From contig JARVGJ010000019.1 of NCBI GenBank assembly GCA_029762595.1, forward strand, positions 1-41,703: a DNA stretch of 41,703 nucleotides, written 5' to 3'. The first letter of the stretch is position 1. Every line of letters starts with the position of its first letter. The notes under the pieces were generated by a model, which was given only the letters and a program-made list of their open reading frames with translations, searched no databases and was not told the DNA's origin. Of the stretch, positions 1 to 41,703 are shown in pieces. The stretch comes from Methanolobus sp. (lineage in GTDB: Archaea > Halobacteriota > Methanosarcinia > Methanosarcinales > Methanosarcinaceae). A program made the translations under genes and the position numbers.

Positions 1-5
1 GACTC

Positions 6-75
6 CTTCAAAGGCAGCTATCGTATATATAGCTTTCGAACCGGAGGGTTCGAAGGCGAAGATATGCCTTTGAGG
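6..75. other. Three-way-junction fold, possible structured RNA
   Basis: Three nested pairings fit together. An outer stem pairs 6-16 with 65-75 (core TCAAAGGCA with TGCCTTTGA). A first inner stem pairs AGCTA at 16-20 with TAGCT at 30-34. A second pairs TTCGAACC at 35-42 with GGTTCGAA at 47-54 around a GGAG loop. The 3' side can also fold locally (TGCCT at 65-69 with AGGCA at 73-77), so two states compete. The strand and the gene it might serve cannot be told because it lies at the window edge. It could be an RNA leader, a terminator complex or a decayed mobile-element end. Confidence 0.4.
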
Positions 76-251
76 CACTTAACAGATGAAATTAATAAGT
101 ACTTCATCAAATGACTGCACGACAGACAAATAAACTGATGCGCAGACCGCATCATTTGGCTCATCGCGAGCACCCCTACATAACAGGCTTTGTATAAAAG
201 CATTGCGGGAAGAAGAGCGAGAACAATCAGCACTACAAAATAAATTACCAA

Positions 252-567
252 ATTAAAAAAATTAACTATGCTATGGCTATACTATGGCAGGGAAGAAAAA
301 CAAAAGAAACACAACTATTTTTATACCGAGAACACACGCCAGGATACAAAAAAATCATACATCATCATCATTACAATTAGCATATTTCTATGCATGGTTA
401 CGTATATATAATAACACAAAAAACAATAAAAATTGTAAATAATACGTAAAATGAATACCATATTAATTCCATATCCGGATGCATGCAGCCCATAAGATGG
501 TGCATGAAACCGTACAGGGATTTTTATTGGGAATATGGATTATGAGCGGATCGGGGGGTCCTGAGTC
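252..567 (+). promoter_or_regulatory. Upstream region of the C39 peptidase gene
   Basis: No convincing gene is seen here. A box A-like sequence (GTATATATAAT, about 401-413) would place transcription near 430, giving a leader of about 140 nt. The leader holds a small hairpin (CATGCA paired with TGCATG, about 482-516) and a G-run (GGGGGG, 553-558) that can serve as the SD of the peptidase gene. Confidence 0.35.
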
Positions 568-1749
568 ATTAAAAAAAAAATAATACCAGTCGCAACTAAA
601 ACACTCGCTCTGGCAGTCTGTGCCATTATTATCCTCACATTCAATGTTGCATCGACAGAAGAAAAAATAAGTACCGACAACGAGCTTGCAAAATACAAGC
701 ACATTGATCAACAGGCCTTAGAAGGCAAAATCCTGCCAATACCATACTACAATCAAGGCGATACGAGCTGGTGTATTTATTACTCCCTCAGCATGATGTT
801 AAGCTACAATAACATCAGGATCCAACCATGGGAAATAGCAAGTCATTTCAATTCGGGCCATCACGAAACATTCAAAAATCAATACAATATTTTTGATCAT
901 TCACTTGAAAGATACATAGAACAATACAGCTCACTAAAGATCAAAAGAACTATATGGGGATTTAATGTAAGGGATTTTGACACCGATAAGTTCAATGAAC
1001 TGATAAAAGATAACATTGATCGCGGTCAGCCGGTCCTTATGGCATTCCAGTATGAAGACACAGACAGCACCAGGCAAGCTCACGCAATTATTGCAGTAGG
1101 GTATGACAAAGAGCACATCTACCTTAGCGACCCCAGCGGAGCAATAACAGAAGACCTCTTGCAGATCAAAGGAAGATATGTTGCAGTACCTGTTAGCTGG
1201 GATGAGTTCAACGAAAAACTTGTTAAAAACATAAAACCTTCGAACATGGCCTTCACCATAGAAATACTCCATGATGCACCCCCCACAGGACCGGAGGGAT
1301 CCATTTACATTACCGATCACAGCAATTACGGATTCAGTTGCCTCAGTTTTACAAACCGCAACGACCCCACAGACATTGGATTACTTCGCTTTGACGGCAG
1401 AAACGAAAAAGGATATGACATCGTCAAAAAACATGACATCAGCACACAAAGAGCACTTACTTCCAATGACCGTATGTCCGTATATTATACGATCTCAAAT
1501 CCAACATCAACACAGAAAGAATATACAGTCATTAGTAGTGTTATCAATAGAGATACAGGAGAAACACTTGAAGCCTTTGCTCATAGAACAGATATCATTA
1601 TAAACCCATACAAAAATGTTCCCAGAGGCATAAACTACTCCAATCAACTTGAGAACGTGTCCCCCGGAGAATACACGATAAAGCTGACACTTAAAAGTGA
1701 AAATACGGAGACTGTGGATTCGATTACCCTGGACATGAACATATACTGA
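568..1749 (+). CDS. Secreted C39-like cysteine peptidase
   Basis: The protein is a papain-fold peptidase of the C39_2 type. Counting from the ATT at 568 (393 aa), Cys69 lies in GDTSWCIYYSLSMM, His172 in QAHAIIAVGYD and Asp188 in LSDPSG, giving the expected Cys-His-Asp order. A Lys-rich start followed by a hydrophobic stretch (KKKIIPVATKTLALAV onward, ending near VASTEE) is a good signal peptide or anchor, so it should act outside the membrane. Residues about 220-393 look like a beta-sandwich domain. The first ATG at 793 would drop both the signal and the catalytic Cys, so the real start is upstream, yet no ATG, GTG or TTG lies in frame after the TGA at 562-564. ATT at 568, 8 nt after GGGGGGT, gives M-KKK. 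The alternative is an ATG at 542 joined by slippage on an A10 tract at 571-580. The substrate is unknown. Confidence 0.8.
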   Translation: MKKKIIPVATKTLALAVCAIIILTFNVASTEEKISTDNELAKYKHIDQQALEGKILPIPYYNQGDTSWCIYYSLSMMLSYNNIRIQPWEIASHFNSGHHETFKNQYNIFDHSLERYIEQYSSLKIKRTIWGFNVRDFDTDKFNELIKDNIDRGQPVLMAFQYEDTDSTRQAHAIIAVGYDKEHIYLSDPSGAITEDLLQIKGRYVAVPVSWDEFNEKLVKNIKPSNMAFTIEILHDAPPTGPEGSIYITDHSNYGFSCLSFTNRNDPTDIGLLRFDGRNEKGYDIVKKHDISTQRALTSNDRMSVYYTISNPTSTQKEYTVISSVINRDTGETLEAFAHRTDIIINPYKNVPRGINYSNQLENVSPGEYTIKLTLKSENTETVDSITLDMNIY

Positions 1750-1845
1750 GCAGGACATAAACCTGATACTATTGGGTGCAGGATTAAAAAATATAGTAAC
1801 TTAACCACACAATGCCATAGGTAGCCAATATATTTTATAGAGATA

Positions 1846-2058
1846 TCATGCTTTATTCAGGCGTTTATAGCTTGTCACCATCAGGAACATGAGGATCCCT
1901 GTAAAAACAATAACTCCTGCTGCTGCGACATCCATTATCCCGGAGATTATTATTCCCGTGACCATGCTCAGAAGGCCAAAGGTCATGCTGTATATAATCG
2001 TATTGCGAAAAGAGTGCTCCAGCTGCAGGGCTGTCAGGTCATGGGATACAACCAGCAT
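1846..2058 (-). pseudogene. C-terminal relic of a zinc/manganese ABC permease
   Basis: About 70 codons read like the last two membrane helices of an ABC-3 (ZnuB/MntB-type) permease: LEHSFRNTIIYSMTFGLLSM, then an ISGIMDVAAAG turn and a final VIVFTGILMFLMV helix. Whole family members are about 260-280 aa, so some three quarters is missing. The piece begins 14 bases from the stop of the helicase gene, which suggests the helicase or the block carrying it landed inside or beside an old metal-transport operon. No ATPase or binding-protein partner is in the window. It could be translated as a small membrane peptide, but a relic is the simpler reading. Confidence 0.6.
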
Positions 2059-2072
2059 TTATTGATGAGTTA

Positions 2073-4061
2073 TCATTTGCCGAAACCAAGCTTTTCAAGC
2101 CGTTTTTTTATTGCTCCATAGCTTCTTCCGTACTTTTTAGCTAAGTCACTAATCTTCATGCCACCAGAATAATCATTAATTAGCCTCAATTCATCAGTTC
2201 TGCTCCATGATTCATAAGCGTTTGAATGCTTCTCTTTAGCCTTTTCAAGTGAAAAGCTTTTCTTGTAGCTTGCTTCATCGTTTGAAGGTAGCTCTTTTTT
2301 GTTTACATCCTCAGTGATATACTCGTAGCATAGCTTTATTTCTTGAAATGTAGGTCCACCTTCCTCATCAGGAGAATGGATTATTAACTTTTCAGAAGCT
2401 CGGGTCATTCCCACATACAGAAGCTTTCTATTTTTGACCTTATCAACATCCATGAGGATACAAACTTTAGTTTCAATACCCTTAGCCGAATGGTATGTAA
2501 CCAAGTTTATCTTATCTTCTACCAGATCCTTTGAAGCCACGGCATTGATTTTCACCTTTTCATTCAAATACTCATACATTTTGTCCCGAAGCCAGCCACT
2601 TGGAAGCAAAATAAAAATGTCTTCAGGATTGTAATTTTCATTCTCCAGCAAATCATTTAACAAAGAATTAATCACTTTGAAATTTCCGGTCACAAATTCG
2701 ACACTATCATCACCATTGAAATTATAACATAGTCCATCTCGACCTTCATAGAAGATTTCCACTTCCTTTTTGCTTGAAGCATCTATCATCAAATAGTCTA
2801 AAGCCAGATTTATATGCGTGCTTCCAGAACGATATGAGTTCTTTAGAATCTTAGAGCGACCAGAAATATTGATTCCAAGACTTTTCCAATTATGTGTCGA
2901 TGGTTTGTAGATGCTCTGAAGCCTGTCTCCCGCTAAGAATACATTCTTGCTCCTCTGACCATTATATTCATGCTCTTTACATACTTTCAAACAAAGCTGC
3001 ATCCAATTATCAAGAAAATCCTGGTATTCATCTATTAAAATTGCATCGTATATCTCTTGGGCTTTCATCAGTGCCATAGCTGGAACTATTTCCTCCCAGT
3101 AATTCTTCGGTACAGGGTCGGGAACATTACCAATATCTGCAACGTATTTAGCTAAACTGTGAAAAGTTGAAACCTCTATTTTCTGGTAATCAACACCCAT
3201 GCTTTCAAGATCATCACGAAGAGATTCGATTTTACTTGATAGTTTAGAATTTAGTGAATTCGTATAGGTCAGTATCTTGATTTTCCAATCAGGGTGTTCC
3301 CTAGCGAGACAAATTGCTCTGGCCAAAAGAATGACAGTTTTACCACTTCCCGGGATTCCTGAAACCATGTAATGTCCATGCGGAACTCTTCTAGCGAACT
3401 TTTCCTGTTCTACATCAAGAGTTTTGATTATACTGTTCTCCACAGATTTCTTTCTGCTATATTCCCATATCTCCTTCTGCAACAACTTGACCTTTATTTC
3501 AGGGAAGAAAATGCTTCTAATTAACGACAAATCATTTTCATTGATTTGTTGGAGCTTTTCACTAAAAAGGTCATTAATTGTTAAGTCTGATATTTTCTCA
3601 GAAGTTATACACTTTGAAGGCGGTTGGTAAAAACACTTATCAAGTTTCTGTAGTTCATTAGACTTAAGGTTAGTTAGTACCAAATTAGAATAGAGTCCAT
3701 ATTTTAATTTGTATTTTTCATCTACCAAGGTTCCCTGGCTCTGTAACTTATTCTTAGCTGCATAGAAATAGTCATTTGCTCTATTAATTGGATTTTCTCT
3801 TGGACTTTCATTGATAATAGCAGCCTTCTGGTCTAATTCATCTATGTCTTTCCATCTCCAGTCCTTAACTTCAATTATTGAAACCCCTTTATATTCATCG
3901 ATCAGCACAAAATCAGGATTCCGATTTTTGATCCAAGGCTCATAATAAAGATAAGCGTTCCGAGTTACATCTTTGTACAATTGCACAATTTTGTTTGCAA
4001 TTCTTTTTTCTCCATCTGTCATTTTTGATTGATCAGGCTGCTTCATTACATTTAATGCCAA
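2073..4061 (-). CDS. NERD-domain UvrD-like helicase with C-terminal HTH
   Basis: This 662-aa protein joins three parts. Residues about 15-130 match a NERD nuclease-related domain (NPDFVLIDEYKG, then IIEVKDW, giving the D...ExK pattern). Residues about 215-590 are a superfamily 1 helicase: Walker A GIPGSGKT near 236, Walker B ILIDEYQDF, LAGDRLQSIYK, TYHSAKGIE and YVGMTRASEKL. The last 50 residues (YESWSRTDELRL, ISDLAKKYGRS, AIKKRLEKLGF) look like a helix-turn-helix DNA-binding segment. It probably binds, unwinds and cuts DNA in repair or defence. TTG at 4061 is chosen because GGGGGT lies about 6 nt upstream. It sits between a truncated transporter gene and tRNA-Leu with poorly conserved small genes, a setting typical of an island. 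No partner of a named defence system was recognised. Confidence 0.85.
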   Translation of the reverse strand: MALNVMKQPDQSKMTDGEKRIANKIVQLYKDVTRNAYLYYEPWIKNRNPDFVLIDEYKGVSIIEVKDWRWKDIDELDQKAAIINESPRENPINRANDYFYAAKNKLQSQGTLVDEKYKLKYGLYSNLVLTNLKSNELQKLDKCFYQPPSKCITSEKISDLTINDLFSEKLQQINENDLSLIRSIFFPEIKVKLLQKEIWEYSRKKSVENSIIKTLDVEQEKFARRVPHGHYMVSGIPGSGKTVILLARAICLAREHPDWKIKILTYTNSLNSKLSSKIESLRDDLESMGVDYQKIEVSTFHSLAKYVADIGNVPDPVPKNYWEEIVPAMALMKAQEIYDAILIDEYQDFLDNWMQLCLKVCKEHEYNGQRSKNVFLAGDRLQSIYKPSTHNWKSLGINISGRSKILKNSYRSGSTHINLALDYLMIDASSKKEVEIFYEGRDGLCYNFNGDDSVEFVTGNFKVINSLLNDLLENENYNPEDIFILLPSGWLRDKMYEYLNEKVKINAVASKDLVEDKINLVTYHSAKGIETKVCILMDVDKVKNRKLLYVGMTRASEKLIIHSPDEEGGPTFQEIKLCYEYITEDVNKKELPSNDEASYKKSFSLEKAKEKHSNAYESWSRTDELRLINDYSGGMKISDLAKKYGRSYGAIKKRLEKLGFGK

Positions 4062-4485
4062 GGTCTACCCCCTACGTTGATAATGTGTTTTATGAATTGA
4101 AGCAATTGACATATAATATTTTACAATGTATTTCACTATTAAATATATAGGATATATAGCAATTTACGATTAGTTTGAATGACAAAAGGTAGGAAGATAG
4201 GGCATTGTATCTAATGGCGCACTTAAGGACCATCCATCTATATGAACAGAGTTTTCCATTAATCTAATCTGGCAAATACCAACTCCACCCTCTTTAAATG
4301 ATGTGACGAACACTGCGTGCGCAAGTGAGGAACATCCTCCTCCTTCAAAAAACAGGCAATTTTCCAGTCATAATGCATCTGCATTTAAAAACAGTATTGT
4401 TTTCATATTGTTAATGCGCCCTTTTTTTATTTAAATTCTATAAGCTCTTGTATCGGTATTTCAATGTTTAATTGAGGTATTTAAA
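4062..4485. other. Gene-free spacer between divergent genes
   Basis: No gene or RNA is recognised in these 424 bases. The left part holds an AT-rich box (TATTTAATAG on the minus strand, near 4130-4140) that may start the helicase transcript. The right end carries the SD (GAGGT, about 4474) of the next plus-strand gene. Confidence 0.3.
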
Positions 4486-4734
4486 GTGTCAAATGAATAT
4501 AACGAATATGGAATTAGACAGATAGGCGAAAAGATCCACCTGGCAAATACAGCAGTTACAATATCTGAAAAGAAAAAGGACGATGGTTCAACAGTCAAAT
4601 GGCTCCAGTTCTCCAAGTTTAGCAAGAAAATGAACAAATGGGAGAACTTCACTCTCTTTGGATCGGATCTGGAAGTACTGAGTGTTAAGCTGCCTTCAAT
4701 ACTTGACTCACTGAAAGATGGTAACTCTTGCTAA
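4486..4734 (+). CDS. Small protein, possibly PC4-like DNA-binding
   Basis: This is an 82-aa soluble protein starting with GTG, with GAGGT 7-8 nt upstream. It reads as a short strand-rich domain followed by a helix: HLANTAVTISEKKKDDGS, VKWLQFSKFSKKMNKWENF and FGSDLEVLSVKLPSILDSL. This pattern, a basic aromatic strand pair followed by a terminal helix, resembles the single-strand-binding fold of transcriptional coactivator PC4, but no diagnostic motif settles it. It is divergent from the helicase gene and meets the next gene tail to tail with 3 bases between the stops. If it does bind single-stranded DNA, a link to the helicase would make sense; that is inference. Confidence 0.6.
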   Translation: MSNEYNEYGIRQIGEKIHLANTAVTISEKKKDDGSTVKWLQFSKFSKKMNKWENFTLFGSDLEVLSVKLPSILDSLKDGNSC

Positions 4735-4737
4735 AAT

Positions 4738-5460
4738 TTAATTACTTTTCTTTTTTTCATAGTATTCTCTTATTGTATCGTTCCAGTTACCATCGACTAA
4801 TCTAAACTTCATTCTTCCTTCTGATTTATCGCATTCCCATACACCTGAGGTTGTGAATATAGCACCTAAATGACTCGAGAGTTGAGCAAATGAAGTATTC
4901 GGATTCATATTATAAAGAAAGCTACCAAGACCTTCTATTTCAGCGCCTTTGTATAGTTTTTCCACATTATTAGCAAGATATTGCCAATTTCCATGTGACA
5001 TATATAGATTTAGTTCATATAACACATCTGAACTAACTTTTTCAGGGCTCCATTTTTTGAATTTTCTTCTGATGTCAATATTATTTTCAAAATCTATTCG
5101 CCAATAAAATGGCTTTTTCTGAGATAAAGTCAGTTCCATAACCCAATCATCACAATGTTCTATTGTGCTTACATTTTTAGATCTTACTTGATTGGTTTTA
5201 GAATGATTGAAAGCTGTTGTATTATAAGTATAAATATTGCCAGTATAAACCGAATTCTGCGAGTCTTCATTTGGAAAATAAAAACCGTAAGGAGAGGTAG
5301 CACTGTCTTTGAAAGAGTTCCCAGTCGAAAATGACTTGATAATTCCCATTTTTGTGAACACATATTTGAGAAAATATATCATTTTCACTAAGATGTAATC
5401 ACTCATTGATAATATAGATAAAACAAATATAATCAGCAAAAATTCTTCAAGTACATTCAA
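4738..5460 (-). CDS. Unknown membrane-anchored protein
   Basis: The 240-aa product starts at TTG 5460 behind a strong SD (AAGGAGGGG, about 6 nt upstream). One or two hydrophobic helices occupy residues 4-40, followed by a polar stretch rich in Asn, Ser and Thr (about 45-95). The remaining soluble domain of about 140 residues contains DDWVMELTLSQKKPFYWRI and many aromatic residues. No family was recognised. It is AT-rich like the helicase and the 82-aa gene, and the three probably belong to the same accessory block beside tRNA-Leu. Confidence 0.65.
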   Translation of the reverse strand: MNVLEEFLLIIFVLSILSMSDYILVKMIYFLKYVFTKMGIIKSFSTGNSFKDSATSPYGFYFPNEDSQNSVYTGNIYTYNTTAFNHSKTNQVRSKNVSTIEHCDDWVMELTLSQKKPFYWRIDFENNIDIRRKFKKWSPEKVSSDVLYELNLYMSHGNWQYLANNVEKLYKGAEIEGLGSFLYNMNPNTSFAQLSSHLGAIFTTSGVWECDKSEGRMKFRLVDGNWNDTIREYYEKKKSN

Positions 5461-5793
5461 TAAAACCCCTCCTTAATGAATAATCATAAAATGGCAAGAA
5501 CCCGAATTTATTGATTATTATAATTATCATACATTTGTTGCAATAATGATTATAGTTAAACTAAAAGGATAAAAATTATCCATATCGGTGAGATATTTAT
5601 TTTGTATGTATAACTTTTTGCCATAGGAATTTGATTGTTTCATTGAAAATATATAGATAACTGATGACAAAATCCTTAATTAAAAGAGCAAAACTTGTAA
5701 AATAAAAAAATGAAGAATGGGGATTTAAACCACAAGTTTTCAAGCCTCGGGCATGTTTACTACTAATAATTCATATACCACAACGAGAAATAG
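5461..5793. other. AT-rich spacer between unknown gene and tRNA-Leu
   Basis: No gene is seen. A T-run on the minus strand (about 5697-5711) may terminate the tRNA-Leu transcript. A sequence at about 5715-5755 looks faintly like the 3' half of a tRNA in the same orientation, but too degenerate to call. Confidence 0.3.
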
Positions 5794-5878
5794 TGCGGGA
5801 GGTGCGATTCGAACGCACGAACTCCTACGAGACAGGGTCCTAAGCCCTGCGCCTTTGGCCAGGCTGGGCAACCCCCGC
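5794..5878 (-). tRNA. tRNA-Leu (anticodon TAG)
   Basis: The minus strand folds as a class II tRNA. The acceptor stem pairs GCGGGGG with CTCCCGC, the anticodon loop CTTAGGA carries TAG, a long variable arm follows (CTCGTAGGAG), and the T-loop is TTCGAAT in GTGCGTTCGAATCGCAC. The discriminator is A and CCA is not encoded. An AT-rich promoter-like sequence (TTAATATA) lies about 35-45 bases upstream, near 5910-5920. The gene borders the accessory block on its 3' side, a common integration position. Confidence 0.95.
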
Positions 5879-5973
5879 GCAAAAAGTGCAACATCTAATC
5901 AGATACTCTGTATATTAATATTGCGGGAAGAGAACGGATATGTATGATATTAGTTAGCAATAGATAGCAAGAT

Positions 5974-7329
5974 CTACAGGACCCTGCATTTTTCACCTTT
6001 AAGGACCTTGAGCTCTTCATAGAGCATGAGCATCACTATTGCAAACATAAGGTAGTCTGCAAGAGGGGTTGCAAACCAGATTCCCCGAAGTCCAAAGAAC
6101 ATGGGTAGTGCAAAGAGCAGGGGGAGCATGAACACGAATATCTTGCCAAGATGAATGAAAAGGGCATAGTTTACCCTGTTTATGGACTGGTAGTATGTGG
6201 CATTCACAACCACTATACCCTGCACAAGAAGGGATAGAACTATTATCTGCATACCGGCAACGGTGGTCTCAAGGATGAATTCAGTATCCGGGTTGAAGAT
6301 GCCTGCAATAGACTCCGGTACAAGGTATACTATGATAACAGCAACAGAACCAATGGCAACACAGGATGCCATGGCAAGTTTCAGTGTAGCACATACCCGG
6401 TCATACCTGCCTGCACCATAGTTATAGCCAACGATAGGCTGGACACCAACCGCGATACCTTCAAAGAGCATATAGAAGACAGCAAATGAATAGCCTATGA
6501 TACCATATGCAGAAACCGTTCCCTCATCACCATACTGCAAAATGACGAAATTGTGTGCCATGAACAGTATTGCCACAGAGAATTGCATGGCGAAGGAGGG
6601 AAGGCCACTCTCCACAATTCTAAGTACTTCCCGAGCATTAAATGCCATTGTACCCGGGCGGACCCGAAGACCTGTCCTGCTGCTAAAGAAATGAGCAGAT
6701 AGGATCAAGGCACTCAGAGCAAAGGATATCACTGTGGCAAGAGCCGCACCAAAGAGTTGCAGATCCATCCTCATAACGAAGATATAATCAAGTACAATGT
6801 TAAGCAGCACACCAATTATCATGGCTTTCATGGCAAGTAAGGGAAAACCGTCATTCCTGACAAGCGGGTCCAGGGTAAGCGCAAGCAGGATGAACACAGA
6901 GCCCAGAAATATAATGTTCATATAATCAATAGCCATTGATCGTACCTGCTCACTTGCCTCAAACATTCCCATTAGATGCCCTGACAGAACAAGCCCGCAA
7001 ACAGTGATCAAAAGCCCTGAAAGAAAGACAATTGGAAAGACATTTGACATTAATTTCATGGCATTTGCCCTGCTGGAACGTCCAAGCTCAAGGGCTATAA
7101 GGCTTGCAGAACCGATACCTATCATCATCCCAACAGCCACAATGAACATCACAAATGGAAAAGCAAGTGTCACACCTGCAAGTCCCTGACTCCCAACACC
7201 ATTGCCAATGAAAAAACCATCAATTATGGTCTGGACACCTGCAACAAGTATCCCGGCAACAGCAGGAAAAGTGAATTTACGAAAAAGAGACCATATGCTA
7301 TCTGACAACATCTCTTCCTCACTTACCAT
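5974..7329 (-). CDS. MATE-family multidrug/Na+ antiporter
   Basis: This 451-aa integral membrane protein has about 12 hydrophobic helices in two homologous halves. The start of the first half (LFRKFTFPAVAGILVAGV, then IIDGFFIGNGVG) is the usual MATE opening, and SYNYGAG-type spacing appears as GYNYGAGRYDRV in the second half. MATE proteins export cationic drugs, dyes or metabolites in exchange for Na+ or H+; the substrate cannot be read here. ATG 7329 follows GGAGATG at 5 nt. A box A (TTAAATATC, minus strand, about 7375-7384) lies 45-55 bases upstream, so it is probably transcribed alone although the photolyase operon runs in the same direction before it. Confidence 0.92.
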   Translation of the reverse strand: MVSEEEMLSDSIWSLFRKFTFPAVAGILVAGVQTIIDGFFIGNGVGSQGLAGVTLAFPFVMFIVAVGMMIGIGSASLIALELGRSSRANAMKLMSNVFPIVFLSGLLITVCGLVLSGHLMGMFEASEQVRSMAIDYMNIIFLGSVFILLALTLDPLVRNDGFPLLAMKAMIIGVLLNIVLDYIFVMRMDLQLFGAALATVISFALSALILSAHFFSSRTGLRVRPGTMAFNAREVLRIVESGLPSFAMQFSVAILFMAHNFVILQYGDEGTVSAYGIIGYSFAVFYMLFEGIAVGVQPIVGYNYGAGRYDRVCATLKLAMASCVAIGSVAVIIVYLVPESIAGIFNPDTEFILETTVAGMQIIVLSLLVQGIVVVNATYYQSINRVNYALFIHLGKIFVFMLPLLFALPMFFGLRGIWFATPLADYLMFAIVMLMLYEELKVLKGEKCRVL

Positions 7330-7402
7330 CCGGACATCTCCTGTATTTTAATCAGAGACCACCTAAGTATTGGCAGATATTTAAGCCTGACCTCAAAAGC
7401 CC

Positions 7403-8782
7403 TCACACTGAACCGAATATATCCAGTGCCCTTTTCCTCTCCACCTTATGGTCAAGTATACGAACAGGATAGCCTGTACTAGCAGGAGGAGCATTCTTCT
7501 CCAGGGCATGTATGAGCTTTGGATCAAGGTCCTTAAGCTCTGGAACCCACTTTTTAATATAAAGACACTCCTTATCGAATTTCCTCTGCTGTGTCCACGG
7601 ATTGAATATACGGAAATATGGCTGCGAATCTGCTCCAGTGGATGCGGCCCATTGCCAGTTGCCATTATTGACACATGGATCATAATCCACGAGTTTACTG
7701 GCAAAATACCTCTCACCCCACTTCCAGTCCAGGTGCAGGTCCTTCACAAGAAAAGATGCTACGATCATCCTCACACGATTGTGCATATATCCGGTACTGT
7801 TCAGCTCCCGCATCCCTGCATCAACTATTGGAAAACCGGTCTGTCCTTTGCACCAGGCATTGAAAAGCCCCTCATCATCAGACCATGACAGATTATCAAA
7901 TTTACTTTTAAAAGCATTACCGAAAACATAAGGGAAAGATATGGCAATATTGGTAAAAAAGTCACGCCAGTACAGCTCACTGATAAGAGTGTGACCCGGC
8001 CCAAGTCCTTCTTTAACGTAATGATAGAATTCCCTTATAGAGACAGTACCAAGCTTGTTCTGTGCAGAAAGCCCGGTTGTACCTTTGATAGATGGATGAT
8101 CACGTTCATTGTCATATCTCTTGAAATCTTCAACTTCCTGCAGAACAGACAATGCATGGCCTCTAGCCCCTTTTGTGAACAAGAGCGCATTTTTGTCCCA
8201 TGAGGAGAAAGCGGAGATATCAATCTGCCCAAGCCCTGTATTTGCGCAATAGAACCTACCACCCTCCTGCGTGGCAGGGAGCTGTACTTCTGCTTTAGAG
8301 GCTTTCCTGAAGAAAGGAGTGAAGACAACATAAGGTTTTCCTTCCCCGGTCAGCATGGTCCCGGGTTCATGCAGGAGAGCATCATGATAGCATGCAACAT
8401 CAATATCCATTGCAGAACATGTTTTGCTTATCTGATTGTCCCTTTTCCTACTGAAGGGTGTATAGTCCCGGTTGAAAAAAACAGCATCAATACCTGTTTC
8501 CTCCTTAATCCCAGCGATGATCTTTTCCGGGAGACCAAAGAAAAGGAACAGATAACCACCTCTGGCCTCCACCTGTGTTTTAAGATCCCCCAGGCACTTA
8601 AGCAGGAACTGGAAAGCATTGTGATTGAAATGCTTTCTTTTTTCATCTGCAAGCCGGGGATCGAATATAAAACAAGGAATCACCTCTTCAGACAACTCAA
8701 GGGCCTGGTTCAAAGCTGTGTTATCATCCACACGCAGGTCCCGCCTGAAAATGAAAAGAGAACGTCTGTATTCTTTGGTCAT
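7403..8782 (-). CDS. phr: Class I deoxyribodipyrimidine photolyase
   Basis: The enzyme uses blue light to split cyclobutane pyrimidine dimers. The 459-aa protein has the N-terminal antenna domain (SLFIFRRDLRVDDNTAL) and the C-terminal FAD domain, including STGYMHNRVRMIVASFLVK and DYDPCVNNGNWQWAASTGAD followed by PYFRIFNPWTQ. The NGNWQWAASTG signature marks CPD photolyases of class I rather than cryptochromes. Length is normal for the family. The ATG overlaps the stop of the upstream SOUL gene by one base (TAATG), so the two are co-transcribed and probably translationally coupled. Many Methanosarcina carry a class II enzyme instead, so this gene may reflect transfer. Confidence 0.95.
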   Translation of the reverse strand: MTKEYRRSLFIFRRDLRVDDNTALNQALELSEEVIPCFIFDPRLADEKRKHFNHNAFQFLLKCLGDLKTQVEARGGYLFLFFGLPEKIIAGIKEETGIDAVFFNRDYTPFSRKRDNQISKTCSAMDIDVACYHDALLHEPGTMLTGEGKPYVVFTPFFRKASKAEVQLPATQEGGRFYCANTGLGQIDISAFSSWDKNALLFTKGARGHALSVLQEVEDFKRYDNERDHPSIKGTTGLSAQNKLGTVSIREFYHYVKEGLGPGHTLISELYWRDFFTNIAISFPYVFGNAFKSKFDNLSWSDDEGLFNAWCKGQTGFPIVDAGMRELNSTGYMHNRVRMIVASFLVKDLHLDWKWGERYFASKLVDYDPCVNNGNWQWAASTGADSQPYFRIFNPWTQQRKFDKECLYIKKWVPELKDLDPKLIHALEKNAPPASTGYPVRILDHKVERKRALDIFGSV

Positions 8783-9279
8783 TATTTTACCTCAACAGCC
8801 ACTTCATTGCGCATCAGGGAAGAAGGGACCCATGGAGGATTGTAACGCATAAGGAAAAAATCCCCTTTTGTAACTATCCCTTGCTCTTCAAGTTGTGAGC
8901 TGAGAAGGGAGCGATGATCTTCAAAAGCATCATCATTGGCATATCCGGAAAATGTTATTACTGCAAGCTTCCTGGGAGGGACCGTACTAATGACAACACC
9001 ACTTTTATCCGGAAGTGGGGCATTTTCAGCATCATAACCTTCGGGCAATACAAAAGACAGACTGACAGATGAATCATCCTTTATTGAAATGACAGGAGAG
9101 GTCATGTTCATCTTCATATTAGCCTTATTGCTACCTGAAATATAGCGTGCAAGCACAGAAAAGGCCGCATTCTGTCCATCTGCAACTGTGGACACCACAG
9201 TCATCTCCCCATACCTGCGTATTTCCACACCAACAGCCAGTTCATCAATTACTTCATAGTCTATGTGTTCTGCAGTCAT
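8782..9279 (-). CDS. SOUL/HBP-family heme-binding protein
   Basis: The 165-aa protein belongs to the SOUL family: YEVIDELAVGVEIRRYGEM near the start, NMTSPVI, LSFVLPEGYD and a final FLMRYNPPWVPSSLMRNEV. SOUL proteins bind heme or other tetrapyrroles; the catalytic or carrier role in archaea is unknown. ATG 9279 (MTAEHID) is preferred over GTG 9312 because GGGGGTG lies about 10 nt upstream and the family starts here. No signal peptide is seen, so it is cytoplasmic. It is the first gene of a two-gene operon with photolyase, linking a tetrapyrrole-type protein to a flavin photoenzyme. A candidate box A lies near 9400. Confidence 0.88.
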   Translation of the reverse strand: MTAEHIDYEVIDELAVGVEIRRYGEMTVVSTVADGQNAAFSVLARYISGSNKANMKMNMTSPVISIKDDSSVSLSFVLPEGYDAENAPLPDKSGVVISTVPPRKLAVITFSGYANDDAFEDHRSLLSSQLEEQGIVTKGDFFLMRYNPPWVPSSLMRNEVAVEVK

Positions 9280-9529
9280 TGAATAATACACCCCCGCGAC
9301 GATACACCCCACCTATCAACTTATGATCACTTCATGAAAATGGTCACATCAGCAAAGCAAAGACAAGTCCGCTTTGTCCATTATAACAGATTGTTCCGGA
9401 ACTTAAATGTGCTTTATGGTCAGAGAGAAAACAGTATAGTCCAAAAATAATATATAGATTCAATAGTCCATGAAAGGAACATAAGAACCATAGATTAGGT
9501 TAATATGTACACACGGCATTTTCCCCCAT

Positions 9530-10180
9530 GTGATCAAAGCCCTGATTTTTGATATGGACGGAGTGCTCATAGATTCAATGCACCTGCACGCAAAAGCCTG
9601 GAAAACTGCTTTCTTTGAAGCAGGGATAACCATTGACCAAAGAGAGATATTCGGACTTGAAGGCGAGAATGATACAGGGATTGTAAGAAACATCCTTAAA
9701 GGGACAAAAAAGGGCTGCTGTATGCAGGAAGAGCTATTTATGTCAGTTCCTGCCAGAAAGCACGAGATCTTTGACAGAGATAGTGTTACCATATTCAAAG
9801 ATATGGACACTTGTCTTCAGTTATTGAAAAAAAGATACAAGCTTGCTGTTGTCTCCGGTTCTGACAAAAAGATAGTGGAAATGATGTTACAAAGATATTT
9901 TCCCGGGACCTTTGATGTGGCTGTCAGCGGCGATGATACCATCAATGGAAAGCCTGAACCTGACCCCTATAATAAAGCCGTTGAAATGCTGCAAACAGAC
10001 AAAAAGGAATGCATAGTTATCGAAAATGCAATGCTTGGAGTGATGTCTGCAAAAAATGCAGGCATATTCACCATAGGGCTGCCCACTTATCTTGACAGGA
10101 AGGAACTCAGGCATGCTGACATTGTCCTTGATAACCATGGAGAGTTATTCAGACTTATGAAACTATTAATGAGAACATAG
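9530..10180 (+). CDS. HAD-family phosphatase / beta-phosphoglucomutase-like
   Basis: The 216-aa protein has all HAD motifs: FDMDGVLIDS (nucleophile and acid aspartates), VVSGSD (motif II), the motif III lysine in KPEPDPY, and IENAMLGVMSAKNAG (motif IV). Motif IV has Glu-Asn where many members have Glu-Asp; this variant is common in one subgroup. A helical cap lies between residues about 15 and 85. It would remove phosphate from, or isomerise, a small sugar phosphate. GTG 9530 is used because MIKALIFDMDG is the expected beginning; no clear SD is present. A box A-like AATATATAG near 9447 could drive it. Its 3' end overlaps the convergent glycosyltransferase gene by 15 bases. Confidence 0.9.
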   Translation: MIKALIFDMDGVLIDSMHLHAKAWKTAFFEAGITIDQREIFGLEGENDTGIVRNILKGTKKGCCMQEELFMSVPARKHEIFDRDSVTIFKDMDTCLQLLKKRYKLAVVSGSDKKIVEMMLQRYFPGTFDVAVSGDDTINGKPEPDPYNKAVEMLQTDKKECIVIENAMLGVMSAKNAGIFTIGLPTYLDRKELRHADIVLDNHGELFRLMKLLMRT

Positions 10181-11308
10181 GGCAGAATATCCTTCCAGCC
10201 TTTTCCTGATGTAAACCGGCCCATCCAGTGAACTTGCCATATCCCGTAATACGCACACCTTCAACCTGAACCTTTCTTCAGATATAATGCACCTGACAGC
10301 CTTCAATAACCCATCAGGAGATACTGAATAGGAAAAGCCCATACCGTATCCGTTTGCTTCCACACTCCGGGCGTTATTCTCCTGCTCATTATGGGACCTA
10401 TCCGGGAAAGATATCACTGGCAGGCCAAAACTTAAGGACTCTGCGAGTGTTCCATGACCGCCGGTGCAGATAACAGCATCACTGGATTTGTAGTAAGGGA
10501 ACGGATCTGCCACGAACCTGCAAACATCTACATTTTCAGGCACATCACCCAGCAGATCATAATCAAGATCCGGGCCACCTATTAAAGTATAACTGATGCT
10601 ATCATCCATTCTTGCTGCTGCAATTATGATCCTGAAGATATGCAGGCGATATCCGAAACCACCTATGCTGCAAAGCACATGAGGCCGTCTTACGTTTTCC
10701 TTAGGGACCACTTCACAGAACCTTTTCCTTAGCAGAGGTCCACTGAATTCCACCTTGTCCATTATTTTTTCAGAAAATGCCAGATTTGAGCCACATATTG
10801 TAAACGGGGAAGGAAAATCCGGAACAAAGATGATGTCTACACCATTATAGATCCATGTATAGAATTTCTTTACAGCCACACCAACATACCTCATGACAGG
10901 ACCTTTATCTTTAAAAAAATCCTGCATCTGGGACTGGTTCACTATCATACAGGTGCATACTTTCTTCCACCTGGCAGCAAGAATACCCAGGTAGTAACCA
11001 TCCGAAATGACAACGTCAGGTTTGTTCCCCTCAATAAGAACCAGTACTCGCTTCATGTTTTTAACAGAGATGCTTTTTACAGTAGAAGTAACGGAACTTT
11101 TCAGGTCCAGTGAACCATTATCTCCCTCAAGTTTAAGTTCCCGGGGTATCTCACTTGCATTGAAACCGGATCTCTCTATCAGCTCTCTGGAATAACCATA
11201 CGCACCTATGCATACATCATGTCCTGCAGCCAACAGTTCACATGCAAGCGAGATACACCTGCCAGTATGGCCAAGACCTTCCCCGCATGTAAAAATAAGG
11301 AATTTCAT
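10166..11308 (-). CDS. MJ1255-type glycosyltransferase (GT28-like)
   Basis: The 380-aa protein has the two-domain GT-B layout of UDP-glycosyltransferases of the MurG/GT28 group. The N-terminal domain opens with MKFLIFTCGEGLGHTGRC, and the nucleotide-sugar-binding C-terminal domain contains VICTGGHGTLAESLSFG and FPDRSHNEQENNA. It matches the archaeal MJ1255-like family, whose substrates are not established. A paralog lies at 12681-13826 on the other strand, with a PHP-domain gene between them. It is divergent from the PHP gene over a 201-bp AT-rich region with a box A on each strand. A role in glycolipid or surface glycan synthesis is a reasonable guess. Confidence 0.85.
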   Translation of the reverse strand: MKFLIFTCGEGLGHTGRCISLACELLAAGHDVCIGAYGYSRELIERSGFNASEIPRELKLEGDNGSLDLKSSVTSTVKSISVKNMKRVLVLIEGNKPDVVISDGYYLGILAARWKKVCTCMIVNQSQMQDFFKDKGPVMRYVGVAVKKFYTWIYNGVDIIFVPDFPSPFTICGSNLAFSEKIMDKVEFSGPLLRKRFCEVVPKENVRRPHVLCSIGGFGYRLHIFRIIIAAARMDDSISYTLIGGPDLDYDLLGDVPENVDVCRFVADPFPYYKSSDAVICTGGHGTLAESLSFGLPVISFPDRSHNEQENNARSVEANGYGMGFSYSVSPDGLLKAVRCIISEERFRLKVCVLRDMASSLDGPVYIRKRLEGYSALCSH

Positions 11309-11509
11309 GCAATCTCCATGATTTCACTTTTACCTGACCAGGAGCGGTATAAGAGCTGAAACATAATGACTATTTTATAAATATACTATATATGATTTAT
11401 GACTATAGATAATAGAGACATCTATATTTGATGTAGATAAAATATTTATTTTTGGCTGCATTATATACCCATATAAGCATATAAAACAAAAACACGAAGG
11501 TGCAGTAAG

Positions 11510-12496
11510 TTGTTCAGACAGGATAAAGCACAAAGGATAATTCGGTCCGACAAAGCAGAAGAACTTCTGGAAAAAGGATGGTGTAAAGCTGATCTGCATG
11601 TGCACACATCCTGTTCATATGATGTGCCTCCCGGCAAGCGCACAATTCCAAAGAACCTTATGAGAAAGGCAATTAATGACGGGATGGACTTTGTAACTTT
11701 TACCGACCATGATACTGTCAGAGCCTACGATATAGCGGGATGGGACAGGGAAAAGCTGACAACCGGTGTGGAAATATCGATCAAGGATATGGAAAATGTG
11801 GGGCACACTGTCCATATCAATGCTTTTGACTTTGACAAAAGCCATTACATGGAAATAGAGACGCTCTTGCAAAAGGAGCAGAACATATACAATCTTCTTG
11901 ATTATCTTAAAAGCAATGACATTCTGCACATGTACAACCACCCGTTCTGGTTCAAGCCAGGAGAGAAACCGAACATATTTGCTGTGAGCGAACTTGCAAA
12001 ACATTTCCCTGTGATAGAATACAACATGCAGGACCTGAAACAGAAGAACTTCTTCTCCATGGTACTGGCCCAGCGTTACAGAAAAGGAATGGCAGTGACT
12101 ACAGACAGTCACACTGGCAGAATTGGCAGGGTCCATACTCTGGCAAACGGAGATAATTTCAGGGAATATTTCAGGAACATCGAGAAAGGCAGATCTTACA
12201 TGGTGATTGATGAACCTATATGGTTACACATCAGTCGTGAGCTTAACTCGTGGATAGAACTTGTATTCAATATGGAAAGTGAAACGTCAAAGGATACTGA
12301 TTATTCCACAGGCCTGAAGACACTCGATAAAGTAATCAGCCTTGTAGGAAAAGAGAGACTTGGAAAACATCCCCGGGTCAATAATACTACGATGTACCTT
12401 GCCCAACAGATATCCGGTTCAGGATTACCTGTATTTTTATACATGTTATCAAAGCAGCCGCAGGTCTCAAGGATAGGGCAAATAATAAATGGCTAA
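11510..12496 (+). CDS. PHP-domain metal-dependent hydrolase
   Basis: The 328-aa protein carries the PHP metal-site motifs in order: ADLHVHTSCSYD near residue 28, FTDHDT, EISIKDMENVGHTVHIN, a lone His in MYNHPFW, and TTDSHTGRIG. PHP enzymes are phosphoesterases (histidinol phosphatase, nucleotide phosphatases). No polymerase or kinase domain is fused. The C-terminal third (about residues 230-328) is less conserved and has no motif I know. The start is TTG 11510 with AAGGTG 8 nt upstream. It sits between two paralogous glycosyltransferases, so its substrate may be a phosphorylated sugar or lipid-linked intermediate. Confidence 0.88.
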   Translation: MFRQDKAQRIIRSDKAEELLEKGWCKADLHVHTSCSYDVPPGKRTIPKNLMRKAINDGMDFVTFTDHDTVRAYDIAGWDREKLTTGVEISIKDMENVGHTVHINAFDFDKSHYMEIETLLQKEQNIYNLLDYLKSNDILHMYNHPFWFKPGEKPNIFAVSELAKHFPVIEYNMQDLKQKNFFSMVLAQRYRKGMAVTTDSHTGRIGRVHTLANGDNFREYFRNIEKGRSYMVIDEPIWLHISRELNSWIELVFNMESETSKDTDYSTGLKTLDKVISLVGKERLGKHPRVNNTTMYLAQQISGSGLPVFLYMLSKQPQVSRIGQIING

Positions 12497-12680
12497 ATGA
12501 CGATGGCTGAGAAAATAGAAAACGATCAAATTTCAGTTACCCGGCCCTGATTATTGTTTTAAACACGAATACCATTAACTTTCAATGTTACAGGACCTCA
12601 TGTTGAGATATTTATTTTAGCACTTTAAGACCTTATGAGCAATATATTTGAATTGTGCAACCGGATTTTGTGGTGTTGTC

Positions 12681-13826
12681 TTGATAATAATGATATTCGT
12701 TTGCGGCGAGGGACTGGGACATACCAGCAGGTGTATCTCCATAGGCAAGGAACTAAAGGCTGCAGGACATTGTGTTCACTTTGGAGCTTACGGATATTCA
12801 AAAGAACTTATCGAAAGAAAAGAGTTCATTGCACATGAAATACCTTCGGAGATTACCCTTGTGGGCAAGGCAGGCACCCTGAATCTGAAAAAGTCAATCC
12901 TTGCCAGCTTTAAGAGAGGACAGTTCCTTGGACTTATCAGGCTTCACAGGCTCCTCAGGAGAATCAGGCCTGACATAATCATATCCGACAGTTATTATAT
13001 GGGTATACTAAGCGCAAGGTCACGAAGCGTTCCGTCTTATCTTATCCTGAACCAGTCGAACATGGAGGAGTTCTTTAAGGGAAAAGGAATTTCAAGCAAA
13101 ATAGTCGCAGAGATAGTGAAAAAATTCTACATGGGCATGTTCAGGCTGGTTGATAAGGTCATAATACCAGACTATCCACCTCCGCATACAGTTTGCAGGA
13201 AGAATCTGGAATTTGGGAGTAATACCCTGAAGAAAGTTCTTTACTGCGGGCCCCTTGCAGGCACGTCCTTTGAAAAGACAGAAGCAAAGCCCTTGAGCAG
13301 CCCGCATGTGCTTTGTACAGTTGGGGGATTCGGATACCGGGAACCCATTTTCAGAAAAGTCATAGATGCCGCTGCAATGGATAGTACTATTAACTACACT
13401 CTTCTATGTGGCCCAAGTGTTGACCCCTCCGTTTTTGGAACGATAACCGAAAATGTACAGATCCTCAGGTTCATTGATGACCAGTTCCCATACCTGAAAG
13501 CCTCCGACGTGGTCATCGCTCCCGGTGGCCATAGCACCATGATGGAATCACTAAGCTTTGGCATTCCCATGATAACCGTGCCTGACCTCAATCACAACGA
13601 GCAACAGAACAACGCCTCAGTGATAGAAGAAGACGGGCTCGGTAAGAAAATTGACTATTCCACATCTCCCGGGGAGATACTTGAATACATCAGGCTCCTG
13701 ATGAATGATGAAACATACAGAAAACGCTTAGCTAAGATGCAGGAAATGGCAGAACAGCTGACTGCTACAGCAAATGTAAGGAGAGAGTTGGAGAAATATG
13801 GAGATGTAAGGATAGAGGAAAAATAA
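12681..13826 (+). CDS. MJ1255-type glycosyltransferase, second paralog
   Basis: This protein is clearly homologous to the product of 10166-11308. Shared segments include FVCGEGLGHTSRCISIGKEL, the ELIERKEF region, LCTVGGFGYREPIFRKVIDA and the donor-site block GGHSTMMESLSFGIPMITVP with DLNHNEQQNNA. TTG at 12681 is preferred over earlier starts because MIIMIFVCGEGLGHT then aligns residue for residue with the paralog, and GGTG sits a few bases upstream. An ATG at 12690 is also possible. It is about 381 aa. Transcription follows the PHP gene in the same direction after 184 bases. A hairpin at 13866-13889 probably ends the transcript. Confidence 0.85.
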   Translation: MIIMIFVCGEGLGHTSRCISIGKELKAAGHCVHFGAYGYSKELIERKEFIAHEIPSEITLVGKAGTLNLKKSILASFKRGQFLGLIRLHRLLRRIRPDIIISDSYYMGILSARSRSVPSYLILNQSNMEEFFKGKGISSKIVAEIVKKFYMGMFRLVDKVIIPDYPPPHTVCRKNLEFGSNTLKKVLYCGPLAGTSFEKTEAKPLSSPHVLCTVGGFGYREPIFRKVIDAAAMDSTINYTLLCGPSVDPSVFGTITENVQILRFIDDQFPYLKASDVVIAPGGHSTMMESLSFGIPMITVPDLNHNEQQNNASVIEEDGLGKKIDYSTSPGEILEYIRLLMNDETYRKRLAKMQEMAEQLTATANVRRELEKYGDVRIEEK

Positions 13827-13865
13827 AGGATAGAACGAATGATAGAAAGCAACAAAACAGATAGA

Positions 13866-13889
13866 AAACAATGTTATGAAACATTGTTT
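13866..13889 (+). terminator. Hairpin after the second glycosyltransferase gene
   Basis: AAACAATGTT at 13866-13875 pairs perfectly with AACATTGTTT at 13880-13889 around a 4-base loop, 40 bases after the stop codon. The position suggests a 3' end or mRNA-stabilising hairpin. Confidence 0.5.
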
Positions 13890-13927
13890 CTTATAGTTCT
13901 ATATAAGTTAAGAAACAAAACTACTGA

Positions 13928-14020
13928 TTATACGGATTAATTAACTAATATGTGCGGGGGTCTATAATCCGTAAGGCGCTGGGTGATGGAGTGGAGTATC
14001 AGCGCCTTGCAATCTTTTTT
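13928..14020 (+). ncRNA. Candidate small RNA with two stacked hairpins
   Basis: Two perfect inverted repeats lie end to end. TACGGATTA (13931-13939) pairs with TAATCCGTA (13965-13973), and AGGCGCTG (13974-13981) pairs with CAGCGCCT (14000-14007), so the helices would stack coaxially. Six T residues at 14015-14020 follow the second stem, as in a factor-independent 3' end. A box A-like CTATATAA at 13899-13906 is placed 25-30 bases before the first stem, predicting a start near 13927-13930 and an RNA of about 90 nt. The loops hold purine-rich, SD-like runs (GCGGGGG; GGTGATGGAG). No open reading frame of note crosses it. It lies between the glycosyltransferase terminator and tRNA-Gly. No known RNA family was recognised. 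Confidence 0.5.
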
Positions 14021-14066
14021 ACGATATGTCCACATTCCATGACAAAACATTTAATTAAAAGAAAAG

Positions 14067-14138
14067 TGCGCCGACCGGGATTCGAACCCGGGTTTAAGGC
14101 TTGGAAGGCCTCAGTCATAGCCACTAGACCATCAGCGC
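14067..14138 (-). tRNA. tRNA-Gly (anticodon TCC)
   Basis: The minus strand gives GCGCTGA paired with TCGGCGC, an anticodon arm GAGGC-CTTCCAA-GCCTT with anticodon TCC, and a T-arm with GGGTTCGAATCCC. The discriminator is A and no CCA is encoded. A box A-like sequence (TTATATCTT, minus strand, about 14168-14177) lies some 35 bases upstream. Confidence 0.95.
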
Positions 14139-14243
14139 AGTCTGGACATCCAATACAGTGTTTTTTAAGATATAACGTTTTCGCCTGATAATGAATGTAG
14201 CGAGGAATCATATTTAAATCCCAAAGACATTCAATATTATCAA

Positions 14244-15263
14244 ATGAACCAGGAAACCGCAGATATAGCCATCCTGACAGAAAACATCAACAAAAGATAC
14301 GAACAGGTCACGGCTGTTAAGGATATCAGCATCACAGTACAGAAAGGTGAGCTTTTCGGCCTGCTCGGACCAAACGGGGCAGGCAAGTCCACACTAATAG
14401 GCATGCTTTCCACAATGCTTCGGCCAACTGGGGGAAACGCACATGTCTGGGGACATGACATACGTTCACAGTCCACAAAGGTGCGTATGTCAATAGGAGT
14501 TGTTTTCCAGGGAACCACAGTAGACAGAAAACTAACCGGACGCCAGAATCTGGACCTGCACGGCAGACTTTACGGAATGGGAAGAAAAGAGCGCAATGAA
14601 AGGATCGAAGAAGTACTCAGACTTGTGGAGCTGACAAACTGGGCCGATGAGGTCGTACAGAAATATTCAGGGGGTATGATACGCAGGCTTGAAATCGCAC
14701 GGGGAATGATGCACCATCCTAAAGTACTCTTTCTTGACGAACCAACACTTGGACTTGACCCACAGACAAGGAATCACATATGGGACTACATACGAAAGCT
14801 CAACCGGGAAAAGAACATAACAATGGTCCTCACCACCCACTACATGGAAGAGGCAGACATGCTCTGCAACCGCATAGCCATAATTGACCATGGGGAGATA
14901 ATCGCCCTTGGAACACCCGGAGAACTGAAGTCAGAACTTGGAGGCGATATAATAACCCTTAAGTTTCCGGGAGAAGAAGACGCTGCAAAGATGGCAGAAA
15001 AATATAATGGGAATCCGGATTTTAAGGAAATGACAAGCTCAGGCACCACTGTCCGCATAACATCAACAGACGGTGAAAGAGCTATCCCGGAACTGCTCCA
15101 GATGACCGCTGAACTAGGCCTTCGTATCGAATCTGTAAGCCTGCGCAAACCAACTCTTGATGATGTCTTCCTGCACCACACTGGAAAGAATATTCGCTAC
15201 ACAGGCCCAGATAATAGCAAAAGCAGACGTGGCATCCGGCACATGATGAAGAAGGAAAAATAA
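14244..15263 (+). CDS. DrrA-type ABC transporter ATP-binding protein
   Basis: The 339-aa protein is an ABC ATPase of the daunorubicin-resistance (DrrA) type. It has Walker A GPNGAGKST near residue 46, the signature YSGGMIRRLEIARG, Walker B VLFLDEPTLGLDP and the H-loop in TTHYMEEAD. After about residue 230 comes the extra C-terminal domain usual for this group. It would power an ABC-2 exporter, but no permease gene lies beside it: the next gene, uvrB, is convergent after 13 bases. The last 20 residues are very basic (SRRGIRHMMKKEK). A box A (TATTTAAAT, 14211-14219) only about 28 bases before the ATG predicts a leaderless or near-leaderless mRNA. Confidence 0.92.
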   Translation: MNQETADIAILTENINKRYEQVTAVKDISITVQKGELFGLLGPNGAGKSTLIGMLSTMLRPTGGNAHVWGHDIRSQSTKVRMSIGVVFQGTTVDRKLTGRQNLDLHGRLYGMGRKERNERIEEVLRLVELTNWADEVVQKYSGGMIRRLEIARGMMHHPKVLFLDEPTLGLDPQTRNHIWDYIRKLNREKNITMVLTTHYMEEADMLCNRIAIIDHGEIIALGTPGELKSELGGDIITLKFPGEEDAAKMAEKYNGNPDFKEMTSSGTTVRITSTDGERAIPELLQMTAELGLRIESVSLRKPTLDDVFLHHTGKNIRYTGPDNSKSRRGIRHMMKKEK

Positions 15264-15276
15264 ACAAAGCGAGCGA

Positions 15277-17259
15277 TCAAAGAGAATACTGCTCACGAAG
15301 CTCTTTTATCCTGTCCCTGAGTTCTGCGGCCCTCTCAAATTCAAGGTTCTTGGCAGCCAGGTGCATGTCAGCCTCAAGGTCAATGATAATATCTGCGACC
15401 TCCCGTACCGACGCATCCTCTGCTATTGCCATGATACCGGAAGCAGGATGATATTTCTCTACCTCCACAAGCTCCTTCTGCAGAGCCTTGCGGATAGTTG
15501 TAGGAGTTATGCCATGCTCCTTATTGAATTGTTCCTGGATCTTGCGGCGCCTATTGGTTTCATTGATTGCGCGTTCCATAGAGCCTGTGATATTGTCAGC
15601 ATAGAGAATAACGCGACCTTTTGAATTCCTGGAAGCTCGCCCTATGGTCTGTATAAGGGAGCGTTCGGAGCGCAGGAAACCTTCCTTGTCAGCATCCAGA
15701 ATGGCAACAAAGGCAACCTCCGGAATATCCAGTCCCTCACGCAGCAGGTTGATGCCTACAAGCACATCGAACTCCCCTTTTCTCAGATTTCGCACTATAT
15801 CTGCCCGCTCAAGTGTATCTATGTCGGAGTGCATGTACCTCACCCTTACGCCCATTTCCAGCAAGTATTCTGTGAGATCTTCGGACATTCTTTTTGTGAG
15901 AGTGGTCACAAGGGTCCTGAAACCCTCAGCTGTCACTTTGCGGACCTCAGCAATGAGATCATCCACCTGATTCCCCACGGGCCTGACAGTAACTTCAGGA
16001 TCAACAAGACCTGTGGGCCGAATTATCTGCTCTACAACAGATCTGCTTTTGCCAAGCTCATATTCAGCCGGAGTTGCAGAAACATATATAACATCATTGA
16101 GCTGACTTTCAAACTCATCGTAACGCAGGGGACGGTTGTCAAAAGCAGATGGCAGGCGGAAGCCATAGTTCACAAGAGACTCTTTCCTTGCCCTGTCACC
16201 GTTGTGCATCCCTCTTATCTGAGGGATGGTTACATGGGATTCATCTATCACAACAAGATAATCATCCGGAAAGAACTCTAACAATGAGGACGGAGGTTCG
16301 CCGGGACGGCGGCCGTCAAAATGCCGCGAGTAATTCTCAATACCGCTGCAGTATCCAAGCTCTTTTATCATTTCCATATCAAACTTTGTCCTCTGCTCAA
16401 GACGCTGGGCCTCAAGAAGCTGGGCCTCAGACCTTAACAGCGCCAGCCTGTCATGAAGTTCGGCATCTATGGTAACAAGTGCCTTCTCAATATATTCTTC
16501 AGGCATTACGAAATGCTTTGCAGGGTAAATACCGATGCTTTCACCGGGAAGTACTTTTTCCAGGGTTTTGCCAGTCAGTGGATCAAAGTAGGCTATCCTG
16601 TCGATCTCATCACCAAAGAGCTCTATCCTGATACCATTATTTTCCTGGGCAGGGAATATCTCGATAGTGTCACCCCTCAGACGGAAGGTGCCCTGAGTGA
16701 AGTCAACATCATTTCTTTCATATTGTATATTGATGAGCGATCCCAGGAAAGATGAACGGTCGATTTCGGCACCCGGTGTGAGCATCAAAGACATTGCCCT
16801 CCATTCATCAGGAGAACCCAGGTTGTAAATACATGAAACGCTGGCAACGACTATAACGTCCCTGCGCTCAAGCAGTGATTTTGTAGCTGAGAGCCGAAGG
16901 CGATCTATCTCTTCATTAATTGATGCATCCTTCTCGATATAGGTGTCTGTGGTGGGCAGGTAAGCCTCTGGCTGATAGTAGTCATAATAACTTACAAAAT
17001 ACTCCACGGCATTGTCAGGGAAGAACTCGCGGAACTCCGAGAACAACTGAGCTGCAAGGGTCTTGTTATGAGCTATCACAAGAGTTGGCTTTTGTACGTT
17101 CTGTATTACATTGGCCACTGTGAAAGTCTTACCTGAGCCTGTGACACCAAGCAGGGTCTGATGCTTTTTTCCTGAAAGCAGACCTTCTGTAAGCCGGGAT
17201 ATTGCTTTTGGCTGGTCACCTTTTGGACTGTACTCTGAAACTAACTTGAAAGAACGCAT
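15277..17259 (-). CDS. uvrB: UvrABC excinuclease subunit B
   Basis: UvrB verifies DNA damage after UvrA delivers it and recruits UvrC for incision. The 660-aa protein has Walker A GVTGSGKT, the damage-probing beta-hairpin region [12 protein letters not shown], the DEAD-like VVIDESHVT, helicase motifs [10 protein letters not shown] and QTIGRASRN, and the C-terminal UVR motif ([16 protein letters not shown]) that binds UvrC. ATG 17259 ([17 protein letters not shown]) is taken as the start because the family begins here; an in-frame ATG at 17298 would add 13 residues of no known use. uvrA and uvrC are not in the window. It may be co-transcribed with the two DUF131 genes upstream (114-base gap). 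Confidence 0.97.
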
Positions 17260-17372
17260 CAATACTTTATTGGACCGAATACCTATAAACATATTCACAG
17301 AGCAGATGCATACGTATTCACATTATAATAGTGGCTGATTACAACTTCACATCATCACCATTTCACCACAGA

Positions 17373-17693
17373 TCACATGAATATCAAAAAGTAGAGTAGC
17401 ATAAGCACAATTGCAAGTAAGATAAGTGTTTTTATGCTTTTGCGGTCAGAACCAAAGATGACAGGTATAGGACCAAGCATGATAATCCCACCGCCCTTCA
17501 CATCGGTTTTCCGGGATACATACCCATCATCCGAATGCCCGTCTGAAGATAAGGAAGGATGAAATGATGTATTCTGACTGTATTCATCACTTTGTTTTGA
17601 ATTTAAAGCGTCTAAAAAGCTTGCTATCATAATTAGTACAAAGCCACAGATAATCATCAAAATACCTGTGAACAAAAGAAGGGAAGCTGTAAT
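17373..17693 (-). CDS. DUF131 membrane protein, paralog B
   Basis: This small archaeal membrane protein of the DUF131/TIGR00304 type has one N-terminal helix (FTGILMIICGFVLIMIASFL), a polar 45-residue stretch rich in Ser and Asp, the family signature GGGIIMLGPIPVIFGS, and a C-terminal helix. The best start seems to be ATT at 17693-17691. It overlaps the upstream stop as TAATT, stands 8 nt after AGGAGG, and keeps the whole first helix, as in paralog A. TTG 17675 is the conventional alternative but has no SD. The longer polar loop separates it from paralog A. Function is unknown. Confidence 0.75.
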   Translation of the reverse strand: MTASLLLFTGILMIICGFVLIMIASFLDALNSKQSDEYSQNTSFHPSLSSDGHSDDGYVSRKTDVKGGGIIMLGPIPVIFGSDRKSIKTLILLAIVLMLLYFLIFM

Positions 17694-17926
17694 TACAGAC
17701 CCCTCCTCAGGAACAGATAAATGATGGCAATCGCAACACCTGCCCAGAGCATTGCGGTGGTAATATCAGGCGATGAGCCGAATGCAATAGGAATCGGACC
17801 TATGAGAATAAGACCGCCAAATTCACCGGCTCCCCTGAACGAGGATAAAAGCACCCCTGCAAAAAAAAGTATAAAGCCCAGAATAACCAGTACGGACCCT
17901 AAATTGAAGATATCCTTTAAACGCAT
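17693..17926 (-). CDS. DUF131 membrane protein, paralog A
   Basis: The 77-aa protein has two membrane helices (NLGSVLVILGFILFFAGVLL and a C-terminal one) flanking GGLILIGPIPIAFGS, the DUF131 signature. ATG 17926 is taken as start; TTG 17944 would add six residues and neither has a clear SD. It ends one base into the putative ATT start of paralog B, so the two tandem genes arose by duplication and form one operon, probably with the winged-helix gene upstream (53 bases) and uvrB downstream. The biochemical role of the family is unknown. Confidence 0.8.
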   Translation of the reverse strand: MRLKDIFNLGSVLVILGFILFFAGVLLSSFRGAGEFGGLILIGPIPIAFGSSPDITTAMLWAGVAIAIIYLFLRRGL

Positions 17927-17979
17927 GTGAACAGGTATGAACAAAAGGATATTAAAACCCTGCCAGAACCGCAGAGATA

Positions 17980-18972
17980 TCAGTACTGCAGCCTGTGATA
18001 CACAGGAACTTCCGGCATTTCCTCAGTCCTGTATGCTGATTCAGGTTCGTCAGCTATGTAGCGATACTCGCGCTGGGTCCTGTTGCCCCTGCGCTCAAGA
18101 AGGTTCTTGCGATACATGCGGGAAAGGTATGTTGAAACAGTACTTTGCTTGATCGGACCATATATCCTCTCATAATGCTGCTGCACATCCTGTGAAGAGA
18201 ACCATACCCTTGGATATTCATATTTCAGGAAGAGTTCAAGGCGCTCATTTATAGTCAGCGACATGTCGTTCATCCTTTCCTGGAAAACAGGTGTTCTGCG
18301 ACGGACAGGTTGATTAACAGCTTGATTAAAATGCGAGACAGCCGGAGACACCTGCTGGTGAGATGTTACAGGCGAGTGGATCACAGGAGTCATTGATCGT
18401 ACCGGCTGCCTGGAGTCGTATTGCTGCAACCCAGCAGGAGGTTGGTTGGGCTGCATATATTGCGGTTGCTGATAATTTGGTATTGTGGCCTGTTGTGGCT
18501 GATATGCAGGTACGGGCTGTTGCTGCACCGGCAGAATTGGCATAACAGGCGGCATAACAGGCTGTTGAATCGGCTGTTGAATCTGTTGATTAGGATAATG
18601 TTGTATACCGGATGGGTAACCCTGCTGATGGAACTGCTGTGGAGGACCAGGCAGGAATTGTTGTTGCAGGAATGGAGGAGTTGTTTGTGGTGACTGTTGC
18701 TGACCCGTCACATCTTGGCCCGTACCATTCCCGGCAACATAAACATTAGAATTAATATTGGAGTTAGATGAATAGGACGAAGGTTCGGAGACAATATCAG
18801 TCTCGTCCTGGAATGTATCCAGGAATGCCATAAGGCGCCTTTTCCAGTTGCCTCCGGCAAATTCGACACTTGTGCTTTCAGTGCCATCGTCATCGATGAT
18901 CTCAAGCCGAACCTTCATCCTTTTTTGCCTCTTTGCGGATCCATTCATCCCCTCAGATATTGATGGATTCAC
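17980..18972 (-). CDS. Winged-helix protein with Q/P-rich disordered middle
   Basis: This 330-aa protein has three regions. Residues about 17-52 form a short charged domain (RLEIIDDDGTESTSVEFAGG, NWKRRLMAFLDTF). Residues about 85-225 are low-complexity, dominated by Gln, Pro, Tyr and Met, and surely disordered. Residues about 230-330 form a winged-helix-like DNA-binding domain (LFLKYEYPRVWFSSQDVQQH, QSTVSTYLSRMYRKNLLERR, EYRYIADE). A transcription or chromatin factor is likely; the partner is unknown. GTG 18972 stands 11 nt after GAGGGG, but ATG 18948 (MNGSAKR) also follows a copy of that motif. Such long Q/P tracts are rare in archaea. Confidence 0.8.
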   Translation of the reverse strand: MNPSISEGMNGSAKRQKRMKVRLEIIDDDGTESTSVEFAGGNWKRRLMAFLDTFQDETDIVSEPSSYSSNSNINSNVYVAGNGTGQDVTGQQQSPQTTPPFLQQQFLPGPPQQFHQQGYPSGIQHYPNQQIQQPIQQPVMPPVMPILPVQQQPVPAYQPQQATIPNYQQPQYMQPNQPPAGLQQYDSRQPVRSMTPVIHSPVTSHQQVSPAVSHFNQAVNQPVRRRTPVFQERMNDMSLTINERLELFLKYEYPRVWFSSQDVQQHYERIYGPIKQSTVSTYLSRMYRKNLLERRGNRTQREYRYIADEPESAYRTEEMPEVPVYHRLQY

Positions 18973-18992
18973 AAACCATTTATCCCCTCAGA
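18941..18992 (-). promoter_or_regulatory. Duplicated SD-start module before the winged-helix gene
   Basis: On the minus strand TCTGAGGGGATAAATGG (18992-18976) is repeated as TCTGAGGGGATGAATGG (18957-18941), 16 of 17 bases alike. The first copy opens an 8-codon reading frame (MVCESINI) whose TGA lies in the second copy. The second copy overlaps codons of the main gene. This may set up coupled or competing initiation. Confidence 0.4.
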
Positions 18993-19545
18993 CAATGGTG
19001 TTGCTCTTTTAATCTTGATCCGTGATTTTGTGAACACATCAGGAACACACTGTTACTATGTGACTCACAATTACTTACATGGTTTTAATAATATATAAAT
19101 ATTTGCTCTAATATTAGTCTGCAAATGTTTTAACACAAAAAAAAGACTTAATAGAGCTTATTTTTGAAATTAAAACAATTAATACAGTCAAAGCATATTG
19201 TGAAACATGCCTACAATTAGAGAACTGCATTGATAATACATAAATATTTCGTTTATTAACCAAAATGAGATTTAATATTTGTATCCATACAATAAAGACA
19301 GATTTTAAAACTTATTTTAATAAATAAAGCATATTAAGACATTATTTATTGATATAAAGGATTTTAAAGGAACAATTGTTGTTTTTTGTATTAAGGCCAA
19401 TCATATAATAAACCCATATAATAAACACCAGATATCCGCAATATCCCAGAAATAATGGTGCCATTAAAAAAAGGCTCCTGTAAACAGATACATCGTTCAA
19501 CAATGCAGTGGGATTTATATCCAATGATACCCATAGTATGGCCCT
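18993..19545. other. Long AT-rich gene-free region before PAN
   Basis: Over 500 bases with no convincing gene. It holds AT-rich boxes for the divergent winged-helix gene (TATATTATTAAAA-like on the minus strand, about 19085-19100) and, at its right end, the PAN promoter. A 60-codon minus-strand frame with one hydrophobic segment (19342-19524) overlaps the PAN promoter and was not called. Confidence 0.3.
19514..19520 (+). promoter_or_regulatory. Box A of PAN gene
   Basis: TTTATAT is centred about 29 bases before the PAN ATG at 19546, so transcription would begin within a few bases of the start codon and the mRNA would be leaderless or nearly so. No SD precedes the ATG, which agrees. Confidence 0.6.
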
Positions 19546-20781
19546 ATGTCAAATAGTAGTGCAGAATCACCGATTGACACCATTAGTTCAAAGATCAGGG
19601 CGCAGATAGAATCTGACAACCTTGATGAAAAAGACGTAGAGTCATTACTTCATGAGATCGAATTACTCAAAATCAACAATGAGAGCATGCGCGCTAAACT
19701 CCTTGAAGCCAGCATGCTTGCTAATAATTATCTTGAAGAAACAAACAAACTCAAAAGGCAGATAGAACAGCTTACATCCCCTCCCCTCTTCATTGCCACA
19801 GTCATGGAGGTCGACAACAATACTGCAATCGTCCGGCAACACGGGAACAACCAGGAAGTCCTGATAAAGGTCCCGCAGCACTTAAAAGTTGAAGCGGGCA
19901 TGAGAGTTTGTGTGAATGCTGCATTCTCCATAATATCCATAATATCCAGAGCTGCAGACGTGCGCGCCCAGATCATGGAACTTATCAATTCCCCGGGGAT
20001 TGACTACGATATGATAGGTGGCCTGGATGACGTACTAAAAGAGGTCATCGAGTCCGTGGAACTGCCACTTGTTGAGCCGGAACTATTTGATAAGATCGGG
20101 ATTGAACCACCCACTGGCGTGCTTATGTACGGTGCACCCGGAACTGGAAAGACCCTGATCGCAAAGGCAGTTGCATCAAGGGCACATGCCACATTCATAC
20201 GCATGTCAGGCTCAGACCTTGTGCAAAAGTTTGTAGGAGAAGGTGCCCGTCTTGTAAAGGATGTCTTCCAGATGGCACGTGACAAGTCCCCTTCGATCCT
20301 TTTCATTGATGAGATAGATGCAGTGGGCGGTATGCGCACCCACGACGGCACCACCGGTTCTGCAGAAGTGAATCGTACCATGCTCCAGTTACTTGCGGAA
20401 ATGGACGGCTTTGATGCAACCAAGAATGTGAAAGTAATTGCCGCAACCAACAGGATAGACCTGCTGGACCCTGCACTGCTTCGCCCCGGACGTTTTGACC
20501 GTGTTATAGAGATTCCCCTCCCCGATGAAAAGGGGCGCACAGAGATATTCAAGATCCACTCGCGCAATATGAACCTGGCAGACGATGTGGACTTTGAGAA
20601 GCTGGCAAGGATGACAGAAGGCCTTAGCGGTGCCGATATGAAGGTTATTACAAAAGAAGCCGGAATGTTCGTCCTGAGAAGGCGTGGAGAGCATATCACC
20701 ATGAAGGACATGATGGATGCCTATGAAAAGGTAGTTTCCGAGGAAGAAGAATCAAACACACCTTATAGTATGTTTGTTTAA
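19546..20781 (+). CDS. pan: Proteasome-activating nucleotidase (PAN)
   Basis: PAN forms a hexameric AAA+ ring that unfolds substrates and feeds them to the 20S proteasome. The 411-aa protein has an N-terminal coiled coil (about residues 30-70), an OB domain (TVMEVDNNTAIVRQHG onward), Walker A GAPGTGKT at 196-203, Walker B LFIDEID near 253, the SRH (NRIDLLDPALLRPGRFDR) with arginine fingers, and the small lid domain. The C-terminus is PYSMFV, so the gate-opening HbYX motif reads Met-Phe-Val, with Phe in place of Tyr. Proteasome subunit genes are not in this window. Length is typical. Confidence 0.96.
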   Translation: MSNSSAESPIDTISSKIRAQIESDNLDEKDVESLLHEIELLKINNESMRAKLLEASMLANNYLEETNKLKRQIEQLTSPPLFIATVMEVDNNTAIVRQHGNNQEVLIKVPQHLKVEAGMRVCVNAAFSIISIISRAADVRAQIMELINSPGIDYDMIGGLDDVLKEVIESVELPLVEPELFDKIGIEPPTGVLMYGAPGTGKTLIAKAVASRAHATFIRMSGSDLVQKFVGEGARLVKDVFQMARDKSPSILFIDEIDAVGGMRTHDGTTGSAEVNRTMLQLLAEMDGFDATKNVKVIAATNRIDLLDPALLRPGRFDRVIEIPLPDEKGRTEIFKIHSRNMNLADDVDFEKLARMTEGLSGADMKVITKEAGMFVLRRRGEHITMKDMMDAYEKVVSEEEESNTPYSMFV

Positions 20782-20865
20782 ACCACAAACATACTCACTT
20801 TTACCCAGACGAAAGATTAATATGCCATGAGTGACTTTCAAGGGTGCTGATAAGCAATTCAAATT

Positions 20866-20940
20866 GCTCCGATAGTGTAGCACGGCCAATCATGCAGGAC
20901 TCTCACTCCTGCGACTGGGGTTCGAATCCCCATCGGAGCA
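20866..20940 (+). tRNA. tRNA-Glu (anticodon CTC)
   Basis: GCTCCGA pairs with TCGGAGC. The anticodon arm CAGGA-CTCTCAC-TCCTG carries CTC, and the T-arm is TGGGGTTCGAATCCCCA. The discriminator is A and CCA is not encoded. A T-run at about 20962-20972 may end transcription. Confidence 0.95.
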
Positions 20941-21224
20941 CTTTACTATTTTTTAAGTGATTGTTTTTTTAAAAAAAATAAGGGCATTTAAAATCCATGC
21001 TGCATTATTCCCCATCATGCGAGGTGTTTCCAGTACACACACCTAAAACCATTAGTCCTGATTGGTCCTATAATCAAAATGTACTTCTTTTTGAGCCTGG
21101 CAAGGCACCATTAGAACATCTATGTTAGGAACACCACGTTACAAAAGGTGTATTTTAGCCCTGACAAAGAGCTTCACTAAGAGCCCAGTTCCAATGACAA
21201 CTATAGAGGACAAATAGAGGACAA
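20941..21224. other. Spacer with no recognised gene
   Basis: After the tRNA-Glu tail, no gene is seen. Minor features are a 6-bp inverted repeat (AGGTGT with ACACCT, about 21020-21045) and a short tandem repeat (AGAGGACAA twice, about 21204-21223). Confidence 0.3.
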
Positions 21225-21935
21225 TTACCAAGCATCTGCAACTTCAAATGTCCTGGGGAAGTCTCCTTTGAAGTTCAGGTTGCCATCTTCAACCTCCAGG
21301 CTCCCTATATTTAGTCCACCCATCTTAGAAAGATGAGAATTGATCAGGGCCTCCAATTCCTGCTGTCCTTTTTTAGCAGTTCCTTCCGGAACTGGCAAAA
21401 TGCCAACTTTTGCGCTGGAGACATCCACCCGTATAGAATTATCGCTTGCTTTTGCGAATGTACCCTGGGCATATACCGGACCTTTGAAATCATAACCGAA
21501 CTCTTTTAGATCGATGTAAGCAGACATCTCTGCCTGGTTATTACTACCCAGACGAACTTGTATATCTTTCATAGGCCCTTCATTGTTAGTGGCTTGAAGA
21601 TATGAGCTAAGCTGTGAGCTTGAAAGACTTATCTCCATAGGTGCTGCATCAGAGTAGATTATATCACTGGTCAGGGTATATGCAGATGCAGGATCTGCAA
21701 GGTTAATACCCTGCTCCTGAACAAGTCCATCGAAAATAACCGGATCTACCTCCACACCAAGGTCTATAGCTTTATCCGTCCCCATAAGGTCGGTCAGACC
21801 GGGAATATACACCATCCCGGATGCCGCAACAATTGTCAATATCACAATTAGCAGTGCAAAAAATGACGATATTACAACATAGGTCAGAGGAACACCGGCA
21901 TTGTTATTCTTTAATATGCAGCCATAAGATAACAC
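21225..21935 (-). CDS. Membrane-anchored extracytoplasmic protein of unknown function
   Basis: The 236-aa protein begins with a short polar tail and one strong membrane helix (residues about 14-45, VPLTYVVISSFFALLIVILT), followed by an outside domain of about 190 residues rich in Ser, Asp and beta-strand patterns (MEISLSSSQLSSYLQ, MSAYIDLKEFGYDFKGPVYA, RVDVSSAKVGILPVPEG). The layout of a membrane anchor plus a domain opening with a helix that ends in a 'LSSYLQ' motif recalls the YpmS/DUF2140 lipid-binding-like group, but this is a weak likeness. Start GTG 21935 has GGTG about 10 nt upstream. It stands alone, converging on tRNA-Glu. Confidence 0.7.
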   Translation of the reverse strand: MLSYGCILKNNNAGVPLTYVVISSFFALLIVILTIVAASGMVYIPGLTDLMGTDKAIDLGVEVDPVIFDGLVQEQGINLADPASAYTLTSDIIYSDAAPMEISLSSSQLSSYLQATNNEGPMKDIQVRLGSNNQAEMSAYIDLKEFGYDFKGPVYAQGTFAKASDNSIRVDVSSAKVGILPVPEGTAKKGQQELEALINSHLSKMGGLNIGSLEVEDGNLNFKGDFPRTFEVADAW

Positions 21936-22139
21936 ATTGATACACCATAAATCAATTTGAAGAATGGCTATAAAAACCTATCCATTCCATTAATGGCTCA
22001 TGTGCTGGTTCGGTCAAGTTCAGTTCAATTTCTTAGAGCAAACAGGATATATTTTTTAGAACCTGTAACCAGACCTCAGATACCATCCTTTCATGTACCA
22101 CCGGACAACATCATCAAATCAAAGACATGAAAAGAGGAG

Positions 22140-22176
22140 AAAGTAATAAGGACTTATTACAAGGACTTATTACTTT
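22140..22176. repeat. Hairpin with overlapping direct repeat
   Basis: AAAGTAATAAG (22140-22150) pairs perfectly with CTTATTACTTT (22166-22176). The same stretch contains AAGGACTTATTAC twice (from 22149 and 22161). T-rich sequence follows on the plus strand. It is not next to a gene end, so its role is unclear. Confidence 0.5.
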
Positions 22177-22384
22177 TTATAAAACAACGGATCTTTATCT
22201 GATTTGAAAAAACATCCAGTACAAAGCCCTATTCAACATTCCCGAATTGGCAGGAGAACAATAAACATATAAAAACACCTGGGCCCGAATCACAAAACAA
22301 GCTGTAGTGCTATAATTACTTTTTCAACTCTAAATAGAACAAAATAACCATGTAGAAATATATGCGTATATACATCATATTTAC

Positions 22385-22565
22385 GGCTCTGTAGAAATCC
22401 TTTCTTTATTAATAAACCACAGATAAATACGCATACACTCACCTCCTACGGAGTTGAGTGCCTGCTAAACAGTCGTTTAGCAGGTAACACAGATGAAAAA
22501 CATCTGCGTGCATCAGCGTTTATCTGTGGTTCATGAATTATTGATAATACGTTTTCTACAGAGCC
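22385..22565. mobile_element. MITE copy A, with inverted core
   Basis: A 181-bp element is bounded by GGCTCTGTAGAAA and TTTCTACAGAGCC. It is flanked by a perfect 8-bp target duplication, ATATTTAC (22377-22384 and 22566-22573), proof of transposition. Inside lie two hairpins, CACTCACC...GTTGAGTG and CCTGCTAAAC...GTTTAGCAGG, and a subterminal inverted repeat AACCACAGATAAA / TTTATCTGTGGTT. Compared with copies B-E, the core is turned around relative to the ends. There is no coding capacity. Confidence 0.85.
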
Positions 22566-22712
22566 ATATTTACATATAAACAAAAGAACATTTGATACTA
22601 AGCAAATTAAATTGAATTAAATTGGTATTCCACAGAGAGGGAATTCACACAAAAGGAGAATGATAGCACGAAAGTTATTAAAAGTATTACCTTGTTAAAC
22701 TCCGTGATTATC

Positions 22713-23354
22713 ATGACATCAAACCACTCAAACGAAAACACACAGATACAAATACCTACCTTTGAAGAAGCCGCCAGATTCCACGGACACGTCTGCCCCG
22801 GACTTACCATTGGTTACATTGCCTCAAAAGCAGCCATCGAAAAACTTGAAACCGAGCGTGACATAGATGAGGAACTTGTCACCATCGTAGAGAACGATGC
22901 CTGCGGAGTGGACGCTGTACAGGTACTTACCGGGTGCACAATCGGCAAAGGCAATCTCATTTACAAAGATCACGCAAAACAGGTATTCACATTCATATGC
23001 AGGAACAGCGGCAAGGCAGTCAGGGTTGCCCTGAAAGCGAGCTTCAATATCGATGCTATTGACCCAGAGGTTAACAAGCTGCGGCCGAAGGTAATGTCAG
23101 GCACTGCTACAGAAGACGAAGCACAGGAATTCAGAAAACGCATGGACGGCATATCTGTGACCATGAGAGAAACGCCTGTAGAGGAAATCTTTGATGTGAA
23201 ATTCGTTGATGTGGATATACCACACAAAGCCAGGATATTCAATTCTGTCAAATGTGTCAAATGTGGCGAAATGATGGCAGAGTCCCGCACCAGGGTCAAG
23301 AATGGAGAATACGTCTGCATCCCGTGTTACGAGGAATACACCAGAGGCTGGTAA
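22713..23354 (+). CDS. FmdE-family protein with C-terminal zinc ribbon
   Basis: The 213-aa protein opens with the FmdE signature FEEAARFHGHVCPGLTIGY and has ENDACGVDAVQVLTGCT, both typical metal-site segments of the family first noted as a side subunit of molybdenum formylmethanofuran dehydrogenase. The last 40 residues form a zinc ribbon (CVKCGEMM then CIPCYEEY). The exact role is not established; many methanogens carry stand-alone copies away from the fmd/fwd operons, as here. ATG 22713 is preferred over TTG 22692. MITE copy A ends about 150 bases upstream, so it may lie between old and new promoter sequence. Confidence 0.9.
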   Translation: MTSNHSNENTQIQIPTFEEAARFHGHVCPGLTIGYIASKAAIEKLETERDIDEELVTIVENDACGVDAVQVLTGCTIGKGNLIYKDHAKQVFTFICRNSGKAVRVALKASFNIDAIDPEVNKLRPKVMSGTATEDEAQEFRKRMDGISVTMRETPVEEIFDVKFVDVDIPHKARIFNSVKCVKCGEMMAESRTRVKNGEYVCIPCYEEYTRGW

Positions 23355-23403
23355 AGAGTAGGGAAATGCATCCCACTCTTATTTCAACAGGTTATTACTG
23401 AAC

Positions 23404-23601
23404 TTATTCTACATTCACTGCAACAAGTGAAAGACCCAGCTTAGCCTCCAGTTCCTGGATCTTTGCAAGGTCATCTTTTGTGAGCTCTGCATTGCTGATG
23501 TTAAGACCAGAGAATGCAAGTAAAGTAATGTTCATTTGCGATTCTAATTCATTGATGGCTTTTATCTGCTCATCTTTAAGTACGGAAAATCCCCATAGCA
23601 T
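23404..23601 (-). CDS. Small protein of unknown function (65 aa)
   Basis: The frame starts at ATG 23601 with GGAG 10 nt upstream. It is soluble, mostly helical and rich in Leu, Glu and Lys: VLKDEQIKAINELESQMNI and LTKDDLAKIQELEAKLGL form two similar helical segments, perhaps a short internal repeat. It converges on the FmdE gene with 49 bases between. No family was recognised, but codon pattern, SD and regular composition argue for a real gene. Confidence 0.65.
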   Translation of the reverse strand: MLWGFSVLKDEQIKAINELESQMNITLLAFSGLNISNAELTKDDLAKIQELEAKLGLSLVAVNVE

Positions 23602-24093
23602 TTATTTCAATCTCCTTTTTTTACATTGGCCGTTTGGCTCATTTTGTAAAATGGCTAATGTTATTTATTATTTATGAAAAACAAATTAGCATTGGTCATG
23701 GTCATGACATATTATAGAATCACATGTTAAAATAAGAATAATAAATCTTATGCATATTTCGGCTCTGTAGAAAACCTGTTATCAATAATTTATGAGCCGC
23801 AGATACACTCACCTCTTACAGAGTTGAGTGCCTGCTAAACCTTCGTTTAGCAGGTCACGCTGATGCACGCAGATATTTTTCATCTGTGCTTTATGAAAAA
23901 AGAAAGGATTTCTACAGAGCAAAATAAGCAGCATTTAGCATATTGACACAGCTTTGCAACAATTGCTTTAGTAATATTTAGAGGAAACTACATAATCATT
24001 AATGCTACTAAATCGCTAGATTTTAATACATGATACATTGTTTAACTATATTGTTATGATTAAAAGTGAATAAAATGAACAAAGGTATACAAA
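23602..24093. other. Intergenic region with MITE copy B and transporter promoter
   Basis: Besides MITE copy B, the 170 bases before the binding-protein gene contain a loose inverted repeat (TTTTAAT near 24019 with ATTAAAA near 24058), which could be an operator for metal control. No gene is seen. Confidence 0.3.
23761..23920. mobile_element. MITE copy B
   Basis: A 160-bp copy starts GGCTCTGTAGAAAACC and ends GGATTTCTACAGAGC, with the last C lost. The core has hairpins CACTCACC...GTTGAGTG and CCTGCTAAAC...GTTTAGCAGG. The right end resembles the left end of copy A and vice versa, while the core reads in the same direction as in A. No clear target duplication remains. Confidence 0.8.
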
Positions 24094-25266
24094 ATGGAAA
24101 AAAGCAAGATAATTCCATTGATCATTTTGATATTAATAATGGTCATTTCAACTTTAGTTTCAGGTTGTATGGACAATTCATCAACTTCCCAGGACAGCTT
24201 AGCACATGAAATTGAAATCATAACCATTACAGATGCCCTTGGGAGAAATGTAGATGTGCCAAGATCCCCGGACCATGTTATTTGTTCCGGCCCGGGTGCT
24301 CTCAGATACCTTACATATCTTGAGGCACAGGACAGGATAGTTGGGGTGGACAGTATCGAAACCCGCCTATCACAGTTCGATGCCAGGCCTTATGCTATTG
24401 CAAATTCGCAGTTTAAGGATTATCCGGTATTTGGGGAATTCAGAGGTAATGATGACCCTGAAAAGATACTGATGCTTGAACCACGGCCACAGGTCATATT
24501 CAAGACATATTCTGCAGATGGATATGACCCTGTTGAACTCCAGCGAAGAACTGGCATTCCCGTCGTTGTGCTCAACTACGGGGACATGGTCACCTACAGA
24601 AAAGACATGTACAACTCCTTAAGAATAATGGGAGAAGTGATGGATAAAGAGGAGCGCGCAGGAGAGCTCATAACATTCTTTGATCAGACCATTGCAGACC
24701 TCAATGAGCGTACAGGAGATGTACCTGAAGAAGCGAAGACAACGTGCTATGTGGGTGGCATTGCCCGCCGGGGCCCTCATGGATTCCAGTCCACAGAACC
24801 TACATACCCACCCTTCCTGTTCATAAACGCCAGGAATGTGGCATATGACCCAATAGGACTTAGCAGTGCGGAAGTCTCAAAGGAGAGCCTGCTTGGATGG
24901 GACCCGCAGATCCTTTTTGTAGATCTGTCAACCACACAATCCGAGGACAGATCCAGTGCTGTGTACCAGCTCCAGACAGACAGCGCTTACAGGCAACTTA
25001 GTGCTGTAAGGTCATCAGAGGTCTACACAGTCCTGCCTTATAACTGGTATGCGCAGAATTATGGATCAGTGCTTGTAAACTCATATTATACAGGAAAACT
25101 GCTGTATCCGGACAGGTTTGAGGATATAGATATCGATGATAAAGGAGCTGATATCTACACATTCCTTGTTGGAATGGGAGATGAACAAGTAGGGGAACAA
25201 GTCTACGATACAATGAAACATGCCTTTACCATCCCTGCTTTCACAAAGCTGAACCTGTCAGAATAA
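24094..25266 (+). CDS. Metal-chelate ABC transporter binding lipoprotein
   Basis: The 390-aa protein is a type III periplasmic-type binding protein of the iron-siderophore/cobalamin group. A signal sequence (IIPLIILILIMVISTLV) ends in a lipobox-like SGC at about residue 25. Then come ITDALGRNVDVPRSPDHVIC, LRYLTYLEAQDRIVGVD and a C-terminal lobe with NYGSVLVNSYYTGKLLYP. It should capture a metal complex outside the cell and pass it to the permease encoded next. It is the first gene of a three-gene transporter operon followed by a methyltransferase. The ligand cannot be read from sequence; iron chelates, corrinoids or another metallophore are possible. Confidence 0.92.
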   Translation: MEKSKIIPLIILILIMVISTLVSGCMDNSSTSQDSLAHEIEIITITDALGRNVDVPRSPDHVICSGPGALRYLTYLEAQDRIVGVDSIETRLSQFDARPYAIANSQFKDYPVFGEFRGNDDPEKILMLEPRPQVIFKTYSADGYDPVELQRRTGIPVVVLNYGDMVTYRKDMYNSLRIMGEVMDKEERAGELITFFDQTIADLNERTGDVPEEAKTTCYVGGIARRGPHGFQSTEPTYPPFLFINARNVAYDPIGLSSAEVSKESLLGWDPQILFVDLSTTQSEDRSSAVYQLQTDSAYRQLSAVRSSEVYTVLPYNWYAQNYGSVLVNSYYTGKLLYPDRFEDIDIDDKGADIYTFLVGMGDEQVGEQVYDTMKHAFTIPAFTKLNLSE

Positions 25267-25319
25267 GGAAAATAAAGAGCATGATGAGACTATAAAGAAG
25301 AGGAAGATAGGGAAATCAA

Positions 25320-26390
25320 ATGAGCAGTGAAGCAGGGGATATTGTACGCAGGTACAAGGAACACACCGCCAGGAAGGTCAGCTACATACTTGCAGGTATC
25401 TTCATGATGTTTTTGGTGGCTGTGTACTCAATATCCACCGGATCTGTGGATATACCGCCACTTGATGTCATCAGGACACTTGCAGGACAAAGTATCTCAC
25501 CTACATGGGACAGTATAATATGGAGCATTCGCCTGCCGCAGGTGCTTACGGCTATTGTTGCAGGTACAGGACTTGCCATATCAGGAGTTGTGATGCAGTC
25601 CATACTCCGAAACCCCCTGGGATCACCTTTCACCCTTGGAATATCAAATGCTGCAGCCTTTGGAGCAGCTTTATCGATAATCGTGCTGGGAGCTGGCAGT
25701 ACAAGCAGCAACGTTGGAACTGCAGTTACAATAAACAACCCCTATACCACAACCATTGCAGCATTTGTTTTTGCAATGATAGCCACTGCCGTCATACTGA
25801 TGTTCGCAAAGCTAAGAGGAACAACTCCTGAGGTAATGATCCTGATAGGTGTGGCCCTGGGATCCCTGTTCACAGCAGGCACCATGTTCCTGCAGTACTT
25901 TGCAGATGATGTACAGCTTGCTTCAATGGTATTCTGGACATTTGGAGATACTTCAAGGGCAAGCTGGGAAGAGCTTGGACTGATAACGGTGATAGTTTTC
26001 ATTGCCTTTGTGTATTTCACCCTGAACCGATGGAAATACAATGCCATAGATGCAGGGGATGAGACCGCAAAGGGACTTGGCGTGGACGTTGATAGAGTGA
26101 GACTTTGGGGAATGATATGGGCCTCATTTGTTACTGCCATCACTGTTGCCTTTCTTGGGGTTATCGGCTTTATTGGCCTGATATGTCCCCACATGGCACG
26201 CCGGCTTATAGGAGATGACCATCGCTTCCTTATCGCGGGCAGCGTTGTGATGGGAGCACTGCTGCTGCTGTGCGCGGATACAGTTGCCAGGGCGATGATA
26301 CAACCATATCAGCTCCCTGTAGCTGTACTTACTTCATTTCTGGGAGCTCCCACGTTTATATATCTTGTACTGAAGGGGAGAAGAATATGA
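25320..26390 (+). CDS. FecCD/BtuC-type ABC permease
   Basis: The 356-aa membrane protein has about ten helices and the family signatures: VLTAIVAGTGLAISGVVMQS near residue 80, RNPLGSPFTLGISNAAAFGA, and GVIGFIGLICPHMARRLIGD near residue 283, which docks with the ATPase. It forms the channel for a metal complex (siderophore, heme or cobalamin type). The stop codon overlaps the start of the ATPase gene as ATGA, so the two are translationally coupled. It begins 53 bases after the binding protein gene. Confidence 0.95.
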   Translation: MSSEAGDIVRRYKEHTARKVSYILAGIFMMFLVAVYSISTGSVDIPPLDVIRTLAGQSISPTWDSIIWSIRLPQVLTAIVAGTGLAISGVVMQSILRNPLGSPFTLGISNAAAFGAALSIIVLGAGSTSSNVGTAVTINNPYTTTIAAFVFAMIATAVILMFAKLRGTTPEVMILIGVALGSLFTAGTMFLQYFADDVQLASMVFWTFGDTSRASWEELGLITVIVFIAFVYFTLNRWKYNAIDAGDETAKGLGVDVDRVRLWGMIWASFVTAITVAFLGVIGFIGLICPHMARRLIGDDHRFLIAGSVVMGALLLLCADTVARAMIQPYQLPVAVLTSFLGAPTFIYLVLKGRRI

Positions 26391-27139
26391 TATTAGATGT
26401 AAATGGAGTGGAATTTAACTACCGCAGTAAAGAGGTCCTGAGTAACATCAAATTCCATCTGAAGAAGAACGAGATACTTGCCATACTGGGACCAAACGGA
26501 GTGGGTAAGACCACCCTGCTCAAATGCATGAACTCTATACTCAAGCCAAAGAGTGGGACTATAATGATAGAAGAGCAGGATGTGCTTAAGCTTGAGCAGA
26601 TCGAGATAGCACGCCGCCTGGGGTATGTGCCACAGCGCTGCGAGCCTGCAAGGCTGACGGCATTTGATGCCATCCTCCTGGGCAGGATGCCGCATATAAA
26701 ATGGAACATAAGTGCAGAAGATGTGATGCTTGTGGAGGATGTTATCAAGAGATTAAAGCTTGAGGATCTTGCACTTAGATATATAGACGAGCTTAGCGGC
26801 GGAGAGCTACAGAAGGTAGGGATTGCAAGGGCCCTTGCACAAAACCCAAAGCTCCTGCTGCTGGATGAACCAACAAGCAGCCTTGATCTGCGGAATCAGC
26901 TCGATATACTTGATATAGTCAGGGATGTTGTTAAAAATGAGGATGTTTCTGCCATTATGACCATGCATGACCTGAACCTTGCCTTCAGATACGCTGATAA
27001 GTTCCTTTTCCTGAAAAATGGTACCATATTTGCAGCAGGGAGTATAGCAGATATATCCCCGCAGATAATAGAAGAAGTATATGGAGTACCTGTCACCATA
27101 CAGAACTACCATAATGTAGCTGTAGTGATACCAGTATGA
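26387..27139 (+). CDS. FecE/BtuD-type ABC transporter ATPase
   Basis: This 250-aa ATPase drives the metal-chelate importer. It has Walker A GPNGVGKTT, signature LSGGELQKVGIARAL, Walker B LLLLDEPTSSLDL and the H-loop in TMHDLN. ATG 26387 (MILDVNGVEFNY) is chosen because it gives the family's normal N-terminus and overlaps the permease stop (ATGA); the longer upstream frame lies inside the permease gene. A methyltransferase gene follows after 51 bases. Confidence 0.95.
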   Translation: MILDVNGVEFNYRSKEVLSNIKFHLKKNEILAILGPNGVGKTTLLKCMNSILKPKSGTIMIEEQDVLKLEQIEIARRLGYVPQRCEPARLTAFDAILLGRMPHIKWNISAEDVMLVEDVIKRLKLEDLALRYIDELSGGELQKVGIARALAQNPKLLLLDEPTSSLDLRNQLDILDIVRDVVKNEDVSAIMTMHDLNLAFRYADKFLFLKNGTIFAAGSIADISPQIIEEVYGVPVTIQNYHNVAVVIPV

Positions 27140-27190
27140 CAGAGCCATGAAGGGAAAGTATCGAACAGCAAAGAATAACATGGGTAAAAA

Positions 27191-28072
27191 ATGGCTAAAA
27201 GCGTGGACAAAAGGATGAATGATGTATATAATATAGACTGGAACGCTGTCTGGACCGAACAGATGCAAAGAAGCCAGAGGAGCAAGAACAGGAAGGAATG
27301 CTCCTCTATATGGGAAGACAGGGAGAGTGCAAAAAGATTCTGGGACATGTCACAGAGAGATGGGCAGAAAAGGGCAAAAGAGACCATCAAAGACCTTCAT
27401 ATAACGCCCGGCTCCAGGGTCCTTGATATTGGGGCAGGACCCGGAACACTGGCAATTCCCATCTCACAAAAGGTTGCACATGTGACGGCCGTTGAACCTT
27501 CAAAGGGTATGCTGGAGGTCCTTGATGAGAAGATCTTGGAGTACAAAAGGGATAATATATCTGTTGTCAGGAAAAGATGGGAGGTCATAGACATTGAGGA
27601 CCTTGAAGGACCCTATGATGTGGTCATAGCATCTTTCTCACTGGGAATGCCTGATATCCGCAGGGCCATTGAGGACATGCAGGCAGTATGTTCAGGCCAC
27701 ATATACCTCTACTGGTTTGCCGGTAACACTTCATGGGATGAGCATTCCACCAGCATCTGGCCCACACTGCATGGAAGTGAATACCATCCATCACCTAAAT
27801 CTGACATACTGTTCAATGTGCTCTACCAGATAGGAATATATCCTCATATGGAGCCATTTATTATTGGAAGGAATGAGACCTATTCAACACTGGATGATGC
27901 AGTGAATGAACAGGAAAGCCATTTTGCCATTGAGACGGAACAGCAAAGGGAAATACTCAGGCAATACCTCAAGGAAAAAATGCATTTTGAGAATGGCAAC
28001 TATATCTATGATGCACGCTCCACAAGGGTACGGATATGGTGGTCTGTGAATGGTCCTGAGAAACTGGTATGA
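27191..28072 (+). CDS. Class I SAM-dependent methyltransferase
   Basis: The 293-aa protein has the Rossmann methyltransferase motif I VLDIGAGPGTLAIPI at about residue 77, the acidic loop VTAVEPSKGMLEVL, and motif IV-like YDVVIASFSLGM. An N-terminal helical stretch of about 60 residues precedes the fold and a 110-residue C-terminal part may recognise substrate (HIYLYWFAGNTSWDEH). It lies 51 bases after the transporter ATPase and is likely in the same operon. It may modify the chelator or a released metal cofactor (inference). Confidence 0.85.
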   Translation: MAKSVDKRMNDVYNIDWNAVWTEQMQRSQRSKNRKECSSIWEDRESAKRFWDMSQRDGQKRAKETIKDLHITPGSRVLDIGAGPGTLAIPISQKVAHVTAVEPSKGMLEVLDEKILEYKRDNISVVRKRWEVIDIEDLEGPYDVVIASFSLGMPDIRRAIEDMQAVCSGHIYLYWFAGNTSWDEHSTSIWPTLHGSEYHPSPKSDILFNVLYQIGIYPHMEPFIIGRNETYSTLDDAVNEQESHFAIETEQQREILRQYLKEKMHFENGNYIYDARSTRVRIWWSVNGPEKLV

Positions 28073-28088
28073 TAGCAGATGTGCAGGT

Positions 28089-28598
28089 TCAGGACATTGC
28101 ATCATGGAGCTGTACAACTATACTGTTAAGCACATCCTCCACCCTGTCCTTTTCATCGACCTGGATGATAATATCAGCATAGTTCCTGTATATTCCTGAT
28201 CTCTCCTGATATAGCTCATTGAGGTCTTTATCCTTAAGGCCAACTACCCCCCGTGTGTCTATGTTAGAAAGCCTGCGTGATATGAGCTGAAAAGGAACAT
28301 CAAGAAAAACGATAGTGGATATTTCCCTTAGGAAGTCCATTGCCTTTTTTGAGTATACAACGCTGCCACCTGTTGATATGATACAGTCCTGCCCGGGCAC
28401 TATCCTGAGGATGCACTGCTCTTCTATATCCATGAGTGCCAGATCACCATGCTGATCAACTATATCCTGAAGAGGGGCGCTACTTGCATCCACTATAAGG
28501 TCATCTGTGTCGATGAAGGGTTTTCCAAGTCGCTTTGCAAGCGCTTTGCCAACAGAGCTTTTCCCGGCACCCGGCATGCCTATCAATGTTATTGTCAT
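28089..28598 (-). CDS. Shikimate-kinase-like P-loop kinase, divergent
   Basis: The 169-aa protein has the AroK fold pattern: P-loop GMPGAGKSSVGKAL, FIDTDD (the aspartate that binds substrate), STGGSVV, lid-like NIDTRGVVG and QERSGIYRNYAD. Yet the shikimate-contact FR motif is replaced by LMDIEE, the GGG motif reads GGS, and the lid RPLL reads RGVV. Archaea usually make shikimate phosphate with a GHMP kinase, so another substrate is likely. ATG 28598 follows AAGGAGATCC closely and is preferred over 28616. It is the third gene of an operon after ACT and UPF0210 (30-base gap). Confidence 0.85.
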   Translation of the reverse strand: MTITLIGMPGAGKSSVGKALAKRLGKPFIDTDDLIVDASSAPLQDIVDQHGDLALMDIEEQCILRIVPGQDCIISTGGSVVYSKKAMDFLREISTIVFLDVPFQLISRRLSNIDTRGVVGLKDKDLNELYQERSGIYRNYADIIIQVDEKDRVEDVLNSIVVQLHDAMS

Positions 28599-28628
28599 GG
28601 GGATCTCCTTCTCCATTGCAGCATGCCC

Positions 28629-29990
28629 TTAGTTTGTGAGGGATTGTATGGGTGCAGGTATCCTGCCACCCCGGGAGATGAACGTTTCCGAACTGAATTT
28701 GTGCACCGGCATCACCGGAGCGGTTCCAAGCAGCCCTCCGAATTCCACCATATCCCCTACTTTTGTGCCAGGTGCAGGTATCAATCTTACTGCAGTGGTC
28801 TTCTTATTGATCATGCCTATGGCCATCTCATCGGCGATTATGGCTGATATGGTTGATGCAGGTGTGTCACCAGGGACTGCTATCATGTCAAGGCCAACCG
28901 AACATACGCTGGTCATGGCCTCAAGCTTATCCAGTGACAGGGAGCCTCGCTGCACTGCGCGTATCATGCCCTGGTCCTCGCTTACAGGGATGAAGGCACC
29001 GCTAAGTCCGCCCACTGAGGATGAGGCCATTGCCCCGCCTTTCTTGACGGCGTCATTGAGAAGTGCAAGTGCGGCAGTGGTGCCGTGGGTGCCACAGCTT
29101 TCCAGGCCCATGGCCTCAAGGATGGCTGCCACACTGTCCCCTATGGCAGGGGTTGGAGCAAGGGATAGGTCAAGCACACCGAACTGTACGTGGAGCCTGC
29201 GGGCAACTTCCCTGCCTACCATCTCACCCATCCTTGTGATCTTAAACGAGGTCTTTTTAATGCATTCAGAGATGTCACCCAGGCTAGGGTCTTTGAGGGC
29301 ACGCACGGCGGAGTTGACCACACCCGGACCGCTGACACCGACATTTATAACACAGTCCGGCTCGCCGATGCCGTGAAATGCGCCTGCCATGAAGGGGTTG
29401 TCATCGGGAGCGTTTGCAAAGACCACAAGCTTGGCACAACCGATGCCTGAACTGTCCCGGGTCATCTCTGCGGTTTCCTTGATGATCTTGCCCATCAGGG
29501 AGACGGCATCCATGTTTATGCCTGCCCTGGTGGTTGCGACATTTACGGATGAGCAGACCTTTCTGGTACTGGCAAGTGCCCGGGGGATGGAGTTGATGAG
29601 ATTCAGGTCCCCGGGGGTCATGCCTTTTTGCACCAGGGCGCTGAAACCACCGATAAAGTCAACCCCTGCATCCTCTGCTGCCCTGTCAAGGGTCTGTGCT
29701 ACAGAGCTCAGATCTGTGGCCACGCAGCTTTCGGCAACAATGGAGATGGGAGTCACAGATATCCTTTTATTGATGATGGGAATGCCGTACAGATTCTGTA
29801 TTTCGTTGGTGGTTTTTACAAGGTCCTTTGCATAGTACATTATCCTGTTGTAGACGTTCTCATTGAAGGTATCCAGATCAGGATGACTGCAGCCGCGCAG
29901 GTTGATGCCCATGGTGACGGTCCTTATGTCAAAGTTCTCGTTGCTCACCATTTTGATCGTTTCAAGGATCTCTTCCGGGTGGATAAGCAT
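28629..29990 (-). CDS. UPF0210 (PFL-like, DUF711) protein
   Basis: The 453-aa protein matches the UPF0210 family, distantly related in fold to pyruvate formate-lyase-like barrels. Recognisable segments are [58 protein letters not shown] and [18 protein letters not shown]. The activity is unknown. It follows the ACT-domain gene after 9 bases and precedes the kinase gene; the ACT-UPF0210 pair is conserved across bacteria and archaea, implying the ACT protein senses a small ligand to control it. Length is usual for the family. Confidence 0.93.
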
Positions 29991-29999
29991 GTATACACC

Positions 30000-30278
30000 T
30001 CATATCCTGTGCATGAATCGGAAAGCGTCTTCGTGCTGGACCTTGACCTCGACCCCAAGTTCCTGGCCTTTCATGGACATGGCCTGCTGGAAAGCTGCAA
30101 GATCGAAGTTCTCTTCTTTTATCTCAGCCAGCATTATCATGGTGAACAGTTCGTCCATGATGGTCTGGGTGATATCTACGATATTGACACTGTATTGTGC
30201 CATTATCTGGGTTATACCCGCAACTATACCAACTTTGTCTATACCGATAACAGTTATTATAAAACGACTGGATGACAT
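30000..30278 (-). CDS. ACT-domain regulator (UPF0237)
   Basis: The 92-aa protein is a small GcvR-like ACT protein: RFIITVIGIDKVGIVAGITQ, VNIVDITQTIMDELFTMIML and a second strand-helix unit. ACT domains bind amino acids or similar ligands. ATG 30278 follows GAAGGAAG and gives the usual N-terminus; the longer frame to 30317 is unlikely. It is the first gene of the ACT-UPF0210-kinase operon. Confidence 0.92.
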   Translation of the reverse strand: MSSSRFIITVIGIDKVGIVAGITQIMAQYSVNIVDITQTIMDELFTMIMLAEIKEENFDLAAFQQAMSMKGQELGVEVKVQHEDAFRFMHRI

Positions 30279-30831
30279 GGAGCTTCCTTCATTGAAACGT
30301 TTATGCAGGTCAGGCATAGGAACTAACTGATTTTTTGCATAGTGCTTATGGCACTGACCTCAGGTAACTTATGGACTTATGGTAGCTTAATGGATGAGAT
30401 GCTATTTTGACTTTGCCTATGATAAGCTGTAAGTGATAAGATCGAATGAAAATATCGAATCAAAAAATGAAATGAAAAATGTAAGTGTTTAGTATCTGCA
30501 TGCATGCCAATGGAAAAAGTATATGTGTCCTTGATAGAATCTTTAAGACCGGGATAATACAGGATCCCAGTCTGATGAATATGCCTGCACCACCAGTAGA
30601 TAATGTATGATGAAACAGGCAAATGAACATAATGATGTATGATAATACTAATATGTGCCTTTGTTAGAAAATATTGATATAATTATATAATAAAAATGGC
30701 GAAACTAATAAAGCACTCAAAGTCTATGGTGCTTAAGGCAACAAAGTTTATATAGAATTTTCATTATAATTATTATGATGATGGTTTGAACGGCTAAGTT
30801 CATCAGATGATTCAAACAATCAGGAGATACA
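30279..30831 (+). promoter_or_regulatory. Intergenic region with pilin-operon promoter
   Basis: No gene is seen from 30279 to about 30740. Box A TTTATATAG at 30747-30755 predicts a start near 30775 and a leader of about 55 nt. The leader can fold in two exclusive ways: GTTTGAA (30784-30790) with TTCAAAC (30811-30817), or TGAAC (30787-30791) with GTTCA (30798-30802). An SD (AGGAGAT) lies 4 nt before the ATG at 30832. Confidence 0.5.
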
Positions 30832-31038
30832 ATGGTAAAAATTGTACACGCACAAACCGTACTCACGGAAGATGAACTGGCGGCTTTGAAAAAGAAATGT
30901 AACGAGTCGTCAACAAAAGAAGCCCTGAGTATGGCCGTGCAACATTATCTCGAGTGTCAGTACACTGACATCGATGATCAAATGTGGACAAAGAAGCTTG
31001 AAAAAGTAGTCCAGAAAAAGAAACAGAATAAAGTATAG
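30832..31038 (+). CDS. Small helical protein before the pilin gene
   Basis: The 68-aa soluble protein starts IVHAQTVLTEDELAALKKKC, continues with a helix ending in VQHYLECQY, and finishes with a very basic tail (KKLEKVVQKKKQNKV). The helix pattern SSTKEALSMAVQHYLECQ resembles a ribbon-helix-helix or antitoxin-like helix pair, which would suit DNA binding, but no family is confirmed; similar small proteins occur in Methanosarcinales. It is 26 bases upstream of the pilin gene and shares its promoter, so it may regulate it. Confidence 0.7.
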   Translation: MVKIVHAQTVLTEDELAALKKKCNESSTKEALSMAVQHYLECQYTDIDDQMWTKKLEKVVQKKKQNKV

Positions 31039-31064
31039 TTTTTTGAACAAGAGAGGAACGAATT

Positions 31065-31562
31065 ATGAGCAAAGCAAACCAATTCTTAGATGAAGAGGAT
31101 GCAGTATCTCCGGTCATCGGCGTAATCCTGATGGTCGCTATCACTGTCATCCTCGCTGCAGTCATTGCAGCATTCGTATTCGGCATGGGACCACCTGAAC
31201 AGGCACCGCAGGCATCACTGAGGGCAGGTGCTGATACGTTTACCGATGGTACAGACACATTCTCCGTGGTTAAATTAGAACACCAGGGAGGAGATGAGAT
31301 TGTCCTAAAGTCTGCCAATACAAGAGTATTTGTTGACGGAACAGCAGCTGTAATTGTAGCTACTGAAACTAATTCAACATACAACGCTGGTAACTTAATG
31401 TATGTGTTCTGGGATGAAACTGATGATAAGTATTATGTTGACACATACAAAAACACAACAGGTGACCCAGAAAACATTGCATCAAGTGGTGACATCGTTA
31501 ACGTCAAAGTAATAGATGCTTCAAGCCAACAGATGATTTCCGACCTGAACGTCAGGTTCTAA
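31065..31562 (+). CDS. Archaeal type IV pilin
   Basis: The 165-aa protein has the archaeal pilin N-terminus (DUF1628 type): a short charged leader FLDEEDA followed by VSPVIGVILMVAITVILAAV, where a prepilin peptidase would cut before the hydrophobic helix. The rest is an acidic beta-rich outer domain (GADTFTDGTDTFSVVKLEHQ, NTRVFVDGTAAVIV). It should assemble into a surface filament or adhesion pilus. SD GAGAGG precedes the ATG. The gene ends in a clear hairpin terminator. No pilus ATPase or platform gene lies nearby. Confidence 0.92.
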   Translation: MSKANQFLDEEDAVSPVIGVILMVAITVILAAVIAAFVFGMGPPEQAPQASLRAGADTFTDGTDTFSVVKLEHQGGDEIVLKSANTRVFVDGTAAVIVATETNSTYNAGNLMYVFWDETDDKYYVDTYKNTTGDPENIASSGDIVNVKVIDASSQQMISDLNVRF

Positions 31563-31597
31563 TGACGCACCTTAGCGTCATTCTTTCTATTTTTTTG
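31561..31597 (+). terminator. Terminator of the pilin operon
   Basis: AATGACGC (31561-31568) pairs perfectly with GCGTCATT (31575-31582), followed by a T-rich run ending in seven T residues at 31591-31597. The stem begins within the stop codon. Confidence 0.75.
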
Positions 31598-32018
31598 CTC
31601 GCAAGGGTACAGTGCCGCGACTTAAGACTTATTTTGCGTATGGCATAGTATCAATGGACACTATGTTTTAGGATTGCCAGAGTTTATTTTCTTCTTAAAC
31701 CACCTCTATTTGAATCACGACAGGCTTAGTTGAACCGTGATGAATAATGGTTTGATTTGCGGGCTCTGCTGAAATCCTCATATTGATAACAAGTATAACC
31801 CTGAGATGTATGTCCAGCTTGTGTACATAGCTTGAATGTAAGCCCTTTTACCTGGTTCAATGTCTTTTGCACTTTCTTAGCCATATTTCCTTTTCAGAAC
31901 AGATAAGATGATTTCAACCAGTTTCCTTTTGTGGTACAATTCTGTCAAATACCTGCATTTTAACGCGCTACAAGCCGTTGAAACTATTCTTTTAAGAGTA
32001 AGGTGGAAATATGTAAAA
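31598..32018. other. Intergenic region carrying a transposase relic
   Basis: Between the pilin terminator and the PsiE-like gene the only recognisable content is the transposase relic at 31762-31967. The 160 bases before it show no gene. Confidence 0.4.
31762..31967 (-). pseudogene. Decayed IS5-type transposase, C-terminal end plus terminal repeat
   Basis: The minus strand reads RYLTELYHKRKLVEIILSVL then KRKYG, a typical transposase C-terminal block (YH.R.LVE...SV.KRK.G), then stops. In the next frame it continues KKVQKTLNQVKGLTFKLC and ends QYEDFSRA, where the coding end runs into the terminal repeat GGCTCTGCTGAAATCC at 31762-31777. That repeat differs from the MITE end (GGCTCTGTAGAAATCC) at two positions. 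At least one frameshift and loss of the N-terminal two thirds make it inactive. Confidence 0.65.
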
Positions 32019-32435
32019 TTAGTCGGGGGAATATTTGGTAGCTATAAGGCGTATAAAACCTAATGCAACTAGCAATACCGATATACTTATAATGAATTCG
32101 TATTCGATGTGATGGGTATAAACTCCAGCTGCGATCTCACGCAAGACGATTAAAATCGTAGCATCGGTAATATATGTAAGTCTTATTCTTTTATGTTCAC
32201 GATAATCAATAAATGTCTTGAAAAGGTCGATCAGAACAAATATTGTGAGGACGCTAACAACCACATCTATAAAACTTACATGAATAAAATTGCCACCAAG
32301 TAACTCATATATGATTATTGCTACGTTTATCAAAATATTCAGCAATCCCACAATTATTGCTATTAAAAGAATATACAGGACAGAGTAAGTGACAAAACGT
32401 ATTACTATGTCAAAAATGTCATCGTGTTCTACCAT
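32019..32435 (-). CDS. PsiE-family membrane protein
   Basis: The 138-aa protein has four hydrophobic helices and the family block LTYITDATILIVLREIAAGV near residue 85, matching phosphate-starvation-inducible PsiE-like proteins. The function is unknown. It stands alone and is divergent from the 91-aa gene over a 268-bp region containing a perfect hairpin AATAGGT-TTC-ACCTATT (32582-32598). Confidence 0.8.
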   Translation of the reverse strand: MVEHDDIFDIVIRFVTYSVLYILLIAIIVGLLNILINVAIIIYELLGGNFIHVSFIDVVVSVLTIFVLIDLFKTFIDYREHKRIRLTYITDATILIVLREIAAGVYTHHIEYEFIISISVLLVALGFIRLIATKYSPD

Positions 32436-32703
32436 ATTATATACTCTGCTAAACTAGACTCAGTTGTAATTAGCATTGCATAGCTATATATGTTCGCTTT
32501 TAAGCTAACATCTTGTGAATATTCCAGCGTATAAAAATAAAATCAAGGTTATGTAGAAAATCCATTGTTCTAATAAAATTCAATAGGTTTCACCTATTCT
32601 TTAAAAATAGAAACAATAGGCTAATCAGAGAAATTAAAGCCGCCTGCATAACCCGGGACTCAAAGACCAGCCATATCCTTGAAGGTGAGAATTAGACCGT
32701 GAA

Positions 32704-32979
32704 ATGAAGCTCTTACTGGCCCTACCGATTGAACACGAGGATTCTGAAAAGGTGTACGAACTTAAGATACCATACGGTTCATACATTGAGTTCTCAAAGT
32801 ACGTGAAGACACTAAAAGCTGCAGCAGCAGATGTAGCCAATGTGATGACCAAGATCAACCGCATTGAGAACCCAGACGGACCTAGAGCTATGTACACCTT
32901 CAAGAGAGGGGATGACTATGAGGGTTCAGTGGATGGTGATGAGGAAGCTGAAACAATCACCTGGTTCTCTATCCTATGA
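32704..32979 (+). CDS. Unknown 91-aa protein
   Basis: The protein has a short strand-rich start (KLLLALPIEHEDSEKVYELK), a helix (SYIEFSKYVKTLKAAAADVA) and a strongly acidic tail (GDDYEGSVDGDEEAETITWF). No family is recognised. Its composition and lack of stop codons favour it over the antisense frame at 32634-32903. The SD is weak: GGTGAG lies about 16 nt upstream. Its end overlaps the convergent membrane protein gene by 6 bases. Confidence 0.5.
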   Translation: MKLLLALPIEHEDSEKVYELKIPYGSYIEFSKYVKTLKAAAADVANVMTKINRIENPDGPRAMYTFKRGDDYEGSVDGDEEAETITWFSIL

Positions 32980-33912
32980 GTTCCTTCTGTCGTATTTGCA
33001 GAACACCCATGAAAATAGCAGCATCTGTGCGGTGATCTCGGGAACTCCTATCCTCAGTTCATGCAATAATTCTCCAAGTCCTTCTCCTGTAATTATTGAC
33101 CCTAATAACTCTGGTGTAAAGAACACTGACCCTATACCAGTGATGAACCATAACAATCCAAATAATAGCAGCCAACCATGCTGTTGTTCTCTAAGGGTTA
33201 TGTAGAAAGGATAGATCAGCAGTGCAAGGATAATACCACGCACAATCTGCCCGAAGAACACTACCGCAACCATGAAGAAACTTTCCAGGGGACGATATAG
33301 TTCAAATACTTCCATGGTAGCTAAGGCTTCCTCATACCCTTGTAATTGATAGAAGGCCATCCCGATGATCCAGTAAGTAATAATATGGATAAGAGTGAAA
33401 CGCTTTATATAACCCCGTTTCAGTGCGTCTTTTAGTTGTAAGCCCTGTATATGTACACTTTCTCTGATGTTGCCGCTTCTCTCCCAATGAAGGAAAATTA
33501 TACAAAACATCAGTGACTGAATTGCGACTACAATAAGTACGGTGAGATGTTCGATGAAACTGGCCTGTGTATAGATCATCCCTTCTATAGATCCTGGCAT
33601 CGGCTCCACTGAAGCCAGTAGTCCAAGCCCCCACAAAGTTGCAAAGAGAACAACCAGGCCATGTTTACCTTTAACAATGGTTTCGTAAAAAGGATATATT
33701 ATTATGGCTATCAGTATCCCCCGAATAAATTGGGATAATATCACCAAGGGAGCAGGGTATCTATAAGGTTCGAAAAATTCAAGGGCTATCTTCCAGGCTT
33801 CAGGGAATATGTTTAGGATGCTTAAAAAAAGGTAGGCAAATAAACTGTAAATAATCACGTGAAGCAATGAGAAACGTCCGATGTAGCTCAATAGTTTCGG
33901 TATGCCAGGCAT
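32974..33912 (-). CDS. Membrane protein made of two repeated halves
   Basis: The 312-aa protein has about eight helices. Residues 13-142 and 171-300 are similar: RFSLLHVIIYS matches RFTLIHIITYW, and IRGILIAIIIYPFY (63-76) matches VRGIILALLIYPFY (224-237), each followed by a KHG/QHG-containing loop, a Trp-Gly-like helix and a Pro-rich outer loop. It arose by internal duplication and may work as a pseudo-dimer. The family and substrate are not recognised. MITE copy C lies just upstream, so its promoter region may include the element. Confidence 0.8.
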   Translation of the reverse strand: MPGIPKLLSYIGRFSLLHVIIYSLFAYLFLSILNIFPEAWKIALEFFEPYRYPAPLVILSQFIRGILIAIIIYPFYETIVKGKHGLVVLFATLWGLGLLASVEPMPGSIEGMIYTQASFIEHLTVLIVVAIQSLMFCIIFLHWERSGNIRESVHIQGLQLKDALKRGYIKRFTLIHIITYWIIGMAFYQLQGYEEALATMEVFELYRPLESFFMVAVVFFGQIVRGIILALLIYPFYITLREQQHGWLLLFGLLWFITGIGSVFFTPELLGSIITGEGLGELLHELRIGVPEITAQMLLFSWVFCKYDRRNS

Positions 33913-33951
33913 AACATTAGTTCGGGACCAATTATATTTATATTTTATTTT

Positions 33952-34112
33952 GGCTCTGTAGAAATCCCTTCTTTATTAATAAACCACATATGAAAAATAT
34001 CTGCGTTCATCAGCGTGACCTGCTAAACGAATGTTTAGCAGGCACTCAACTCTGTAAGAGGTGAGTGTATCTGCGGTTCACAAATCATTGAGAATAGGTT
34101 TTCTGCAGAACC
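33952..34112. mobile_element. MITE copy C
   Basis: A 161-bp element starts GGCTCTGTAGAAATCC and ends GGTTTTCTGCAGAACC. The core is CCTGCTAAAC...GTTTAGCAGG then CACTCAAC...GGTGAGTG, the reverse of copy B, with ends to match. The flanks TTTATTTT and TTTGTTTT may be a worn 8-bp target duplication. Confidence 0.8.
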
Positions 34113-34129
34113 TTTGTTTTAGAAGGAGG

Positions 34130-34161
34130 TTGACCATAAAGTAAGGCTGTTTGTAATCAAG
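34130..34161. repeat. 32-bp repeat, copy 1
   Basis: TTGACCATAAAGTAAGG followed by a similar GTTTGTAATCAAG recurs as TTGACTTTAAAGTAAGG and GTTTATGATCAAG at 35153-35185. Each lies beside a MITE copy but is not part of the MITE seen in A, B or E. Confidence 0.5.
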
Positions 34162-34244
34162 TGCTCTTTTAAGAACTGTATCAGATTGTTGATCATACAA
34201 AATTGTATAAAAAAGTGGATTTGATATTAACATAAATGTTAACA

Positions 34245-34439
34245 TCATCCATCATAAAGAAAAATGTCTTCAATTGAGCATTCGAAGAATCGTGCCATTT
34301 TAAACGCCAATGCTATACTTGGATCATATTTTCCACGTTCTATAGCATTGATGGTTTGTCTTGTCACCTCCATCTCATTGGCCAGATGTTCCTGAGTAAT
34401 ATCTTTCTTTGCTCTCCAGACTTTTAGATTATTTTTCAT
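34245..34439 (-). CDS. XRE-family HTH regulator
   Basis: The 64-aa protein is a single helix-turn-helix domain: KVWRAKKDITQEHLANEMEV, then TRQTINAIERGKYDPSIALA and FKMARFFECSIEDIF. It matches the short XRE regulators that pair with small DUF2178/DUF3796-like membrane proteins. The gene follows such a partner after 18 bases. It probably binds the palindrome in front of the operon and represses its own synthesis. Confidence 0.93.
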   Translation of the reverse strand: MKNNLKVWRAKKDITQEHLANEMEVTRQTINAIERGKYDPSIALAFKMARFFECSIEDIFLYDG

Positions 34440-34457
34440 TCATCATCCGTCCCAGAA

Positions 34458-34850
34458 TTAAATTTGCCTATTGTACCAATAGTAAAATCCCACATATGTC
34501 AAACCTGTTATTGCAAACAGTAGAGACACAACAGGATATGCCTGAATATCGAATGCCGTAACTCCAAGAAAGGCCACAAAGATACCCTGGAGGATTATAA
34601 GTATCGTCAAAGTTTTATGACTGGCCTTCTCAGCAATATGAAATATTCTTTCATCTTCCACTATGGTTCCTTTACTCTTAAGTCGGATGCTACGCAGACT
34701 TATCAAGATCAGTACAATACCTGCACCTACGAATGCTCCACCAGTTCCACTTGTATTTATAATCCATTCTGGTTCAATAATATGAATTCCGATTCCGATT
34801 AAGGTTATAAAAAACCCTATAACTAACATTCCTATATCTTTGGTTTGCAT
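34458..34850 (-). CDS. DUF2178-like membrane protein
   Basis: The 130-aa protein has four helices in two pairs, separated by a charged cytoplasmic segment with the family-like VEDERIFHIAEKASHKT. Such proteins are encoded with XRE regulators in many archaea and bacteria; the role, perhaps sensing or control of the regulator at the membrane, is not known. It is the first gene of the pair. Confidence 0.8.
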   Translation of the reverse strand: MQTKDIGMLVIGFFITLIGIGIHIIEPEWIINTSGTGGAFVGAGIVLILISLRSIRLKSKGTIVEDERIFHIAEKASHKTLTILIILQGIFVAFLGVTAFDIQAYPVVSLLFAITGLTYVGFYYWYNRQI

Positions 34851-34873
34851 TTAAATCACTATGTAAAGTATAC

Positions 34874-34893
34874 TATACATAATGTATATATAA
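34874..34893 (-). promoter_or_regulatory. Operator palindrome over XRE operon promoter
   Basis: The perfect palindrome TATACAT-A-ATGTATA (34874-34888) overlaps the box A of the minus-strand promoter (TTATATATA, 34893-34885), which lies about 40 bases before the membrane-protein ATG. This suits repression by the XRE protein encoded in the operon. Confidence 0.55.
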
Positions 34894-35152
34894 CTTTTCA
34901 TAAAGAATGCGATGCTTTACAATTGATATTATATATTTAAATATTATAATCACCCTGGACATAAACCAAAAACCAGAATTGAACACAAAGTGATACGTTT
35001 GCCCGTACAATCAATGAACAATCATTTCTATTGATGCTGATTCTTGAAAAGACATATCCAAATTAAATTTATTATCCATTTAGTAATCAGAAATCGTTTG
35101 ATTATATGCGATTTGATTACATACTTGTTATTTTGACTACAAATAATAGTGT

Positions 35153-35185
35153 TTGACTTTAAAGTAAGGGAGTTTATGATCAAGG
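35153..35185. repeat. 33-bp repeat, copy 2
   Basis: It matches 34130-34161 with about four fifths identity (TTGACTTTAAAGTAAGG, then GTTTATGATCAAG). It sits just left of the truncated MITE copy D. Confidence 0.5.
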
Positions 35186-35190
35186 CCTTT

Positions 35191-35311
35191 TAGAAGTATC
35201 TGCATGCATCAGCGTTACCTGCTAAAGGGATGTTTAGCAGGCACTCAACTCTGTAAGAGATGAGTGTATCTACGGTTCAGAAATTATTGATAATAGGTTT
35301 TCTAAAGAACC
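35191..35311. mobile_element. MITE copy D, left end missing
   Basis: The sequence matches copy C from ATCAGCGT through CCTGCTAAA...GTTTAGCAGG, CACTCAAC...GATGAGTG and AATTATTGATAATAGG to a worn right end TTTTCTAAAGAACC. The left terminal repeat has been lost. Confidence 0.75.
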
Positions 35312-35469
35312 GTATGTTCTTGTCTGTATATTGTCTGTATATTTGCAAAGCTTATCTTTACTTATATGATCAGATTAATCTGTATGCCAGAAACACTTTA
35401 TAACGAAGGGTTTTATCATTAAGGAAAGACAATGTTTCAAAATAAGAACTTTTATATATAAACCCAAAA

Positions 35470-36537
35470 GTGAAGAGAATGCATCAAAATAATAAGATTT
35501 CAACTCCATTGAAGCTCTTTCTTTTAAGTATCGGATTTGTAGTCATCACAATAGGGATGCAAGAGATATCATCAATACTTATCACCTTCTTTTTTTCTTT
35601 CTTTGCAGCACTCATATTTGCTCCTCTTGTAAGCTGGCTCCAAAAAAAAGGAGTTCCTGCTATAATGGGTGTAGGCGTGGTTATCTTTGTCTTTATTCTG
35701 CTTATCATAATCCTTGGATTTATAACCACATTTACTGCCATGCAATTAAATGATCAGATACCAGCATACGAGAAGGAGTTAACATCTTATATGGAAAGTC
35801 TTGCACAGTATGTTCCTGCCGCTGAAGAGATATCCCTTAATGTAGTCCTTCGTGAAGCTGGTTCATCTCTTGTGAGCTTTTCTGTGAGAATCCTTAATGG
35901 AATAGTAAATTCTGCTACAACAGTAATGCTTATTGTTATCATAACAGCATTCCTACTGCTGGATTCAACCAGAATACCAGCAAAAGTGCAGAAAGAGCTT
36001 GAAGAGGAGTTCGTATTGATGGCAAAGCTGCGTGATCTAAGCAAAGTTGTTATGGATTATTTCATGGTAAGGACAAAAGCCAGCTTGATCACAGGCGCAG
36101 GGGTTGCTGCGTTTCTGCTAATCGGACGCATCGAATTCGCCATATTCTGGGGTATCGTTGTTTTCATATTCAGTTATATCCCCTATATTGGCCTGTTTTT
36201 AGCATCAATACCACCTATATTTCTTGCACTGTTACAGTATGGACCTGTTGGAGCTCTGGCCGTCATCGCCGCCATTATTGTCGTAAACATATTGGCAGAC
36301 AATATATTATTCCCCTCCTTGGCAGGAAGAGAACTGAAACTAGCTCCTTCTGTTGTTTTGCTATCTATTGTCTATTGGGTCTATGTATTAGGTCCAGTTG
36401 GCTTTTTGATATCCATTCCCCTGACAATGTCTATAAAAATTGTATTAGAAAGCTTCAAGGAAACAGAAGCTCTTGCAAAGATGATGGATTCAAACAATAA
36501 TGCTGACAAGAAGGCATCAAATGAACAGGATAATTAG
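35470..36537 (+). CDS. AI-2E-family (UPF0118) transporter
   Basis: The 355-aa membrane protein has about eight helices and the family blocks: FFSFFAALIFAPLVSWLQKK, an outer helical region (residues about 90-140), FSYIPYIGLFLASIPPIFLA and VVNILADNILFPSLAGRELK with LAPSVVLLSIVYW. Members export autoinducer-2, Na+ or other solutes; the archaeal substrate is unknown. GTG 35470 or ATG 35479 may be the start. The gene ends 110 bases before a long hairpin at 36650. Confidence 0.9.
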   Translation: MKRMHQNNKISTPLKLFLLSIGFVVITIGMQEISSILITFFFSFFAALIFAPLVSWLQKKGVPAIMGVGVVIFVFILLIIILGFITTFTAMQLNDQIPAYEKELTSYMESLAQYVPAAEEISLNVVLREAGSSLVSFSVRILNGIVNSATTVMLIVIITAFLLLDSTRIPAKVQKELEEEFVLMAKLRDLSKVVMDYFMVRTKASLITGAGVAAFLLIGRIEFAIFWGIVVFIFSYIPYIGLFLASIPPIFLALLQYGPVGALAVIAAIIVVNILADNILFPSLAGRELKLAPSVVLLSIVYWVYVLGPVGFLISIPLTMSIKIVLESFKETEALAKMMDSNNNADKKASNEQDN

Positions 36538-36649
36538 AAAGTAAAGATCACATAAAGCTATCGCCGGAAATAAGACCTCAAACTCCATGCCCTATCGGAT
36601 GAAGTATATAGTATAACATATCGGTTATATCAAGCATGAAGAAAAATAT

Positions 36650-36705
36650 ATGTGTTGTTAGTTTGCTTTGCATCTGAATCGAATGCAAGCAAACTAACAA
36701 CATAT
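36650..36705. repeat. Long hairpin between convergent genes
   Basis: The left arm TGTTGTTAGTTTGC then TTTGCAT (36653-36673) pairs with ATGCAA then GCAAACTAACAACA (36683-36702), with one bulged T and a 9-base loop. Three further pairs extend the base to 36650/36705. The stem of about 23 bp is much longer than an ordinary terminator. It lies between the AI-2E-family gene and the PRC-barrel gene, which converge. Confidence 0.75.
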
Positions 36706-36745
36706 CCACATGTTAAAAATCAATCCGCGAAAATCTATTTTTTAA

Positions 36746-37081
36746 TTACCAGTAAAGCGTACATTCAAAGTGCTCATATACACTTTTTGCAAATTCACGG
36801 TTTTTCATATCTGGCCAATCATCTTCCGGAAAACCTGGTGCATCTTTTAATTTTGAGATCTCTATATCAGGAATGAAGTAATGACCATCCCCTTTATTGA
36901 ATATCTCCCAGGGCACCCCAACGTATCCATCCCTATCCTTTAAAGAAATTATTACATAAGGAATACCATTCCTATGTATGTCGATCATAAAGTCAATGAA
37001 GGTACCTATTTCATTACCGCTTTCATCCTTTATCGGATCTCTCTTTATAGTTTCCACTGATAACATTTCAGTATTCGACAT
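36746..37081 (-). CDS. PRC-barrel domain protein
   Basis: The 111-aa protein has a PRC barrel: ETIKRDPIKDESGNEIGTFI, IPYVIISLKDRDGYVGVPWE and the final KLKDAPGFPEDDWPDM. PRC barrels occur in RimM and in small stand-alone archaeal proteins of unknown role. ATG 37081 follows GGGGGT at 8 nt, and a box A (GGTATAAATA on the minus strand, about 37117-37126) stands 36-46 bases upstream. Confidence 0.9.
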   Translation of the reverse strand: MSNTEMLSVETIKRDPIKDESGNEIGTFIDFMIDIHRNGIPYVIISLKDRDGYVGVPWEIFNKGDGHYFIPDIEISKLKDAPGFPEDDWPDMKNREFAKSVYEHFECTLYW

Positions 37082-37506
37082 TTATTTACCCCCATACTAA
37101 ATAAAAATATGAGAATGACGTTATTTATACCTTATGATTCTGCATGGGATGGATACAATAATAATGATTTATCAAAAAAATACTATCATTGTTTATATTT
37201 CATACATTGCCTGTCTTCAATGATAAAACTCATTGTGCAGATATGCCAATTTTATTCCTCTTTTCAAAAAGAGCATTTTTACATAGTCGAATATGTATCT
37301 GAATAAAAATTATAATTAATGATTTGTGAACCGCAGATACACTCACCTCTTACAGAGTTGAGTGCCTGCTAAACCTCCGTTTAGCAGGTAACGCTGATAA
37401 ACGCTGATATAAGTGAATGTATGAAGCTCATCATCAATGAATTGAAGAGTCAGATAATTTCCATAAGTTATATGTAATAATAATATTAATACATGCTTTG
37501 AGTACT
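37082..37506. other. Intergenic region with MITE copy E
   Basis: It holds the PRC-barrel promoter on the left, MITE copy E in the middle and, on the right, AT-rich boxes (TTATATG near 37470) for the ferritin-like gene. No gene is seen. Confidence 0.45.
37321..37412. mobile_element. MITE copy E, both ends missing
   Basis: Only the core remains: GAACCGCAGATA, CACTCACC...GTTGAGTG, CCTGCTAAAC...GTTTAGCAGG and ACGCTGAT. It reads in the same direction as copy B. The terminal repeats are gone. Confidence 0.7.
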
Positions 37507-37794
37507 ATGATACATGAAGAAAGAAGTAAACTATCAGAGAAGACTTTAGACCTCAAAAGAGCAATCGATTCTCTAAAAGAAGAGCTTGAAGCTGTTGACT
37601 GGTACAACCAGAGGGCAGATGCTTGCACTGATGAGAACTTAAAGAAGATATTGATACACAACGCAAATGAAGAAAAAGAGCATGCAGCCATGATCATTGA
37701 ATGGATCAGGCAGAATGACGAGGATTTTGCCAAAGAGTTAAAAGAATACCTTTTCAGCGATGAAAAAGATATTGCAAGCCTTGAACAGGGCTAA
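37507..37794 (+). CDS. Encapsulated-ferritin-like protein (EncFtn)
   Basis: The 95-aa protein (98 if TTG 37498 is used) matches the encapsulin-associated ferritin family: SLKEELEAVDWYNQRADACT followed by NANEEKEHAAMIIEWIRQND and KELKEYLF. Numbering from TTG, Glu28, Glu29, Glu31, Trp35, Tyr36, Glu59 and His62 fall where the Rhodospirillum rubrum EncFtn has its ferroxidase and gateway residues. EncFtn forms an open decamer that oxidises iron and normally needs an encapsulin shell to store it. No encapsulin gene lies in the window, and the C-terminus (DIASLEQG) is short, without an obvious loading peptide. The nearby box at 37470 suggests a leaderless mRNA. Confidence 0.88.
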   Translation: MIHEERSKLSEKTLDLKRAIDSLKEELEAVDWYNQRADACTDENLKKILIHNANEEKEHAAMIIEWIRQNDEDFAKELKEYLFSDEKDIASLEQG

Positions 37795-38084
37795 CTCTTT
37801 TTTCATCATAAAAAATAAGTACTATTTTTTATTTTTCATGAGCTGATGTGCACATAACATATCAGATCAACATGGACCTGGTAATTGACCGGGATCTGAG
37901 GACCATAGACAATAACCTGACCAGCGTGGGATCTGGATGATTCAGCATTCAACATAGACAAGTCAATGCGTCAATTATTATATAATTTAACGTTATACTC
38001 ATATAAAAGCTATTAATTATAACATGATTCCATATTATACTCAAAAGTAGTACATCGGTCGCACAAAAAAGGGAGTACATAAAG
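37795..38084. other. Spacer before the sensor kinase
   Basis: No gene is accepted. A 22-codon frame at 37872-37940 (MDLVIDRDLRTIDNNLTSVG) may be a relic of something larger. T-rich sequence at 37827-37838 follows the ferritin-like gene. Confidence 0.3.
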
Positions 38085-41000
38085 ATGGGGAATAACAAGT
38101 ACCTTAGTGCTTTTGAAAATGCTCTTATGGATATGGCAATCCATAGATTAATCGTGGATGAAAAGGGAAGAGCAGTAGACTCTGTATTCCTTGAGGTAAA
38201 CGAAGCCTTTGCAAAACATATGGGATCAAGAATTGCTGATATTGCAGGAAGTAAGATCACTGAAGTAATCCCGGACATTAATGATACACCTTTAATAGAA
38301 ACTTTAGGAAAAGTTGCGCTTACTGGTGAACCTGCAAGGTTTGAACAATACCTAACATCCTTAATGAAACATTTCCTCATCGATGCATACAGGATAGATG
38401 AGGATACTGTTGTCACCGTTTTACAGGACATCACAGAGCACAAAAAAACAGAGGACATGCTGAGAATAAGTGGTGAAAGACTTTCAAAGATCAATGATTG
38501 CCTGATCACTCTCAGTACTGATTATGAGACTAATATGGATGTTCTGACAGCTCTTGGTGGTCAACTTCTGGGTGGTACTTGTGCAATATACAACCGACTT
38601 AATGGGGACATGCTATGTTCAGTTGGCCAGTGGCATACACCTTCAGGCTACGTATCAGAGGATAGACCCCAGGGACACATTTGCCATGACGTAATAAAAC
38701 TCGGGACATCGGAACCTTTTATGCTTCGTCACCTGGATGAAACGACTTATGCTGAAACAGATCCAAATCTGAGAGCATATGGCCTGAAGACCTATATCGG
38801 GCATCCGGTTATTTGTTGCAATGAAACCGTAGGTTCGCTATGTGTCGTCTATCAGGACGATGTAGATCCCAGTGAGGCCGACAAACAAATCCTGGGGATC
38901 ATAGCCTCGGCAATTGGCAGAGAGGAAGAGCGTAAGAGCGTGGAAAGAGAATTGAAAGAGTCTTTCCAAAAGTATGAGGAATTGAGCTTTATATTCAACC
39001 GCTCGCCTGCTTGTGCCTTTGTATGGGAAATGAAAGATAAATGGCCTGTCAGCTATGTGTCAGAAAATGTATTTGATCTTTTTGGTTATGAATCGAATGA
39101 TTTCACATCAGGAAGTTTCCTGTTTGCCGATATCATTCATCCGGATGATCTGTCCAGGGTGATCCAAGAGGTCCAGGATAATCTGGCTGCGGGTATAGCG
39201 GAATACAGACAGGAATATCGGCTGATCGATAAAAAAGGCGGCATACATTGGGTCGATGATAGAACATGGATCCGAAGAGACGAAAATGGTGAGCCCTTCC
39301 TCCTTCAGGGTATTTTGTGGGACATAACAGATCGCAAGAAGACTGAGAAAGAACTTAGCGAAACATCCAATATCCTGGAAGCAATGCTGGATCAATTACA
39401 GGATGCAGTAGCATTCCAGAATCCAGATCTTACAATAATGCGTTACAATAAAGCTGGCTACGAATTACTGAACATCTCACCAGAAGATGTAGCAGGTAAG
39501 AAATGTTATGAGTTAATTGGACGTGAAGAAGAATGCAAAGATTGTCAAACAAAAAAAGCCCTGAAGAGCAAAAGAATCGAAACTGCAGATCGATATGTAC
39601 CTGAACTTGGTAAGTACATAAGGGCGACAAGCAATCCAATACTTGATGACGATGGAGAGATCCGATTCATAGTAGAACAGCTACAGGACATCACTGAACG
39701 TAAGCGAGCAGAAGAAGCACTGAAACATTCATATAATCTATTAAGTTATATTATCGAACACACAAGAAGTGCTGTTGCTGTTCATGACCGGAACCTGAAT
39801 TATATATACGTCAGCCAGCGTTACCTGGATGAATATAAGGTCAAAAAAGACGATGTTATTGGAAAGCATCATTATGAAGTTTTCCCGGATCTGCCTCAGA
39901 AATGGAGGGATGTCCATCAGAAGGCACTTGCTGGTGAGACTCTAAATGCGGAAAACGATACTTATTTACGAGACGATGGTACGCTAGAATGGACACGATG
40001 GGAATGCAGGCCTTGGTACGAAGCAGACGAGTCAATTGGTGGCATCATCGTTTATACAGAGGTTATTACTGATAGGAAAAGAACAGAAGATGAGCTATTA
40101 AAAGCCAAAGAAGCCGCAGAAGCTGCCAGCATAGCCAAGTCTGAATTCCTTGCCAACATGAGCCATGAGATCCGTACACCCATGAATGCGATAATAGGTT
40201 TTACAGATCTGCTTACAGAAACAGAATTGAACGATGTACAAAAACACTATGCTGAAATAGTGCAAAGAAGTGGCAACTCGCTTCTTGATCTCATAGAGGA
40301 TGTTTTAGATATCTCTAAGATAGATGCTGGTAAAATGGAGCTGGAGATACTGGACTTTGACCTTCGGAATCTTCTAAGAGGTTTCGTTGACACCATGAGT
40401 TTGCGCGCTCATAGCAAGGGAGTGCAACTGTCCTGCAACCTTGAAGAAGATGTTCCCTTATTGCTTCAAGGGGATCCGGGACGTTTGGCCCAGATCCTGA
40501 CAAACCTTGCAGGCAATGCTATCAAATTCACTACAGAAGGGGAAGTGTCAATTCACGTTTCAATTGAATCACAGCAGAATGAAACTGTAACACTACGCTT
40601 TGCAGTGAATGATACAGGCATTGGCATTCCTGATGAGAAGATTGACCTGATTTTTGAAAAGTTCACCCAGGCAGACGCCTCGAACAGCCGTAGATTCGGT
40701 GGCAGTGGTCTGGGCCTGGCAATATCCAGACAACTGGTCAAGATGATGGGCGGGAAGATCGGTGTGGTCAGTGAAGTTGGAAAGGGATCTGAATTTTGGT
40801 TCACCGTGAAGCTGGACAAACAGTCCCAAGCAGAATGGAAAGAAAATCCAGGACATGCAGATGCACTTCAAATGAATGATCGTATATTGAACTTCCTGCT
40901 GGTCGAGGATGACCTGTACAATCAGAAAGTAGCCCAGGAAATGCTGAAAAAACTTGGATTCAATGTCAATGCTGTTAACAATGGTATCGAAGCAATAAAA

Positions 41001-41129
41001 GCTCTTGAAACATTTCCCTATGACCTGGTGCTGATGGATATACAAATGCCTGAAATGGATGGTATTGAAGCTACAAGGCAGATAAGGGGTCCAGAGACTC
41101 CAGGGTACTCAACAGGAACATACCAATAA
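38085..41129 (+). CDS. Hybrid sensor histidine kinase (PAS-GAF-PAS3-HK-REC)
   Basis: The 1014-aa soluble kinase has four PAS-type domains and one GAF domain: PAS about 8-120, GAF about 140-285, PAS about 300-420, 428-545 and 553-670. Then come HisKA with [11 protein letters not shown] (His694 is the phosphorylation site), HATPase with [10 protein letters not shown] and [15 protein letters not shown], and a receiver domain with LLVEDD and [13 protein letters not shown] (Asp985). No membrane helix is seen, so it senses a cytoplasmic signal. PAS about 428-545 contains a Cys pair ([12 protein letters not shown]) that might bind metal or sense redox. A frameshift after the codon at 41091 cuts the receiver domain; the rest continues in another frame to 41290. 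Confidence 0.93.
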
Positions 41130-41290
41130 TTGCATTAACTGCACATGCAATACAAGGTGACAGGGAACTATTCATTGAAGCTGGAATGAATGACTGTATC
41201 CCAAAGCCAATCACATTAAAAACATTTGGAGAATTCGTGAACAAATGGAACGATATAATCGCTAAAAACAGAGAATCAACTTTGAATTGA
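41093..41290 (+). pseudogene. Frameshifted end of the receiver domain
   Basis: After CCA at 41091-41093 the proper frame resumes at 41096: [20 protein letters not shown], then AGMNDCIPKPITLKTFGEFV and a stop at 41288. It restores the conserved Thr (LTAHA) and Lys (PKPI) of receiver domains. An extra GA (41094-41095, next to GAC) explains the shift. Sequencing error or recent mutation are both possible. Confidence 0.85.
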
Positions 41291-41703
41291 AGGGATCACT
41301 TAACATTGAATAGAAATAACCAGAAAGAAACTTGCATCTTTGCAAGCAATGATCTGTTGGTTACAGGAAAAATACATCAATCAAAGGATAATATACTATC
41401 CTTCTAACATTCTTTTAAAAAAGTATTGTTTTTAATATATATTTCTTTTAAAACCAAACTGCAGACAGAATCATATTCTAAAAGCTCATTCCTTCAGATA
41501 ATTATATATACTTAAGAAAAGAAATACATTTTAATTATATTGATATTTATCGTTGTATTTCCTGTAGTGGTTTTATTTCCATGAAAGAAAGAACAATGAT
41601 CATATAGACATTTATAGGAGAGTTTATAGAGAATTTCGACAAACCCAGTCAACATTACACTAAAATATAAATAATAGGCAAATAAATTAAGTATCATGGA
41701 TGA
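41291..41703 (+). promoter_or_regulatory. AT-rich end region with a possible leaderless gene start
   Basis: No complete gene is seen in these 413 bases. Near the end, AAATATAAATA (about 41663-41673) stands about 28 bases before an ATG at 41696, the spacing of an archaeal leaderless start, so a plus-strand gene may begin there and leave the window. Confidence 0.3.

Follow-up and report, generated by a model that had tools for sequence, protein, structure and literature searches.

The window analysed here is the whole of a 41,703-base contig, one of the 58 contigs of a 2.43-Mb Methanolobus genome, and the element described below lies in a 239-nt gap between two convergent genes, a glycosyltransferase gene that ends at 13826 on the forward strand and a tRNA-Gly(TCC) gene on the reverse strand (coordinates of all features in Table 1). 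The gene content and the relatives of the genome agree with Methanosarcinaceae. Homologues of the glycosyltransferase gene occur in 77 of 112 genomes of the family, and the next forward-strand gene past the gap encodes an ABC-transporter ATPase (at 14244). A first-pass annotation of this DNA described the gap as having no reading frame; taken literally this is not so, as a GTG-initiated frame of 78 aa (13952-14188) passes through it. The frame is probably spurious, because it crosses the tRNA gene antisense and its part ahead of the tRNA has no match in Pfam; for the latter reason a protein reading of it was rejected. At the gathering score, tRNA is the sole Rfam family reached in the window, all matches in the gap being sub-threshold.

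Table 1. Features of the gap between the glycosyltransferase and tRNA-Gly(TCC) genes, and of its borders, in window coordinates.
Feature	Position	Strand	Remarks
Glycosyltransferase gene, GT28-type C-terminal domain	12648..13826	+	Pfam PF04101, E 4e-17; transcript heads toward the element
Hairpin A, 10-bp perfect stem with 4-nt loop, running into T-rich tract TTGTTTCTT	13866..13892	+	folding z -3.9
Perfect 10-bp dyad TTGTTTCTTA N15 TAAGAAACAA	13884..13918	+	brackets the TATA-like core; overlap with hairpin A
TATA-like core TTCTATATAAG without BRE	13897..13907	+	box A of the first-pass annotation
Region of stem 1 (arms 13931-13939/13965-13973)	13926..13973	+	repeats exact; other fold predicted
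Stem 2, 12-pair G+C-rich hairpin with 16-nt loop	13971..14010	+	robust part
T6 tract after stem 2	14015..14020	+	U-tract 3'-end signal
T-rich 3' flank of tRNA-Gly, CTTTTCTTTTAATTAAATGTTTTG on the - strand	14042..14065	-	probable tRNA terminator
tRNA-Gly(TCC)	14066..14138	-	convergent with the glycosyltransferase gene

The gap contains four perfect stems of 9-10 bp each. Two of these had been drawn in the first-pass annotation as perfect stems placed end to end and followed by a T6 tail, and both inverted repeats and the T6 are present: stem 1 has 9 bp around a 25-nt loop, and stem 2 in its originally drawn form (13973-13981/14000-14008) has 9 bp around an 18-nt loop. Inverted repeats in the gap exceed chance by a test picked after the sequence had been seen; the four-stem content has a P of about 0.001, and first-order Markov simulations of such a gap had at least three 8-bp stems in 0.13% of cases and a directly adjacent pair of stems in 0.17%. 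Stems 1 and 2 are the only directly adjacent pair (at least 8 bp each) in the 41.7-kb window, and such a pair turned up in 2 of 12 simulated windows. Hairpin A proper (13866-13889) lies upstream of them and, with the T-rich tract that it runs into, is a candidate proximal terminator of the glycosyltransferase gene. The position of the dyad around the TATA-like core would fit an operator. Another operator candidate, the palindrome GAAACANTGTTTC that overlaps the dyad, was rejected, as it occurs at two places in the genome, equal to the count for the reversed-pattern control.

Folding of the predicted transcript (13926-14020) gave an MFE of -27.2 kcal/mol, as compared with -21.4 for the two stacked stems of the first-pass annotation, which are 5.8 kcal/mol worse than the optimum. 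Stem 2 is retained and extended (13971-13982/13999-14010) with pairing probability near 1, and on its own has a z of -4.2, matched by 0 of 500 shuffles. Stem 1 is disfavoured because the extended stem 2 takes bases of its 3' arm: its pairs reach a probability of no more than 0.10 at 37 C and near 0 at 10-25 C, its segment alone has a z of -0.8, and in the predicted full transcript it is replaced by a weak 6-bp 5' helix, GAUUAU/AUAAUC (13926-13931/13964-13969). Of the stacked pair, then, stem 2 holds firmly and stem 1 does not, and of the two stable stem-loops to be expected of a small RNA like M. mazei sRNA154 one is found. The predicted transcript as a whole folds better than 97% of shuffles (z -2.2, P 0.026), and the entire interval first annotated, flanks included, has a z of -0.95. 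An origin of stem 2 in the 5' half of tRNA-Gly was rejected, as the local alignment of the two is not significant (P 0.05-0.19).

Elements comparable to stem 2 with its T6, defined as a stem of at least 8 bp with at least 4 G/C and a T5 within 15 nt, are over-represented in this genome, with 5 in 137 kb against 0.4 expected (about 13-fold, in a small sample). Most of those in the 137 kb sampled lie 3' of an ORF, the nearest upstream ORF ends being at -1, 44, 50, 147 and 293 nt. The congeners have 13 such elements in 156 kb, where the same model, scaled up, predicts about 0.9; several lie 43-76 nt past a gene. Glycosyltransferase homologues in two congeners (L088 and L090) have a hairpin and T run of unrelated sequence 222 and 173 nt past their stop codons, and a third (L076) has an unrelated hairpin within about 225 nt of the stop; most congener homologues lack such a hairpin. 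A consensus terminator scan of 19 kb found no excess (11 against 15 expected), and since it allowed loops of at most 8 nt it was blind to stem 2. Two kinds of hairpin were noted along the way. On the reverse strand, at 36653-36702 of the window, a perfect hairpin of 16 bp has a T-rich tail, and hairpins of the form GTTGCA/TGCAAC followed by T runs recur in congeners (L075:758, L077:3388, L079:772, L088:2871, L089:4057, L090:2885), several of them 43-76 nt past genes; the latter are possibly a spreading terminator-like element.

Termination at U tracts is documented in archaea, most of the published terminators lacking a hairpin and a subset having one; over a third of genes have multiple terminators in series and the median 3' UTR is 85 nt in M. 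mazei (PMC7237163, PMC8716108). The T6 at 14015 falls within the 4-7 range of such tracts and lies 189 nt past the stop at 13826 on the same strand. We favour, with about even confidence, the reading that the glycosyltransferase transcript of this convergent gene pair has its 3' end, or terminator region, at the element. Polymerase leaving the gene would first encounter hairpin A and TTGTTTCTT as a proximal signal, some 40-66 nt past the stop codon, and at 147-194 nt stem 2 and U6 as a distal signal. U tracts are what the archaeal polymerase and the 3'-end nuclease aCPSF1 respond to, and the hairpin would help to release the RNA or protect its end. As the element stops 45 nt short of the tRNA-Gly end, read-through transcription would be kept from running antisense over the tRNA. 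Given the enrichment 3' of genes, the elements of L088 and L090 and the published 3'-end maps, the simplest account is a distal terminator by which the convergent tRNA-Gly is spared. What is established is the hairpin with its U tract, the convergent arrangement of the genes and the enrichment of such elements 3' of genes in this genome; we infer termination at the element and its purpose. Several points speak against a terminator: stem 2 exceeds what termination needs, published archaeal terminators being mostly hairpin-free, and hairpin A with its T-rich tract could already end the transcript, which would leave stem 2 unexplained; the rarity of such hairpins after the congener homologues and the outcome of the consensus scan also count against it.

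As a terminator, the feature would resemble those mapped in Haloferax volcanii and M. mazei (PMC7237163) and linked to aCPSF1 (PMC8716108) in having an intergenic U tract of 4-7 past a gene end, several consecutive signals for one gene and an upstream hairpin, as a subset of them does; it differs in a hairpin that is unusually strong and G+C-rich. The feature is probably ordinary, a hairpin and U-tract 3'-end element. It would add one more hairpin-assisted U-tract terminator in a methanogen and would suggest that the role of 3'-end hairpins in the genus deserves attention, given the excess of these elements in the sampled stretches.

The same hairpin and T6 could instead close a species-specific intergenic small RNA of ~95 nt that starts at ~13926-13928 from the TATA-like core and acts in trans through its loops like M. 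mazei sRNA154, or that derives from the 3' UTR and shares the terminator of the gene; we regard this as possible, though doubtful. In its favour, besides the better-than-shuffled fold of the predicted transcript, TATATAA at 13900 sits 19-22 nt ahead of a possible purine start (13926-13927) where the structure has its foot, which fits the promoter-to-start distance of 19-22 nt given for Methanolobus psychrophilus (PMC5378194). In M. psychrophilus, 195 starts of small RNAs were counted between genes, in 125-129 intergenic regions (PMC5378194), and sRNA154 likewise has two stem-loops (PMC5867862).

The promoter itself argues against a small RNA of this kind. A BRE followed by a TATA box is the arrangement expected of an archaeal promoter, and a 16-column model trained on sequences upstream of 28 tRNA genes in the same genome has it as its consensus too (CGAAAAATTTATATA). 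By TATA-only score, box A ranks in the top 0.5% of sites in the window; by the full promoter score it reaches about -1 to -4 in its best registers, which is background level, whereas 23 of the 28 tRNA upstream regions score at least 4 when left out of training. The TATA core of the annotated box A is real and its BRE absent, and the promoter with BRE and TATA box that an sRNA154-like small RNA should own was not found. Since 5 of the 28 tRNA regions also have no recognisable site, the absent BRE makes a promoter here weaker, not impossible. Among 40-nt stretches of the same composition, 1.7% should contain TATATAA and 8.5% any TATA variant. The tRNA-trained model found no convincing forward-strand promoter ahead of the hairpin in the gap; its strong forward-strand match at 14043 (score 11) lies past the T6 and coincides with the reverse complement of the T-rich 3' flank of the tRNA.

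The loops fare similarly. They had been proposed to pair, through SD-like sequences, with anti-SD-like targets, and their pairing with the 16S 3' end proved no better than that of shuffled loops (fractions 0.10 and 0.49), a further point against a small RNA, as is the loss of stem 1 from the predicted fold. Of the complete small transcription unit first annotated, the stable hairpin and its U tail survive and could plausibly form the 3' end of an RNA; the promoter has no BRE and stem 1 is not predicted. M. mazei sRNA154 and sRNA41 are intergenic, as is the element here, but sRNA154 has two stem-loops with functional loops, where stem 1 here is unstable, and holds an anti-RBS sequence in loop 2, where the loops here are RBS-like; sRNA154 is also highly conserved in Methanosarcina, and the element is without conservation (PMC5867862). 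The intergenic small RNAs of M. psychrophilus R15, which is probably of the same genus, share the promoter-to-start distance, and BRE and TATA were predicted for 81.6% of the primary transcripts of that species (PMC5378194), unlike the BRE-less element here. A small RNA at this locus would be lineage-specific, with no known targets. We consider quite improbable a more elaborate form, in which such a species-specific RNA would have its promoter wrapped by the dyad as a possible operator over the TATA core, a 5' half switching between the mutually exclusive stem 1 and extended stem 2, and expression under one condition, and would act through its G-rich loops.

A C/D or H/ACA box guide RNA is very improbable and was rejected, the defining features of both classes being absent. 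The gap does hold a C-box-like GUGAUGG at 13983 (one mismatch), but no D box follows it on the forward strand, as one would in a C/D RNA of 50-70 nt with the boxes near its ends, the only CUGA preceding it; stem 2 has no internal pocket or loop, no ACA stands past the foot of the hairpin, and Rfam matches are limited to tRNA.

Homologues of the element were sought by blastn and with a covariance model built from the single sequence of the element; no match was accepted in the 237 other genomes of the class, so that the element is confined to its own genome (1 of 238), within which blastn found no further copy. It was not found in viral contigs by exact patterns or in phages by blastn, and plasmids gave chance-level blastn matches only. 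Two matches were rejected: one exact-pattern match among genome contigs (in Sulfuricella), an unrelated sequence, and a covariance-model match in L097, whose similar loop and stem are attributed to chance, as they fall within repeated DNA that appears to encode a repeat protein. The absence from the class, viral contigs and phages counts against a small RNA, as does the lack of the conservation among relatives that one like sRNA154 should have. In 18 congeners (ABC match beside the tRNA) the tRNA-ABC neighbourhood is preserved, yet the element is absent from their syntenic places, and no congener has a two-stem element within 1.3 kb of the tRNA. The first-pass annotation had named loss of the stems in close relatives that keep the flanking genes as evidence against its small RNA, and at genus level this is the situation, the ABC protein of the nearest relative compared having an identity of only about 79%. 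Because the closest genomes are that distant, the absence shows non-conservation at genus level and not lack of function.

The 3' side of tRNA-Gly(TCC) is a turnover and integration hot spot in the genus. Its sequence differs in almost every congener, with integrase genes or related remnants in several; in L047 a tyrosine integrase gene (270-1175; PF00589, E 1e-17) adjoins the 3' end of the tRNA. Congener glycosyltransferase homologues are followed by other sequence, and in several relatives the gene lies 1.4-6 kb from the tRNA, compared with 0.24 kb here. The gap could accordingly be non-functional intergenic sequence whose repeats are leftovers of a lost island or chance, which the kept tRNA-Gly/ABC order beside a variable flank, the shorter distance and the absence of the element everywhere else searched would all suit. 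We think this unlikely: four perfect stems in 239 nt are above chance, stem 2 and its T6 fit a class of elements enriched 3' of genes, no repeat copy was found in the genome, and Pfam gave no match for the sole frame of the gap.

An intergenic repeat of ~100 nt is dispersed elsewhere in the window, in either orientation, at 22461-22484, 23831-23854, 34019-34042, 35218-35241 and 37365-37388. Its core is the palindrome CCTGCTAAAC-N4-GTTTAGCAGG, next to which the flanks are conserved (CACTCAACTCTGTAAGAGGTGAGTGTATCTGCGGTT). Exact copies of the core number 21 in this genome and 4 in one congener (G045), with none in the other 28 relatives searched. The repeat resembles a REP-like or small non-autonomous mobile element that has spread recently.
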